From: Cohnella sp.
GTDB lineage: Bacteria > Bacillota > Bacilli > Paenibacillales > Paenibacillaceae
Assembly: GCA_028287445.1 (NCBI GenBank)
Contig: JAQBPQ010000030.1
Span: 21,443 to 85,442, forward strand
Length of the DNA: 64,000 nucleotides
Reading direction: 5' to 3'
Positions 1 to 64,000 of this stretch are shown here, one piece after another (position 1 is the first letter of the stretch; each line of letters opens with the position of its first letter). The notes beneath the pieces were generated by a model. That model searched no databases, was not told the origin of the DNA, and was given only the letters and a program-made list of their open reading frames with translations. A program made the translations under genes and the position numbers.

Positions 1-1414
1 CCTGGCGGCCCGCTTCTTTCTCCCGTCGGATGAAGCCCAGCACACGATCCATCATGCCGTGCTTCACCCAATACGTCTTGATCGGCTTGCGCCCCTTGGG
101 CCGCTCCCGCAGCGTCGACACGTCCAGATCTCCGAATACGCTGATCGCGAGCGTTCGCGGAATCGGTGTGGCCGTCATCGTCAGGACGTCGGGGTTCATG
201 CCCTTGCGCCTTAAGATGCTCCGCTGGTTCACGCCGAACCGGTGCTGCTCGTCCGTTACAACAAGACCGAGCCGCCGGAAGTATACGTCCTCCTGGATCA
301 ACGCGTGCGTACCGACAACGATGTCCAGCAGCCCCATTTGCAAGGACGCCACAATGTCCCGGCGTTTGCGCTCAGTCAGACTTCCCGTGAGCAGGCCGAC
401 CTGGATCCCGTGCGGTTCGAACAGCTTGGACAACGAACGAGCATGCTGTTCGGCCAAAATTTCCGTGGGCACCATGAGCGCGCCTTGGTTGCCATCCCGC
501 ACTGTAGCGAAGAGCGCTACGGCGGCCACGACTGTTTTGCCCGCTCCGACGTCCCCCTGCAGCAGCCGGTTCATCACGTAAGGACGCTTCATGTCATGCA
601 AAATTTCGTTTATGACCTGCTTTTGCGAATCGGTCAAATCGAACGGCAGTCCGCCTACGAAATTACGAATTTCATCATTGTTGACGTTGTGCGCCACCCC
701 GTCGGGCTGTTTCCGGTTGGCGGCGCGGTAGGCCTGCAGTTTCATCTGGAACAGGAAAAGCTCCTCGTATACCATGCGGCGGCGCGCTTCCTGTCCTTCA
801 TTCGTGTTCTCCGGCCGGTGAATGCGGAGCACCGCTTCCCGGCGGGGAATCAAATCGTGGCGGGCCACGATTTCCGCCGGCAGCAGCTCTGGAATCCAAG
901 CGCCGTACTGAGTCAGCGCGCGGTCGATCGTTTTGCGAATCCACATCTGGGTGATGCTTCCGCCAATCGAATAGACCGGTTGAAGCGTGCCGGTTTTGAC
1001 CGCGCCCCGGTCCGGAAATTCAGAATCCGCCACGGTTAGTTGCCGGCGCCGCTGGTCCCATTTGCCGGTCAGCGTAATCTCCCGGCCGATCGTCATCTGC
1101 TCTTGCAAAAAAGCGCGATTGAACCAGACCGCTGAGAGCAGAAGCCCTTCCACCGTCACCCGGACAAGAAGACGTGATTTGCGTCCGTATCTCTGCAAAG
1201 AAGGAGTGGAAGCGATCACCCCCTGAACAGTGATTTTCTCTCCGTCCTTCACCTCATGAAACGGTCGTATCCGGTAATCCTCGTACCGGAACGGATAATA
1301 TTCGATCAAATGACCGACCGTGGCAATGCCTAAGGCGTGAAGCTCCTCTGCCTTAGAGGGGCCCACGCCTTGAAGCTGTTCGACCGGTATGGCAAACAAA
1401 TCGTTCTTCATCAT
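1..1414 (-). CDS. recG: ATP-dependent DNA helicase RecG (C-terminus cut by left window edge)
   Basis: Minus-strand reading from ATG at about 1414/1411 gives MKNDLFAIPVEQLQGVGPSKAEELHALGI... and helicase motifs NRLLQGDVGAGKTVVA and TDEQHRFG. It is absent from the ORF track because the stop is outside the window. Confidence 0.95.
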   Translation of the reverse strand, partial: MMKNDLFAIPVEQLQGVGPSKAEELHALGIATVGHLIEYYPFRYEDYRIRPFHEVKDGEKITVQGVIASTPSLQRYGRKSRLLVRVTVEGLLLSAVWFNRAFLQEQMTIGREITLTGKWDQRRRQLTVADSEFPDRGAVKTGTLQPVYSIGGSITQMWIRKTIDRALTQYGAWIPELLPAEIVARHDLIPRREAVLRIHRPENTNEGQEARRRMVYEELFLFQMKLQAYRAANRKQPDGVAHNVNNDEIRNFVGGLPFDLTDSQKQVINEILHDMKRPYVMNRLLQGDVGAGKTVVAAVALFATVRDGNQGALMVPTEILAEQHARSLSKLFEPHGIQVGLLTGSLTERKRRDIVASLQMGLLDIVVGTHALIQEDVYFRRLGLVVTDEQHRFGVNQRSILRRKGMNPDVLTMTATPIPRTLAISVFGDLDVSTLRERPKGRKPIKTYWVKHGMMDRVLGFIRREKEAGRQ

Positions 1415-1451
1415 TCCAACCTCGAATCGTCCCGCAGGGTTACCCCTTAGT

Positions 1452-2306
1452 TTATTTTGCGGGGGTGACGAACACACCGATGGTTCCTGGCCCGGCATGG
1501 GTGCCGACTACAGGACCAATTTGCGCCTCTACATAACTGCGTACCCCGAATCGTTGTTTCAACAGCGCCGCCATTTCCTTGGCGCCCTCATCGAATCCCG
1601 GCGTGAGTGCGATATTCAAATGGATCGGACGAGCCCCGATATCGGCTTCCAGCAACTCGGCGATTCGGGCCATGGCGCGTTTATGTCCCCGAACTTTCTC
1701 CACAGGGAAAATGCCGCCATCATCGTCGATGGACAAAATCGGCTTGATGTTCAGCAAGGAGCCAACGACCGCAGCCGCCTTGCCGATCCGTCCGCCTTTT
1801 TGCAAATATTCAAGTTTATCGACTAGAAAATAAAGCCGCATTTCCCGGCGTAATCTATGTATTTCCTCCACAATTTCGTCTACCGAAGCTCCTTCGGCCG
1901 CCATTTCCGCAGCCGCAACAACCAGCATCCCATAACCGTAAGATGCCGATTTGGAGTCGACGACGGTAATGTCGCCCTCTCCTTCCAGCATGGACTTCGC
2001 GATAAGAGCCGATTGGTAAGTGCCGCTAAGCGTTCCCGACAGTTGGATGGAGACGACGGTACGTCCTTCGTCCGTCAACTTTTTGAATACTTCGAAAAAA
2101 TCGGCGGGTGACGGCTGGGAAGTCGTTGGCAACGATGAGGATTGGACGAGTTTTTGGTAAAATTCCGCCGGCTGCAAATCGATATTGTCCAGATAAGTAT
2201 CATTTCCGAAAGCAACCTTAAGCGGCACCATAGAAATGCCGAGCCGATCCCGTATCTCCTTGGGAATGTCCGCCGTACTGTCCGTCACAATAGCGATCGT
2301 CGCCAT
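1452..2306 (-). CDS. DegV family (fatty-acid-binding) protein
   Basis: MATIAIVTDSTADIPKEIRDRLGISMVPLKV...; DegV-type N-terminus. Confidence 0.92.
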   Translation of the reverse strand: MATIAIVTDSTADIPKEIRDRLGISMVPLKVAFGNDTYLDNIDLQPAEFYQKLVQSSSLPTTSQPSPADFFEVFKKLTDEGRTVVSIQLSGTLSGTYQSALIAKSMLEGEGDITVVDSKSASYGYGMLVVAAAEMAAEGASVDEIVEEIHRLRREMRLYFLVDKLEYLQKGGRIGKAAAVVGSLLNIKPILSIDDDGGIFPVEKVRGHKRAMARIAELLEADIGARPIHLNIALTPGFDEGAKEMAALLKQRFGVRSYVEAQIGPVVGTHAGPGTIGVFVTPAK

Positions 2307-2375
2307 CTATATATCCTCCTTAGCGGGCCTGACACCATGTTAATGGTGGGGGTATCGACCCGCGTTCACAACTCA

Positions 2376-4172
2376 TTAAGGCTCAACCGCAAATAAGAAA
2401 GGATATAGCGGCTGTCCGCCGTTTTGCACTTCGACTTCGGCGTCGGGATATCGCTCGTTGAGCCAGGCTTCAAGACGTTGAGCCTCTTCTGCGTCCGCGT
2501 CCGCACCGGTCAGAATCGTCACGATTTCCCCGCCGCCGACCAGCATTCGTTCAAGAAGCTGTCGTCCGGCATCTTCACTCGTCGCGGCACTAGTGACAAT
2601 CGTTTTGTCCAATATGCCGATAAATTGTCCCGCACGAATGTCCAAGCCTTCCATCTGGGTATCCCGTACCGCCTGCGTGACGGAACCGGTCAGTACGCGT
2701 TCGTAAGCTTTGGTCATCCGCTCCGCGTTCGTCGCTTCCGAATCTTCCTCCCGAAACGCGAGCAACGCCGCCATGCCTTGCGGAATCGTGCGGGTCGGCA
2801 GCACCGTCACCGGACACTCCGCGAGTTCGGCCGCCTGTTTGGCCGCGAGCAGGATGTTCGGATTGTTCGGCAGTAAAATGATGGATTGAGCGGACAGGGA
2901 ACGGATCGCGCCGAGCAAATCCTCCGTGCTCGGATTCATGCTTTGACCGCCCGACAGGACCACGTCCGCTCCAAGGCTTCGGAATAAATCGGCATTCCCT
3001 TCGCCTACGCTTACAGCGATAACTCCGTAGGGAGCCGTTTCATACACATCGGGATTCGGCTCACTCTCGGGGGACGCCGTGACGCCGGAAAGCGCGAAAT
3101 CCCCATGCGGAATCCCGGCGGCGGCTTCCACCCCGAGGGCGTCGCCATGATCCTGCGCCTTGGTTGCAGCGGAACCAGCCGAAGGAGCCGAGGGCGCGGT
3201 ATCCGCCGCAGGCCGCAGAAGCTCCCTATGCTGCTCTCTCATGTTTAAAATATGCAGATGAGTCAATTCCCCATATGCCAGCGCGCTGTTGAGTACGTCC
3301 CCTGGACGGCGGGAATGAACATGCACTTTGACCACGCCGCCGTCCTCGATGAGGATGATCGAATCACCGTCGCGCTCAAGAGCCTGGCGGAAGGATTTTT
3401 CCGAAAACGGAACCGAACCGGAAACACGACGAATGAAAAATTCCATGTCATAGGGAAAATCGATACTCTCGGTTTCCAGCTTGGCCTGCGCCGACGCGCG
3501 CGGCATCAGAACCGCCGCGCCGGTTGCCGGAACCGTTGTGAAGGCGACGGGTACCGGAGTGCCGGATAAATAAGAAAGGAATCCCTCGTAGATACAGACA
3601 AGTCCTTGGCCTCCCGAATCCACGACGCCCACCTGTTTCAGCACGGGCAGCATATCCGGCGTGCGCGCCAGCGTTTCGGACGCCTTAACGAGCACTTCCC
3701 TCATCCATTCCGCCAAATCGGTTGTCCGGCGGGCGGATGTCAAGCCTTGACGGGCGGCTTCCCGTGCCACGGTAAGAATGGTTCCTTCCACGGGCTTCAC
3801 AACAGCTTTGTAAGCGGTATCAACTCCCTGCTGCAAAGCGTTAGCGAACAAAAGCACGGTAAGCTCGCTCTCCGAAGCCACCGCCCGGGCGAAGCCTCGG
3901 AACAGCTGCGACAAAATAACGCCGGAGTTGCCCCGGGCGCCCATAAGGAGCCCCTTGGAGAGCACCTCTGCGGCCCGTCCGACTTCCTGCGCGGGTTTAT
4001 GCGTCAATTCGGCCACTCCAGCCGACATGGTCAGATTCATGTTCGTTCCCGTATCTCCGTCCGGTACCGGGAATACGTTCAGCGCATTGATGCGGCTCTC
4101 GTTGGCGGATAACCTCTCCGCGCCAGCCAGCACCATCGCCGCCCATTCCATTCCGTTCATAGAACGACTCAA
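2376..4172 (-). CDS. fakA: DAK2-domain fatty acid kinase FakA (YloV)
   Basis: NVFPVPDGDTGTNMNLTM DAK2 motif. TTG start chosen at 4172 behind AAGGAG; the longer ORF-track start runs through the repeat-rich intergenic DNA. Confidence 0.92.
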   Translation of the reverse strand: MSRSMNGMEWAAMVLAGAERLSANESRINALNVFPVPDGDTGTNMNLTMSAGVAELTHKPAQEVGRAAEVLSKGLLMGARGNSGVILSQLFRGFARAVASESELTVLLFANALQQGVDTAYKAVVKPVEGTILTVAREAARQGLTSARRTTDLAEWMREVLVKASETLARTPDMLPVLKQVGVVDSGGQGLVCIYEGFLSYLSGTPVPVAFTTVPATGAAVLMPRASAQAKLETESIDFPYDMEFFIRRVSGSVPFSEKSFRQALERDGDSIILIEDGGVVKVHVHSRRPGDVLNSALAYGELTHLHILNMREQHRELLRPAADTAPSAPSAGSAATKAQDHGDALGVEAAAGIPHGDFALSGVTASPESEPNPDVYETAPYGVIAVSVGEGNADLFRSLGADVVLSGGQSMNPSTEDLLGAIRSLSAQSIILLPNNPNILLAAKQAAELAECPVTVLPTRTIPQGMAALLAFREEDSEATNAERMTKAYERVLTGSVTQAVRDTQMEGLDIRAGQFIGILDKTIVTSAATSEDAGRQLLERMLVGGGEIVTILTGADADAEEAQRLEAWLNERYPDAEVEVQNGGQPLYPFLFAVEP

Positions 4173-4192
4173 GCTGATTGTCTCCTTCCCAG

Positions 4193-4304
4193 ATGCGTTC
4201 GGTGAAGTGCGCGCGACGTGCACGTCCGAACAAGCATAGTGCGACCGAAGACGTGACGTCTGCGTCGCGATTCGGTCGTCGCGCATGCGTTCGGTGAAGT
4301 GCGC
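4193..4304. repeat. 20-bp direct repeat (atgcgttcggtgaagtgcgc) at 4193-4212 and 4285-4304, flanking inverted repeats
   Basis: Read directly in sequence between asp23 and fakA. Confidence 0.9.
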
Positions 4305-4335
4305 CGTAACCCGGTCGTCACTGATGTACGTACGG

Positions 4336-4695
4336 CTAATTGATGACGCGCACGCCTTGAACATAGATGTTGACGAAATCGACTTTCAGCCCCACGACTT
4401 CTTCCAAAACATATTTTACTTTTGATTGAATATTGTGGGCCACTTCAGAGATCTTGGTTCCGTAGCTGACGATCACATACAGATCCAAATGAAGCAGCTC
4501 TCCATCGCGTCGAACTTCGACGCCGCGGGACAAGTTCTCCCGGCCGAGCAGCTCGGCGATGCCGTCTTTCAGTCCTTTGCGGGAGGCCATGCCTATCAGT
4601 CCATAACAATCCATCGCCGCAGAACCCGCAATGACGGCGATTACCTGATCCGCCACGTCGATTTTTCCGTTTTCCGTCACCAGCTGCATCGGCAT
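4336..4695 (-). CDS. Asp23/Gls24 family envelope stress response protein (YloU)
   Basis: Asp23-like protein immediately upstream of fakA, syntenic with B. subtilis yloU-yloV. Confidence 0.9.
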   Translation of the reverse strand: MPMQLVTENGKIDVADQVIAVIAGSAAMDCYGLIGMASRKGLKDGIAELLGRENLSRGVEVRRDGELLHLDLYVIVSYGTKISEVAHNIQSKVKYVLEEVVGLKVDFVNIYVQGVRVIN

Positions 4696-4744
4696 CGAAA
4701 TTCACTCCTTTATGCCTGTATTATGGACCATACTTCATTGTACT

Positions 4745-4819
4745 ATAAAAAAACGGGAGTTTGAAGCCGCTTTCTCCGAAAAGCGGCGGTAATCGGCAAA
4801 CCATGACGAAAATCCCGTG
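4745..4819 (-). terminator. nested stem-loop followed by T7 on the minus strand, upstream of asp23
   Basis: Minus: ACGGGA..GTTTG..GCCGCTTT-tcggag-AAAGCGGC..CAAAC..CCCGTTTTTTT. Confidence 0.5.
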
Positions 4820-4873
4820 GTACGCGTACCTTCCGCCTCCTATCCTGCGCCTCCTGTACCAAGCTTTTCGGCA

Positions 4874-4903
4874 TTGCACGACGGTTAAGCCTTATGCTAT
4901 GAT
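4874..4903 (+). promoter_or_regulatory. putative SigA promoter of rpmB
   Basis: TTGCAC - 18 bp - TATGAT. Confidence 0.6.
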
Positions 4904-4941
4904 AGTATGGTGTTTGCAGTCTCGGTAGGGAGGTGGATTTA

Positions 4942-5130
4942 ATGGCTCGCAAATGTTTCATCACGGGAAAGAAACCCGGTTCCGGCAATCATGTCTCTCA
5001 CGCCAATAACCATAACCGCCGCAGTTGGGGCGTTAACGTACAAAAAGTGCGCATTTTGGTGAACGGTAAGCCGAAACGGGTATATGTGAGCACCCGCGCC
5101 CTGAAGTCCGGCAAAGTGGCTCGCGTATAA
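4942..5130 (+). CDS. rpmB: 50S ribosomal protein L28
   Basis: [38 protein letters not shown]; start after GGGAGGTGG. Confidence 0.97.
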
Positions 5131-5150
5131 GATGAACGCCATTGGTTTGT

Positions 5151-5208
5151 AAAAGGGCTCTTCCGAACGGATCCGCATCATCGGTCCTTTCTCGGAGAGC
5201 CCTTTTTG
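5151..5208. terminator. bidirectional terminator between rpmB and spoVM
   Basis: AAAAGGGCTCTtCCGA ... TCGGAGAGCCCTTTTT. Confidence 0.8.
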
Positions 5209-5308
5209 TGCTCCTATCGGACGACACCGCGGCGGCCCGCTTCAAGCGGCAAAAACACCTGCAGAGCAGGTGCTCTTCGTAAAGGCCCGCTGCCGGCAGC
5301 CGGGGACG

Positions 5309-5389
5309 TCAATTTTTGTTAAACGTATTCAAAATCGCTTTGACGAAGCCGCCCAAAAATCTCGGCAGCTTGATGGTGTAAAATTTCAT
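5309..5389 (-). CDS. spoVM: stage V sporulation protein SpoVM (26 aa)
   Basis: MKFYTIKLPRFLGGFVKAILNTFNKN, near-identical pattern to SpoVM; located between rpe and rpmB as in Bacillus; GGAGGG RBS about 8 nt upstream. Confidence 0.95.
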   Translation of the reverse strand: MKFYTIKLPRFLGGFVKAILNTFNKN

Positions 5390-5596
5390 TCTCCCATCCC
5401 TCCTCCGCAGCTTCACCCATCCCCCGGAATCCACCGGCCCGGTTCCGACACGCCCGCCGGTTTTTCCCCGGATTCCGACGCGTTGTGATTTGCGGGCGCT
5501 CTCTGTTGATTTATACGTATGCGGATTTTGTCTTGTCCTATACCAGACAATAGCGGGCGGAGGAAAAATGGGCGCTTTCGGTATCAAACAGCAAGC

Positions 5597-6262
5597 TTAT
5601 CGGCGAAGGCGCGAAGCCGCGCGCAGAGAAGCGATGGCTGAAGCCCGATCCTGCTGACCGAAGATATACGTGCCGGCCACCAAGGCGTCCGCTCCGGCTT
5701 CCGTTACAAGCGCTGCGGTTTCGGCATTGATCCCTCCGTCCACTTCGATCCGGATATCCTGTCGGCCTTTACGGGCTAACATCTCGCGCAACTCCCTCAA
5801 CTTGGGGAGCATCGACGGCAGAAACGTCTGTCCACCGAATCCCGGATTAATCGTCATGATCAGAACCAAATCGATTTCTGCCAAAATGTATTCCAAAACC
5901 GATAACGGTGTATGAGGGTTCAAAGCGACGCCGGCTTTTAATCCCAGCTCCCGGATGGCGGCAAGGGTCCGATGAAGGTGTACGCACGCTTCGGGATGAA
6001 CACTCAGACGGTTGGCTCCCGCTGCGGCAAGCGCCGGAAACAGTGTCTCCGGAGATTCCGTCATGAGATGTACATCAAACGGAAGCTGGGTCACTGGCCG
6101 AATCATCGAAACAATCGGCGGGCCGAACGTCAAATTGGGCACGAAATGATTGTCCATAATATCGACGTGAATCCAATCCGCTCCCGCGGCTTCTATGTCT
6201 CGTATTTCCTCCCCGAGCCGCGAGAAATCAGCGGCGAGGATGGATGGGGCGATCGTCAGCAT
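5597..6262 (-). CDS. rpe: ribulose-phosphate 3-epimerase
   Basis: MLTIAPSILAADFSRLGEEI..., VHLMTESPE, MTINPGFGGQ. Confidence 0.97.
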   Translation of the reverse strand: MLTIAPSILAADFSRLGEEIRDIEAAGADWIHVDIMDNHFVPNLTFGPPIVSMIRPVTQLPFDVHLMTESPETLFPALAAAGANRLSVHPEACVHLHRTLAAIRELGLKAGVALNPHTPLSVLEYILAEIDLVLIMTINPGFGGQTFLPSMLPKLRELREMLARKGRQDIRIEVDGGINAETAALVTEAGADALVAGTYIFGQQDRASAIASLRAASRLRR

Positions 6263-6263
6263 G

Positions 6264-7172
6264 TCAGTACCTCCGCGCTTTCTCTTTCCACTCGATCATG
6301 AATTCCTTGTAATGGTCATAACGGCTTTGTGCCGCTTCGCCTTGTTCCACGGCCTGGCGCACGGCGCAATGCGGCTCATGGATGTGCGTGCATCCGCGAA
6401 ATTTGCAGCCGGACGACAGCTCTCGGAATTCCCGAAAACAGGAGCCGATGTCGGCAATGCCGAGTTCCCCAAAATCCAGTTGGCTGAAGCCGGGGGTATC
6501 CGCGACAATGCCTCCGCCGGGCAGCGGAACGAGTTCCACGTGCCTTGTCGTATGTTTGCCTCGCCCGATTTTCTCGCTGATTTCGTTCGTTTGCAGCGTC
6601 AACCCCGGAACAAGCGCGTTCAAAAGCGACGATTTGCCGACACCCGATTGCCCGGCGAACACGGCGATATGTTCCGCCAGACGGGTTTGCAATTGCGCTA
6701 CGCCCTGCCCAAGACGTGCACTGGTCAGCAGAACCTCGTAACCGATGGAAGCGTAAAGGCTTCGTGCCCGCTCCATATTGTCGCGAGTCTCATCGCCTTC
6801 CGGACCCGAAGGAATTCGATCCGTTTTGGTCCATACCAACAGCGCATCCAAGCCGGCATGCTCAATGTGGACCAAAAACTTGTCGATCAGCAAAAGATTC
6901 AATTCCGGATGCGTCACCGAAAAGACGAGAACTGCCAGGTCGGCGTTGGCTACAGGCGGGCGAATCAGCTCGGTATGGCGCGGTAAGATTTCGTTCACCG
7001 TGCCTTCCCCATTCTCCGTCCGGACAAATACGACACGGTCGCCTACCAGAGGCGACTCCCCCCGTTTTTTGAAAATACCGCGGGCGCGGCATTGCACCGC
7101 CTCGCCGCCCCCGTCGTCCAACACGTAATAATAACCGCTGAGCGCCTTCCTGATCGTTCCTTCCGGCATCAA
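6264..7172 (-). CDS. rsgA: ribosome small subunit-dependent GTPase A
   Basis: GQSGVGKSSLLNAL circularly permuted GTPase; C-terminal Zn site CKFRGCTHIHEPHCAV. Confidence 0.96.
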   Translation of the reverse strand: MMPEGTIRKALSGYYYVLDDGGGEAVQCRARGIFKKRGESPLVGDRVVFVRTENGEGTVNEILPRHTELIRPPVANADLAVLVFSVTHPELNLLLIDKFLVHIEHAGLDALLVWTKTDRIPSGPEGDETRDNMERARSLYASIGYEVLLTSARLGQGVAQLQTRLAEHIAVFAGQSGVGKSSLLNALVPGLTLQTNEISEKIGRGKHTTRHVELVPLPGGGIVADTPGFSQLDFGELGIADIGSCFREFRELSSGCKFRGCTHIHEPHCAVRQAVEQGEAAQSRYDHYKEFMIEWKEKARRY

Positions 7173-7206
7173 CTCACGGCTCCTTCAAATTCAGTACAAG
7201 CAGGGA

Positions 7207-9246
7207 TCATTGCCCGCCACCCTGATCCCCTTGGCTGCCTCCGTCTGCCGGAGGATTGCCTGGACTTGGCGAAGCGCCCGCCGGTTGGTCCTGATAAGGG
7301 ACCGGCGTGATGCCGACTAACTCTCCGTCGCGATACACCATAATTTGCCCATCCTTGCCGGGCGCGAGCACAAGCGTTACCGGAAATTCCGTCATCGACT
7401 TGATTTTCATCGGCGTTTTCCATAGCAGATTGTCGCCTCTGGCATCGGAGTACGTGATCTTGATTATGCTTTCCTGGCCGTCTACGGCAGGACTCACCAT
7501 CACAGGCGCGGGCACTTCCTTGGCATCCGACGGGTATCCGCTGCTGACCCAAAGCTGAACTTCGGTGCCGGCCGTCACCGCTTCATTTTGTTCAGCCGGA
7601 AACTGCTTAAACACCGTTCCCTTCGCTACGGAGTAACTCGGCTCTTGAATGACTTTGTTGTCCTTGAGCTTCAGGTTGTTTTGCTGGAGCACGGCCCGCG
7701 CTTCAATTTCCTTTTTGTTGATCAGGTTCGGCATCGGGAATGTCGCTTTGCCCAGACTTACCTTGAGCGTAACGGTTCCCTTCGGATCCAACTGCGTCCC
7801 TTCTTTGGGAATCTGGTCCAGAACGGTGCCCGGCTCGCTGTCGTCGTTGACGGGGTTTTGTCCGATAGATTCGGAATTGACGCCAAGGTCTTGCAGCATG
7901 TTTTTCGCGTCGTTAAACGTCTTGCCCGTCACACCCGGCATCAATGGAAGATCAGGTCCGGTACCGATCGTCAGGGTGATCAGGGACCCTTGCTTCACTT
8001 GGATGTCCTTCTTGGACTGCTTGGTCACGAGGCCTTTCTCGGCTTCCGTGCTCGATTCTTTAAGTATGGGATCATCAACCTTAAGTCCGGCCGCCTCCAG
8101 CTTCGCTGTCGCCTGCGCTTCATTCTGACCGACGACAGACGGCACAAGCACGTCCGACGGACTAAGTTGACCTTTGAGTGCGATAACCGCCCATAGCAGC
8201 ACGCCGATCAAAACCGCAGCCATAATGCCCAGTACGGTCGGCATCACCCAGCGGCGTTTATTCTCCTCAAGGCCGCGAGAGTCCCACCGCTCATCAGAAG
8301 ACGAGCCTTTAACGGCAGGAGCTTCGATCGTATTCCGCATGTCCGGCCGAATCGCCGGGATTACCCGGGTTTTGTCCGATTCCGCGTCGTCGTCGCTCGC
8401 AAATCGCGCCGGCGGTTCATGCAAACGCTGCGGTTGCAGGCACGTTTCCAGGTCGGCGAACATTTCCCTGGCGGATTGATATCGTTCTTGCGGATTTTTA
8501 CGCATCGCGCGGAGAATGATGTTCTCCACGCTTTGCGGAATATGCGGGTTCACTTTACGCGGCTCTTCGAACGGTTCCTGCAAATGTTTGAGAGCCACGC
8601 TGATCGGGCTTTCGCCAAGAAACGGAAGGCGGCCCGTGAGCATTTGATAAAGTACGATACCGAGAGAATAAAGATCCGATTTCTCGCCGGTGGATACGCC
8701 CTTGGCATGTTCCGGCGAGAAATAGTGAACAGAACCGACCACCGAGCCGGTCTGCGTGATCGTGGACGAAGTAATGGCCCGGGCGATGCCGAAGTCCGTT
8801 ACCTTCACCCGGCCGTTGGAGCCCATCAAAATATTGTGGGGTTTAATGTCGCGATGGATAATTTGATTATGGTGGGCATGATCCAGAGCGTCGGCAATTT
8901 GACCGGCGATTCTGACCGCTTCATCCGGCTGGAGCGGAGCCCTCTCGCGAATAATTTCATTTAAATTGGGTCCATCCACGTATTCCATGACGATATAATG
9001 CGTATCCTCTTCTTGTCCGACATCGTAGATGCTCACGATGTTCGGATGGGAAAGCGAAGCCGCTGCCTGCGCTTCCCGGCGGAAACGTTTCACAAAATCT
9101 TCATCATGCATGAATTGCTGCCGCAAAACCTTTACCGCAACGAAACGGTTCAACAGGTTGTCTCGCGCTTTGTAAACGAGCGCCATTCCCCCGCCGCCAA
9201 CTCGGGCCAGCAGTTCGTAACGTCCGCCCAGCGTTTGTCCGATCAT
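7207..9246 (-). CDS. prkC: Stk1/PrkC family Ser/Thr kinase with PASTA repeats
   Basis: Kinase motifs IIHRDIKPHNILM and VTDFGIARA, TM segment, PASTA repeats. Confidence 0.96.
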   Translation of the reverse strand: MIGQTLGGRYELLARVGGGGMALVYKARDNLLNRFVAVKVLRQQFMHDEDFVKRFRREAQAAASLSHPNIVSIYDVGQEEDTHYIVMEYVDGPNLNEIIRERAPLQPDEAVRIAGQIADALDHAHHNQIIHRDIKPHNILMGSNGRVKVTDFGIARAITSSTITQTGSVVGSVHYFSPEHAKGVSTGEKSDLYSLGIVLYQMLTGRLPFLGESPISVALKHLQEPFEEPRKVNPHIPQSVENIILRAMRKNPQERYQSAREMFADLETCLQPQRLHEPPARFASDDDAESDKTRVIPAIRPDMRNTIEAPAVKGSSSDERWDSRGLEENKRRWVMPTVLGIMAAVLIGVLLWAVIALKGQLSPSDVLVPSVVGQNEAQATAKLEAAGLKVDDPILKESSTEAEKGLVTKQSKKDIQVKQGSLITLTIGTGPDLPLMPGVTGKTFNDAKNMLQDLGVNSESIGQNPVNDDSEPGTVLDQIPKEGTQLDPKGTVTLKVSLGKATFPMPNLINKKEIEARAVLQQNNLKLKDNKVIQEPSYSVAKGTVFKQFPAEQNEAVTAGTEVQLWVSSGYPSDAKEVPAPVMVSPAVDGQESIIKITYSDARGDNLLWKTPMKIKSMTEFPVTLVLAPGKDGQIMVYRDGELVGITPVPYQDQPAGASPSPGNPPADGGSQGDQGGGQ

Positions 9247-10016
9247 GCTGTTTCCCCTCCCGCAGCGATTGCTTCATCTGCTTCTACCAAAACCAATGTC
9301 ACGTTGTCGTCTCCGCCTGCGTCCAAAGCCATTTGCACGAGCTGGTCCGCAACCTGCTCCAATTTCGCGTCTGTCTGAGCCAGTGCGGCGTGAAGCATAT
9401 TCGGATCCACCATGCCGCTCAGCCCGTCGCTGCAGAGTAGCAGCCGGTCTCCCGGCTGCCAATCGATCGCCATCACATCGGCCTTCACATCCCGGTCCGT
9501 TCCCACTGATCTGGTGATCGCGTGACGAAGAGGATGCCTTGTGGCTTCCTCCGGGCTGAGCTGCCCGGACTTGGTCAGCTCGTTGATGACCGTATGGTCG
9601 TCCGTTAATTGTTCCAATTCTCCTGCCCGAAGCCGATAGATACGACTGTCCCCTACATGTGCAATCAAGCCGCCATCGCGGTTGAGCACCGCGACAACGA
9701 CCGTCGTTCCCATGTTGTAGTACTCCTCATTCAGGGAAGCCGTCTCAAACACGACACTGTTCGCCTGTTGGATCATTTCCTGCAGCTTAAGCCCGCCCTC
9801 ATCCGGCGTCTGGGACGGATTCCAGAACTGCAGCGCCTCCGCCAGGCAGCCTACCGCAAGCTCGCTCGCCACATCCCCGGCCCGGTGGCCTCCCATACCG
9901 TCGGCCACGATTACCGCGGTCCACCCGTCAGTCAACCGGCCGCTCCAGGCCCGATCCTCGTTCACTTGCCGGACTTTTCCTACATGCGTCCTCCAAGCGG
10001 TTTTCACACCGATCAC
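9243..10016 (-). CDS. prpC: Stp1/PrpC PP2C-type phosphatase
   Basis: [25 protein letters not shown] start at 10016 overlapping the rlmN stop is preferred. Confidence 0.93.
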
Positions 10017-11095
10017 CCCGTCGTCGCTTCCATATGCTTCGCCCGCAGCTGCCCGCAAGCCGCCGCGATGTCATGCCCCTGCTCCCTGCGAATCGTCGCG
10101 TTTACGTTCCTGTTTTGTAATATGCGTTGGAATTCGAAAATGTCATCCCTCGGCGTCCGGACATAATCGCGCTCCGGCACATAATTGACCGGGATGAGAT
10201 TGACGTGGCAAAGCATGCCCTGCAGCACCGCGGCCAGTTCTTCCGCATGCTCGGGCCGGTCATTCACACCGCCGATTAAAGCATATTCGAACGTGACCCT
10301 GCGACCCGTTTTTTCGATGTAGTAACGGATGGCGTCCATGACTTCGGTAAACGGGTACCGCCGGTTAACCGGCATGAGCTTGGACCGCAGCGCATCGTTC
10401 GGAGCGTGAATGGAAATCGCCAAATTGATCTGGGTGTTCTCGTCCGCAAACTTGTACATGCTCGGCACGATGCCGCTCGTAGATACCGTGATGTGCCGCG
10501 CTCCGATGTTCAGCCCTTTCGGATGGATCATGTTTCGAAGGAATTTCATCGTGGCATCGTAATTCTCGAACGGTTCGCCCGAACCCATGATCACGATGCT
10601 GGATACCCGCTGATCCTCCGGATCGAGCAGCTTTTGGCACTGCACCACCTGGGCCACAATTTCACCCGGAGTGAGATTGCGTTTCAATCCGCCAATTGTG
10701 GATGCGCAAAATGTACAGCCGATGCGGCAGCCCACCTGGGTCGTTACGCATACGCTGTTTCCGTAGTTGTGGCGCATGAGGACCGTTTCAATCCCGTGGT
10801 TGTCATGCAGACCAAACAAGAATTTGACCGTTCCGTCCTTGGACTCAAACTTGGCAATTTCCGTCAGCGTCACGAACGCAAAGCTATCATCCAGTTTGAT
10901 GCGAAGAGGCTTAGGCAAGTTGCTCATTTCTTCGAAGGAACCGACCCGCTTGACGTAGAGCCATTCGAAAATCTGGTCGGCACGAAAGACAGGCTCTCCC
11001 TGCTCTCTCGTCCATTCCTGAAGCTCTTCCAGCGAGTAATCGTAAATAAAAGGTTTATCGTTTTCTATCTCTTGTTTCAAAGTTGTCACCACCAT
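10013..11095 (-). CDS. rlmN: 23S rRNA (adenine2503-C2)-methyltransferase RlmN
   Basis: Radical SAM motif [22 protein letters not shown]. Confidence 0.97.
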
Positions 11096-11155
11096 TCGAT
11101 CTATTTTAGCATAAACACTCAGCGAGCCGAAACACCATGAGATCAGATCGCTGTA

Positions 11156-12568
11156 CTATGTTCTCCGCAATCGGGCAATAAAGAATCCGTCGCTGCCAAA
11201 ATGATGAGGCAAAAGCTGCACCATGCCCGGGAATGGCTCGGGGATGATGTTCCGCTCGCGCAGAGGCTCCAGCACCTCATCCGGCCACTCGGAATCAAGC
11301 GAGAAGTGCGGATGGTCCGCCAGAAATACCCGGATCGACTCCCCATTTTCTTCCGGCGTGATCGTGCAGGTGCTGTAGACGAGCACGCCTCCCGGCTTCA
11401 CCAAGGCGCTCGCGGCCCTCAGTAGTTGATGCTGAAGTTCGGCGAGGCCCGCGATGTCTTCCGGCGTCTTGTTCCATTTGATTTCCGGTTTCCGGCGAAT
11501 GACTCCGAAGCCGGAGCAAGGGGCGTCGAGCAGTACGACGTCCATCGAATCCGGCGGCAGCAGGTCCGTCAGCGCAAGCGCGTCCGAGGTCGTCGTTTCG
11601 ATAATGCCAAGGCCGAGTCTCTCCTTCTGTTTGTCGATCAAGGGCCGCTTATGCGGGTGGACGTCGTTGGCGATCACCCGTCCGCGGTTCTGCATGATCT
11701 CCGCCAGATGCGTCGATTTGCCGCCCGGCGCCGCGCAGCAGTCCAGCACCGACATGCCCGGCTTCGGATCGGCGACCGCAGCCACGAGCATGGAGCTTTC
11801 ATCCTGCACGGTCAGCAGGCCGTTCCGGTACCAAGGGGTGTCCGCCAAACTGCCGGCTCTGGTCGCGACGATGGCATCCGCTGATAAAGGAGACGGTGAC
11901 ACATCCAGTCCGGCTTCCGCCATGTCGGCGAGAAGTGCCGCACGATCCGTTCTCAATCGGTTCACGCGCACCGAAGCATGAGGCGGCTCGTTGTCAGCCG
12001 CGCACAACGTTTCTGCGGTTTGCTCGCCGTATGCCGCGATCCATCGCTCCACCAGCCACCGGGGATGGCTGTGCGTCAAGGAAATTCGCTCGGCAACGGG
12101 CAAATCGGCCGGCAGCGGAAGGGTTACGCCTTCGCGAAGCAGACCCCGGAGTACGCCATTCACAAGACCGGCAATGCCGGCGTGGCCGCGCTTTTTGGCG
12201 ATGCGAACGGCTTCATCTACCGCGGCATGAGCGGGAACCCGCTCCAGCCAGCGCAGCTGGTAATAGCTGAGACGGAGCAGACAGCGCACCCACGGTTCCA
12301 CTTTGCGGGGCCAGCCCTTCACTTTGGAGGAGAGAACTTGGTCGATCGTATTCAGCCGCTGAATCGTTCCGTACACGAGTTCGGTCGCCAACGCCTTGTC
12401 GGGACGGGAAAGCTCCGCCTCCGAGAGCATGCCGTGCAGCGCAAGTCCGCTGTATGCCCCTTGCTCTTCAACGCGCCGCAGCACTTCCAGCGCCAATTCC
12501 CGGGGTCCGTCCGGCCGGCGTGCTCCTTTTTTATGTTGTTCCGCCAAACTCGCTGCCTCCTTCCCCAT
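11156..12568 (-). CDS. rsmB: 16S rRNA (cytosine967-C5)-methyltransferase RsmB
   Basis: NusB-like N-terminus; VLDCCAAPGGKSTHLAE; DAPCSGFGVIRRKPEIKW. Confidence 0.96.
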   Translation of the reverse strand: MGKEAASLAEQHKKGARRPDGPRELALEVLRRVEEQGAYSGLALHGMLSEAELSRPDKALATELVYGTIQRLNTIDQVLSSKVKGWPRKVEPWVRCLLRLSYYQLRWLERVPAHAAVDEAVRIAKKRGHAGIAGLVNGVLRGLLREGVTLPLPADLPVAERISLTHSHPRWLVERWIAAYGEQTAETLCAADNEPPHASVRVNRLRTDRAALLADMAEAGLDVSPSPLSADAIVATRAGSLADTPWYRNGLLTVQDESSMLVAAVADPKPGMSVLDCCAAPGGKSTHLAEIMQNRGRVIANDVHPHKRPLIDKQKERLGLGIIETTTSDALALTDLLPPDSMDVVLLDAPCSGFGVIRRKPEIKWNKTPEDIAGLAELQHQLLRAASALVKPGGVLVYSTCTITPEENGESIRVFLADHPHFSLDSEWPDEVLEPLRERNIIPEPFPGMVQLLPHHFGSDGFFIARLRRT

Positions 12569-12650
12569 GATGGGTGCCGATTACATCCAGTATCTCCACA
12601 TTGCTTAGCAGCCATTTGAACGCGGCATAGCTTGCTCATCGAGCTTTATG

Positions 12651-12684
12651 AAAAAAAACGGCGCCCGGTTCACCCGAGCACCGT
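12651..12684 (-). terminator. terminator of fmt overlapping its stop codon
   Basis: Minus: CGGTGCTCGG-gtgaa-CCGGGCGCCGTTTTTTTT; the fmt TGA lies in the loop. Confidence 0.65.
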
Positions 12685-13623
12685 GCCGCGGGCCAACCGA
12701 GCGCCTTTGGCGAATTCCGCAGCGGGCAGCGATTTTTTGCCTGCCGGCTGCACTTCCGTGAGCACCACGCTGCCGTCTGCCGTGCGTACCCGAATGCCGA
12801 ACGAGCCGGTTTCGAGCACGGAACCCGGCTCCAGCCCTTCCCACTCCGGACGGAGGATCCGGTCGAATTCCTGCGGGATGCTGCACGCCCATACTTTGAA
12901 CACTTCGCCGTTCAACAAGGTGAAACCGCCGGCCATCGGATTCAGCCCCCGTACGCGGTTGAACACCTCGCGTGCCGTAACGTTCCATTGCAACTGCTCG
13001 TCCTCGCGCGTCAAATTCGGCGCGTAGGTCGCTTCCTCATCGTTTTGTTTCTCTCTTGGAGCAGTACCGTCGAGGATCATCGGCAGCCAAGCCCGCAGCA
13101 ATTCCGCCCCTACCAAACTGAGATTCCGGAACACCGAACCGGCTGTATCTTCATCCCGGATGGGGACCTCCGCTCGAGCGATCATATCGCCGGTATCAAG
13201 CCCCTCCGCCATGTACATAAGGGTCACACCGGTAACCGTTTCGCCATGAATGAGCGATCTTTGAATCGGTGCACCGCCACGGTAACTGGGCAACAGCGAT
13301 CCGTGAACATTAATGCAGCCGAGCCGCGGCAGATTCAGAACCGACTTCGGCAATATTTGGCCGTAAGCCGCCGTGATGATCAGATCAGGCTGTAAAGCAG
13401 CCAATTCCGCTACCGCTTCCGGAGCACGGAGCTTGTTCGGCTGAAGAACCGTCAGTCCGCTTGCCGCCGCGAACTCTTTGACCGGCGGAGGAGTAGGCTC
13501 GCGTCTCCTGCCCTTGGGCCGGTCCGGCTGTGTCACAACCGCAACGACATCGCATAACTCTTCGAGGAGCATCTGCAAAGTAGGAACGGCGAAATCCGGC
13601 GTCCCCATAAACACGATTCGCAT
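12670..13623 (-). CDS. fmt: methionyl-tRNA formyltransferase
   Basis: MRIVFMGTPDFAVPTLQML; NVHGSLLPSYRGGAPIQ. Confidence 0.97.
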   Translation of the reverse strand: MRIVFMGTPDFAVPTLQMLLEELCDVVAVVTQPDRPKGRRREPTPPPVKEFAAASGLTVLQPNKLRAPEAVAELAALQPDLIITAAYGQILPKSVLNLPRLGCINVHGSLLPSYRGGAPIQRSLIHGETVTGVTLMYMAEGLDTGDMIARAEVPIRDEDTAGSVFRNLSLVGAELLRAWLPMILDGTAPREKQNDEEATYAPNLTREDEQLQWNVTAREVFNRVRGLNPMAGGFTLLNGEVFKVWACSIPQEFDRILRPEWEGLEPGSVLETGSFGIRVRTADGSVVLTEVQPAGKKSLPAAEFAKGARLARGTVLG

Positions 13624-13624
13624 G

Positions 13625-14113
13625 TTATTCGCCGTCCTGTTCCGGCGCCAGCTTGCGCGCTTCATAGACGGATTCGGCTAAATCGATGAACAGCACGCCG
13701 TTCAAATGATCCAACTCGTGTTGGAACGCGCGGGAGAGCAGTTCCGACCCTTCATATTGAACAGGTTGGCCATGGCGGTTAAACCCTTTGATCACGACCT
13801 TGTTCGCCCGCTTCACATCGCCCTGCAAGCCGGGAATGCTGAGACAACCTTCTGCGCCCATCTGCTCGCCTTCCCTGCTGACGATCTCCGGGTTGATGAG
13901 CTCGATCAGCCCGTGCTCTTCGTCCGCATCCACCACAAGAATCCGCTTCAAAATGCCGATTTGCGACGCAGCGAGCCCGACCCCGTCGGCGTCGTACATC
14001 GTATCGGCCATATCGTCAAGCAGCTTGTGCAGACTGGCGTTGAATTTGGTCACTTCCTGGGCCCTCTCCCGCAGTACGGGGTCGGGATGTTTCACGATCA
14101 ACCGGATGGCCAT
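13625..14113 (-). CDS. def: peptide deformylase
   Basis: GVGLAASQIG, EGCLSIPG, QHELDHLNGVLFID. Confidence 0.97.
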   Translation of the reverse strand: MAIRLIVKHPDPVLRERAQEVTKFNASLHKLLDDMADTMYDADGVGLAASQIGILKRILVVDADEEHGLIELINPEIVSREGEQMGAEGCLSIPGLQGDVKRANKVVIKGFNRHGQPVQYEGSELLSRAFQHELDHLNGVLFIDLAESVYEARKLAPEQDGE

Positions 14114-14130
14114 CCTTCATCAGTCCTTTG

Positions 14131-16620
14131 TCAAAGCATCATCTGCGGATCCACGTCGACGCTCACTTGCACTCCGCCGCGTTTGACCGCATCGCTCATA
14201 TCCCGCAGCACTCCTGCGGTCAAGGCGCTTGCGTCGAGCTCTCCCCGATATTTTACCATAACTTGAAAACGGCTGCGATCCTTCAGCTTGGCAATCGGGG
14301 AAGGAACCGGGCCCAGAATGTCCAACGCCGCCGATCCCCCGGCCGCTGAAGACGGCGGATAGCCCATTTCTCTCGCTCGCTCACGCATTGTTCTTGCAAA
14401 CATTTCCCCGACCGAAATCAGCATGGCAACCGATTCGTGCGAAAAAATGACCGAGATAAGCCGCCCGTACGGCGGGTATCCCAGCACATGCCGGGTACCC
14501 AGCTCATGCCTGACAAATCCCTGGTAATCGTGACCTTCCACGGAAGCGACGGAAACATGCTCCGGGTCATACGTTTGCACGACGACTTCCCCGGGCAACT
14601 CATGCCGGCCGGCTCGCCCGGCTACCTGCGTAAGCAGTTGGAACGTCCGTTCCGCCGCACGAAAATCCGGAAGACGCAGCGCGGCATCGGCCGCCAGTAC
14701 CCCGACCAGCGTCACGCGGGGAAAATCGAGCCCCTTGGCCACCATCTGGGTGCCCAGCAGCACATCCGCTTCCTGATTCCGGAACATCGTCAGCCACTTT
14801 TCGTGAGAACCTTTTTCGGAAGTGGTGTCCACATCCATTCGGATGACGCGAATGCCGGGGAATGTCTCCGCAAGCGCCTCCTCGACCTTCTGTGTTCCAG
14901 TCCCGAAAAATCGGATGTGAGGGCTTTGGCAAGAAGGACACGTCTTCGGTTCGGATTCCGAATAACCGCAATAATGGCAGCGAAGATTGTGGGAGCCGCG
15001 GTGATAGGTCAAGGCAATGTCGCAATGGGGACAGGAGCACGTGTACCCGCATGAGCGGCACATGACGAAGGTTGCATAACCGCGCCGATTCAACAGCAAC
15101 ACGGCTTGCTCCTGCTTGCGGAGCCTTTCCCGCAGTGCTTCCGTCAGCATCCGGCTAAACATGGCACGGTTGCCTAGCTTCAATTCCGCGCGCATGTCCA
15201 CGATATGTACAACGGGCAGCGGTCGAGCCGCCACGCGCTCGGGCAAGGAAATATATTGTACTTCCCCCGCATGCCCGATTTCCCCCTTGGCCGCCGCGTA
15301 GCTTTCGAGGGATGGGGTCGCGGAACCCAGCACGACGACTGCCCCTTGAAGACGTGCACGTTCAACGGCTGCATCGCGTGCATGGTATTTCGGACTTTCT
15401 TCCTGTTTATAGGAAGTTTCGTGTTCTTCATCAATGACAATGAGACCAATCTTCGAAAAGGGAGCAAATACGGCGGAACGCGCCCCAACCGCCACTTGGG
15501 CGCGGCCTTCCCGGATTTTGCGCCATTCGTCGTAACGTTCACCGTGGGACAGCCGGCTGTGAAGCACCGCTACCCGCTCGCCAAAACGGCTCTTGAACCG
15601 CTCGACCATTTGAGGCGTCAGCGCGATTTCCGGTACAAGCACGATCGCTTGGCGCTCTTGGGAAAGACATTGCTGAATCGCCTGCAAATAAATTTCCGTT
15701 TTGCCGCTGCCGGTTACTCCATGCAGCAGGAATACCCGGTGTTCGTGCTCCGCCAACGAAGCGGCGATCGGCTCCAGCGCACAACGCTGAGCGGGTGTGA
15801 GCGTGAGTGGTGCCGAAGCCGGAAATTCCCGGCCTTGGTAAGGATCCCGATCCTCCGTGAGTTGGCGGATCTCGAGCGCTCCCCGATCAGCCAGCGCGCG
15901 GATCGTCGACGGGGTCGTTCCGACCGCATCGGCCAAAACCGCCAATCCAATCGGCTCTGAATTCGACGCCAAATATTCCAACACTTCCCGCTGCTTACGC
16001 GCCCTGGCCGGTACATCCGCCAAGGAGGCTTGCAGCTTGCCGTTGTCCGGCGGAAACACGGTGGACACCGTTTTGACCGACAACCGGTCCTCGACTTGCT
16101 GTCGTTCCGTTAAGCGGCCTTCCTTCAACCAGCGCTTGAGCAGCGGTCCCCGGTCCGGGAACTGCTGCATCAGCGACGACCATTTCATAACCGCTCGCTG
16201 CCGGAACACATGCCAAACGGCGGCCTCCGGCGGTTCCATCCCGATCGGATCAACCGTGCCTTCCGCCAAAGCGATATATTTTTCCGTGCGGCCTTTGAGG
16301 GCGGCCGGGAGCATCACCTGCAACGCCACCACAAGCGGACAAAGCCAGCGCCGGCTCATCCACATCCCCAACTCGATGAGCTCGGGGGTGAGCGGCGGCA
16401 TCGCATCCAACACGTCGTTGAGCGGCTTCAGCCGGCTCAGGTCGACTTCCGCTTCTTCCGTGAACCCGGTCACGATTCCCTGCAGCGTACGTCCGCCGAA
16501 CGGCACGGCGACGCGACTGCCGACTTCCGTCCATGCCGCCAGTCGCTCCGGAACCAAATAATCAAACGGCCGATCCGTTTCGCGGCTCGGCACGTCTACG
16601 ATTACGCGGGCAATCGTCAT
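14131..16620 (-). CDS. priA: primosomal protein N' (PriA)
   Basis: GVTGSGKTEIYLQAI, DEEHETSYKQEE, Cys-rich zinc region CRSCGYTCSCPHCDIALTYH. Confidence 0.97.
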   Translation of the reverse strand: MTIARVIVDVPSRETDRPFDYLVPERLAAWTEVGSRVAVPFGGRTLQGIVTGFTEEAEVDLSRLKPLNDVLDAMPPLTPELIELGMWMSRRWLCPLVVALQVMLPAALKGRTEKYIALAEGTVDPIGMEPPEAAVWHVFRQRAVMKWSSLMQQFPDRGPLLKRWLKEGRLTERQQVEDRLSVKTVSTVFPPDNGKLQASLADVPARARKQREVLEYLASNSEPIGLAVLADAVGTTPSTIRALADRGALEIRQLTEDRDPYQGREFPASAPLTLTPAQRCALEPIAASLAEHEHRVFLLHGVTGSGKTEIYLQAIQQCLSQERQAIVLVPEIALTPQMVERFKSRFGERVAVLHSRLSHGERYDEWRKIREGRAQVAVGARSAVFAPFSKIGLIVIDEEHETSYKQEESPKYHARDAAVERARLQGAVVVLGSATPSLESYAAAKGEIGHAGEVQYISLPERVAARPLPVVHIVDMRAELKLGNRAMFSRMLTEALRERLRKQEQAVLLLNRRGYATFVMCRSCGYTCSCPHCDIALTYHRGSHNLRCHYCGYSESEPKTCPSCQSPHIRFFGTGTQKVEEALAETFPGIRVIRMDVDTTSEKGSHEKWLTMFRNQEADVLLGTQMVAKGLDFPRVTLVGVLAADAALRLPDFRAAERTFQLLTQVAGRAGRHELPGEVVVQTYDPEHVSVASVEGHDYQGFVRHELGTRHVLGYPPYGRLISVIFSHESVAMLISVGEMFARTMRERAREMGYPPSSAAGGSAALDILGPVPSPIAKLKDRSRFQVMVKYRGELDASALTAGVLRDMSDAVKRGGVQVSVDVDPQMML

Positions 16621-17840
16621 GCGCCGTTCATCCGTTCGACGGCGAGCCGCCAGATCCGCTCCGCCACGATTGATTTGGCGGACAGCGCAATATTTTCCAC
16701 AAGGCCTTCAGGTCCGTAGATGCTGACAATATTGGTGTCGGATGCAAATCCCGCTCCCTCCCGGGAAACGTCATTGGCCACGACCAGGTCGCACTTTTTG
16801 CGTTGCAGTTTGTCCATCGCGAATGTCTCCAAATCGCCGGTTTCTGCAGCAAAGCCGATGACAAACGGGACCCGTTCTCCGGGATATGCCGTTTTCCATT
16901 CTCCGATCGCCTGCAAAATGTCCGGGTTGCGGACGAGCTCGAGCGACAAGGTTTGTTCTTTCTTTTTGATCTTCGATTGGTACTGAACGGATGGCCGATA
17001 GTCGGCCACAGCCGCCGCTTTCACAATGACGTCCACCGTGCCGAGCCGGTTCATCACCGACTCGTACATGTCGGCGGCCGATTCCACTTGAACCAGTTCA
17101 ACGCCGCCAGGCGGCTTTTCATCCGTCCGCGCACAGATCAGCGTGACTTCCGCCCCTAAATCACGGGCCGTTTCCGCCAGCGCAAACCCCATTTTACCCG
17201 AGGAATCGTTCGTAATGTAGCGTACAGGATCGATGCGCTCCACCGTTCCTCCGGCTGTTATCATGACCTTACGCCCCGCAAGAAGCTTTGGCCCCGTCAA
17301 CCATGCTGCGATCGCCTCCGCGATTTCGTCCGGCTCCGCCAGTCTGCCTTTGCCAACATATCCGCAAGCGAGTTGCCCGGTTCCCGGTTCGACGAACCGC
17401 ACGCCGCGAGAGCCAAGTTTGACGACATTCTCGATGACCGCCGGGTGTTCCCACATGTGAACGTTCATCGCCGGTGCAACGACGACCGGAGCGGTGGTGG
17501 CCAGCAGCAAGGTGCTCAGCATGTCATCCGCGATGCCGTTCGCCATTTTGCCGATGATATTCGCCGTCGCCGGAGCGACGACGACCAGATCGGCGGCGTC
17601 CGCCCAATCGATATGCTGCACGACCGACGGATCCCGCTCGTCAAACACGTCGGTCGCCACCGAGTGGCGTGACAGCGTTTGAAGGGTCAGCGGCGTAATA
17701 AAGCGTGTCGCCCCTTCCGTCATCACCACACGAACCGAAGCTCCCCATGAGACGAGGCGGCTGCACAATGAGGCTGCCTTGAACGCGGCGATGCCGCCTG
17801 AAACGCCGAGCACGATCGTTTTCCCCGAGAGCCGCTTCAC
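16617..17840 (-). CDS. coaBC: bifunctional phosphopantothenoylcysteine decarboxylase/phosphopantothenate-cysteine ligase
   Basis: VLGVSGGIAAFKAASL, APAMNVHMWEHPA, ITAGGTVERIDPVRYITNDSSGKMG. Confidence 0.97.
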   Translation of the reverse strand: MKRLSGKTIVLGVSGGIAAFKAASLCSRLVSWGASVRVVMTEGATRFITPLTLQTLSRHSVATDVFDERDPSVVQHIDWADAADLVVVAPATANIIGKMANGIADDMLSTLLLATTAPVVVAPAMNVHMWEHPAVIENVVKLGSRGVRFVEPGTGQLACGYVGKGRLAEPDEIAEAIAAWLTGPKLLAGRKVMITAGGTVERIDPVRYITNDSSGKMGFALAETARDLGAEVTLICARTDEKPPGGVELVQVESAADMYESVMNRLGTVDVIVKAAAVADYRPSVQYQSKIKKKEQTLSLELVRNPDILQAIGEWKTAYPGERVPFVIGFAAETGDLETFAMDKLQRKKCDLVVANDVSREGAGFASDTNIVSIYGPEGLVENIALSAKSIVAERIWRLAVERMNGA

Positions 17841-17876
17841 TTCGTTTCCCCCTCCGATACATAGGAATGCGGCCTA

Positions 17877-17902
17877 GAAAAAAAACAACCGCAGGGGTTG
17901 TC
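17877..17902 (-). terminator. terminator downstream of rpoZ
   Basis: Minus: CAACCcctgcGGTTG followed by a T run. Confidence 0.6.
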
Positions 17903-17935
17903 CTTCCTCGGTACCAAACAGGTCCGAACCGTTTA

Positions 17936-18133
17936 TTATTCCAGATGTTCGACTTTCACATAATCGTGATAAATCTCTTCAAGCGCGACTCCAACCACTT
18001 TGTGCGATTTGGGAGCCATCATCTCCGACTGGATGCCGTCCCGCAACCCGCGGGCTCTCTTCGAAGCCGCCACAACCAGCGTGTATTTACTGTCTACTTT
18101 ACGGACCAATTCGTCAATCGACGGATATAACAT
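17936..18133 (-). CDS. rpoZ: DNA-directed RNA polymerase omega subunit
   Basis: MLYPSIDELVRKVDSKYTLVVAASKRARGLRDG. Confidence 0.95.
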   Translation of the reverse strand: MLYPSIDELVRKVDSKYTLVVAASKRARGLRDGIQSEMMAPKSHKVVGVALEEIYHDYVKVEHLE

Positions 18134-18137
18134 ACAT

Positions 18138-18773
18138 TCACCTCTCCGATACGTTTTCTGCAGCGGTCAACTCTTTCAATTCCCGAAACAATTCGTGCAG
18201 GAACCGTTCCCGCTTGCAGTGTTCCGCCGTGATAATGGCGCCGATCCGGCCGCAAGCCGAATCGATTTGATCATTAACGACGGCGTAATCATAATGATAC
18301 AGCAAATTCATCTCTTCCACAGCAACGGATAAACGATTGTCGATGGTCGCCTGCGATTCGGTGCCTCTCCCGACGATTCGCTGCTTCAATTCATTCAGCG
18401 ACGGGGGGAGCAGGAAAACAAACACGCCCTCCGGAAACTTCTCTTTCACTTTTAAAGCGCCCTGCACTTCAATTTCTAAAATGATATCCTTGCCTTCCGC
18501 CAGTGTCTTGTCGACGAATTCTCGGGGTGTGCCGTAATAATTGTCAACATATTCAGCATATTCGAGCAAGGCGTCATGCGTGATCATGTCTTGGAATTGT
18601 TCTCGGGATTTGAAAAAATAGTTCACACCTTCGCGCTCGCCTTCCCGGGGTGCCCGGGTGGTCGCGGAAACAGAATAAATCAGCTCGGGCTGTTTGCGGC
18701 GAAGCGCCGCGCATACGGTTCCTTTGCCGACACCGGATGGACCGGATAACACGATCAGCAATCCTCTGTTCAT
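18138..18773 (-). CDS. gmk: guanylate kinase
   Basis: [41 protein letters not shown]. Confidence 0.96.
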
Positions 18774-18786
18774 GTACTTCTCCGAT

Positions 18787-19047
18787 TCATTCGTCATGTT
18801 CGTCGTCTTTGGTAGACAACCGGTGCGCAACCGTCTCCGGCTGGACGGCAGACAAAATCACATGGTCGCTGTCGGTGATGATCACAGCGCGCGTGCGGCG
18901 GCCGTATGTCGCATCGATCAGCATATGCCGGTCACGGGCTTCTTGGATGATGCGTTTGATCGGCGCGGATTCCGGACTTACGATGGAAATGATCCGGTTC
19001 GCCGATACGATGTTCCCGAAACCGATATTGATCAGCTTGATTGCCAT
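18787..19047 (-). CDS. remA: extracellular matrix regulator RemA (DUF370)
   Basis: [67 protein letters not shown]. Confidence 0.95.
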
Positions 19048-19233
19048 GCAACGATTCCCTCCGGTCTCTCCTCGTCAGCAGCTTCCGGGGCGTCCCTAAC
19101 ACGCTCCCATTGTTGCCGAAAGCGGCCCCCCGCATACTGCGGGACGGATGTGTCAGCCACATCCTATTGATTGATTGCTTTATTGTACTTCAAATCCTTA
19201 GGACGGACAAGAGCCGAGAGCGGCATTCTCCGG

Positions 19234-21120
19234 CTATCTGCTCTGGGAAGGTAAGGCACCGTGGATCACGTATTTCGTTAAAGAGACGCTCATGTCGTAG
19301 GAAAGAAACGGCGTAATCAGATAGATTCCGTTAAACAACGGCATAGCCGAATCCAGCAGCTCACGCGCAATCGCCACCCCTTCGGCGCGGCCTGCCGGGC
19401 CTTCCAATCCGTTCATCCGCCGGCGCACTTCATCCGGCAATAGGATGCCAGGCACTTCGTTGTGCAAATACTCGGCATTGCGCCCGCTCGCCAGCGGCAT
19501 GATGCCGAGAAATATCGGCACGCTGAGATGACTCGTGGCCTCGGCCATGCGCTCGATCAATGCCGGGTCGTACACGGGCTGCGTCATGATGTAATCGGCG
19601 CCGGACGCTACTTTGCGTTCCAGCCGTTCCACCGCTTTATCCAGGTATTTGACGTTCGGGTTGAAGGCCGCCCCCACGATGAAATTCGCCTTTTGTTTAA
19701 GCGGTTTGCCGGAAAACGCGACACCTTCGTTGAGCTGTTTGATCATGCGGATGATTTCGAAAGAGGTCAAATCGTACACCGAGCTCGAACCGGGCAAATC
19801 GCCGAACTTTGCCGGGTCACCGGTTACCGCCAGCACGTGATCGATGCTGAGGGCGTCAAAACCCATCAGGTGCGACTGGGTTCCGATCAGGTTGCGGTCG
19901 CGGCAAGCGATGTGCACGAGAGGCCGAATCCCGACTTTTTCCTTGACAAGCGCTCCCAGCGCCATATTGCTCATACGAGTGACGGCAAGCGAGTTGTCCG
20001 CCATCGTCAGAGCATCCGCTCCGGCGTCCTTAAGCGCCTGTGCTCCTTGCATGAAACGGGCGATGTCCAGATCGCGCGGAGGATCCAATTCTACAATGAC
20101 TGTGTGGCGCTGCCGCACGAGATCGACCAGGCTCGGTTCCTTGTAGCCGGCCGCTCCTTCGGCATTGCGGGCGGCGGGCTGCAGAGCTTCCTGAACGGCA
20201 ATCGAGCCTGCCGCGGTTGGTGCGGCGGCGGATTCCCTCCCAGGCGCAGCCGGGGCATAACTGTTGAGCGCTTTCGCAATGGCGGCAATGTGTTCCGGTG
20301 TTGTGCCGCAGCACCCGCCGATCAGCCGGGAATTCAGATCGGCGAATCGTTTCGCCGATGTGGCGAAATATTCGGGCGAGGCCTTATACTCGACTTTGCC
20401 GTCCACATAGTCCGGAATGCCCGCATTGGGAAACACGCTGAGCGGTACGCCAAGATCGCCCGGGATCGTTTCCATCGCCCGGAGAATGGCGTTAGGACCG
20501 CTGCGGCAATTGAAGCCGATGACGTCCGCACCTTCGCCCTTGAGACGCCGGAACGCTTCGGCCAGCGGAACGCCATCTTGCGTGCGCGCAGCGTCTTCCA
20601 CCGCGAATTGGCAGATGACCGGAAGCCCGCTCCGCTTGCGAATGAGGGCAAGAGCCAGCGACAGTTCCTCAAGGTCGAAAAACGTCTCGAGCAACAACCC
20701 GTCCGGCCCGGCAGCCAGCAGCGCTCCGATCTGTTCCTCGAAGTCCCGCTTCATGCTGGTTGTACGCACATTTTTGCGCCGGCCTGCGCGGATCGCGCCG
20801 ATCGCACCCACCACGTAAGCGGCATCTCCCGCCGATTGCCTGGCAATGGCCACACCCGCTGCATTGATCTCTTCCGTTTTCTTCTCCAGACCATATTTGG
20901 ACAGTTTCCCGTGTTGAGCGGAGAACGTGTTCGTCTCGATCACTTGTGCGCCCGCTTGGACATAGCGTCGGTGCACGTCGGCGATAACGTCCGGCTTAAG
21001 CAGGTTGAACTCTTCATACGAGACTCCGACCGGAAAGCCGAGCTGATATAAATAAGTTCCCATCGCACCATCGCCTACAAGAGGTTTTTCCCTAAGCGCC
21101 ATGCGCAAATCCGGTTTCAT
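19234..21120 (-). CDS. bifunctional homocysteine S-methyltransferase / methylenetetrahydrofolate reductase (YitJ-like)
   Basis: N-terminal GDGAMGTYLYQLG and Zn-binding GGCCGTTPEHI; C-terminal MTHFR domain. Confidence 0.94.
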   Translation of the reverse strand: MKPDLRMALREKPLVGDGAMGTYLYQLGFPVGVSYEEFNLLKPDVIADVHRRYVQAGAQVIETNTFSAQHGKLSKYGLEKKTEEINAAGVAIARQSAGDAAYVVGAIGAIRAGRRKNVRTTSMKRDFEEQIGALLAAGPDGLLLETFFDLEELSLALALIRKRSGLPVICQFAVEDAARTQDGVPLAEAFRRLKGEGADVIGFNCRSGPNAILRAMETIPGDLGVPLSVFPNAGIPDYVDGKVEYKASPEYFATSAKRFADLNSRLIGGCCGTTPEHIAAIAKALNSYAPAAPGRESAAAPTAAGSIAVQEALQPAARNAEGAAGYKEPSLVDLVRQRHTVIVELDPPRDLDIARFMQGAQALKDAGADALTMADNSLAVTRMSNMALGALVKEKVGIRPLVHIACRDRNLIGTQSHLMGFDALSIDHVLAVTGDPAKFGDLPGSSSVYDLTSFEIIRMIKQLNEGVAFSGKPLKQKANFIVGAAFNPNVKYLDKAVERLERKVASGADYIMTQPVYDPALIERMAEATSHLSVPIFLGIMPLASGRNAEYLHNEVPGILLPDEVRRRMNGLEGPAGRAEGVAIARELLDSAMPLFNGIYLITPFLSYDMSVSLTKYVIHGALPSQSR

Positions 21121-21199
21121 GAAGCCTCCCCATCCATTCCATCGATAAAGTAATTATAAATGTAGCACAATATGCGCCATGCGAAAACGCGGAAACGCC

Positions 21200-21223
21200 A
21201 AAAACCCGGCCCCGGAGCCGGTT
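21200..21223 (-). terminator. terminator of dapF
   Basis: Minus: AACCGGCtccgGGGCCGGGTTTTT. Confidence 0.65.
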
Positions 21224-21315
21224 AAGCGTAATCCCTTGACTTCATATTCCCGTTATTGCACCATTATGCGCACGAGCAAGGCATCCAAAAAACGGGTTAT
21301 CCGGGCACCAGGGCG

Positions 21316-22146
21316 TTAGATACGACCCGTGAACACGAACGCAGCAGGGCCGGTCATATACACTCGATTGTTATCTTCTTTCCACTCGATCAGCAGATCT
21401 CCGCCGGCAAGCGAGATCGTCGCTTTGCGGTCCGTACGCCCGCTCAATACAGACGATACAAGCGTCGCACAAGCCCCGGTACCGCAGGCAAGCGTGGGAC
21501 CCGCTCCCCGTTCCCATACGCGCATGTCCACCTGTGAGCGGGAGTTGACCTTCGCAAACTCCACGTTGATCTTGCGGGGGAACAATGGATGTTTCTCGAG
21601 CTTCGGCCCCCACTGCGCCACATCGAAACCCACCGCATCATCCACATAGATGACGCAATGGGGATTGCCCATCGATACGGCTGTGAATCGGAACTCGCGC
21701 CCGTCTACTTCCACGGAATGATCGATCACCGGATTTGCGTCGATCGTGGTCGGTACATCGAGCCCGTTCAAAATCGGGGCGCCCATGTCGACGGTCACAC
21801 GAGCCGCTTTGCCGCCTTCGGTTTCCAGAACGAGCGGCTGCACGCCTGCACCCAGCGTCTCGATGGTCATCTCTGTCTTGTCCGTCAGGCCGTTATCATA
21901 CAGGTACTTGCCCACGCAGCGAATCGCATTGCCGCATTGCTCCGCTTCCGAGCCGTCGGAGTTCATGATCCGCATCCGGAAATCCGCTTTGTCGGACGGC
22001 AAAATATAAACAAGTCCATCCGCACCGATACCGAAAAACCGGTTGCATAGCTGAACGGCCAACTGCCCCGCTCCAGCAGGAAGCTCCCGCTCCCCATAAA
22101 CGACGATGAAGTCATTGCCTAGACCGTGCATTTTCGTGAATTCCAT
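21316..22146 (-). CDS. dapF: diaminopimelate epimerase
   Basis: MEFTKMHGLGNDFIVVYG; DGSEAEQCGNAIRCVGKY; ACGTGACA. Confidence 0.97.
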   Translation of the reverse strand: MEFTKMHGLGNDFIVVYGERELPAGAGQLAVQLCNRFFGIGADGLVYILPSDKADFRMRIMNSDGSEAEQCGNAIRCVGKYLYDNGLTDKTEMTIETLGAGVQPLVLETEGGKAARVTVDMGAPILNGLDVPTTIDANPVIDHSVEVDGREFRFTAVSMGNPHCVIYVDDAVGFDVAQWGPKLEKHPLFPRKINVEFAKVNSRSQVDMRVWERGAGPTLACGTGACATLVSSVLSGRTDRKATISLAGGDLLIEWKEDNNRVYMTGPAAFVFTGRI

Positions 22147-22273
22147 GACTGACTTCCCCCTTCTACGTCCTGCCCTTTCTTGCATATGCAACGTATTTTA
22201 CCGTATATAGACGGGAAACAGCATACAACCATTCACTCTTTGTTTGCACTTTTCCGTTAACCACCCCGCAACC

Positions 22274-23434
22274 TCAGCCCTTCGTGAGCCGCAGCTTGTC
22301 CAATGCCTCTTTCGCCCTCCGGCGCGCTTCCTCGATCGTATCCGCAGTAGAGAGCGTCACGGCCATCCGGCGTCCGGGCTTCGTGACCGGCTTGCCGAAC
22401 AAGCGGGCTTGCGTTTCCGGCACCGACAACGCCTCTTCCAGCCCTTCGATCCGATAGGACGCCCATTCGGCTTCCGCTTTCAGGGGCCGGCTCGCCCCCG
22501 GGGCAACTGTGCGGATTTCCGGAATCGGCAATCCCAAAATCGCCCGTACATGCAAGGAGAACTCCGAAAGATTCTGGCTGACCAGCGTCACAAGGCCCGT
22601 GTCGTGCGGACGCGGCGATACTTCGCTGAAGAAGACACGGTCCCCCGCCAAAAACAGCTCGACACCGAACAGACCCGCGCCGCCCAGCGAGTCGGTAATG
22701 ATGCGGGCGATCCGTTTCGCTTCCGCGATTTGAACGCTCGTCATGCCATGAGGCTGCCAGGATTCGATATAGTCCCCGTCTCGCTGAACATGTCCGATCG
22801 GATCGCAGAATTGCGTTCCATCCACGGATCGGACGGTTAGCAGCGTGATTTCCGAATCGAATCGGATGAACTGCTCCACGATCACCTTACCGTGCCGGAC
22901 ACGTCCGCCTTCCATGGCGATCTCCCAGCAGGGAGACAGATCCTCCTCGGAATGACAGACACTCTGGCCTTTGCCCGAGGAACTCATAAGCGGCTTAACC
23001 ACACATGGAAAACCGATTTCCCGTGCTGCACCGCCAAATTCTTCGAATGTCTCGGCGAATCGATAGCCGGCCGTGGGCAGACCCAGCGTTTCAGCCGCAA
23101 GACGCCGGATTCCTTCCCGGTCCATCGTCAGCCTGGCTGCCCGCGCTGTCGGGATGACCCGAAAGCCTTCTTCTTCGAGCTTCTCCAATTCCGCGGTGGC
23201 GATAGCCTCGATTTCCGGCACGATCAAATCCGGCTTTTCCTTTTCCACCAATGCCCGAATCGCACTCCGGTCGAGCATGTCGATGACGTAGCTCCGATCC
23301 GCAACGTGCATGGCCGGCGCTCCCTCGTACCGATCCACCGCCACCGTCTCCACGCCAAGCCGTTGAGCTTCGATGATGATTTCTTTTCCAAGCTCTCCTG
23401 ATCCGAGCAGCATCATTTTTTTCGTTAGATACAT
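22274..23434 (-). CDS. purT: formate-dependent phosphoribosylglycinamide formyltransferase (PurT)
   Basis: [33 protein letters not shown]-grasp domain [22 protein letters not shown]. Confidence 0.95.
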
Positions 23435-23548
23435 GGGCTCTACCCTACCGCCTTTCCCGCGATTGATTGTTCGTCATGAGGTAAAGAATACCCTGAAACC
23501 ACCAAGACATAAAGTGTCCATCGGTAAAAAATGCCGGGAGAAACCCAG

Positions 23549-23582
23549 AAAACCCTCCGGCACATCATGTGCGGAGGGTTCC
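23549..23582 (-). terminator. terminator of Ca2+ ATPase gene
   Basis: AACCCTCCG-N12-CGGAGGGTT with T tract on minus. Confidence 0.7.
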
Positions 23583-23589
23583 TGCTCTT

Positions 23590-26412
23590 TTACCGGGAAG
23601 CCGGACGGGCATTGGCAGTACCGCCGTAGGTGATCTTGCCGCCCTTGCTTGGTTTGGACGTGCCCAGTACGCTGCCAATTCCCATGGCGAATGTCGGAAT
23701 TCCGGCGGCGACAATAACGAGTGCCCAATCTCGCAGGCCGAGCGGGACTGTTTTGAAAACGGGCTGCAGCGGCTGCACATAGAGAACGGCCAACATCAAC
23801 AGCAGGGACGACAGCACGGCAAGCACGAGGAAGCGATTTTCCAGCAGTTTTCGGTGAAAAATGGAGCGGGAGCTTCTGCAGTCGAACACATGAATCAATT
23901 GTGCCATGACCAGCGTAGCAAAGGCGACGGTTTGCGCATGTACAAGCGAAGCCGCATCACCCGAGCCGGCGCGCAGTGTCAGCAGGAACGCCGCCAGCGT
24001 ACATAGACCGATCAAAATGCCTCGGCTGATAATTTTCCACCCGAGCCTGCGTGCAAAAATATTCTCCTTGGCGGAACGGGGTCTTTGGCGCATCAGATCG
24101 CTTTCGGCCTGGTCGACTCCAAGTGCCATCGCCGGTAGACCGTCCGTCACGAGATTTACCCACAAAATCTGAATGGGGACCAGCGGAAGCGGCAGCCCCA
24201 TCATCATCGCGATGAACATCGTCATGATTTCCCCGACATTCGAGGCCAGAAGATACCGGATGAATTTGCGGATGTTCTCATAGATGCCGCGGCCTTCTTC
24301 CACAGCGGCGACGATCGTCGCGAAATTGTCGTCCGAGAGCACAAGTGCGGAGGCTTCCTTGGTCACATCGGTACCGGTAATGCCCATCGCGATCCCGATA
24401 TCGGCTGCCTTGACCGCGGGAGCGTCATTCACGCCGTCACCGGTCATCGCCACCACATGTCCGCGCCGCTGCAGCGCCTGCACGATTCGCAGCTTGTGCT
24501 CCGGAGAAACGCGTGCGAATACGTTGACCTCATCCGCAATCTTGTCGAGATCTGCGTCGGTCATACCCGACAGCTCCGCACCGGTCACCACCCGGCCGCC
24601 GCGCTGCATGATGCCGATGCTGCGGGCAATGGCCTCGGCCGTCAGACCGTGGTCGCCGGTGATCATCACCGTCTTGATTCCGGCTTGGCGGCACTTCACA
24701 ATGGCCTCATGCACTTCTTTGCGAGGCGGATCGATCATGCCCGCCAAGCCGACGAACACAAGCCCGGCTTCCGCCTGATCGTTCGTGTCGCAGGCTTCGT
24801 GGGTTTTGACATCCCGATAGGCGAAGCCGAGCACACGAAGCGCGTCTTTGGCCATCGCTTCGTTCGCCTGCACCACCCGTTGGCGGATTGTGGCGGTGAA
24901 GGGCATCACCTGATCGCCCCATAATACATAGGTGCAGCGTTCGACCAGCAAATCGGGCGCGCCTTTGGTCAAGAGCAGGCGTCCTCCCTGATGAGCGACG
25001 AGAACCGACATCCGTTTGCGATCGGGGTCAAACGGAAATTCCTGCATCCGCCGATAAAGCGTTTCGAGCGCGGAACGGGTCAGCCCGGTTTTGGCCGCGA
25101 GCACCAGCAGTGCGCCTTCCGTCGGATCACCCTTCACTTTCCAATGGCCTTCTTCCGCCGCTACTTCGTCTTTATCGGGTTTCCGCTTGCGCTCCGCTTC
25201 CTCTTGGTCGTCCTGGGCCAGCATGGCATTATTGCACAGCGCAGCGACTTGGGTGAGACGGCGAAGCGTGCCGTCACCCTTGGCTTCCACCGTATTCCCC
25301 TCTTCCTTGAGCTGGCCGACCGGCTCGTATCCTTCCCCGGATACTTCGATTCGCCTGCCGCCGAGCCATAACCGGGTGACGGTCATCTGGTTTTGGGTGA
25401 GCGTGCCGGTTTTGTCCGAACAGATGACGGAGGCGCAGCCGAGCGTTTCAACCGATGGGAGCTTGCGGACGATCGCACGCCTCCGGATCATGCGCTGGAC
25501 ACCTAACGCCAAAGCGATGGTGACGATCGCCGGAAGTCCTTCCGGGATCGCGGCGACCGCCAGACTGACACCGGCCAGGAACATGCCGTACATCGGCTGC
25601 CCGTGCAGCACCCCGGCAACCACGACCAACACGGTCAGCAAAATGGAGACGGCAATCAGAATTTTACCCAACTGCTCAAGGCGATGCTGAAGAGGCGTAT
25701 CAGCCTCTTCCGTCCGTTGAATCAGATCCGCGATTTTCCCCATTTCGGTGGCCATGCCGGTTACCGTCACGAGTCCTTTGGCCGTCCCTCGGGTGACCAT
25801 TGTTCCCAGATAAGCATAGTTTTTGCGGTCTCCGAGCGTCAGATCGGCCGCCTGCAGGGGACCCGATTCTTTCATGACAGGCACCGATTCCCCGGTCAAC
25901 GCCGATTCGTCCACGGCGAACTGCTGGCAATCGATCAGCCGCAAATCCGCAGGCACCCGGTCGCCGCTTTCGAGCAGCACCAAGTCTCCTGGCACCAAGG
26001 CACGGGCCGGAATCGTCTCCATCGTGCCTCCGCGGATCACCTTGGCCGAAGGCGCGGACAATTCCTTCAAGGCGCGCAGCGAGCGCTCCGCCCGGTACTC
26101 CTGGAAAAATCCGAGAATGCCGTTGATCAGAATGATCGCGATAATCGTAAGGGCATCCAACATTTCTCCCAGCAGGCCGGATATAACCACCGCTCCGACC
26201 AGGACGAGCACCATGAAGTCTTTGAACTGATGGAGGAGAAGCTTAATCGGCGATTCGCCGCGTCGTTCCTGCAGTTCGTTGGCGCCTTGCTCCTGCAGAC
26301 GCCTGACCGCTTCCTCCGGCGTGACGCCGCTCCGCGGATCGGTGCCGAGCGTCTCGGCGAGGACGGCTTCGTCCATCTGATGCCACGTTTTCTCTTGCAC
26401 TTGGATGTTCAT
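23590..26412 (-). CDS. calcium-translocating P-type ATPase (YloB-like)
   Basis: ICSDKTGTLTQNQMTVT, MTGDGVNDAPAVKAADIGIAMG; start MNIQVQEKTWHQ preferred. Confidence 0.95.
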   Translation of the reverse strand: MNIQVQEKTWHQMDEAVLAETLGTDPRSGVTPEEAVRRLQEQGANELQERRGESPIKLLLHQFKDFMVLVLVGAVVISGLLGEMLDALTIIAIILINGILGFFQEYRAERSLRALKELSAPSAKVIRGGTMETIPARALVPGDLVLLESGDRVPADLRLIDCQQFAVDESALTGESVPVMKESGPLQAADLTLGDRKNYAYLGTMVTRGTAKGLVTVTGMATEMGKIADLIQRTEEADTPLQHRLEQLGKILIAVSILLTVLVVVAGVLHGQPMYGMFLAGVSLAVAAIPEGLPAIVTIALALGVQRMIRRRAIVRKLPSVETLGCASVICSDKTGTLTQNQMTVTRLWLGGRRIEVSGEGYEPVGQLKEEGNTVEAKGDGTLRRLTQVAALCNNAMLAQDDQEEAERKRKPDKDEVAAEEGHWKVKGDPTEGALLVLAAKTGLTRSALETLYRRMQEFPFDPDRKRMSVLVAHQGGRLLLTKGAPDLLVERCTYVLWGDQVMPFTATIRQRVVQANEAMAKDALRVLGFAYRDVKTHEACDTNDQAEAGLVFVGLAGMIDPPRKEVHEAIVKCRQAGIKTVMITGDHGLTAEAIARSIGIMQRGGRVVTGAELSGMTDADLDKIADEVNVFARVSPEHKLRIVQALQRRGHVVAMTGDGVNDAPAVKAADIGIAMGITGTDVTKEASALVLSDDNFATIVAAVEEGRGIYENIRKFIRYLLASNVGEIMTMFIAMMMGLPLPLVPIQILWVNLVTDGLPAMALGVDQAESDLMRQRPRSAKENIFARRLGWKIISRGILIGLCTLAAFLLTLRAGSGDAASLVHAQTVAFATLVMAQLIHVFDCRSSRSIFHRKLLENRFLVLAVLSSLLLMLAVLYVQPLQPVFKTVPLGLRDWALVIVAAGIPTFAMGIGSVLGTSKPSKGGKITYGGTANARPASR

Positions 26413-26578
26413 CTCCCTCCGTTTCCCGCTGTTCGCTCCTATGTATCGGGCGGACAGCCTTTTCAAGCTATGTCTATTCAGACAAGCCGGGAAATATCCC
26501 GGCCTCCCTTTCCCTTTGAGGACAACTATGGCATCATAGGAAGACACGAAAGCGAACAGGAATAGGAGTTATGGCCTT

Positions 26579-28363
26579 ATGTCTCTCGACGGTATCGTCA
26601 CTCGCGCCCTCGTTCATGAACTGCAAAACGCCGTCGGCGCGCGCATCGCCAAAATCTATCAGCCAACCGGTAACGAAATTGTGCTTCATATCCGCGGCCA
26701 AGGCGTCAACGGCCGCCTATTGCTGTCTGCCCACCCTTCCATGCCGCGCCTGCACTGGACGGAACAGGTATGGGACAATCCATCGGAGCCTCCCATGTTC
26801 TGTATGCTGCTTCGCAAGCATTGTGAAGGCGGTATCATCGAAAGCATCCGGCAGGAAGGTCTGGAGAGGATCGTTTGGATCGACGTGAGACATCGGGACG
26901 AACTGGGTGACTTCTCACTCAAAAGGCTGACGCTCGAACTGATGGGCAGGCACAGCAACCTCACCCTGCTTGATCCTGCCACCGGTCTCATCCATGACGG
27001 CATACGCCATGTAACCCCTTCGATCAGCAGCTATCGCGTCGTTCTTCCGGGTGTTATTTATGTGTCTCCGCCGTCTCAGGACAAACGAGATCCGCTGGCT
27101 GAGACAGAACCGGGCTTCCGCGAAACCGTTCCGGATCTATTCGCGGCTGCGGACATTCCGGCCCCGAAAACCGCGGCACAGGCCATGCTGAACGGTTATA
27201 TCGGTGTGAGCCCGTTGACCTCCCAGGAAATCGCCCACCGTGCCGCAGGCCGATCCGACCGGCTGTGGCAGGTGTTCCACGAAGTGATGGAGGATGCGGT
27301 GAATCACCGATATTCGCCGAATCTCGTGGAAACGGCCGACGGTAAAACGGTGTTTTCGGCGATTGCTCTCACTCATGTGCCTGGAGAAGTCCGCATGTTT
27401 GATTCCATGCATGAATGTCTCGAAATCTACTACAGCGACAAAGCGGAGCGCGACCTTGTCCGGCAGCGGACGACTGACCTCAACCGCTTCCTTCTCAACG
27501 AGAAGGCCAAAAACGAGAAAAAGCTGATCAAGCTGGAAGAAACGCTGGAGGAAGCACGGGAAGCGGACAAGCTGCGGCGAATCGGGGAGCTGTTGACGGC
27601 TCAGCTTCATTTATTGTCTCGAGGAGACCAGTCGGTGCAAATCACCGATTATTATGAGGAAGACCAACCGCTGGTGAAAGTGACGCTTGATCCGCTGCTT
27701 ACCCCCACGGAGAATGCCCAGCGGTATTTTCGCAAATATAACAAGATGAAGAACAGCAAAGCCGTAGTCGAGGAACAAATGGCTGCGGCAAAATTGGAAA
27801 TCGGTTATTTGGAGTCCGTGTTGCAAGGTTTGGAGACGGCGACACCGAGGGATATAGAGGAAATCCGGGAAGAGTTGACGGATCAAGGCTACATTCGTCA
27901 GCGGGGGAGCAAACGGGGAATCCGCAAAAAGAAAAAAGATACGCCCGCCGTGCTCAGCTTTACTTCGAGCGAAGGTGTCGAGATTTATGTCGGCAAAAAC
28001 AACACACAGAACGACTACGTCACCAACCGGCTCGGCCAGCCTTCCGATACTTGGCTGCACACGAAGGACATCCCCGGCTCACACGTGCTGATCCGCAGTT
28101 CCGAATACGGGGATGCGACCTTGCATGAAGCCGCGGTGCTGGCTGCCTATTACAGCAAAGCTCGTGAATCGGGCAACGTGCCCGTCGATTACACCCGCAT
28201 TCGCAACGTTCGCAAGCCGAATGGAGCGAAGCCCGGCTACGTCATCTACGAAGGACAAAAAACGCTGTATGTTACACCAGACGAGACATTGATCCAACGG
28301 CTTCCCAGCCGGGTGAAATCGTTGTTAGGGGGCAAATCAAAACGGGTTCAACGTACCTTGTGA
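26579..28363 (+). CDS. rqcH: RqcH / NFACT family ribosome-associated quality control protein (YloA)
   Basis: MSLDGIVTRALVHELQN...GARIAKIYQP; NFACT-R segment DTWLHTKDIPGSHVLIR. Confidence 0.95.
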   Translation: MSLDGIVTRALVHELQNAVGARIAKIYQPTGNEIVLHIRGQGVNGRLLLSAHPSMPRLHWTEQVWDNPSEPPMFCMLLRKHCEGGIIESIRQEGLERIVWIDVRHRDELGDFSLKRLTLELMGRHSNLTLLDPATGLIHDGIRHVTPSISSYRVVLPGVIYVSPPSQDKRDPLAETEPGFRETVPDLFAAADIPAPKTAAQAMLNGYIGVSPLTSQEIAHRAAGRSDRLWQVFHEVMEDAVNHRYSPNLVETADGKTVFSAIALTHVPGEVRMFDSMHECLEIYYSDKAERDLVRQRTTDLNRFLLNEKAKNEKKLIKLEETLEEAREADKLRRIGELLTAQLHLLSRGDQSVQITDYYEEDQPLVKVTLDPLLTPTENAQRYFRKYNKMKNSKAVVEEQMAAAKLEIGYLESVLQGLETATPRDIEEIREELTDQGYIRQRGSKRGIRKKKKDTPAVLSFTSSEGVEIYVGKNNTQNDYVTNRLGQPSDTWLHTKDIPGSHVLIRSSEYGDATLHEAAVLAAYYSKARESGNVPVDYTRIRNVRKPNGAKPGYVIYEGQKTLYVTPDETLIQRLPSRVKSLLGGKSKRVQRTL

Positions 28364-28378
28364 GGTGAACCCGTTTTC
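28338..28378 (+). terminator. terminator of rqcH overlapping its stop codon
   Basis: AAAACGGGTTCA...TGAACCCGTTTT; TGA at 28361 in loop. Confidence 0.65.
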
Positions 28379-28434
28379 GTCGGATCTCGGAGACCCTTTA
28401 GAAGTGGCCATCGTTAAAAAACGGCAATTCCCGT

Positions 28435-29358
28435 TTACTGAACCGGAATTCGCCGTTTTAATTTTTCCACCGTATCTCTCGCGTTGCCTGATAACAAATA
28501 AACGTTTTTCGAGCCCGGCAGAAGCCGGTCTTGCCGCACGATTTGACCGCCCACAATGACTTTGGTGGTTACGCCCTTGCTTCGGATGCGTTCATCCAAA
28601 CCAAGCAAAAAGGGTGTGGCCTTGTCGAGCAGATTTTCCGTCGTGAAGCTGAACAGAAACGCGCGTGGCCGCAATCCTTCCAAACAATCCATGATGCCTT
28701 TCTCCGAAGGCGAAACGCCTAGATGGACGACACGATACCCTTGCTGCATGGCAAAATAGCCGAAGAAGAGAATGCCGAGCTCGTGCTGCTCCCCCGGACC
28801 GCATGCAGTGACGATCAGCGGATCGTCTGAACGGACAGGAAAAACGTTCTTGAGCGCGAGCAGTTTCTCCCGCACAAAATGGCTGCCGAAGTGTTCCTGG
28901 TACTCCGATATCTGTCCTCTTCTCCACCGTTCACCCAAATCCACGAGCACGGGCTCCAAGATGTTCAACAACACGTATTCGATATGGTGAACCGCGAGAA
29001 GCCGGTCAAAATACTGTTGAGCGCCTGCGTAGTCCAGCTTCAGGAACAGACCCAGCAACCGATCCCCTGCTTGCTTGCTTCCACCCGCCAGAGTGTCGTA
29101 TTCCTCCGCTTCCGGTTTTCGACCGCTGCCCGCACTTGAATCCCGTTGTTGAACGGCCAAACCGATCGGCACCCCTTCTTGCACCCTGGTTTTAAGAGCG
29201 GCGAGTCTGGAGATATCTTCCAGCGTGTAACCCCGATAGCCGTTCGGAAAACGTCGCGGTTGAACCGCCTCGTAGCGCTCCTCCCATTTGCGGATCAATT
29301 GGGTGGAAAGCCCGGTGCGCAGCGACGTTTCTTTAATCGTAAACAGGCGTTGATTCAT
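28435..29358 (-). CDS. MerR-type HTH regulator with cobalamin-binding domain (CarH/LitR-like)
   Basis: HTH IKETSLRTGLSTQLIRKWEERY; W-x9-EH (WRRGQISEYQEH); B12 motif GPGEQHELGI. Confidence 0.88.
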   Translation of the reverse strand: MNQRLFTIKETSLRTGLSTQLIRKWEERYEAVQPRRFPNGYRGYTLEDISRLAALKTRVQEGVPIGLAVQQRDSSAGSGRKPEAEEYDTLAGGSKQAGDRLLGLFLKLDYAGAQQYFDRLLAVHHIEYVLLNILEPVLVDLGERWRRGQISEYQEHFGSHFVREKLLALKNVFPVRSDDPLIVTACGPGEQHELGILFFGYFAMQQGYRVVHLGVSPSEKGIMDCLEGLRPRAFLFSFTTENLLDKATPFLLGLDERIRSKGVTTKVIVGGQIVRQDRLLPGSKNVYLLSGNARDTVEKLKRRIPVQ

Positions 29359-29394
29359 GCTCGCTCCACCTCCGGCGGTCTCATGCGTATTCGT

Positions 29395-30243
29395 TCAACA
29401 TCTTCGGGAATGGAGCGCGATCAGTTGATCCACGACGGCGGCGTCTACCGTCCTATGCCCAATCCTTCCATGAAACGTGACGCCACCCCGGGTACCGTGA
29501 AAATCCGAGCCCCCGGTGACGAGCTTCCCGCGCGATTTGGCGAGCGTCTTATAATGACGCTGCATGGATTCATCATGGTCAGAGTGGTAAGCTTCCAGTC
29601 CATCTGCCCCCCGATCCAGCAATTCGAGAACGAGCCGGTCGTTCCGATACAATCCGGGATGGGCAACGATCGCGGCGCCTCCGGCTTCGTGAATCCAGGA
29701 TACAGACTCCTCCGGGTCAATCCGAGGAGGATTCACATAGGCGGCACCGGTTTCCCCGAGATACCGGTTGAAGGCGTCGCGCAAATCCTTCGCAAAACCG
29801 CCCCGCACCAGTACATCGGCCATATGAGGGCGCCCTACGGATCCATCCCCCCGCGGTGAGGCGGACGCTTCTAGTTCCACTTCGGCGAGAGTAATCGGAA
29901 TGCCCAGACCGTTTAACCGGGCAATCATCTCTTCGTTGCGCCGATTGCGTACTTCACGCAGCGACTCCAGCCGCTGAAGCAGAATCGGATCGCCTTGTTG
30001 AAAACCGTAGCCGAGAATATGGATGTCCTTGCCACCCGCCGATGTGCTGATCTCCACGCCCGGGACAACCCGGATTCCATATTGCAGGCCGGCTTCCATC
30101 GCTTCGGCCACTCCGGCCACCGTATCGTGGTCGGTAATCGCAACGGCGGACAGCCCGGCTTGCCGGGCCATCCGAACGACTTCTTCGGGCCGATGCTTGC
30201 CGTCGGACGCGGTCGTGTGCGTATGCAGGTCAGCCAGACTCAT
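29395..30243 (-). CDS. PHP domain metal-dependent phosphoesterase
   Basis: ADLHTHTTASDGKHRPEEVV; ITDHDT; GSDFHG. Confidence 0.93.
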   Translation of the reverse strand: MSLADLHTHTTASDGKHRPEEVVRMARQAGLSAVAITDHDTVAGVAEAMEAGLQYGIRVVPGVEISTSAGGKDIHILGYGFQQGDPILLQRLESLREVRNRRNEEMIARLNGLGIPITLAEVELEASASPRGDGSVGRPHMADVLVRGGFAKDLRDAFNRYLGETGAAYVNPPRIDPEESVSWIHEAGGAAIVAHPGLYRNDRLVLELLDRGADGLEAYHSDHDESMQRHYKTLAKSRGKLVTGGSDFHGTRGGVTFHGRIGHRTVDAAVVDQLIALHSRRC

Positions 30244-31138
30244 GCGACAATCCCCTCAATTCTTCCAATAATGCGGCTGCCGGTACCGGCAGCAGAGAGG
30301 ACTGCAGCCGCACGGCAAAAAATTGGCGCCTGAAAGCCACATCCCGGATGCGCACCGTCTTGAGCAAACCGAGCGTCGTCTCGTGTTTGATTGTCCAAAC
30401 CGACAGCACCGACAATCCCAATCCGGCTTCCACCGCTGACTTGATCGCTCCGGTGCTGCCGAATTCGCTCACGACCCGAAGCCGTCCTTCATCCGCCCCC
30501 TGACGGACCAGCTCTTCCTCTACGATCTGCCGTGTTCCCGAGCCTTTTTCACGCAGGACCAACGGCTGCTCCAGCACTTCGGACAGCTCCACAGAATCCC
30601 GTATCGCAAACGGATGACCCGCGGGTACGACCAACATCAATTCATCGTTCATCACGGCTTCCGTGTAGAAACCCGGAACGTCGCAAGGCGCTTCGATCAG
30701 GCCAAAGTCCAATCCTTGGTGTTGGATCGCATCTATGATTTCCGTTGTATTCATCACCCGCATGCTGACCGAAAGCTCGGGATGCCGCCTAAGGAAAGCG
30801 CCGAGCAGCGGCGGCAGCACATATTCACCGATCGTTAGACTGGCGGCGAACTGTAGTCGTCCTTTCAAATCTTCAATGAATCGGACCATCATAGCGTCGG
30901 TCTCGCGCATAAGTTCCACGGCTTTGCGGGCTTGGGGCAGGAGCCGGTGGCCGGCTTCGGTCAATTCCAGCTTCTTGGTTGTGCGATTGAGCAGTTTGGT
31001 CCCGAAGCGTTCCTCGAGCGCCTGAACCTGCATCGTAACGGCCGGCTGGGTCATGTGAAGCATCCCGGCTGCCGCGGAAAAACTGCCTCTTTCCGCGACG
31101 GTGTAAAAAATATGCAGTTGATGCACATTAAGCGCCAT
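30230..31138 (-). CDS. LysR family transcriptional regulator
   Basis: MALNVHQLHIFYTVAERGSFSAAAGMLHMTQPAVTMQVQALEERFGTKLLNR. Confidence 0.93.
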   Translation of the reverse strand: MALNVHQLHIFYTVAERGSFSAAAGMLHMTQPAVTMQVQALEERFGTKLLNRTTKKLELTEAGHRLLPQARKAVELMRETDAMMVRFIEDLKGRLQFAASLTIGEYVLPPLLGAFLRRHPELSVSMRVMNTTEIIDAIQHQGLDFGLIEAPCDVPGFYTEAVMNDELMLVVPAGHPFAIRDSVELSEVLEQPLVLREKGSGTRQIVEEELVRQGADEGRLRVVSEFGSTGAIKSAVEAGLGLSVLSVWTIKHETTLGLLKTVRIRDVAFRRQFFAVRLQSSLLPVPAAALLEELRGLSHESG

Positions 31139-31196
31139 GCTCTCCCGCCTTCTCACGCGTCAAATTTACGTTCATTATACCATATCGCGCCATAAC

Positions 31197-31241
31197 AAAA
31201 GGCTGCTCCGGCGGGTGTACATGCCCGCGGAACAGCCTTCG
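31197..31241 (-). terminator. terminator downstream of hypothetical CDS
   Basis: AAGGCTGcTCCGgCGGGtgtacatgCCCGCGGAaCAGCCTT with T run on minus. Confidence 0.65.
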
Positions 31242-31260
31242 TCAGGAGAATATAACGCTT

Positions 31261-31698
31261 TCAACGCCGCTTACGGTTGTTCTTGATCAGCGTCATCCTG
31301 CGGGAATGCCGCAGCCACGAATAATAAGTTTTCAGATCACGCAGTTCCATCGTTTCGGACATCCGTCCGAGAAAGGTGACCACAATCATCTTATGCAGCG
31401 GATTGCCGAGCAGATCGGTATCCTTGTCGGAGACTGTAAATTCCGCCACGAACACGAGGTCGTCATCGATTGTATAAACATCCTGCTCATTCCGGTAATA
31501 GGAGACGATCCGATCGTCCTTCAAACATTCCCACATGTATTGGGCAATATCGGAATAGCCGGTTTTTTCGCTTTCCACCCGGTCGGTCCAGCGCTCTCTG
31601 GCGTGGTTGGTAATAATGATATCGGCTACTCTCTTATCGCCCAGAACGACGTGAAAAGGTTCGTAGGTGTTCCACCGCTCCGTGTGTTTGTCTTTCAC
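31261..31698 (-). CDS. hypothetical protein (145 aa; HARERWTDRV motif)
   Basis: Complete ORF with downstream terminator; coding on the dominant strand. Confidence 0.8.
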   Translation of the reverse strand: MKDKHTERWNTYEPFHVVLGDKRVADIIITNHARERWTDRVESEKTGYSDIAQYMWECLKDDRIVSYYRNEQDVYTIDDDLVFVAEFTVSDKDTDLLGNPLHKMIVVTFLGRMSETMELRDLKTYYSWLRHSRRMTLIKNNRKRR

Positions 31699-31864
31699 CG
31701 GCCCATCGCTCCCGACATTAGGTCTTTAAACCCACTTAAGCATCCCGTTTCCCACATGAAGATAAGTCCATTTTACCCCATCGGTTCCCGAGGATTCAAC
31801 AAAAATTTAAATGCCGGGCAAGTATTCCATTTATTGGTAATCAACGAGTGCTTTGATAGAAATA

Positions 31865-31895
31865 AAAAAGCCTCCGGTTCAGGGAGACTTCTTCG
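31865..31895 (-). terminator. terminator of ylbG-like gene
   Basis: AGTCTCCctgaaccGGAGGCTTTTTT on minus. Confidence 0.6.
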
Positions 31896-31910
31896 CGCGT
31901 CGTCCACGGC

Positions 31911-32180
31911 TTACAGCCCATAAAACTGGGTTTTGTCCGGGACGCTTTTCTCGTATTCGGTTTTGATGTCGCCCCGATAGGAACGTTCGATCTTGTGCAC
32001 AAAAGGCAGCCGCTGCATGTTGCGAACCGCCTCCTCGGCGCTTTCCGCATTCATGTAAAGCACGGCGTAGTTCATTTTGCGCGACATATAATGAAGGGTG
32101 CCGTATTTATCCAACCCACGGGCAGCTTTCCAATCGTTGAACCATACGATGTATCCGATGCGTTCCGCAAACATTGGCAT
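31911..32180 (-). CDS. YlbG family protein (DUF2129)
   Basis: ERIGYIVWFNDWKAARGLDKYGTLHYMSRKMNYAVLYMN; next to ylbF. Confidence 0.88.
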   Translation of the reverse strand: MPMFAERIGYIVWFNDWKAARGLDKYGTLHYMSRKMNYAVLYMNAESAEEAVRNMQRLPFVHKIERSYRGDIKTEYEKSVPDKTQFYGL

Positions 32181-32235
32181 TTCCTCCGGTATTCCGATCT
32201 GGTGGGCCCTAACATTCGGGCCTAGTCAATTGAAG

Positions 32236-32733
32236 TCAACTGCAGCCGCCGCTGCCGCACGAGCAAGAGCCTCCATTGCCGCAGCCTTTGGCGCTGCCCG
32301 GGTCTCCGTCGGGCACTTTAATCGTTTCCGAAACGGCCCGGGCGACGGCGAACGAGATTTCGTGCAGCAGTTCATCCAACTCGCGCTCAGCTGTTTTGAA
32401 GTGACTGACGGATTCCAGTCCGTCGAGCTCCGCCTGCACGGCATAAACGCGGTCGAGCGCTTCGTTGTAATCGGGATGAAAGCGGCCGAACCGCTCGCAT
32501 TCCGCAAACTTATCCTTCGCGGCGGCAAGTCGGCGGGCGATCCGTTTCGCCTCGTCGTCCCTGCTGACGATTTGTTTCCAGTAAGCATATTCATCCGCCA
32601 TCGCGGATCGTTTAATCAGGTCTCCCAGCGAGTAGGCGCGGGACAGCAGCTCCGTCAAATCGGCTGGAACGGCTTCCTGTGCGCCCGGCATTGCCGCAGG
32701 GAGGGTATGTGGCATGACGGCCATAAGCCTCAC
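32236..32733 (-). CDS. YlbF/RicF family regulator with Cys-rich C-terminus
   Basis: ECERFGRFHPDYNEALDRVYAVQAELD; tail CGNGGSCSCGSGGCS. Confidence 0.88.
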   Translation of the reverse strand: MRLMAVMPHTLPAAMPGAQEAVPADLTELLSRAYSLGDLIKRSAMADEYAYWKQIVSRDDEAKRIARRLAAAKDKFAECERFGRFHPDYNEALDRVYAVQAELDGLESVSHFKTAERELDELLHEISFAVARAVSETIKVPDGDPGSAKGCGNGGSCSCGSGGCS

Positions 32734-32821
32734 CTCACCTCTCGGCTATTCAGTACTTTTCTAATCATACCACACATGGGCGACAAGCGGTCAACAACCC
32801 GCCACTGCACGTTTGTGAGCA

Positions 32822-35116
32822 TCAGTAAGGGAAATGTTTACGGATCATTTCCAGAACCACCTTGGTGCTGATCGGCTTGCTGATATAATCGTCCATGCCG
32901 GCCGCCAGGCATTGTTCCCGGTCACCTCTTAAAGCGCTGGCCGTTACGGCCACAACGATCGGAGACTCTTCGGCTTTCAGCGCATCCTTGATTTTCGCCG
33001 TCGCTTCGAATCCGTTCATTCCCGGCATATGGATGTCCATTAGAATGAGATCGAATTGCTCGGTTAAAGCCGCTTCGATCACTTGTTCGCCGCTTTCCGC
33101 AATCCGGATCCGATAGCCGTATTTTTCCAACATTTTACCGAGAACGAGCTGATTGATTTTATTGTCTTCGGCAATCAGAATGTTGAGATTAGGATGCGGA
33201 GCTTGCTCGGCTGCGGCCGCCCATTGATCCTCGGCGATCGACGCCGGTTTCCCGCCGTCTTCGAGGGTCAAAGTAAATACGAAGGTGGCTCCGGGCTCTC
33301 CCGAATGTTCCACCCAGATATCTCCGCCCATTCGATTTACAAGTTTTTTGCTGATCGTCAGGCCCAGACCGGTACCTTCCGAATGTCTGGTCATGAAATT
33401 ATCCAATTGGTAAAAGGGCAGGAACAATTGATCCGTCTTCTCCTTCGGAATGCCGATGCCGGTATCTTTAATCCTGAACTTCAGCATGACCTGATCTTGA
33501 TGGCGGGCTTCCTGCCTGACCGCAACCGAGACGCCGCCTTTGTTGGTGAACTTGATCGCATTCCCGATCAAATTGATGAGCACCTGCTTCAGCCGATTGG
33601 CGTCACCGATTAAAACGGACGGAACGTCCGGATGTAAGGAGAAAGAAATGTCCAGATGTTTCTCGTTCGCCTTGGGCGATAAAATATCAATGGCCTCGAC
33701 AATGCACGCTCTCACATCAAAAGGTTCTTCGAACAGCTCCGTTTTTCCGGAATCGATTTTGGAAAAGTCTAGAATATCGTTGATGATGGTAAGCAGCGTT
33801 TCGCCGCTTTTACGAATGATATCGAGAAACTCTCTTTGCTGGGGATCAAACGTCGTCGTTTCCATCAACAAATCGGTCATCCCGATGACGCCGTTCATCG
33901 GCGTCCGGATTTCATGACTCATCATGGCGAGAAATTCACTTTTGGCCCGGTTCGTCGATTCTGCCGCCTCTTTGGCAATTATCAATTTTTTTTGTTCCGT
34001 GATGTCTTTGGCGATAATGTAATAACCCACGTTTTCATTATTGATGATAATGGGCGCGATGGTGGTCAACACTTCGACCGTCTGGCCGTTTTTATGAATC
34101 AGTTTATCGATACTTTTTTCCACGGAGACATCTTTGAGCGAGTTGGACAAAATATCCTTGACGTTCTCTTTTTCGATAAATTTGCTCAAATTTTGGCCGA
34201 TCATTTCGCTGATGGAATATCCGGTCAGTTTCTGGGCCATGGTGTTGCCGTTAATGATGTTGCCTTCAATGTCCAGGGAAACCACGGCGTCGTGGTTGTA
34301 TTTTTTGAGAGACGTATACCGTTCTACGGTTTCTTGCAGCTTCAATTCGACCTTTTTGCGATCTGTGATGTCCTGAATCGTTCCGTTGATTTTGACGGGT
34401 TCCGCATGGACGCCATAAGAAACAAGCCCGAGAATATGCAAATATTTGATCGTTCCGTCCTCTTGATTCTGCCGAAATTCAAAGCTTAGCTCGTGACTTA
34501 GCAGAGACCGCTCGATTTCTGCTTGAAAGTCAGGGCGACAATCAGGCGGCACCAAATCCAGCAGACGGGGGGATCGGTCTTTCCATTCATTCATTTCGAT
34601 CGTAAAAATCAGATGAAGCTGATCCGAGAAAGAGAGCTCGTCATGCACCACATCCCATTCCCAGCTGCCGATCCTCGCGATTCGATGAGCTTGCGCAATG
34701 AGATCTTCCTTTTTCTTGCGCTCGGTGATTTCTTGCCCGGTTCGCTGGATAAACGACACTCCGGTTTCACAGAAAAGGCTGTCCGTGATCATTTCAAACC
34801 ATAAATAGTTCCCATTGGCATGCCGCATCCGAACTTGGTTGACGATTCCGTCCTTCGCTTTACGAAGCTTGCGCAGATCGTCAGGGTGATAAAGGTTTTC
34901 TTCGCTCCCCCCTTCCCATTCATGAGCCGAATATCCCAACAACTCCAGGAGCGATGGGGAACAATAAACGATCAAACCGTCCGGGCTGCATTGGTAAACG
35001 ATATCACGGGTATTTTCAGACAGGAGGCGGTATAGTTTCTCCACTCTCTCGAGTTTGCGTTCCGTCTCCTTTAAACGGTCGGCCAAACTTTGTTCATTGA
35101 TCTCTGAAATTGGCAT
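32822..35116 (-). CDS. hybrid sensor histidine kinase (multiple PAS, HisKA, HATPase, REC)
   Basis: FLAMMSHEIRTPMNGVIGMTDLL H-box; GTGLGLTISKKLV; receiver FDLILMDIHMPGMNG. Confidence 0.94.
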   Translation of the reverse strand: MPISEINEQSLADRLKETERKLERVEKLYRLLSENTRDIVYQCSPDGLIVYCSPSLLELLGYSAHEWEGGSEENLYHPDDLRKLRKAKDGIVNQVRMRHANGNYLWFEMITDSLFCETGVSFIQRTGQEITERKKKEDLIAQAHRIARIGSWEWDVVHDELSFSDQLHLIFTIEMNEWKDRSPRLLDLVPPDCRPDFQAEIERSLLSHELSFEFRQNQEDGTIKYLHILGLVSYGVHAEPVKINGTIQDITDRKKVELKLQETVERYTSLKKYNHDAVVSLDIEGNIINGNTMAQKLTGYSISEMIGQNLSKFIEKENVKDILSNSLKDVSVEKSIDKLIHKNGQTVEVLTTIAPIIINNENVGYYIIAKDITEQKKLIIAKEAAESTNRAKSEFLAMMSHEIRTPMNGVIGMTDLLMETTTFDPQQREFLDIIRKSGETLLTIINDILDFSKIDSGKTELFEEPFDVRACIVEAIDILSPKANEKHLDISFSLHPDVPSVLIGDANRLKQVLINLIGNAIKFTNKGGVSVAVRQEARHQDQVMLKFRIKDTGIGIPKEKTDQLFLPFYQLDNFMTRHSEGTGLGLTISKKLVNRMGGDIWVEHSGEPGATFVFTLTLEDGGKPASIAEDQWAAAAEQAPHPNLNILIAEDNKINQLVLGKMLEKYGYRIRIAESGEQVIEAALTEQFDLILMDIHMPGMNGFEATAKIKDALKAEESPIVVAVTASALRGDREQCLAAGMDDYISKPISTKVVLEMIRKHFPY

Positions 35117-35200
35117 AACCCTACCGCTCCTCAAGTTGAAAATGGACATAATGTATCGACTCATTACCCTCGTCCTGATCATACAAAACAACGGAACAAG

Positions 35201-35240
35201 AAAAAAGTCCGTTTTCGGATTTCTCCGAATAAACGGACCA
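35201..35240 (-). terminator. terminator of CBS-domain gene
   Basis: AGTCCGTTTtCGGAtttcTCCGaatAAACGGACC. Confidence 0.6.
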
Positions 35241-35259
35241 ACTGCCATGCTGCCACGAG

Positions 35260-35700
35260 TTAGTGTGTCCAGGCCGATTCCCTATGCTCGTGTTCGGAGA
35301 TCCCGCTCAGGGCGTCTCCGGCTTCGTTGACAAATATCTGGCGGACAGCCAAATCCCCCAGTGCGACGATCCCTTTCAGTTCGCCGTCCTCGACGACGGG
35401 AAGCCTGCGAATCTGCATCGAAGCCATCAGTGTCACAGCTTCGTCGACCGACAGGTTCGGAGACACTGTCTGTACGTCATCCGATAAAACTTCCATGACC
35501 GACGTGGATCCGGAATGTTTATCGGCATAGCCCCGGATGACAAGGTCTCTGTCGGTGAGGACGCCGATCAGCTTTTTGCCGTCCACGACGGGCATAAAAC
35601 CGATGTCGTGTTCCCTCATTTTGAGCGCCGCTTGGTACAGGTTTTCATCCGCCGTTACCGTCACACAGTCCTTCGTCATGATATCCGCAATTTTTCTCAT
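35260..35700 (-). CDS. CBS domain-containing protein
   Basis: MRKIADIMTKDCVTVTADENLYQAALKMREHDIGFMPVVDG; two CBS repeats. Confidence 0.92.
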   Translation of the reverse strand: MRKIADIMTKDCVTVTADENLYQAALKMREHDIGFMPVVDGKKLIGVLTDRDLVIRGYADKHSGSTSVMEVLSDDVQTVSPNLSVDEAVTLMASMQIRRLPVVEDGELKGIVALGDLAVRQIFVNEAGDALSGISEHEHRESAWTH

Positions 35701-35755
35701 GGTTTCCCTCCTTCCGACATAGCGTGACCGAAAAAGGGAAACTCCATTCGGTTCT

Positions 35756-36937
35756 TTACCGGTGCGGTATATCTGCGGCTGAGTCGTCGGCCACAGCCAC
35801 GAGCATGCGCGCAGCGACCAGCATCGCCCGTTCATCGATATCGAACCGGGGATGATGATGCGGCGGCGCCATGCCATCCTCCGTGCCGGCTCCGACGAAG
35901 AAAAAGCAGCCGGGTTTTTGTTGCAAATAATAAGAAAAGTCTTCCCCCGCCATGATCGGATCACTGATCTGCATACTTCCCTGTGGGAGCAATGTGGATG
36001 CCACGGCCATCACCCGCTGCGTTTCGGTCTCGTCGTTGACGACGGGCGGATATCCCTCGACATATTGAAAACGGTACTCGGTTCCGTGCATCTCGCATGT
36101 GTGCCGAACGATTTGCTCCAAACGACGGCGCACCAATGCGCGAACCTCAGGGGTGAAGGTCCGAACCGTTCCGCTTAGCCGGCAGCGTTCGGCAATTACG
36201 TTGTTGGCCGTTCCGGCGTGAAGCCGGCCGATCGACACCACCGCCGAGTCCAGCGGATTCACCGCACGCGCGACGATGTTTTGAAGTGCCGAGACCAAGG
36301 CGGCACCGGCGACAAGCGCATCCGCTGCCTGATGCGGCAGCCCGGCATGGCCGCCTCGTCCGATGATTTCCACTTCAAATTCATCGGGACAAGCCATAAA
36401 GGGACCGGATCTTGCCGCCACAATCCCGCAAGCAAGCGGGGACCAGACATGGATGCCGTAAATCGCATCCACTCCGTCGAGTGCCCCTCCTTCAATCATG
36501 CCAACGGCTCCGCCCGGCAGCACTTCCTCGGCGGGTTGAAACAGAAAAATCCGGTTGCCTGCGGTATCTTCCCTGTGCAGGCCGTAATAACGGGCGACCG
36601 CCAGCAGCTGCGAGGTGTGCGCATCGTGGCCGCAGGCATGCATCACCCCGGCAACTGTCGAAGTGTACTCGCAATGTTTCTCATCGCCGATCGGAAGCGC
36701 ATCGATATCCGCGCGAAGCGCGATGGTTCGGCCGGGAAGAGCACCGGTCAACTTCGCGACCACTCCCGTTCCCGCTACGTTGCGGCGCACCTCGAGCCCC
36801 CAGGACTCCAGCAGGTCCGCAATCATTCGCGATGTCTCGAACTCACGGAAAGACAATTCGGGATGGCGGTGAAGATGTCGGCGCCATTGCACCATGTCGG
36901 GATAAAACGACTCCAGCGTTTGCTCCTTCACGATCAA
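35756..36937 (-). CDS. M20 family amidohydrolase
   Basis: WRRHLHRHPELSFREFET; ADIDALPI; HACGHDAHTSQLL. Confidence 0.94.
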   Translation of the reverse strand: MIVKEQTLESFYPDMVQWRRHLHRHPELSFREFETSRMIADLLESWGLEVRRNVAGTGVVAKLTGALPGRTIALRADIDALPIGDEKHCEYTSTVAGVMHACGHDAHTSQLLAVARYYGLHREDTAGNRIFLFQPAEEVLPGGAVGMIEGGALDGVDAIYGIHVWSPLACGIVAARSGPFMACPDEFEVEIIGRGGHAGLPHQAADALVAGAALVSALQNIVARAVNPLDSAVVSIGRLHAGTANNVIAERCRLSGTVRTFTPEVRALVRRRLEQIVRHTCEMHGTEYRFQYVEGYPPVVNDETETQRVMAVASTLLPQGSMQISDPIMAGEDFSYYLQQKPGCFFFVGAGTEDGMAPPHHHPRFDIDERAMLVAARMLVAVADDSAADIPHR

Positions 36938-37160
36938 GGTAGCGCCTCCTTCGGTCGGCCGATCCTTGAAATCGCCGATTTTTCATTATTGTATCAGAAA
37001 CACCCGAACGAGTCATCGCCGCAACGACGCTTTTGATCGGCAAACTGTCATCAAACGTTCGCACTTCCCCGGTCCGACAGGCTTGCAGAAGGCAGGCAAA
37101 CCGTCTATGATGAAGGGTGAAAACAAAGGCTTGTTTGGCCTTCTAGAGGAGGAGCTTGAC

Positions 37161-37505
37161 ATGTTACTCGATAATACAGGTTTAAACGGAATGCGGAGCG
37201 ATTTGGCCCATTTGGACGATTCCAGCGAGAAGCTCGGCTTTGTCCGCTGGCAGTGGGAATACCGCCGCGCTACATATGATTTGAAGCTTCACGACGGGAC
37301 GAACGGAGAAGATTATTTCCTCCGCATCAATACCCGCGCAGTGGAAGGCAAGCTGGAAAATCCGGATGCCATCCTTGAAGTCGAAGCCGTCTACATAGGC
37401 CGTGCGACGTTCCCGCACGGACTGGATTATGAATCCCCAATTCCGCAGCCGATCCTGAACACGGCAACCCAGCGCGTGGCGGAATTGAAGCAGTTGCTCG
37501 CCTGA
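37161..37505 (+). CDS. YugN-like family protein
   Basis: ATG at 37161 after GGAGGAG; YugN-like sequence (family call by pattern). Confidence 0.75.
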   Translation: MLLDNTGLNGMRSDLAHLDDSSEKLGFVRWQWEYRRATYDLKLHDGTNGEDYFLRINTRAVEGKLENPDAILEVEAVYIGRATFPHGLDYESPIPQPILNTATQRVAELKQLLA

Positions 37506-37524
37506 GCCGCCGGGGGATAATCCA

Positions 37525-38706
37525 ATGAAAACCCCAGCCACGGGCCAGCGCGGGACGCCGGATTTTTTGCTGCTCATCCTGACGCTTCTGCTCGTCGGCT
37601 TCGGCCTTGTGATGGTATTCAGCGCCAGCTCGAGCATGACCGTCGTATCCGCCAAGTATGGCAACGATGCCTTGTATTTCACGAAAAAACAGCTCATATG
37701 GGCGGGTCTGGGAACGTTCATCATGCTTATTCTGATGAATGTTCCCTACCAAAAATACAAAAAGTGGTTCGCTCCGTTCCTGTTCCTCACGATCGGGATG
37801 CTCATTATGGTTCTATTTGTGGCAAAAGTAACGAACGGCGCCCGAAGCTGGTTCGGGATTGGCGGTTTAGGCATTCAGCCAACCGAATTCGCCAAGCTGG
37901 CGATCATCCTTTATCTGGCAGCCATCATTACGAAGAAGGACGTAAAATTTCGCGAGTACAAGCGTGGTTTGTTACCGGTCATGGTCGTAATCGGATTCAT
38001 CGTCTCTCTGATCTTGCTTCAGCCGGACGTGGGTTCTTGCATCATCTTGCTGCTAAGTGCAACCGCTGTGATCGTGGCCGGTGGCTCGAACCTGAAACAA
38101 GTGTTTTTGACCGCAGTCCTACTGATCGGAATCGGCATACTCGGGTTCAGTATCTACCAACTTACTCATCCGGGTTTCGACGGAGGGTACCGGGGCGCCC
38201 GTTTTACGGCTTTCTTGAATCCACTAGCAGACGAAAGAGGAGCCGGCTTCCAGCTCACCAGGTCTCTGGAAGCGTTCGGTCATGGCGGTCTGACCGGCGC
38301 TGGGCTTGGACATAGCGTACAAAAGCTGTTTTATTTGCCAGAGGCCTACAATGATTTCATTTTCGCCGTCATTGCCGAAGAGTTGGGTTTTATCGGTACG
38401 ACCATTTTCGTTATTTTTTATGTTCTTTTTCTTTGGCGGGCACTGATCGTTGCTCTTCGCTGCCCAGACATATTCGGAACGCTTGTAGGTGTGGGAATCG
38501 TATCTCTGATCGCCATTCAGGCATTAATCAATATGGGCGGCGTCAGTGTAGCCATCCCCCTTACGGGAGTGACACTTCCCTTCATCAGTTACGGTGGTTC
38601 ATCCCTGCTGGTGACCCTGACCGGTATGGGCATTCTGCTCAACGTCTCCCGGGAATATAACCGCGTGGACAGAGACAAGGAACGTCGGCACGTGACGACT
38701 GCCTGA
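37525..38706 (+). CDS. FtsW/RodA/SpoVE family peptidoglycan glycosyltransferase
   Basis: SEDS-family TM pattern; GFQLTRSLEAFGHGGLTGAGLGHSVQKLFYLPEAYNDFIFAVIAEELG. Confidence 0.93.
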   Translation: MKTPATGQRGTPDFLLLILTLLLVGFGLVMVFSASSSMTVVSAKYGNDALYFTKKQLIWAGLGTFIMLILMNVPYQKYKKWFAPFLFLTIGMLIMVLFVAKVTNGARSWFGIGGLGIQPTEFAKLAIILYLAAIITKKDVKFREYKRGLLPVMVVIGFIVSLILLQPDVGSCIILLLSATAVIVAGGSNLKQVFLTAVLLIGIGILGFSIYQLTHPGFDGGYRGARFTAFLNPLADERGAGFQLTRSLEAFGHGGLTGAGLGHSVQKLFYLPEAYNDFIFAVIAEELGFIGTTIFVIFYVLFLWRALIVALRCPDIFGTLVGVGIVSLIAIQALINMGGVSVAIPLTGVTLPFISYGGSSLLVTLTGMGILLNVSREYNRVDRDKERRHVTTA

Positions 38707-38712
38707 TACGGA

Positions 38713-38746
38713 AACACTTCCGGCAATGACCGGGAGTGTTTTTTAT
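38713..38746 (+). terminator. terminator of ftsW/rodA-like gene
   Basis: AACACTtCCGGcaatgaCCGGGAGTGTTTTTTAT. Confidence 0.75.
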
Positions 38747-38823
38747 AGCCGGTTGCGAACACTGTAAACTATCGTATGAGGTAAGAATTTCATCTGTGTG
38801 ATGAGCCGATCAATCAACAGATA

Positions 38824-38925
38824 CAAGTATAAACGGCTGTCGCCGTCCTTGGATGGCAGCATACGTTTATGTCGGTGACGTTTTCAGAAAAGTACAGGTG
38901 ACAACTTATACTTTCTGAAACGTTC
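38824..38925 (+). repeat. copy A of a two-hairpin intergenic element (candidate structured RNA or mobile element)
   Basis: ACAAGTATAAACGGCTGTCGCCGTC..GTTTATGTCGGTGA then hairpin ACGTTTtCAGAAAaGTA / TACTTTCTGAAACGT. Confidence 0.8.
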
Positions 38926-38955
38926 AAAAAGGGCCAACCCGATGGCTGGCCCTTT
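38926..38955 (-). terminator. terminator of second asp23-family gene
   Basis: Minus: GGGCCAgccatcgggtTGGCCCTTTTT. Confidence 0.75.
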
Positions 38956-38962
38956 ACCTCAC

Positions 38963-39352
38963 TTACTTTACCCGGTTCAATTCTTCGATTTCCTCATCCT
39001 TGAAGGTGACGCCTTCCACCTTCACGTTCACTTCGACCACGTGAAGGCCGGTCATGTTCTCGACGGTTTCCCTGACGTTATCCTGCAAGCGGCGGCCGAC
39101 CTCGTGGATTGGAATACCGTATTGGACGACGATGCGCAAGTCGATGGCCGCCTCCACTTGGCCGACTTCGACGGAAACGCCCTTCTGTGCGTTGCGGCCG
39201 CTGAGCCGTTTGGCCAGTCCTTCCGATATACCGCCCGACATGGCGGCGATGCCCGGCGTTTCCAACGCCGCGAGCCCGGCGATGGTGGCGACAACGTCAT
39301 CGGATATACGAATGAAACCTGCTTGCACCAATTCTTCCGTCATGGCGGCCAC
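38963..39352 (-). CDS. Asp23/Gls24 family protein
   Basis: VATIAGLAALETPGIAAMSGG...GRNAQKGVSVEVGQVEAAIDLRIVVQYGIPIHEVGRRLQDNV. Confidence 0.93.
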   Translation of the reverse strand: MAAMTEELVQAGFIRISDDVVATIAGLAALETPGIAAMSGGISEGLAKRLSGRNAQKGVSVEVGQVEAAIDLRIVVQYGIPIHEVGRRLQDNVRETVENMTGLHVVEVNVKVEGVTFKDEEIEELNRVK

Positions 39353-39519
39353 TCTCCCGAACCTTTAATGTTTTCATTGTACTGGAAGAACCCGCCAGAA
39401 GCAACCGATTCCACTTCTCTTCCCGCCTGCCGGCCGCATTTACTTGACTACGGCTTTTCGCTATAGTTTAGGAGAAAATGTGATGTCCTCCCTATTTGAC
39501 TACAACGAGGTGTCTAGAC

Positions 39520-40578
39520 ATGAAAAAGCTGTTCTTCCCCCTGCTGATCGCTGCTTTCGCTCTAAGCGCAGCCGCTCATTTTCTCCATTTCGGTGCGATT
39601 CCGGAGTTTATCCTGTCCGCCGTTGCGATTGTTTTCGTAGCCGGTTTCCTAGGCAAAGCGACTGAATCGGTCGCCCATTATGCCGGCCAGCGTTTGGGCG
39701 GCTTTCTCAACGCCACCTTCGGCAACGCGGCGGAGCTGATCATTTCTATTTTCCTGATCAAAGAAGGATTGTTTGATATTGTCAAAGCCAGCTTAACGGG
39801 CTCGATCATCGGCAATCTGCTGCTCGTGCTTGGCGCCAGCGCCTTGGCCGGCGGCCTCAAATACAAAGAGCAGAAGTTCAACATCCACCTGGCCGGCCAG
39901 AATGCCTCTCTTATGTTGCTGGGGATCATCGCGCTGTTTATTCCGGCCGTATTCGTGAAAACGGAAAAATTCCCGGCCAACGAAACGTTAACGCTGAGCC
40001 TTATTGTGGCGGGCTGTCTGATCCTCGCCTATGTGGGCTGGCTGATTTATTCCATGTTCACGCATAAGGATTTTCTGGAAGACCACGAAGACACTCAGGC
40101 CGATCACGGAGAGGAACCGGCATGGTCTCGCAACAAGTCCATCCTGTATCTGGTGCTCGCCACCGTTATGGTAGCTTTCGTGAGCGAATGGCTTGTCCGT
40201 ACGCTGCACGTTTTCACCGACCGGTTCGGTCTTTCGGAGTTATTCGTCGGAGCGTTCCTCGTGGCCATCATCGGTAACGCCGCCGAGCACAGCGCAGCAA
40301 TCATGCTGGCGATGAAAAACAAAATGGGCGCCGCCGTTGAAATCGCCGTAGGCAGCAGTCTTCAGATTGCACTGTTTGTCGCACCTGTGCTCGTATTCAT
40401 CAGTCTTCTGTTCAACAAACATATGAACCTGATTTTCTCGACCATTGAACTGGCGGCCATCGCCGTTGCCGTTCTAATCGCCACCTCAATCTCACGAGAC
40501 GGCTCCACCACTTGGTATGAAGGCAAACTGTTGCTGATCGTTTACATCATTCTGGGTGTTGCTTTTTATTTCGTGTAA
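39520..40578 (+). CDS. calcium/proton exchanger (CaCA/Cax family)
   Basis: GGFLNATFGNAAELIISIFLIKEG and GNAAEHSAAIMLAMKNKMGAAVEIAVGSS repeats. Confidence 0.95.
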   Translation: MKKLFFPLLIAAFALSAAAHFLHFGAIPEFILSAVAIVFVAGFLGKATESVAHYAGQRLGGFLNATFGNAAELIISIFLIKEGLFDIVKASLTGSIIGNLLLVLGASALAGGLKYKEQKFNIHLAGQNASLMLLGIIALFIPAVFVKTEKFPANETLTLSLIVAGCLILAYVGWLIYSMFTHKDFLEDHEDTQADHGEEPAWSRNKSILYLVLATVMVAFVSEWLVRTLHVFTDRFGLSELFVGAFLVAIIGNAAEHSAAIMLAMKNKMGAAVEIAVGSSLQIALFVAPVLVFISLLFNKHMNLIFSTIELAAIAVAVLIATSISRDGSTTWYEGKLLLIVYIILGVAFYFV

Positions 40579-40584
40579 TCGCTA

Positions 40585-40609
40585 AGCGGGCTAGCCCCGC
40601 CCTTTTTTT
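40585..40609 (+). terminator. terminator of cax
   Basis: GCGGGctagcCCCGCCCTTTTTTT. Confidence 0.7.
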
Positions 40610-40624
40610 GGTGGAACGCAACCT

Positions 40625-40660
40625 ATAAAAATGACGGTCGACCACAAGGTCAACCGTCAC
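40625..40660 (-). terminator. terminator of ylaN-like gene
   Basis: TGACGGTcGACCacaaGGTCaACCGTCA, T run on minus. Confidence 0.65.
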
Positions 40661-40689
40661 AAATTCGAAGATAGCGGAGCACGATTCGG

Positions 40690-40986
40690 CTACTCTATTT
40701 TTTGATTCAATGCTTCGTACAACAAGGCCAAATTTCGTTCCAGCTGACTGACCAGCAGCTTGCCGGAGCCTTCTTCCATCAATCCGGTACGTACCGCGAA
40801 ATCGACCGCTCGAGAAAAGCCGTACATTTGCGTATCCAGCACTTCTTCGTAAAGCGGGCATTGGCGGGTTGTCAGATTTTCCATCTGGATGGAGATCAGC
40901 TTCTCGATTTTATCGGCATCATCCTGCAGCAGGCGGAGCGCCTTCTGCTTCAGGTTCATAATCGTATCCGTCTCCAGTGAAGCCAT
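40690..40986 (-). CDS. YlaN family protein (DUF1507)
   Basis: [56 protein letters not shown]-like sequence. Confidence 0.92.
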   Translation of the reverse strand: [98 protein letters not shown]

Positions 40987-41104
40987 TCCCACTCCCCCTG
41001 TGCCATACTCCCATTCATCTTTATCCCTTCATATTAGACGAAATTGCAGTGAAGTACAAGGACGGGGCGTCATAGAGACAACCCGGTCACGAGATTAGCG
41101 AGGA

Positions 41105-41207
41105 ACAAGGATAAACGGCTGTCGCCGTCGTCTTCACGACGGTAGATGTTTATGTCGGAGATCATTCAGAGATGAGCGCTTCAGCTTATAAATCCTGTAT
41201 GATCGAC
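41105..41207 (+). repeat. copy B of the two-hairpin intergenic element
   Basis: ACAAGGATAAACGGCTGTCGCCGTC..GTTTATGTCGGAGA then hairpin GATCATtCAGaGAT / ATCCTGtATGATC. Confidence 0.8.
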
Positions 41208-41240
41208 AAAAAGCACCCCGTCACGAACGGACGGGGTGCC
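41208..41240 (-). terminator. terminator of HPr-like gene
   Basis: Minus: GCACCCCGTCcgttcgtGACGGGGTGCTTTTT. Confidence 0.8.
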
Positions 41241-41254
41241 CTCAAACGCATGAA

Positions 41255-41494
41255 TTATTCCATTACTTTGACGTTCAGGTTATGCTTGGCGAACACCGCC
41301 GCCACTGCTTGCTTAGCCTCTTCCGCGTCCGGACCGTGCACATGAAGCTCGTATGCATGGTTGCCTACCAAAGTGGTGAACAGGCCCAGAATGCTTTTCA
41401 CGTCGATGTACTTGTTTTCGGCTTGGAGCACGACGGAAGAACGAAATTTGTTCGCCGTTTGGGACAATTCGACGATTGCCGCGTTGTTGGACAT
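41255..41494 (-). CDS. HPr/Crh-like protein lacking the His15 region
   Basis: QTANKFRSSVVLQAENKYIDVKSILGLFTTL; in-frame TAA and GGAGGG RBS directly upstream fix the start. Confidence 0.88.
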   Translation of the reverse strand: MSNNAAIVELSQTANKFRSSVVLQAENKYIDVKSILGLFTTLVGNHAYELHVHGPDAEEAKQAVAAVFAKHNLNVKVME

Positions 41495-41574
41495 CGGAAT
41501 CCCTCCAAATTATAGGGTTGAACTTGCTTCCCTCATAATACTTGTTAGAGCGAAGGCATGCAAGGGTTAACCTA

Positions 41575-42690
41575 TTATTTTAAGGCGTCCGGATTGAGGC
41601 TTTGCAGCTCAGGAATGACGAAGAGGCCGTCTTTGCGGATCAGCCGATCGTCGAAATAAATCTCACCGCCGCCATAATCCGGACGCTGGATCAGAACCAG
41701 ATCCCAGTGAACGGAGGAGCGGTTGCCGTTGTCGGTATCCTCGTATGCCTGTCCCGGTGTAAAATGCAGACTTCCGGCGATTTTCTCGTCGAATAGCGTG
41801 TCTTTCATCGGGTGCAAAATATACGGGTTGAAGCCGAGACTGAATTCGCCGATATAACGGGCTCCCTCGTCTGTGTCAAGCAATGCGTTGATTCGATCCG
41901 TGTCGTTGGCGGTGGCTTCAACGATTTTGCCGTTTTCGAAACGGAATTTTACATTTTCGAAAGTGAAGCCGTTATACACACTTTGGGTGTTGTAGGAAAG
42001 CGTGCCGTTAACGGAGTCGCGCACCGGGCAAGAGTACACTTCACCGTCCGGGATGTTTCGTTCGCCGGAACATTTTTTGGCGCCGATGCCCTTGATGGAG
42101 AAGGTTAAATCCGTTCCCGGTCCCTTGATCTGAACTTTGCCGGTCCGTTTCATCAAGTCCGCCAACGGATCCATGGCCTGGTCCATTTTGGCGTAATCCA
42201 GGTTGCAGACGTCAAAATAAAAATCTTCGAACGCCTCTGTGGACATCTGGGCCAACTGCGCCATGGAGTCGCTTGGGTAACGAAGCACGACCCATTTGGT
42301 TTTCTTTACCCGCTGTTCACTATGTATCGGATGGCGATAAATACGGTCATATCGTTTGTACGAGTCGGAAGGAACATCCGCCAATTCGTTGACATTGGTT
42401 CCCGACCGGATGCCGATGTAGCCTTGCATCTGTTTCATCCGCTCCAAATCGTAAGCGGCCCATGTTTCCATCATTTCCGGTGTTGCATTCCGAAGCAGCG
42501 CCCGCTCTACCGATTTGTCCGTAATTTCGACGAAGGGACGGCCCCCTCTCTGCGCCACTTCTTCGATGATGCAATTCAGAAGCTCGCGCTCGGATCCGAT
42601 CATTTCAATCAATACGTTTTCGCCGGGCTGCACCTTGATGGAATATCCCACCAAATTGGCCGCCAACTGTTGCAATCTCGGGTCTCGCAT
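41575..42690 (-). CDS. M29 family aminopeptidase
   Basis: AmpS/PepS-like; IGEFSLGFNPYILHPMKDTLFDEKIAGSLHFTPGQAYED. Confidence 0.93.
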   Translation of the reverse strand: MRDPRLQQLAANLVGYSIKVQPGENVLIEMIGSERELLNCIIEEVAQRGGRPFVEITDKSVERALLRNATPEMMETWAAYDLERMKQMQGYIGIRSGTNVNELADVPSDSYKRYDRIYRHPIHSEQRVKKTKWVVLRYPSDSMAQLAQMSTEAFEDFYFDVCNLDYAKMDQAMDPLADLMKRTGKVQIKGPGTDLTFSIKGIGAKKCSGERNIPDGEVYSCPVRDSVNGTLSYNTQSVYNGFTFENVKFRFENGKIVEATANDTDRINALLDTDEGARYIGEFSLGFNPYILHPMKDTLFDEKIAGSLHFTPGQAYEDTDNGNRSSVHWDLVLIQRPDYGGGEIYFDDRLIRKDGLFVIPELQSLNPDALK

Positions 42691-42724
42691 GATTATTCCT
42701 CCTTGATTAGGTATGAATGAGCTG

Positions 42725-43489
42725 CTACATCTTGCTTCTTATTGTACCATTCGGACCGCCGCGCAGGAAATTGGTCTCGGTAACCCGTTTCTCCCGCAAT
42801 GTCTTTCCGTTCCATTCATAGGCCAGCTCGGTCTCTTCTTTCATCTGGCGGGGGAACCAGGTATTCCGGTCGGCAGTCCAAAGGCATAGGGTCTTCACAT
42901 GCAAAGTGGACAGCGCCTTGTTCAAGTTTCGACCGGCTTGGTCCAATACGGTTGCCGCTTGATTTCTACTTGCGCTGCTCAGCGTTTTTCCCTTTATTTC
43001 GGTTCTCAGCCCGCTGAGTTCCGCCCGCAGCCCCTCTGCAACTCTCCTTTTAGCGGCATTGTCGTTCAGCTTGACCAACAGCCGCACGTTTCCGTCCGCA
43101 TACGGCTGGTCGGCATATACCACTTGAGCCGTGCCATGATGTACTTCATCCAACAACTGCAACGGCTGAAAACGGGCTGGACTTTGCTGACCTCCGGCTG
43201 CCCGAATTCGGACGAGCGGCGCGCCTTCGGACCATTTGAGGTTGAAGTTTCCGTGCCCGGTCACTTCTCCTTCGTAACGGGATTTGCCCGCCATCACCCC
43301 ATTCGGATCGAAAATGGACACTTGCCCCGCCACTCTATACCGATCGCTGCCGGACAAAGCCGAAGCCGACAGGGCAAACGCCTTTTCCGGCGGCATTGCG
43401 GACACTCCCGGCCTGCATCCGGTCAATAACGAAATCGCGCATAACATGGCCAATCCCGCAATCACAGGCTTTCGTTGGTCTCTTCGCAA
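42725..43489 (-). CDS. putative lipoprotein, uncharacterised
   Basis: TTG start behind AAGGGGGG; signal peptide with lipobox-like LLTGC. Confidence 0.75.
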   Translation of the reverse strand: MRRDQRKPVIAGLAMLCAISLLTGCRPGVSAMPPEKAFALSASALSGSDRYRVAGQVSIFDPNGVMAGKSRYEGEVTGHGNFNLKWSEGAPLVRIRAAGGQQSPARFQPLQLLDEVHHGTAQVVYADQPYADGNVRLLVKLNDNAAKRRVAEGLRAELSGLRTEIKGKTLSSASRNQAATVLDQAGRNLNKALSTLHVKTLCLWTADRNTWFPRQMKEETELAYEWNGKTLREKRVTETNFLRGGPNGTIRSKM

Positions 43490-43619
43490 CGGAAACCCCC
43501 CTTTCCTTTTCAAGGTAGGCTTTCCCCTTTCTCTCCGCTTATACAGACACCCTGACACAAGAAAAACCCCCGTTTCTTGGACGGCCGGTGGGTTACTTGA
43601 ATTCATCATCCGTATCATC

Positions 43620-43647
43620 TTGACAATAGCGTGCAAATTCTTATAAT
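43620..43647 (+). promoter_or_regulatory. consensus SigA promoter of rpsD
   Basis: TTGACA - 16 bp - TATAAT. Confidence 0.8.
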
Positions 43648-43654
43648 ATAAGTC

Positions 43655-43827
43655 TTGATGAATATTGGGCGAACAATGCGTGCTCCACCCTCTTGGGTTT
43701 CCCACTGGCAGGCTGCGGCTGAACATCCTGACCGGAACCGGACGTCACGTCATGGTTGCGGAGAAATCCGGCGCGAGCGAACCCTATTTTCAAAAAAATC
43801 CCCTTTTGAAAAAGGAGTCTGCATAAT
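43655..43827 (+). promoter_or_regulatory. long 5' leader of rpsD, candidate S4 autoregulatory structure
   Basis: About 170 nt between promoter and ATG; TTTTCAAAA/TTTTGAAAA stem just upstream of the AAGGAG RBS. Confidence 0.5.
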
Positions 43828-44427
43828 ATGTCACGCTACACAGGTCCAAAATTTAAATTGAGCCGTCGTCTGGGCATCTCCCTGAGCGGCAGCGGCAAAG
43901 AGCTGAAACGCCCGTTCCCTCCGGGACAACACGGCGCGAACCAACGCCGCAAAATCAGCGGTTACGGCCTTCAATTGATGGAGAAACAAAAGCTTCGCCA
44001 CATGTACGGCCTGAATGAGAAGCAGTTCCGCAACCTGTTCGACCGTGCTTCGAAATTGAAAGGGATCGCCGGTGAGAATTTCATGTTCCTGTTGGAAAGC
44101 CGCCTCGACAACCTCGTATTCCGTCTGGGCTGGTCCAACACCCGTGCAGGTGCACGCCAACTGGTTGCCCACGGCCACGTGACCGTGAACGGCAAAAAAG
44201 TCGACATCGCATCCTACACGGTTGCGCCGGGCGACGTTATCGGCCTGCGTGAGCGCAGCCGCAAACTGAAAGCGATCACTGAAGCAATCGCCGGCCGCCA
44301 TCACCTGGCAGGTTACATCGACTTCAACGCCGACGCGATGGAAGGCAAGTACGTCCGTCTGCCAAGCCGCGAAGAGCTGTCCCAAGACATCGACGAGAAA
44401 CAAATCGTCGAGTTCTACAGCCGCTGA
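43828..44427 (+). CDS. rpsD: 30S ribosomal protein S4
   Basis: [27 protein letters not shown]4 RNA-binding domain. Confidence 0.97.
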
Positions 44428-44441
44428 TCCATTTAACCCTG

Positions 44442-44474
44442 GCACCTCGATCTTCGGATCGGGGTGTTTTTTTC
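44442..44474 (+). terminator. terminator of rpsD
   Basis: CACCtCGATCttcgGATCGgGGTGTTTTTTT. Confidence 0.8.
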
Positions 44475-44571
44475 GAGAGCGGCCGTAAAACAACAAAAAC
44501 GCCGCTCGCTCCCACACGGGGAGATAAGCGGCGGGTGCTTCACGCGCTGTCCAATCCATATTTGCTCTATC

Positions 44572-45831
44572 TTATCCTAACTTAACACGCACAAATTTCC
44601 GCTTGCCCACCTGTACAACATCGCCGTCTTTCGGCTGTACTTCGTCGTTCGGATCGGCCAGCTTCTGTTCGTTCAGACGCGCAGCTCCTTGTTGTATGCT
44701 GCGCCTTGCTTCGCTCGCAGAGGTTTGCAGACCCAGAACCGTCAGCAGCTTCGCCGCCCGGATCATTCCGTCATCCAGCTCGGAAGCCGGCAATACGACT
44801 TCTTCGATGTCTTCCGGCAGCGCTCCTTGCTGGAATACGGTCACAAAATGCAGCTCCGCGGCTGACGCCGCTTCTTCCCCGTGATACATCCGCACGAACG
44901 TGCGCGCCAACTGCATTTTGGCATCCCGCGGGTGAACGGACCTATCGGCCAGCCCGTTGCGCAGCCTCTCCAGTTCCTCTTCGCCAACATCCGTCGCCAG
45001 TTCGTAGTATTTCACCATGAGCTCGTCCGGAACGCTCATCGCTTTGCCGTAGATCTGATTCGGTTCCTCGTCGATGCCGATATAGTTGCCGAGACTTTTG
45101 CTCATCTTGTGGACGCCGTCCAGCCCTTCCAACAACGAAACCATGATGGCCGCCTGTGCCGGTTTGCCGTATTCCTTTTGCAGCGTACGACCCATCAGCA
45201 GGTTGAACTTCTGATCCGTCCCGCCGAGCTCCACATCGCTCTCAAGCTCTACGGAGTCATAGCCCTGCAGTAACGGGTATAGAAATTCATATATACTGAT
45301 CGGCTGACCTGATTGGTATCGTTTCGAAAAATCGTCCCGTTCCAACATGCGCGCCACGGTGACCTTAGCCGTCAAACCGATGACATCGGCCATACTAAGC
45401 GGCGACAGCCATTCCGAGTTGTAAACGACGGTCGTTTTAGCGGGATCAAGAATTTTAAAAATTTGTTTCTGATACGTCTTGGCGTTTCGTTTCACGTCTT
45501 CCTCACTCAGTTGCTTCCGGGTTTCGGACTTTCCGGTCGGATCGCCGATCCTTCCTGTGAAATCGCCAATCAACAGTTGCACTTCGTGTCCGAATTCCTG
45601 GAACTGCCGGAGCTTATGCAGCACCACCGTATGACCTATGTGGATGTCCGGCGCAGATGGATCGAGCCCCAGCTTGATCTTCAGCGGCCTTCCCGTCAAG
45701 ACGGACTCCGTGATCTTGGCGGCCAACTCTTCTTCCGGTACAATTTCGGCCGTTCCCCTCGAAATGACCCGGAGCTGTCGGTCCACTTCCAACTTCTGTT
45801 CCGCAGTCAGACTCTTTTTGCCTTCCAGCAT
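44572..45831 (-). CDS. tyrS: tyrosyl-tRNA synthetase
   Basis: [25 protein letters not shown]-terminal S4-like domain. Confidence 0.96.
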
Positions 45832-46019
45832 CGTGCATGACATCCTCTCGATTATACATTCCGTGTAACGCCTTTCCACGTTCGCTCAGGCCGGAGCCCG
45901 TATGTGGCGCCGCTTGCCAGCGGTCGCGAATTTCTCTCTTTATAGCACACCCTTTCCGATGAAGTCAACGCCAAGTAAAATGTGCTATAATAATTCTGTT
46001 TGTTTAAGGAGGTTGCTCG

Positions 46020-49000
46020 ATGGATCAAACGAAACAACCCGTTCAAACCCCTCCTTCGCCAAAGCGTAAAAACGAAGGTCTGGTTGTGGCGGGCAAAATC
46101 GCCGGATTCACCGCTTTGTGGCTCATCTTTTTCGCAATATTGGCCGGTTTGACGGCGGCAGGCGCGGTTACGGGGTATATCGCATCGCTGACCAGAGATG
46201 ATCCTATCCGGAGCCAGCAAATGATTGAACAAAAAATCAGCGAAAACGCTCAAACCGGCTTCGTCTATTTTCGCGACGGCTCTCTGATCGGACAACTTCG
46301 GACGGAAGAGGACCGCCGGCCGGTAACTTATGGTGATATACCGCAGCCGATCATCGATGCGGTCGTGTCGATTGAAGACAAAAACTTTTTCCATCACTTC
46401 GGGGTCGATACGAACGGGTTGTTCCGCGCAGTTAAACAGCAGATCTTGAGTGAAAACGTTCAAACGGGCGGAAGCACGATTACCCAACAGGTCGCCCGCC
46501 GGGTATTTCTCACCCTCGATCAAACGCAAAGCCGTAAAGCGAAGGAGATTTTCCTCTCGCTTCGTCTGGAGCGGTATTTGAGCAAAGAGGAAATCATCAC
46601 GGCCTATTTGAACAAAATCCCTTACGGCAACGGTTCTTCCGGCTACAACCTTTTTGGCATCAAAGCTGCCGCCAAAGGTATTTTTGGGGTTGACGATCTT
46701 CACAAATTAAACGTGGCCCAAGCGGCTTATCTGGCGGGCTTGCCTCAGCTGCCTTCCGTCTACTCGGCTTTCACCAGCAAAGGCGGATTCAGTCCGACAA
46801 ACTTCAAACGTGCAATGGCTCGCCAAAAGCTAGTATTAAAACAAATGTTGGAAGGAGGCAAAATCAGCCGTTCCGAGTACGACGATGCCCTTTCCTTCGA
46901 CCTTTATCACTCGTTGGCCAAACCGGTCGAGAAAGCCTACAATACATACCCTTATTTAATGTTGGAAGTCGAACGGCAAGCTTCCGAACAGCTGGTACTC
47001 CAACAAAATCCGGGATTAAAACAAGAAGATCTCAAGAAAAAGCAAAACGTGGCATTAATCGAGGACGCCAGACTGCAACTGCTGAGGGGCGGTTACCAAA
47101 TCACCACGACCATCGATAAAAAAGTGTATGATTTGATGCACAATGTCGCCGAAAATCCCAAAAACTTCTCGCCGGACAATAAGGTCAAGGGCATAGAGCA
47201 GACCGCGGCGGTCATGTTGGACAATAAAACAGGTGCCATTATTGGCATGATCGAGGGGCGCGACTTCCATATCGAGCAGATGAATTTCGCGACCCAGATG
47301 ACCCGCCAGCCAGGTTCGGCCATGAAGCCGATCGGCGCTTATTTGCCGGCCATCGACAAAGGATTGATCCAACCGGCCAGCGTACTCGACGACGCTCCGA
47401 TCATACTCGATAACGGCGGCAGCGCCAAGCATATCCCGAAAAACTCCAACAACAAATACTCGGGTCTGGTTACCGCTCGGACGGCGTTGAACAAATCTCT
47501 CAACACAGTGGCGCTCAAAATATTTTTGAATAAAGTAACGATCCCGGAAGCTTGGAATTTCGCCCGTTCCGTTGGCATCACCACGCTGACCGAAGACGAC
47601 ATGCATGCCCAGACGGGCGTGATCGGCGGTCTCAAATATGGCGTTTCCGTGGAAGAGCTCACGAATGCCTACAGCGTTATTCCCAACCACGGCGTGTTCA
47701 ACGACGCCTACTTGATTGAGAAAATCACCACGTCCGACGGACATCCTTTTTACCAGCACAAGGCCGCCCCCAAACGCGTCGTATCGGAGCAATCCGCCTA
47801 TTTAATGACCGACATGCTTCGAACCGTCGTCACGAATGGAACGGCCACAAGTGTGAAGGCGAATTTCAAACACTTCTCCACCATTCCGATGGCCGGTAAA
47901 ACGGGAACCACACAAAATTATGGAGACGTCTGGTTCCAAGGGTTTACACCGGATATTACGCTCGGTGTGTGGGCGGGCTACGAAAAACAGATCAACGCCT
48001 TGTCGGGCGAAGGACACAACCGTGCCAAGACGATTTGGACCGGCGTCATGAACCTGGTCACGGACTCCAGGCCCGATCTGTTCCCGACCAAAGAATTCAC
48101 GAAGCCGGACGGAATCGTGTCCATGACCGTGTCCAGCGTCAGCGGCAAACTTCCCACCGATTTGACCAAGCAAGCCGGCATGTTGGTCACGGACATATTT
48201 AATCGACAGTTTATCCCGACCGCAGAAGACGATGCGCTCGTGAAATTAAAGTATATTTCGTATGACGGGGTCAATTACGTCCCTCTTCCGCAAACGCCTG
48301 AGGATATGCTGCGCGAAGCGGTTATGGTAAAACGCGAGATGCCGATCGATCAGCTGATTGAAGACCTGAAAGCCGCGCTGGGCAAAGTATCCGCCCAAAG
48401 CCGCCAATCGCTCTCCTATTATTTGCCTGCGGATGCCGGACAAAGCGCGCCCTCCAAAACCGATCCCCGGGTTGAGGACGGCAAAGCTCCGCCGGCGCCG
48501 GCGCATGTCTCAGCCGAAACAGTAAGTGGAACGATACAAGTCTCGTTCACCCCCGTCGGCGACGCCGATGTCGCGGGATACCGGCTTTATCGTTCCGGCG
48601 ATGGCGCCAATTATGAAAAAGTCGGGAATTCCGTTCTGACCGGCGAGGATCCGAAATTCTCAACCGCCGGCACGCTTGGCGCCGCTTACAGTTTTTATGT
48701 GACGGCGGTCGATGTAGGCGGGAACGAGTCTCCCCGCAGCGAAGTGGTCACAAGCGACGGCCTGCCGGCTGCACCGGATCCGAATTTCCCCATACCGGGA
48801 GATACGGGCAATCCGGGCACGTCGGGCGATCCAGGCAGCACGGCTAATCCCGGCAACGGACAATCCGGCAATCCGACGAACGGCCTGTCGTCCCCCACGT
48901 CTCCCATGGGGCTGAAGGCCGAGAGCACGGACTTAGGTGTTGCCCTGAATTGGCAGGACAATCCGGGCTCGGAACGGGTAACCGTCTATCAGATCTGGTA

Positions 49001-49154
49001 CTCGCAGAGCGAATCCGGAAAATACAAACTGCTCGGAACTTCGGAAGCGAACCGATTTGAATATGTTTCACCGTTAGCATCGGGCTGGTACCGGGTAATT
49101 GCAGTAAACGCCGCCGGGGAGTCGCCCCCATCCGCTTCGGCTCAAGTAAAGTAA
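46020..49154 (+). CDS. class A penicillin-binding protein (PBP1A-like) with two C-terminal FN3-like modules
   Basis: IEDKNFFHHFGVD, GGSTITQQVARRVFL, transpeptidase SAMK and KTGTT; Gly/Pro/Asn-rich linker then FN3-like repeats. Confidence 0.95.
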   Translation: MDQTKQPVQTPPSPKRKNEGLVVAGKIAGFTALWLIFFAILAGLTAAGAVTGYIASLTRDDPIRSQQMIEQKISENAQTGFVYFRDGSLIGQLRTEEDRRPVTYGDIPQPIIDAVVSIEDKNFFHHFGVDTNGLFRAVKQQILSENVQTGGSTITQQVARRVFLTLDQTQSRKAKEIFLSLRLERYLSKEEIITAYLNKIPYGNGSSGYNLFGIKAAAKGIFGVDDLHKLNVAQAAYLAGLPQLPSVYSAFTSKGGFSPTNFKRAMARQKLVLKQMLEGGKISRSEYDDALSFDLYHSLAKPVEKAYNTYPYLMLEVERQASEQLVLQQNPGLKQEDLKKKQNVALIEDARLQLLRGGYQITTTIDKKVYDLMHNVAENPKNFSPDNKVKGIEQTAAVMLDNKTGAIIGMIEGRDFHIEQMNFATQMTRQPGSAMKPIGAYLPAIDKGLIQPASVLDDAPIILDNGGSAKHIPKNSNNKYSGLVTARTALNKSLNTVALKIFLNKVTIPEAWNFARSVGITTLTEDDMHAQTGVIGGLKYGVSVEELTNAYSVIPNHGVFNDAYLIEKITTSDGHPFYQHKAAPKRVVSEQSAYLMTDMLRTVVTNGTATSVKANFKHFSTIPMAGKTGTTQNYGDVWFQGFTPDITLGVWAGYEKQINALSGEGHNRAKTIWTGVMNLVTDSRPDLFPTKEFTKPDGIVSMTVSSVSGKLPTDLTKQAGMLVTDIFNRQFIPTAEDDALVKLKYISYDGVNYVPLPQTPEDMLREAVMVKREMPIDQLIEDLKAALGKVSAQSRQSLSYYLPADAGQSAPSKTDPRVEDGKAPPAPAHVSAETVSGTIQVSFTPVGDADVAGYRLYRSGDGANYEKVGNSVLTGEDPKFSTAGTLGAAYSFYVTAVDVGGNESPRSEVVTSDGLPAAPDPNFPIPGDTGNPGTSGDPGSTANPGNGQSGNPTNGLSSPTSPMGLKAESTDLGVALNWQDNPGSERVTVYQIWYSQSESGKYKLLGTSEANRFEYVSPLASGWYRVIAVNAAGESPPSASAQVK

Positions 49155-49179
49155 TACCGCGAACGCAAGGAACCACAAT

Positions 49180-49223
49180 AAAACCTCCGACACCGCCCAT
49201 AATAGGCCAATCGGAGGTTTTTC
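49180..49223. terminator. bidirectional terminator between PBP and acsA
   Basis: AAACCTCCGA...TCGGAGGTTTTT. Confidence 0.75.
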
Positions 49224-49249
49224 TTTGCCATTCTGTGATTAAAATGAGA

Positions 49250-50974
49250 TCAGTCTTCGATGGTGGACAGGTCTCCGGTCGGGAGATTGAGCTCCCAAGC
49301 CTTGAGCACCCGTCTCATGATTTTACCGCTGCGGGTTTTGGGCAATTTGTCCTTGAACTCGATTTCGCGAGGCGAAGCGTGGGCGGACAGCCCTTCCTTC
49401 ACAAACTTGGCGATATCCGCTTTGAGTTCATCCGAAGGCGTGTATCCTTCCCGGAGTGAAATGAAAGCTTTGATGATTTCGCCGCGAAGCGGATCCGGCT
49501 TGCCGATGACGCCGGCTTCAGCCACGGCCGGATGCTCGACCAGCTTGCTCTCGACTTCGAACGGGCCTACTCGCTCTCCGGATGTGTTGATGACATCGTC
49601 GATCCGTCCCTGGAACCAGAAGTATCCTTCTTCGTCACGGTAAGCAGAATCTCCCGATACATACCAGCCGGGGATACGGAAATATTCTTCATATTTGGCC
49701 GGGTTATTCCAGATTTTACGCATCATGGACGGCCATGGGGTGCGGATCGCCAGATTGCCCATTCGGAGGGGCGGAAGCTCGTTCCCTTGATCGTCAATGA
49801 TCCCCGCTTCGACACCGGGGATCGGCCGGCCCATGGAACCCGGCTTCACCGTCATGCTCGGATAGTTGCAGATCATGTGGGCGCCGGTTTCGGTCATCCA
49901 CCACGTATCATGGATCCGTTGGCCGTACACTTTATAGCCCCAACGAACGACTTCCGGATTGAGCGGTTCGCCGACGCTCAGAATATGACGAACGCTGGAC
50001 AGATCAAACGGTTTCACCGACTCGTCCCCTGCGCCCATGAGCATGCGGAACGCCGTAGGCGCGCTGTACCAAACGGTCACTTTATATTTTTGGAGCGTGC
50101 CGTACCAATCCTGCGGACTGAAACGTCCGCCTCGTACGACATTGGTCACTCCGTTCAGCCAGGGAGCGAACACCCCGTAGGAAGTTCCCGTCACCCAGCC
50201 CGGATCGGCTGTACACCAATACACGTCGTCTTCCCTCAGGTCGAGAACATTACGGCCGGTATGGTAATGCTGGATCATGGCGTTCTGAACATGGAAAACG
50301 CCTTTCGGTTTGCCTGTCGAGCCGGACGTATAATGAAGGATTAATCCGTCTTCCCGGTCCAGCCATTCGATCTCTGCTTCATCGGAAGCGCCGGCCATCG
50401 CTCTCTTATAATCGACGATCCCGGCGCCTTCTTCTACGCCATCTCCAAATACGATGACCTGTTTCAAGTCCGGCAAATCCGAACGCGAAACCCGGGACAA
50501 CAAGGAAGTCGTCGTGACGATCACGGATGCGCCGCTGTCCTGCAGGCGATCCTTCACCGCAGTTTCCATGAAGGCTTCGAACAGGGGACCGACGACGGCG
50601 CCCACTTTCAGAATGCCGAGAAAGCTGAAGTAAAGTTCCGGCGTGCGGGGCATAAAGATGAATACCCGATCGCCTTTGGCGACGCCAAGACTGCGGAGTA
50701 CATTGGCAAACCGGTTGGATTGCTTGGCCATCTCCGCGAAAGTATAGCTTTCATCCCTTTGATTGTCACTGTAATGAAGCGCGATTTTGTTTCCTTTGCC
50801 GTCGGCGACGTGGCGATCGATCGCTTCGTATGCCATATTGACATGGCCTGTCGTCGCCCAGGAAAACTGCGCTTCAACATCCTCCCACCGGAAAGACTTC
50901 ACTGCTTCCTCATAGGGTCCCATATTGGAGACCGCCGCCGTAACGGCCAACTTCTCATTCTGATCCAGTGTCAT
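49250..50974 (-). CDS. acsA: acetyl-CoA synthetase
   Basis: ILHYTSGSTGKPKGVFHVQ; WWMTETG; KTRSGKIMRRVLKA; divergent from acuA. Confidence 0.95.
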   Translation of the reverse strand: MTLDQNEKLAVTAAVSNMGPYEEAVKSFRWEDVEAQFSWATTGHVNMAYEAIDRHVADGKGNKIALHYSDNQRDESYTFAEMAKQSNRFANVLRSLGVAKGDRVFIFMPRTPELYFSFLGILKVGAVVGPLFEAFMETAVKDRLQDSGASVIVTTTSLLSRVSRSDLPDLKQVIVFGDGVEEGAGIVDYKRAMAGASDEAEIEWLDREDGLILHYTSGSTGKPKGVFHVQNAMIQHYHTGRNVLDLREDDVYWCTADPGWVTGTSYGVFAPWLNGVTNVVRGGRFSPQDWYGTLQKYKVTVWYSAPTAFRMLMGAGDESVKPFDLSSVRHILSVGEPLNPEVVRWGYKVYGQRIHDTWWMTETGAHMICNYPSMTVKPGSMGRPIPGVEAGIIDDQGNELPPLRMGNLAIRTPWPSMMRKIWNNPAKYEEYFRIPGWYVSGDSAYRDEEGYFWFQGRIDDVINTSGERVGPFEVESKLVEHPAVAEAGVIGKPDPLRGEIIKAFISLREGYTPSDELKADIAKFVKEGLSAHASPREIEFKDKLPKTRSGKIMRRVLKAWELNLPTGDLSTIED

Positions 50975-51014
50975 CGTATTCACCTTCCCGTCTGGAAATT
51001 CGACATCTTTTTTT

Positions 51015-51028
51015 CGAATGCGCTTACA
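51015..51028 (-). promoter_or_regulatory. candidate catabolite-responsive element (cre) upstream of acsA
   Basis: Minus TGTAAGCGCATTCG, partial match to TGWNANCGNTNWCA. Confidence 0.4.
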
Positions 51029-51139
51029 CCCTAGGAGACGTCCGTCTCCGCCACTAGCATTATAACACAGCGACCGCAATACGCGCACAGATTTGCAGGC
51101 AAGATCTTAAGCAAAAGGGACAAATTCCGCCGCCTGGTG

Positions 51140-51145
51140 TATAAT
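51140..51145 (+). promoter_or_regulatory. putative -10 box of acuA (with weak -35 GGGACA at 51117)
   Basis: TATAAT with 17-bp spacer. Confidence 0.45.
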
Positions 51146-51211
51146 GACACCAAATCGAGCGACCCCTCCGTCTGCCTTGCCGCGCGGGGGGTCGCCTTTG
51201 GAGAGATCGGT

Positions 51212-51844
51212 ATGAATCACGTCAAAATTGAAGTTGTGCACGCGATCGAACGTAAAGGAACGTCCCTTGTCGTCGAAGGACCGGTTCCCCCGGATCGGCT
51301 GCGGGCTCTGACGCTTCATCCGTCTTTGGACGCGTTCAGAAGACCCAAGGAACAGCACCAAGCACTGATCGAGATTGCGGGTTTGACCGAGGGACGAATC
51401 GTATTGGCCAGGGAAGACAACGTCGTGGTAGGTTACGTGACGTTTCATTATCCGGATGAGATGGAGCGCTGGTCGGAAGCCGGAATGGAAGATTTGATCG
51501 AGCTTGGCGCCATTGAGGTGGCCGACGACTATCGTTCGGTCGGGCTCGGCAAGACGCTGATTGCCGCCGCATTCGAACGTGGCCAGCTAGACAACGCCAT
51601 CGTATATACGACCGAATACTATTGGCATTGGGATCTGGAAGGAAGCGGACTGACCGTATGGCAATATCGCGAGATGATGGAGCGGTTGATGAAATCGGTC
51701 GGAATGGTTTGGTTTGCCACGGACGACCCCGAAATCTGCGCCCATCCGGCGAACTGCCTCATGGTCCGGATCGGCAAGGATGTGCCGCAGGAGTCCGTCG
51801 AGCAATTCGACCGGGTGCGGTTTCGTCAACGTTTCATGTACTGA
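51212..51844 (+). CDS. acuA: GNAT acetyltransferase AcuA
   Basis: GNAT fold protein divergent from acsA and followed by acuC. Confidence 0.92.
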   Translation: MNHVKIEVVHAIERKGTSLVVEGPVPPDRLRALTLHPSLDAFRRPKEQHQALIEIAGLTEGRIVLAREDNVVVGYVTFHYPDEMERWSEAGMEDLIELGAIEVADDYRSVGLGKTLIAAAFERGQLDNAIVYTTEYYWHWDLEGSGLTVWQYREMMERLMKSVGMVWFATDDPEICAHPANCLMVRIGKDVPQESVEQFDRVRFRQRFMY

Positions 51845-51877
51845 GTGATCGCAGCGCAGAAAGGCAGGAGACGACTT

Positions 51878-53068
51878 TTGAATTCGAAAACCGTTTGGAT
51901 CGATTCGTCCGCCAGCGGACGGTACCGCTTTCATGAAGAGCATCCCTTCCACCCGATTCGTCTCGCCCTGACGGAAGATCTCCTCCGGAGAAGCGGGGCG
52001 CTGGATTCTTCCCAAATGTCGGCGCCGCTTTCCATGGTGGAAGCTGAGCAAGCGGTCCGTTCGCTTCATCGTGCCGATTACGTCGAAGCCGTACGAGCCT
52101 TGAGCGCGAGTAAGCCGGAAACAGCCGCTGTCCGGCGCGCAGCCGAGTATGGCCTGCAAGAAGACGGGGATACGCCCTATTTTCCCGGCATGCATGAAGC
52201 GGCGATCTCCGTGGTTGCGGGTTCGTTGGCTGCTGCAGAAGCCGTCATGTCAGGAGCAGCCGCTCATGCGCTGCACTTGGCCGGAGGACTCCATCACGCC
52301 TTCCCCGAACGAGCGTCAGGTTTCTGCGTCTATAACGACGTCTCGGCGGCCATTGGGCGAATTCGGGAACGATACGGCGGACGAGTGTTGTATATCGACA
52401 CGGACGTTCATCATGGCGATGGCGTGCAGTGGTTCTTTTACACAGACCCGGATGTATTTACTTTCTCGATACACGAGACGGGCAAGTTTCTGTTCCCCGG
52501 CACCGGATTCGCCCATGAACGCGGAGAATCTACCGGTTATGGCGCCTGTCTCAACTTGCCGATGGACCCTTATACCGAGGATGATTCGTGGCTGGAATGC
52601 TTCGGTGCCGCTCTTGAGACGGCTGCGGCAGCTTTTAAACCGGACGTGATTGTGAGTCAACACGGCTGCGACGCGCATGCCTTCGATCCTCTCGCGCATA
52701 TCCACTGCAGCATGCGGGTGTATCGGGAGATGCCCCGGATGATTCGGGAGCTCGCCGGCAGATATACCCAAGGGAGATGGGTCGCGCTTGGCGGGGGCGG
52801 ATACGATCATTGGCGGGTTGTGCCCCGTGCGTGGGGCTTGCTCTGGCTCGAGATGAGCGGCAATCCTCTGCTGAAAACCATCGATGCCGCGCCGGATGAA
52901 GCCTTTCTGCCACAAGATTGGCCGTCTTTGTCTTCGGACAAACGCCCTTCGCACATGCCGGTAACCTGGATGGACGACACCTCGGAATGGACACCTATGC
53001 CGCGACGCGCCGAAATCACCGACAAAAATCGAAAAATGCTGGAGCTCGCGCTACAGCATCTCGGATAA
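51878..53068 (+). CDS. acuC: acetoin utilization protein AcuC (histone deacetylase family)
   Basis: GGLHHAFPERASGFCVYNDV; YIDTDVHHGDGVQ; TTG start at 51878 behind GCAGGAG. Confidence 0.95.
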   Translation: MNSKTVWIDSSASGRYRFHEEHPFHPIRLALTEDLLRRSGALDSSQMSAPLSMVEAEQAVRSLHRADYVEAVRALSASKPETAAVRRAAEYGLQEDGDTPYFPGMHEAAISVVAGSLAAAEAVMSGAAAHALHLAGGLHHAFPERASGFCVYNDVSAAIGRIRERYGGRVLYIDTDVHHGDGVQWFFYTDPDVFTFSIHETGKFLFPGTGFAHERGESTGYGACLNLPMDPYTEDDSWLECFGAALETAAAAFKPDVIVSQHGCDAHAFDPLAHIHCSMRVYREMPRMIRELAGRYTQGRWVALGGGGYDHWRVVPRAWGLLWLEMSGNPLLKTIDAAPDEAFLPQDWPSLSSDKRPSHMPVTWMDDTSEWTPMPRRAEITDKNRKMLELALQHLG

Positions 53069-53075
53069 AGCTGTT

Positions 53076-53786
53076 TTATAATCTTCGTACCATATCGTCG
53101 ACGATAGCGAACGACCGATTGGCCGCCTCTACCGTAAATTCCTCGAAATTCACGTGCGCCGAACCGTCCGCTTTGTCGGACATGGAACGGATGATCACAT
53201 GGGGAATGGCGTTCATATGGCATACCTGAGCGACCGATGCGCCTTCCATTTCCGTGCAGGTGCCGCCCAGCTGCTCATGCAGTTGTCTGACCGTTTCACG
53301 GTCGGCGATGAATTGGTCGCCGGAAAGCACCTTGCCGGTGCGGCACCGGCCGGGAAACACCCGCTCCCCAGCCTCTTCCGCCAGCCGGATCAATTCCGGA
53401 TCAGACGGAAAGTCGGACACATCTTGATAAGGGATGACACCGCGGGCGTATCCGAGTGGAGTCACGTCCATATCATGCTGGACGGAGCTGCGGGAGACGA
53501 CGATATCGCCGATCTCGAGAGACGGATCCACAGCTCCAGCCACGCCGGTAAAGATGACGGCGTCCGCGCCGAAACGGTCGATCAGCACTTGTGTGCAGAC
53601 GGCTGCGTTGACTTTACCTACTCCAGATTTGCACAATACCGTTTTCTTACCGTGAAAGTCACCCACATGATAGGTAATCCCGGCATGATTTTGCACTTGT
53701 TCATTTTTCAGTTCCCGCTGCAGCAACGCGATTTCTTCCCGCATCGCCCCGATGATGCCGATCGTTCCCAAATTCAACAGAATCAC
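53076..53786 (-). CDS. mtnN: 5'-methylthioadenosine/S-adenosylhomocysteine nucleosidase
   Basis: IGIIGAMREEIALLQREL; FTGVAGAVDPSLEIGDIVVS; EMEGASVAQVCH; RSMSDKAD. Confidence 0.95.
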   Translation of the reverse strand: MILLNLGTIGIIGAMREEIALLQRELKNEQVQNHAGITYHVGDFHGKKTVLCKSGVGKVNAAVCTQVLIDRFGADAVIFTGVAGAVDPSLEIGDIVVSRSSVQHDMDVTPLGYARGVIPYQDVSDFPSDPELIRLAEEAGERVFPGRCRTGKVLSGDQFIADRETVRQLHEQLGGTCTEMEGASVAQVCHMNAIPHVIIRSMSDKADGSAHVNFEEFTVEAANRSFAIVDDMVRRL

Positions 53787-53798
53787 CTTTCTTGGTCA

Positions 53799-53845
53799 GG
53801 ACAAAGCCCCGCGGCGGGAAATAGATCCCTCGCGGGGCTTTGTCC
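53799..53845 (-). terminator. large inverted repeat between ccpA and mtnN, terminator-like
   Basis: 15-bp perfect arms GGACAAAGCCCCGCG / CGCGGGGCTTTGTCC, no clear T tract. Confidence 0.55.
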
Positions 53846-53865
53846 GTGGTTTCGTTATACCAGGC

Positions 53866-54876
53866 TTATGCTTTGGGGCCGGCGACGGATTGGCGCGACA
53901 CCAGCTCGTGCGGCAGCGTCACCTTCACATTCTCCACCGATTCTTTCTTCATGAGCTTCGTCAGAAGACGCATGGATACGGCACCGATATCATACATCGG
54001 TTGCGCGACCGTCGTCAGCTGCGGACGCACCATGGAAGCCATGCGGCTGTTATCCACACTGATCACGGACATATCGGCAGGCACGGCCACGCCTGCATCC
54101 TGGAGGCTGTGGATCGCACCGATCGCCATTTCGTCCGTGGCGGCGAAAATCGCCGTCGGCCGTTCGGACAACTCCAAGAAATACTGGGTCGCTTCAATAC
54201 CGGATTCGTATTTGTAGTTGCCTACCCGCACATAATCCTCACGATACTTCAAGCCAGCTTTCTCCAGCGCGCGCTTGTAGCCTTGGAATCGGGCATAGCC
54301 GTTCGCAGGATCCTGAAGGGTGCCGCTGATCATCGCGATGTTGCGATGGCCTTCTTGGATGAGCTTGGTCACGGCGTCGAAAGCCGCGCCTTCATGATCG
54401 ATATCAACCGAAGGTATCCCGCCCTTCTCGTCGGTCGTCGCGCAGAGCACGACCGGCACGTTGGAAGTGCTGAATGCCTGCAAATGCTCGTCCGTTACCG
54501 TCCCGCCCATAAACAGCAGGCCGTCCACCTGTTTCTCAAGCAGTGTGTTGATGACGCGGATTTCCTTGTCTTTGCGTTTGTCGGCGTTGCAGAGGATGAT
54601 GTTGTAATGGTACATATTGGCAATATCCTCGATGCCGCGCGCCACTTCGGCAAAAATCGCGTTGGCGATGTCCGGAATGACGACACCGACCGTGGTTGTT
54701 TTCTTGCTCGCCAAGCCGCGAGCGACGGCGTTAGGACGGTAGCCGAGCCGTTCAATGGCTTCAAAAACTTTTTTCCGCGTTTGCGGCTTCACGTTGGGAT
54801 TGTTGTTGACGACACGGGAAACCGTGGCCATCGACACCCCGGCTTCACGAGCCACGTCATAAATGGTTACCGTCAC
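53866..54876 (-). CDS. ccpA: catabolite control protein A
   Basis: [35 protein letters not shown]; LacI/GalR family; next to the acu cluster as in B. subtilis. Confidence 0.95.
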
Positions 54877-55002
54877 AATTATTCGCTCCATTGTTATGAT
54901 CGGAATGGCATAAAGCTTGTCCGGTCATGGATTATTAAGGTAATGATACGACAAAACTACCGGATTCGCAATGTTCCCGGTTTACCGGCGCAAATTCGGC
55001 AA

Positions 55003-55365
55003 TCAGTGACCTGCCGCAGCGGGCTGGCCCAGTTTCTCCGTCAAAAAATCGTATGTGATACGCCAATGCGATTCATTCCATACAGGCTTGCCGTCTTGGA
55101 TCAAAATCGCCTGCGGCGATTCGTGCTTCACGCTTAGCGCCTCCGCTACCGCGTTGCTTACCGGTCGATTCTCCAGCACATGAACGATCGCAAAATCAAC
55201 CTTCGGAGATTCCGAATCCCCTGCATAATGAACGTAATCTTCGTGAGCACCCGCGCTGACCGAACAGCTGGTGCTGTGCTTGAATAAAAGCAACGGCCGC
55301 GAGGAGGTGCCTTGAAGAGCCTCTTCCCATTGTTCCACATTCGTTAACTGACGAATGTCCGCCAT
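55003..55365 (-). CDS. bacillithiol system redox-active protein YtxJ-like
   Basis: LLLFKHSTSCSVSAGAHEDY; thioredoxin-like; near ccpA as in B. subtilis ytxJ. Confidence 0.88.
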   Translation of the reverse strand: MADIRQLTNVEQWEEALQGTSSRPLLLFKHSTSCSVSAGAHEDYVHYAGDSESPKVDFAIVHVLENRPVSNAVAEALSVKHESPQAILIQDGKPVWNESHWRITYDFLTEKLGQPAAAGH

Positions 55366-55435
55366 CCGATACGCCTCCTTGAAAATGCTTTGTTTGTTTT
55401 CATGGTAGCAGAAATCAGGATGGACCGCAAAAAAG

Positions 55436-55864
55436 TTACGATATGTATACCGAGTTTAACTGGGATAAGCGGCTCTGCAGCTCGGCTTTCCAGTTCTCGT
55501 CCCCGACGGATGAGGCGATCAGCCACAGGTCGAGCAGCTCGTTCGTCCTCTCTTCCGCCGCCCGGGTGACCACCGTCTTGTGAAGCGTTTCGGCTCCCTC
55601 GGAAGCTGCCGACAAAATGCCCGCCCATTCATGAATCTGATCGAACGGGATCGTACGGGCAACCGGCCGGGGTCCAAGTCCGCCGATCAGCCGGCTTATG
55701 TCTTCTTTTACTCCGGAAAACACTTCGTTACGTCCGCATTGCGAGCAGCAATAGACTGGCACTCTCGTGATGTTTACTTTGCGGGCAAATATAATCGTAC
55801 GCAGCAGCAGTTTTTGGGTGTCGCCGCAATCGCATCGCTTATCCAACGGGGTATCTCTCCTCAT
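55436..55864 (-). CDS. hypothetical protein with YgiT-like zinc finger
   Basis: CDCGDTQ...VPVYCCSQCGRNEV two CxC/CxxC knuckles. Confidence 0.7.
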   Translation of the reverse strand: MRRDTPLDKRCDCGDTQKLLLRTIIFARKVNITRVPVYCCSQCGRNEVFSGVKEDISRLIGGLGPRPVARTIPFDQIHEWAGILSAASEGAETLHKTVVTRAAEERTNELLDLWLIASSVGDENWKAELQSRLSQLNSVYIS

Positions 55865-55886
55865 AAAAATTAGAGCTTTCCTCATT

Positions 55887-56378
55887 TTATTCGAGGTTCC
55901 CCGGGTGATTCCTGCCTTGACGGGATTTGTAAAGTCTGGAACTTCCGTTGCCCCCAAAATATCCGATCAGAAGCAGAATCAGACAAGCCGCCGCAGCGCC
56001 GATGGTGTCATGCCACAAGTCTTTCAGGTCCGGTGTCCGGTTCGGCACGTAGGCCTGATGCCACTCATCGCTCGCCCCGTACAAAACGCAGATGACGATG
56101 ATCCATAAAACCCCTCGCCATGTGAATGCATGCCGGCCCAGCGCAAAGGCGACCGTCAGCGCTAAAACAAAATAGGCCGCATAGTGTACCGGATCGAAGC
56201 TTTGAAGCCCTGGAAGAAAGTCGCGGAACAGCGGCAGCCAGCTGTCTAACTGACCTCCCGTACGCGAAGAAAGCACGAAAATAACGGCCATGCAAACGAG
56301 CGCCGGAACGAAACGCCAACGGCGAACGCGAGAAGAACGGCTTTGACGCCTGGATGAACGCGGTATTCTTGATGACAT
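55887..56378 (-). CDS. VanZ-like family membrane protein
   Basis: FVLSSRTGGQL, HYAAYFVLALTVAFAL, YGASDEWHQAYVPNRTPDLKDLWHDTIGA. Confidence 0.9.
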   Translation of the reverse strand: MSSRIPRSSRRQSRSSRVRRWRFVPALVCMAVIFVLSSRTGGQLDSWLPLFRDFLPGLQSFDPVHYAAYFVLALTVAFALGRHAFTWRGVLWIIVICVLYGASDEWHQAYVPNRTPDLKDLWHDTIGAAAACLILLLIGYFGGNGSSRLYKSRQGRNHPGNLE

Positions 56379-56514
56379 CGGTTCGGACCCCCTTCGCGGA
56401 TGTCTCCCCTTTTGATGAAGAAGAGCGCCCGTTTTGATACAATGAAGTTCTGGCAGGACAATGAGGGTCGGTGCAAGCGGCCGGCCATTGTCCGTCGATG
56501 GAACGAGGAGGGAA

Positions 56515-57044
56515 TGGCAATCATGTCGGAAATGAAAAAAGTCGTCTGTCTTGTGGATGACGAATTCGAAGATTTGGAATTGTGGTACCCGGTATACCGG
56601 GTACGCGAAGAAGGCGCAGAAGTGGTGTTCGCCGGTCCTGAACGCGGCCGCAAGCATATCGGCAAATACGGAGTGCCCGCAGTGGCGGACATCTCCTACG
56701 ATGAGTTGGATGCGGACCGGTTCGACGGTCTGCTGGTGCCGGGAGGCTGGGCGCCGGATAAAATCCGCCGGGATGCCCGCGTGCTCAATTTCGTACGCCG
56801 CATGAACGACGCCGGCAAACCGATCGGCCATATCTGCCATGCAGGATGGGTGCTGATCTCGGCGAAAATCGGAGCCGGGCGTATTCTGACCTCCACACCC
56901 GGGATCCGGGATGATTGGGAAAACGCCGGCGCCAAATGGATCGACGAGCCGGTCGTCGTGGACGGAAATTTCATTTCCGCACGCCGTCCGCCTGACTTGC
57001 CTCCTTACGCGAAGGCATTCTGCGATAAACTATTCGGTCGGTAA
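56515..57044 (+). CDS. type 1 glutamine amidotransferase (PfpI/DJ-1 family)
   Basis: VCLVDDEFEDLELWYPVYRVREEGAEV; IGHICHAGWVLISA nucleophile elbow. Confidence 0.93.
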
Positions 57045-57115
57045 GATCACAACGGTATCGTATATTTGAGCCTTCGGCAAAGCGGTGCAGCTGGGACCAT
57101 CGTGCCGGAGGTTAT

Positions 57116-58882
57116 TTATTGCCGCGATTTCACACCCGGCCGCAGCCTAACCGGCCTTTGCGCCATCTTCTCGTGAAAATTGGCTGCCCGTTCCCGGACT
57201 TCCATGGCCGTACGGCACCGGAGAAGCTCTTCCAGCACGCTCCGGCTGTCGGTCGCCCTGGTCCGGAGCATGCTTTCCTTGATCGGTAAAATCGCATGGG
57301 CCGACAAGCTTAACTCCTCGATGCCCAGTCCCAGCCAGATCGGCAGCGCCAGAACGTCTCCGGCTAATTCGCCGCATACGCTAACCGGAATACCGCGCCG
57401 TTTGGCCGCTTCCGTCACGCTTGCGAGCATTCGGATGACCGCCGGATGAAACGGCTCATACAGATGATTGATCTTCTCATTCATCCGGTCGACCGCCAGC
57501 GTGAACTGCACCAAATCGTTCGTTCCGATGCTGAAAAACGCAGCTTCCTCCGCGAGCAAATCTGCAATAGCGACTGCCGCGGGTACTTCGATCATGATGC
57601 CGGCGGGCACATCGGACCGATGGCGAACCCCTTCCGCCTCCAGTTCCGCCTGTGCTTCCGCCAGCACCGCATTCGCCTCCCGCACCTCTTCCACCGAAGC
57701 GATGAGCGGATACATGATCTGAACGTCCCCATAGGCAGCGGCCCGCAGAAGAGCGCGAAGCTGGATTTTGAACAGGTCTTTGCGGTCCAAGCTGAATCGG
57801 ATCGCCCGGTACCCGAGAAACGGATTGTCTTCCTCCGGCATTTCGTGGTAATCGAGCTGCTTATCGCCCCCAATATCCAAGGTACGGATGATGAGCGGCT
57901 TGCCATCGAGCTTTATGGCCGCCGCCCGGTATACCTCAAATTGCTCGTCTTCAGAAGGGAAATGATCACGGTCCATATACAAAAACTCCGTGCGGAACAA
58001 GCCGACTCCTTCCGCCCCGCTTCCGAGCGCCGCTTCCAGCTCCTTGAGTGAGCTGATGTTGGCCGCAAGCGTAAGTGAAAAACCGTCCGGTGTCACTGAC
58101 GGTACCCGGGCCAAAGCAAGCAGCTGCTCCCGATCGGACAGTTGGCGTTGACGCATTTCATTATAGCGGGTTACAGTTTCCGCATCGGGTTCGACATGCA
58201 GCACGCCGGCTCCGCCGTCCACGATGAGCAGGTCCCCCGTTGCGACCGACTTGTCGAGTTTGCCCTCCATGCCCATCACGAGCGGAATGCCGAACGCCCG
58301 AGCCATAATCGCGGCATGCGAAGTCGGGCTGCCAATCATCGTGGCAATCCCAAGCACGAGTTCAGGCTTCATATGGATCAACTGGGAAGGCGACAACTCA
58401 CGCACAACCAATATGAACGGCTGCGTGTTTTCCGGAAGGGCAATTTCCGGTACGCCGAGCAGATGTTTCAACAAACGATTGCCGACGTCCTTAATGTCGA
58501 GTGCGCGTTCCTTCATATATTCGTCGTCCAGCAGGTCGAACATTGTAACGAAGTGGTCGATCGCTTCTTTGACTGCCACTTCCGCTGCCTTGTATTGGCG
58601 CTGGATGAGGCCCTGGATTTCATTCATGAACACGGGGTCGTCCAGTATAGCCATATGGGCGTCAAAAATGCTCGACTCCTGCACCCCGACCGCTTCATCG
58701 AGCTCGGATTTGATGCGGACAATTTCGTTTTTGGATCTGCGCACCCCTTCATACAAGCGTTCGAATTCTTTGGCCAAATCGGACACGTCGATTTTCTGAT
58801 CCGGGAGTTCCCACTCCCAGTGCGGCAAGACGAATGCTTTGCCGATTGCGATGCCGTCTGATGCGCCCAATGCCTGTATCAC
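57116..58882 (-). CDS. ptsI: PTS enzyme I
   Basis: GSPTSHAAIMARAFGIP active His; GVGLFRTEFLYMDRD; FSIGTNDLVQFTLAVDR. Confidence 0.97.
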   Translation of the reverse strand: MIQALGASDGIAIGKAFVLPHWEWELPDQKIDVSDLAKEFERLYEGVRRSKNEIVRIKSELDEAVGVQESSIFDAHMAILDDPVFMNEIQGLIQRQYKAAEVAVKEAIDHFVTMFDLLDDEYMKERALDIKDVGNRLLKHLLGVPEIALPENTQPFILVVRELSPSQLIHMKPELVLGIATMIGSPTSHAAIMARAFGIPLVMGMEGKLDKSVATGDLLIVDGGAGVLHVEPDAETVTRYNEMRQRQLSDREQLLALARVPSVTPDGFSLTLAANISSLKELEAALGSGAEGVGLFRTEFLYMDRDHFPSEDEQFEVYRAAAIKLDGKPLIIRTLDIGGDKQLDYHEMPEEDNPFLGYRAIRFSLDRKDLFKIQLRALLRAAAYGDVQIMYPLIASVEEVREANAVLAEAQAELEAEGVRHRSDVPAGIMIEVPAAVAIADLLAEEAAFFSIGTNDLVQFTLAVDRMNEKINHLYEPFHPAVIRMLASVTEAAKRRGIPVSVCGELAGDVLALPIWLGLGIEELSLSAHAILPIKESMLRTRATDSRSVLEELLRCRTAMEVRERAANFHEKMAQRPVRLRPGVKSRQ

Positions 58883-60771
58883 GAGTCCACCCCCTGCGCT
58901 TTCTCTTCTCTCTGACGAACGACCACCGACATGACGGCCGCCTGCCCCTTTTTCACTGTTTTATAAGGTGCAAACCGCCAAGAACGAACGATGTCCGGAT
59001 TAGTGATCACCATTGGAGTGGCCAACGATTTGGCGTGACGCCGGAGCGTCGGCAGATGGAATCGCAGCAGAGGCTGTCCGGGAGACACCTCGTCCCCTTC
59101 CTTGGCCAGTGCGGTGAACCCTTTACCGTTTAACTGCGACGAGTCAATCCCGACGTGCAGCAGCACTTCCAGTCCGTCCTCCGTTTGGATGCCTACGGCA
59201 TGCAGCGAAGGGTGAATATGGATGATCTTGCCTTTGACCGGGGCTACCAATTCCCCTTTGTCCGGGATAAACGCGACCCCACGTCCGACCAACCGTTTGG
59301 CGAAAATCGGGTCGTCCACTTCTTCGAGCGGAATCATCCGTCCCTGCACCGGCGCATGGAACTGTACCTGTTGCACGTCTTGCAGCATGAGCTTTTGGAT
59401 TTCTTCGCGGATCAATTCGGAATAGGTGCCGAATACGACCTGAACGTGGCCGCCGCCGAGCCGGATGACGCCTGCGGCGCCCAGATGGCGCAGCGCTTGA
59501 ACGTCGATTCGCCGGTCATCCTCGAGCGAGAGCCGGAGTCTCGTGATACAGGCATCGAGACGAAGCAGGTTTTGTTTGCCGCCAAGCGACTGCAGAATGA
59601 GCGGGGCGCGGTAGGGAATGTCGCCGGCCCAGTCGTCCAATCGGGTCGCATCCTCGCGTCCCGGTGTAGCCAGCTGGAAACGGCGGATGCTCCACCGGAA
59701 CAGCACGTAATACAACAAACCAACGGCCAAACCGAGCGGCAGCAGCAGCCAGCCGCGGGTGGAAAGCGGAAGGTTGATCACATACTCCAGCGCACCCGCC
59801 GAGAAACTGAAGCCGTGACGAATGCCGAGCTCGTAGGTCAGCCACATGATTCCGCCGGACAACAAGGCATGCACGAGGAACAAATAGGGGGCCACAAACA
59901 GGAATGCGAATTCCACCGGCTCCGTCACACCTGTCAGAAACGATCCGAGCGCGGCGATCCGCAACTGTTTGGATATTTTCGGCTTCAAGTCCTCCCTTGC
60001 CTCGTGGATGATGGCGAACGCCACCGCCGGCAGCGCGAACATAATCGTCGGGTACAACCCCGCCATATAAGCGCCCGAGTTGGGATCGCCCGCGAAAAAC
60101 CGCGGCATATCGCCGAAATAAACGGCACCGCTCGAATCCGTATATTCGCCTACCTGGAACCAGAACACATGATTAAGCAAATGATGAAGCCCGAAAGCAA
60201 CCAAAATCCGATGCAAAAAACCGTACAAGAAAATGCCGAAACCTCCGGCGGATCCAACCAGGGTGCCGGCCGACGAAGCGAGACCGGCCAAGCTGTGCCC
60301 CGCCGCGATCATCAGCCAAGCGAACAGCAAAGAGAAAGCACTCATAAATAAGGGAACAAACCGGGTCCCCCCGAAAAATTGCAAAAACTCCGGCAGCTGA
60401 AATGACTTGAACCGCTCATGTGCCCACCCCGTGGCCATTCCGATGACCACGCTGGCGAACATGGAAGGCTGAACGCCTCCCGGGTCGTAGGTTTGGGTGA
60501 CCACTGTGAATACGATCATTCCCGCCAAAGCCGCGATTCCGGCAGCGGCCGTCTGATTGGACAAACCCAGAGCAATGCCGACGGCGAATATATAAGGGGT
60601 ATATTGAAACATCGCGAGGCCGCCTGCGTGAAGCAAATCCGGTACTTGCGGCCAGCCCATGGCTTCCCAGGGCAATCTCGCGAGCATAAGAAATATCGCG
60701 GCTGCGGGCAGCACCGTCATCGGCAGCATCATAGCCCGTCCAAGCCGTTGGAGATAGCCCACTCCGAACAT
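58879..60771 (-). CDS. PTS glucose/GlcNAc-type IICBA permease
   Basis: IIC domain; IIB LRLDACITRLRL; IIA HVGIDSSQLNGKGF; ATGA overlap with ptsI. Confidence 0.93.
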   Translation of the reverse strand: MFGVGYLQRLGRAMMLPMTVLPAAAIFLMLARLPWEAMGWPQVPDLLHAGGLAMFQYTPYIFAVGIALGLSNQTAAAGIAALAGMIVFTVVTQTYDPGGVQPSMFASVVIGMATGWAHERFKSFQLPEFLQFFGGTRFVPLFMSAFSLLFAWLMIAAGHSLAGLASSAGTLVGSAGGFGIFLYGFLHRILVAFGLHHLLNHVFWFQVGEYTDSSGAVYFGDMPRFFAGDPNSGAYMAGLYPTIMFALPAVAFAIIHEAREDLKPKISKQLRIAALGSFLTGVTEPVEFAFLFVAPYLFLVHALLSGGIMWLTYELGIRHGFSFSAGALEYVINLPLSTRGWLLLPLGLAVGLLYYVLFRWSIRRFQLATPGREDATRLDDWAGDIPYRAPLILQSLGGKQNLLRLDACITRLRLSLEDDRRIDVQALRHLGAAGVIRLGGGHVQVVFGTYSELIREEIQKLMLQDVQQVQFHAPVQGRMIPLEEVDDPIFAKRLVGRGVAFIPDKGELVAPVKGKIIHIHPSLHAVGIQTEDGLEVLLHVGIDSSQLNGKGFTALAKEGDEVSPGQPLLRFHLPTLRRHAKSLATPMVITNPDIVRSWRFAPYKTVKKGQAAVMSVVVRQREEKAQGVDS

Positions 60772-60877
60772 GCGGCGACACCCCTTCTCTTTCTCGATGG
60801 TAAGCCGACTCCATGGTTTTGTCAAAGACCCGGGGATTTTCGGCTATCTTACCGTTTCCGGTGTCTTCGAGGACGTT

Positions 60878-61714
60878 TCATTCGCTGTATTGCCTGCGAA
60901 ATTGTACCGGAGTCATGCCTGCCACTCTGCGAAACGTAGAGACAAAATGGCTATAATCCTGAAACCCGACGGCTGCGGAAATCTTTTTCACCGCCCAAGC
61001 GCGGTCCGACAGCAGCAGTTCCTTCGATTTCTGGATGCGGAATTGCAGCAAATATTGATAAGGGCTGACGCCCCAACTTTTACGGAACAGCGTGTTTAAA
61101 TGCTGCGAACTGATGGCCAGCTCGTCCGCCAATCGTGTGAGCCCCAAATTCGGGTCGTCGTACTCCTCTTCGATCAACAGATAAACCGGTGTCAGCCTTT
61201 CGTGCCCTTTAGACAATGACGGTTGCCCGCTCACTTGCCCATACTGCTTGATTTGCGACAAAAAGGCGTACACCTCGTGAGACCCGTTAATCCCCGCGAA
61301 GTCGAAGCTGTATCGGCATTTTTCCTCAAACTGCTTATGTAAGGCAGAGAGCGGACAATCCGTTTCCCAACGAATCGGCAGCATATGCTGGATGTCCAGG
61401 GCCGCGATAATGGCATGGGCAAGCGCCCCGTCGAAGGTCAAATACCAAGTCGACCAATTCCGGTTTTCCGCGCTGTAACTGTGCGGCACATGAGGCTTAA
61501 TAAGCAGCCCGTGATTCGCCGGTAATTTCACGGTGCTCCCGTTCATCGTAAACTCGCCGCAGCCATCCACCGTGTGAAGCCAATGAAAACATGGAAAACC
61601 GTTGTCGCGGCTGATCGGACTTTGGTGTTCGGTATATCCCACGCTGGTGAGATGAAGAGGCAAACGCCGATCGCGCTCTGTTGTGACCAAATGTCTGCTG
61701 TAATACTGATCCAT
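60878..61714 (-). CDS. AraC family transcriptional regulator
   Basis: C-terminal AraC HTH: LADELAISSQHLNTLFRKSWGVSPYQYLLQFRIQKSKELLL...VGFQDYSHFVSTFRRVAGMTP. Confidence 0.94.
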   Translation of the reverse strand: MDQYYSRHLVTTERDRRLPLHLTSVGYTEHQSPISRDNGFPCFHWLHTVDGCGEFTMNGSTVKLPANHGLLIKPHVPHSYSAENRNWSTWYLTFDGALAHAIIAALDIQHMLPIRWETDCPLSALHKQFEEKCRYSFDFAGINGSHEVYAFLSQIKQYGQVSGQPSLSKGHERLTPVYLLIEEEYDDPNLGLTRLADELAISSQHLNTLFRKSWGVSPYQYLLQFRIQKSKELLLSDRAWAVKKISAAVGFQDYSHFVSTFRRVAGMTPVQFRRQYSE

Positions 61715-61844
61715 CGTGATCCTTCACTTTCATTTTTTTAAATGGGATACGTTATATATTATATTTTATTTGGCCTTTTCTTGCATTAAGATAAGGGTGT
61801 CAGTTGGTTTTTTTTATATCCATACATACGGGAGGATAAGGTAA

Positions 61845-62819
61845 ATGACCGTAAAAATCGGTTTTATCGGAACCGGCGGAATCTCGAACTTTCACTTAAA
61901 CAACCTGTCTCAAATGGACGGCGTGGAATTGGTTTCCTTTTACGATGTCGACGCTCAGCGCTCGCAGAAGGCCGCTTCCGCGCACAGCGGAGCGAAATCG
62001 TTCTCCAATCTGGACGAGATGCTCGACAGCACGAAGTTGGACGGGGTGTATATTTGTGTTCCGCCGATGGCTCATGGAGATGCGGAAAATAAGCTGATCG
62101 AGCGGGGTATTCCGTTTCTGGTGGAGAAACCGTTGGGAATCAATCCGGACGTTCCCTCCGCCATCGCAGCGAAGGTAAAAGCCCAAAAGCTGGTGACGGC
62201 CGTCGGTTATCATTGGAGATACAACGAGTCCGCGAGCTTGGCCAAGCAGCTGCTGGAAACCAGCAAAGCCGGCATGGCGCTCGGCTATTGGATGGGTGGT
62301 ATGCCGATGGTTCCTTGGTGGAGAGTGCAGGCCGGTTCAGGCGGACAGTTCGTCGAACAAACGACGCACATCGTCGATTTGCTTCGTTATTTGTGCGGGG
62401 AGGTCCGTGAGGTTTACGCCGCGTATGCCTTGCAGGTCATGGGTGAGCAAGTGGAAGGCACCGATGTAGCCGATGTCGGAACCGTGACGATGAAATTGGC
62501 GAACGGTATGGTGGCCACGATTTCGAACACCTGTCTGTTGCCGGTTGGCCATCATGTCGGGCTCGATATTTACACGAACAAGGGTATTCTCGAGCTTCGC
62601 AGCGGGGAATTGCGGGAGCTCACCCCCGAGGGAGTTCATACGCACCCCAACATCGCGAACCCTTATTATGTGGAGGACGAAGCCTTCATTCATGCTTTGC
62701 GGACCGGTGATTCCTCCCGTATTCTGTCCGACTATGATGACGCCTTGAAGACGCATGAAGTAACGATTGCGGCCAATGAGTCGGCGTTAAACGGCAAACC
62801 GGTGACTTTGGGCGTATGA
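61845..62819 (+). CDS. Gfo/Idh/MocA family oxidoreductase
   Basis: VKIGFIGTGGISNFHLNNL; VEKPLGINPD; GYHWRYN. Confidence 0.95.
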   Translation: MTVKIGFIGTGGISNFHLNNLSQMDGVELVSFYDVDAQRSQKAASAHSGAKSFSNLDEMLDSTKLDGVYICVPPMAHGDAENKLIERGIPFLVEKPLGINPDVPSAIAAKVKAQKLVTAVGYHWRYNESASLAKQLLETSKAGMALGYWMGGMPMVPWWRVQAGSGGQFVEQTTHIVDLLRYLCGEVREVYAAYALQVMGEQVEGTDVADVGTVTMKLANGMVATISNTCLLPVGHHVGLDIYTNKGILELRSGELRELTPEGVHTHPNIANPYYVEDEAFIHALRTGDSSRILSDYDDALKTHEVTIAANESALNGKPVTLGV

Positions 62820-62832
62820 AGGAAAGGGGATT

Positions 62833-63615
62833 ATGCGGAACATGAAATTTTCGCTGTGCATCGGGGCCTACCCCGGTAAAGACGAGATTTACCATTTGGA
62901 GAAAATCAAAGAACATGGCTTCCACGGGCTGGAGTATTACGCTTGGTGGAATCTCGACGATTTGAGAAAGACGGCCAAGGAGCAGGAGCGGATCGGTCTG
63001 GGCATCAGCGCCACTTGCACCAAGTTCATCAGCCTGGTTGACGATTCGCAGCGCGAAGCTTATATGGAGGGTGTCCGCCAGACGATTGAAGCTTGCAAAA
63101 GATTGAACGTTACGTCGGTTATTTCGCAGACGGGCAATGTGTTGGACGGGGTTCCACGCGAGATACAGCGGCAGGCAATGGTGGAGACGTTGAAACGATG
63201 TGCTCCGTTGTTCGAAAACGCGGGAATCGTGCTTGAGGTTGAACCGCTGAACGGCCTGGTCGATCATGCCGGACATTTCCTGCAGCGATCCGACGAATCG
63301 GTCGAAGTCATCGATCAAGTGGGAAGCCCCAACGTGAAGCTCGTGTTCGACGTCTATCATCAGCAAATCACCGAAGGCAACGTCATCCGCAACGCCACCG
63401 GTTACATCGGCAGAATCAATCATTTTCACATTGCCGACAATCCAGGGCGCAAGCAGCCGGGGACGGGAGAATTGAACTACGTGAATATCTTAAAAGCGAT
63501 CAGAAACACCGGGTTTAACGGCTTTGTCGGCTTAGAATGCGGGTATACCATCGACACCGACGTGGCCATTGAGCAGTTTAAGAAAGAAGTGCTGTCTTCA
63601 GTATTGGAAGGGTGA
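62833..63615 (+). CDS. sugar phosphate isomerase/epimerase (hydroxypyruvate isomerase-like TIM barrel)
   Basis: LEVEPLNGLVDHAGHFL; VKLVFDVYHQQITEGNVI; HFHIADNPGRKQPGTGELNY. Confidence 0.94.
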   Translation: MRNMKFSLCIGAYPGKDEIYHLEKIKEHGFHGLEYYAWWNLDDLRKTAKEQERIGLGISATCTKFISLVDDSQREAYMEGVRQTIEACKRLNVTSVISQTGNVLDGVPREIQRQAMVETLKRCAPLFENAGIVLEVEPLNGLVDHAGHFLQRSDESVEVIDQVGSPNVKLVFDVYHQQITEGNVIRNATGYIGRINHFHIADNPGRKQPGTGELNYVNILKAIRNTGFNGFVGLECGYTIDTDVAIEQFKKEVLSSVLEG

Positions 63616-63700
63616 TAAAACAGCGAGGCTGGGTGAACTGGAACACCTCCTGGTAATCGTCGACTTTTGAACCAGCTGGAGGATTTCCTGTTATGGCAAC

Positions 63701-63743
63701 GCAAAAAAGCGGCGATCCTCTTGAGCGGACGCCGCTTTTTTGC
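63701..63743. terminator. bidirectional terminator
   Basis: GCAAAAAAGCGGCG ... CGCCGCTTTTTTGC. Confidence 0.8.
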
Positions 63744-63752
63744 GCTTGCCGG

Positions 63753-64000
63753 TTATGTTCTGCCGTGAGGAAGCAAAATCGAATCTTCCACCTTAATGCA
63801 CCGGTCCATGATGACTGTCAATCCGGCTTCTTGCGCGATCCGCGCCGCTTCATCGTTCACGATGCCGAGTTGCAGCCAAAGTGTCTTGGCGCGCACGCCC
63901 ACCGCTTCCTCGGCAATCGGCGGCGTATGCTCCGGGCGGCGGAACACGTTCACGATGTCGATCGGCCCAGGCACATCCTTCAGCGAAGGGTATGCTTTCT
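63753..64000 (-). CDS. CoA-binding domain protein (YccU-like), N-terminus beyond window
   Basis: GPIDIVNVFRRPEHTPPIAEEAVGVRAKTLWLQLGIVNDEAARIAQEAGLTVIMDRCIKVE. Confidence 0.92.
   Translation of the reverse strand, partial: KAYPSLKDVPGPIDIVNVFRRPEHTPPIAEEAVGVRAKTLWLQLGIVNDEAARIAQEAGLTVIMDRCIKVEDSILLPHGRT

Follow-up and report, generated by a model that had tools for sequence, protein, structure and literature searches.

What is the sequence with two hairpins that occupies two intergenic gaps of the window, that is, of the whole stretch of 64,000 nucleotides of Cohnella sp. DNA analysed here? A first-pass annotation had reported both copies and left two alternatives, a structured RNA or a mobile element that depends on its hairpins. 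Both copies (A and B) are present, with refined bounds (Table 1), and are two copies of one dispersed element of approximately 100 bp. The element is composed of CAAG, hairpin 1, a linker around TCGGAGA and hairpin 2, which is flush with the right end. The outer stem of hairpin 1 is ATAAACG/CGTTTAT in most Cohnella. Both copies fold into two hairpins, with z-scores of -4.8 (A) and -2.7 (B) for the + strand as RNA, and of -3.4 (A) and -4.1 (B) as DNA. The subtype of hairpin 2 differs between A and B, and each subtype recurs as a subfamily within the host genome. A and B each directly adjoin an intrinsic terminator. This adjacency, missed in the first-pass annotation, is the main feature of the element.

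Table 1. Positions of copies A and B, their parts and the adjoining terminators in the window
Feature	Position	Strand	Evidence
Copy A, hairpin-2 subtype I	38824..38923	+	cmsearch, 102 bits; subtype I copies at unrelated loci elsewhere in the genome are up to 95% identical to it
Copy A, left end CAAG, nearly invariant in the family	38824..38827	+	Sequence comparison among copies
Copy A, hairpin 1 (ATAAACG...CGTTTAT outer, GCCGTC/GATGGC inner)	38829..38870	+	Folding and pairing tests
Copy A, hairpin 2, which extends to the last base of the element	38878..38923	+	Folding and pairing tests
Copy A, target T-tract, TTTTTGA on the - strand	38924..38930	-	Sequence; family-wide flank profile
Terminator of the Asp23-family gene 38963-39352 (-), hairpin GGGCCA...TGGCCC; presumed to predate the insertion as its target	38931..38952	-	Sequence; Cohnella comparison
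Copy B, hairpin-2 subtype II	41106..41204	+	cmsearch, 88 bits
Copy B, target T-tract, TTTTTGTC on the - strand	41205..41212	-	Sequence; family-wide flank profile
Terminator of the HPr-like gene 41255-41494 (-), hairpin GCACCCCGTC...GACGGGGTGC; presumed to predate the insertion as its target	41213..41239	-	GC hairpin also in the other Cohnella compared

The host draft genome harbors at least 40 copies, as found by a search of its own whole assembly (45 rows, a few of which are antisense hits to its palindromic part, hence at least 40 places). Further copies in related genomes, proposed by the first-pass annotation as a check, were looked for with a covariance model built from 34 copies. The model has matches in 31 of the 37 Cohnella genomes searched and, across 11 of 19 genera, in 138 of 300 Paenibacillaceae genomes. 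The Cohnella genomes have from 0 to at least 110 matches each, counts that include some low-scoring antisense matches, and species of this one genus differ widely in copy number, some having 0 and others more than 80. When 201 Bacilli were sampled with the model, nine genomes had a match, all of them Paenibacillaceae, and the element was absent from every other Bacilli family in the sample. Outside Paenibacillaceae there is a single pattern match (L195), in which the remaining parts of the element are missing. Carriage by phages was also considered and rejected, the element pattern not being found in viral contigs. The comparison with Rfam that had likewise been proposed gave no match, either for the whole window at gathering scores or for the element region down to E = 1, and no earlier description was found in the open-access literature searched. 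The family spans a whole bacterial family, yet has no Rfam entry. As an isolated case, a degenerate copy (L038, 1504-1597, genome G016) lies directly upstream of a dnaN-like gene, in its probable leader, with no obvious adjoining terminator.

The first-pass annotation held that in hairpin 2 the pairing and not the sequence is conserved. Across the family this stands: in 60 non-redundant copies, 452 of 480 cells of the outer eight pairs are Watson-Crick, against at most 340 in shuffled arms, and 34 distinct 3' arms are present. The contrast between A and B, taken alone, is a difference between subfamilies. Hairpin 1 behaves similarly in the same 60 copies (428 Watson-Crick cells, shuffled maximum 377, 22 distinct arm sequences). 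In these shuffles the arms were dealt anew, the start was re-chosen and the maximum of 500 shuffles was taken; the relatedness of the copies is left in place by this procedure, although 34 and 22 different arms are nonetheless present. The hairpin-2 arms of the further copies pair as well, and neither of the two outcomes named in the first-pass annotation as refuting it was therefore obtained. Copies from Paenibacillus have the same architecture with other stems, such as GTGAAACG/CGTTTCAT in hairpin 1 and AAATATAAG/CTTATATTT in hairpin 2. The pairing of both stems is kept through many sequence changes. The wobble pairs, from which + polarity had been proposed, are common in one hairpin only. 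Hairpin 1 has many G.T pairs when read on the + strand, which fits a folded + strand, and the + strand folds better than the - strand in 51 of the 60 copies. In the outer stem of hairpin 2 wobble is very rare in both senses (10 G.T and 6 A.C in 610 cells), which fits a DNA palindrome.

The two flanks of the element differ. When 128 right flanks were aligned on the element end, the profile nAAnAAAA was obtained, with A in 61, 89, 70, 85, 80 and 60% of the flanks at positions 2, 3, 5, 6, 7 and 8, while the left flanks are random. A run of four or more A lies within 25 bases in 88 of 128 right flanks and in 19 of 130 left flanks, and a GC stem is found in 47% of right flanks, as against 9% of left flanks and 13% of random stretches, its modal start being 8 bases from the element. 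For about one right flank in two, the simple finder detected no strong stem, owing to decay, truncation or the limits of the finder. On the other strand, the order is terminator stem, T-tract and element, which starts at the end of the T-tract; on the better-folding strand, the fixed target is 3' of the element. Attenuators of T-boxes are also targets, with leaders that stop approximately 26-31 bases from the element (L106 and L118), so that some insertions separate a riboregulator from its gene. In 82 of 114 clusters both neighbouring genes are on the - strand relative to the element, as read by a home-made gene caller, so that the space occupied by the element is mostly bounded by one gene's terminator and by the start of the following gene. 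Among the element-bearing gaps 82 are tandem, an arrangement expected in 56%, and 10 are convergent, which is rarer than expected.

The region with ftsW, asp23 and the HPr gene is syntenic in the 20 other Cohnella compared, and a complete element was found in none of them at either site. At site A, the gap in these genomes has no element, and a terminator-like hairpin is visible by eye in most; at site B, a terminator-like GC hairpin downstream of the HPr gene was seen in the other Cohnella compared. Since the terminators persist in related species without the element, the copies are lineage-specific insertions. Site B carries a left-truncated copy of another subtype in genome G044 and a right-truncated copy, of a subtype other than that of B, in G043, each beside the terminator, which suggests that the HPr terminator served as a target in at least three lineages independently. 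G043 and the near-empty G017 form a near-clean pair of filled and empty sites. The genomes G039 and G045 gave no clean empty sites, as their intergenic regions are too diverged. No target duplication was seen over 128 copies, with none above shuffled pairs. Other repeats were noticed in intergenic regions. The ftsW/Asp23-family gap of G006 (L296) measures 824 bp and contains a different tandem repeat, TTAGCCAACCTTCGGCGG...GGTACTCTC, while in other Cohnella it has approximately 100-170 bp. Tandem intergenic copies of GTTAGTCGATTTTTTCGACTATCGCACC, another unrelated repeat, are present in G039 (L173, 9850-10400).

Copies of the element also stack head to tail without spacers, with subtypes mixed. 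Within homogeneous arrays the units are mostly 92-99% identical and look, from their sequences, like tandem duplications. In mixed arrays the nearest relatives of the units sit elsewhere in the genome. In the arrays of G000 the more uniform subtype I adjoins the terminator, and in several arrays of G039 the common subtype is found on the opposite side, next to the CAAG end of the copy already in place. By sequence reading, the left end of the element and the target are alike, a stem being preceded by CAAGYAWAAACGGC in the former and by nAAnAAAA in the latter, and this resemblance would make both positions understandable.

We favour, with a probability of about 0.7, a mobile DNA repeat that is non-autonomous, measures approximately 100 bp and inserts precisely after intrinsic terminators. 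On the terminator strand, insertion would take place directly 3' of the T-tract, giving the order hairpin-TTTTnTTn, insertion point, hairpin 2'-hairpin 1'-TTTATRCTTG. The far end of the element, which has hairpin 1 and then the T-rich 10-mer, would imitate the target, and an inserted copy may act as a new landing site, which would explain the spacerless arrays of mixed subtypes. A recombinase acting in trans may recognise hairpins in single-stranded or cruciform DNA, in the element and the terminator alike. Mobility, one of the two alternatives originally given, is well supported by the dispersal of the copies, their lineage-specific presence at conserved terminators, the stacking of mixed subtypes and the varying copy number. 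On the other side, no partner gene was found, and any movement, excision or circular form of the element is putative. The right flanks in which no strong stem was detected also count against this explanation, as does the scarcity of convergent gaps, which plain terminator targeting does not predict; as a speculation, a need for negative supercoiling in hairpin extrusion could account for this scarcity.

To our knowledge, landing at the ends of terminators has been described mainly for a single class of group II introns. A group IIC intron is a ribozyme with domain V and an intron-encoded reverse transcriptase. The element could be copied from RNA by a reverse transcriptase and placed behind terminators as these introns are, perhaps by their protein acting in trans. 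Target choice and polarity match, since group IIC introns insert directly after intrinsic terminators in fixed polarity, according to PMC4424553 (citing Robart 2007), and group II maturases are present in most high-copy genomes. However, the element has only 100 bp, too small for a domain V ribozyme or a reverse transcriptase, with no ribozyme match in Rfam and no encoded protein. No maturase was found in G039 or G046, and copy number does not follow maturase number. The element is abundant in G046 (21 matches), where no reverse transcriptase was found, and G039 (at least 110 matches) has a broken fragment only, although a loss after spreading is possible. This makes insertion through RNA unlikely. 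Another possible origin is a miniature element, REP-like or derived from IS200/IS605, on whose single-stranded hairpins a Y1 (HUH) transposase would act. It would account for a hairpin at each end, the lack of terminal inverted repeats and target duplication, and the one better-folding strand. REP/REPIN sequences, with their RAYT transposases, are similar to the element in that they are short hairpin repeats outside genes, numerous in their genomes and seemingly mobilised in trans. The element differs from them in its length of approximately 100 bp, its two unlike hairpins and its terminator-specific target. The tag of REP sequences is a conserved tetranucleotide at the hairpin foot; beside hairpin 1 of the element CAAG is conserved, which is not of the GTAG type, being neither GTAG nor CGTC. 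The fixed target of IS200/IS605 is 5' of the element, not 3' as here, and a Y1 transposase is missing in G000, G006, G031 and G044, all of them many-copy genomes. We consider this origin quite unlikely.

Two further explanations were considered. A putative regulatory RNA, read from the + strand and multiplied by duplication, would agree with the conserved linker and with the better folding of the + strand, which is due mostly to G.U pairs in hairpin 1. Its flanking genes, however, would be mostly antisense to it (the 82 of 114 clusters mentioned above), its presence is lineage-specific, and hairpin 2 has no wobble pairs. Of the two original alternatives, the structured RNA thus has little in its favour beyond folding; it is improbable and is not needed to account for the element. 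Hairpins kept by selection behind terminators, as an accessory that helps to insulate or protect, would suit the position and the preference for tandem gene gaps, but in 20 species no complete copy accompanies the orthologous terminators, truncated copies and tandem arrays occur, and several Cohnella genomes have no match. Such a role seems very improbable.

Returning to the mobile DNA repeat, other known systems and partners were compared. Dispersed non-coding mobile repeats are known in Bacillales, such as bcr1, which is counted among bacterial MITEs (PMC3733652). The element is like them in these respects, but its ends are unlike each other, and its target is a hairpin with a T-tract; the terminal inverted repeats and target duplication of a MITE derived from a DDE transposon are both absent. 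A Y2 transposase, as in IS91, is present in 3 of 10 high-copy genomes and missing in 7. As obligatory partners, Y1, Y2, group II maturase and reverse transcriptase were each rejected, being missing from some high-copy genomes. These absences test present need and not origin, because draft assemblies can lose genes and a partner may have been lost after spreading. Some IS110/IS1111 members insert at hairpin structures, and IS110 genes are present in all 10 high-copy genomes tested. The ends read in these genomes are unlike the element and elements are not enriched near IS110, which was therefore rejected as partner. Separately, IS110-family copies lie inside or beside another small hairpin repeat, TAACGGCTGCGACAGCCGTTATTTTTACG, in G006 (L340, L348 and L365, at about 1270-1330). 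Split elements, in which the two hairpins would enclose a gene, were looked for and none was found; this negative is weak, as the hairpin-2 finder missed many known copies.

In its choice of target the element resembles group IIC introns, and in its lifestyle it resembles REP repeats; by the features tested it belongs to neither group. It is possible, though we propose it tentatively, that an undescribed recombination system moves these 100-bp hairpin elements and docks at the terminator itself, either folded as a DNA hairpin or inside the termination complex; inserted copies would offer the docking site again and build arrays, and none of the known hairpin- or terminator-targeting enzymes tested would be required. 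By targeting terminators, a mobile repeat would be able to multiply in dense genomes while doing little damage, and the precise landing point makes terminator hairpins directly testable as recombination sites. Near one copy of the element, in G031, a match to the Rfam BsrC sRNA was found (L107, 1683-1769, 64.9 bits).
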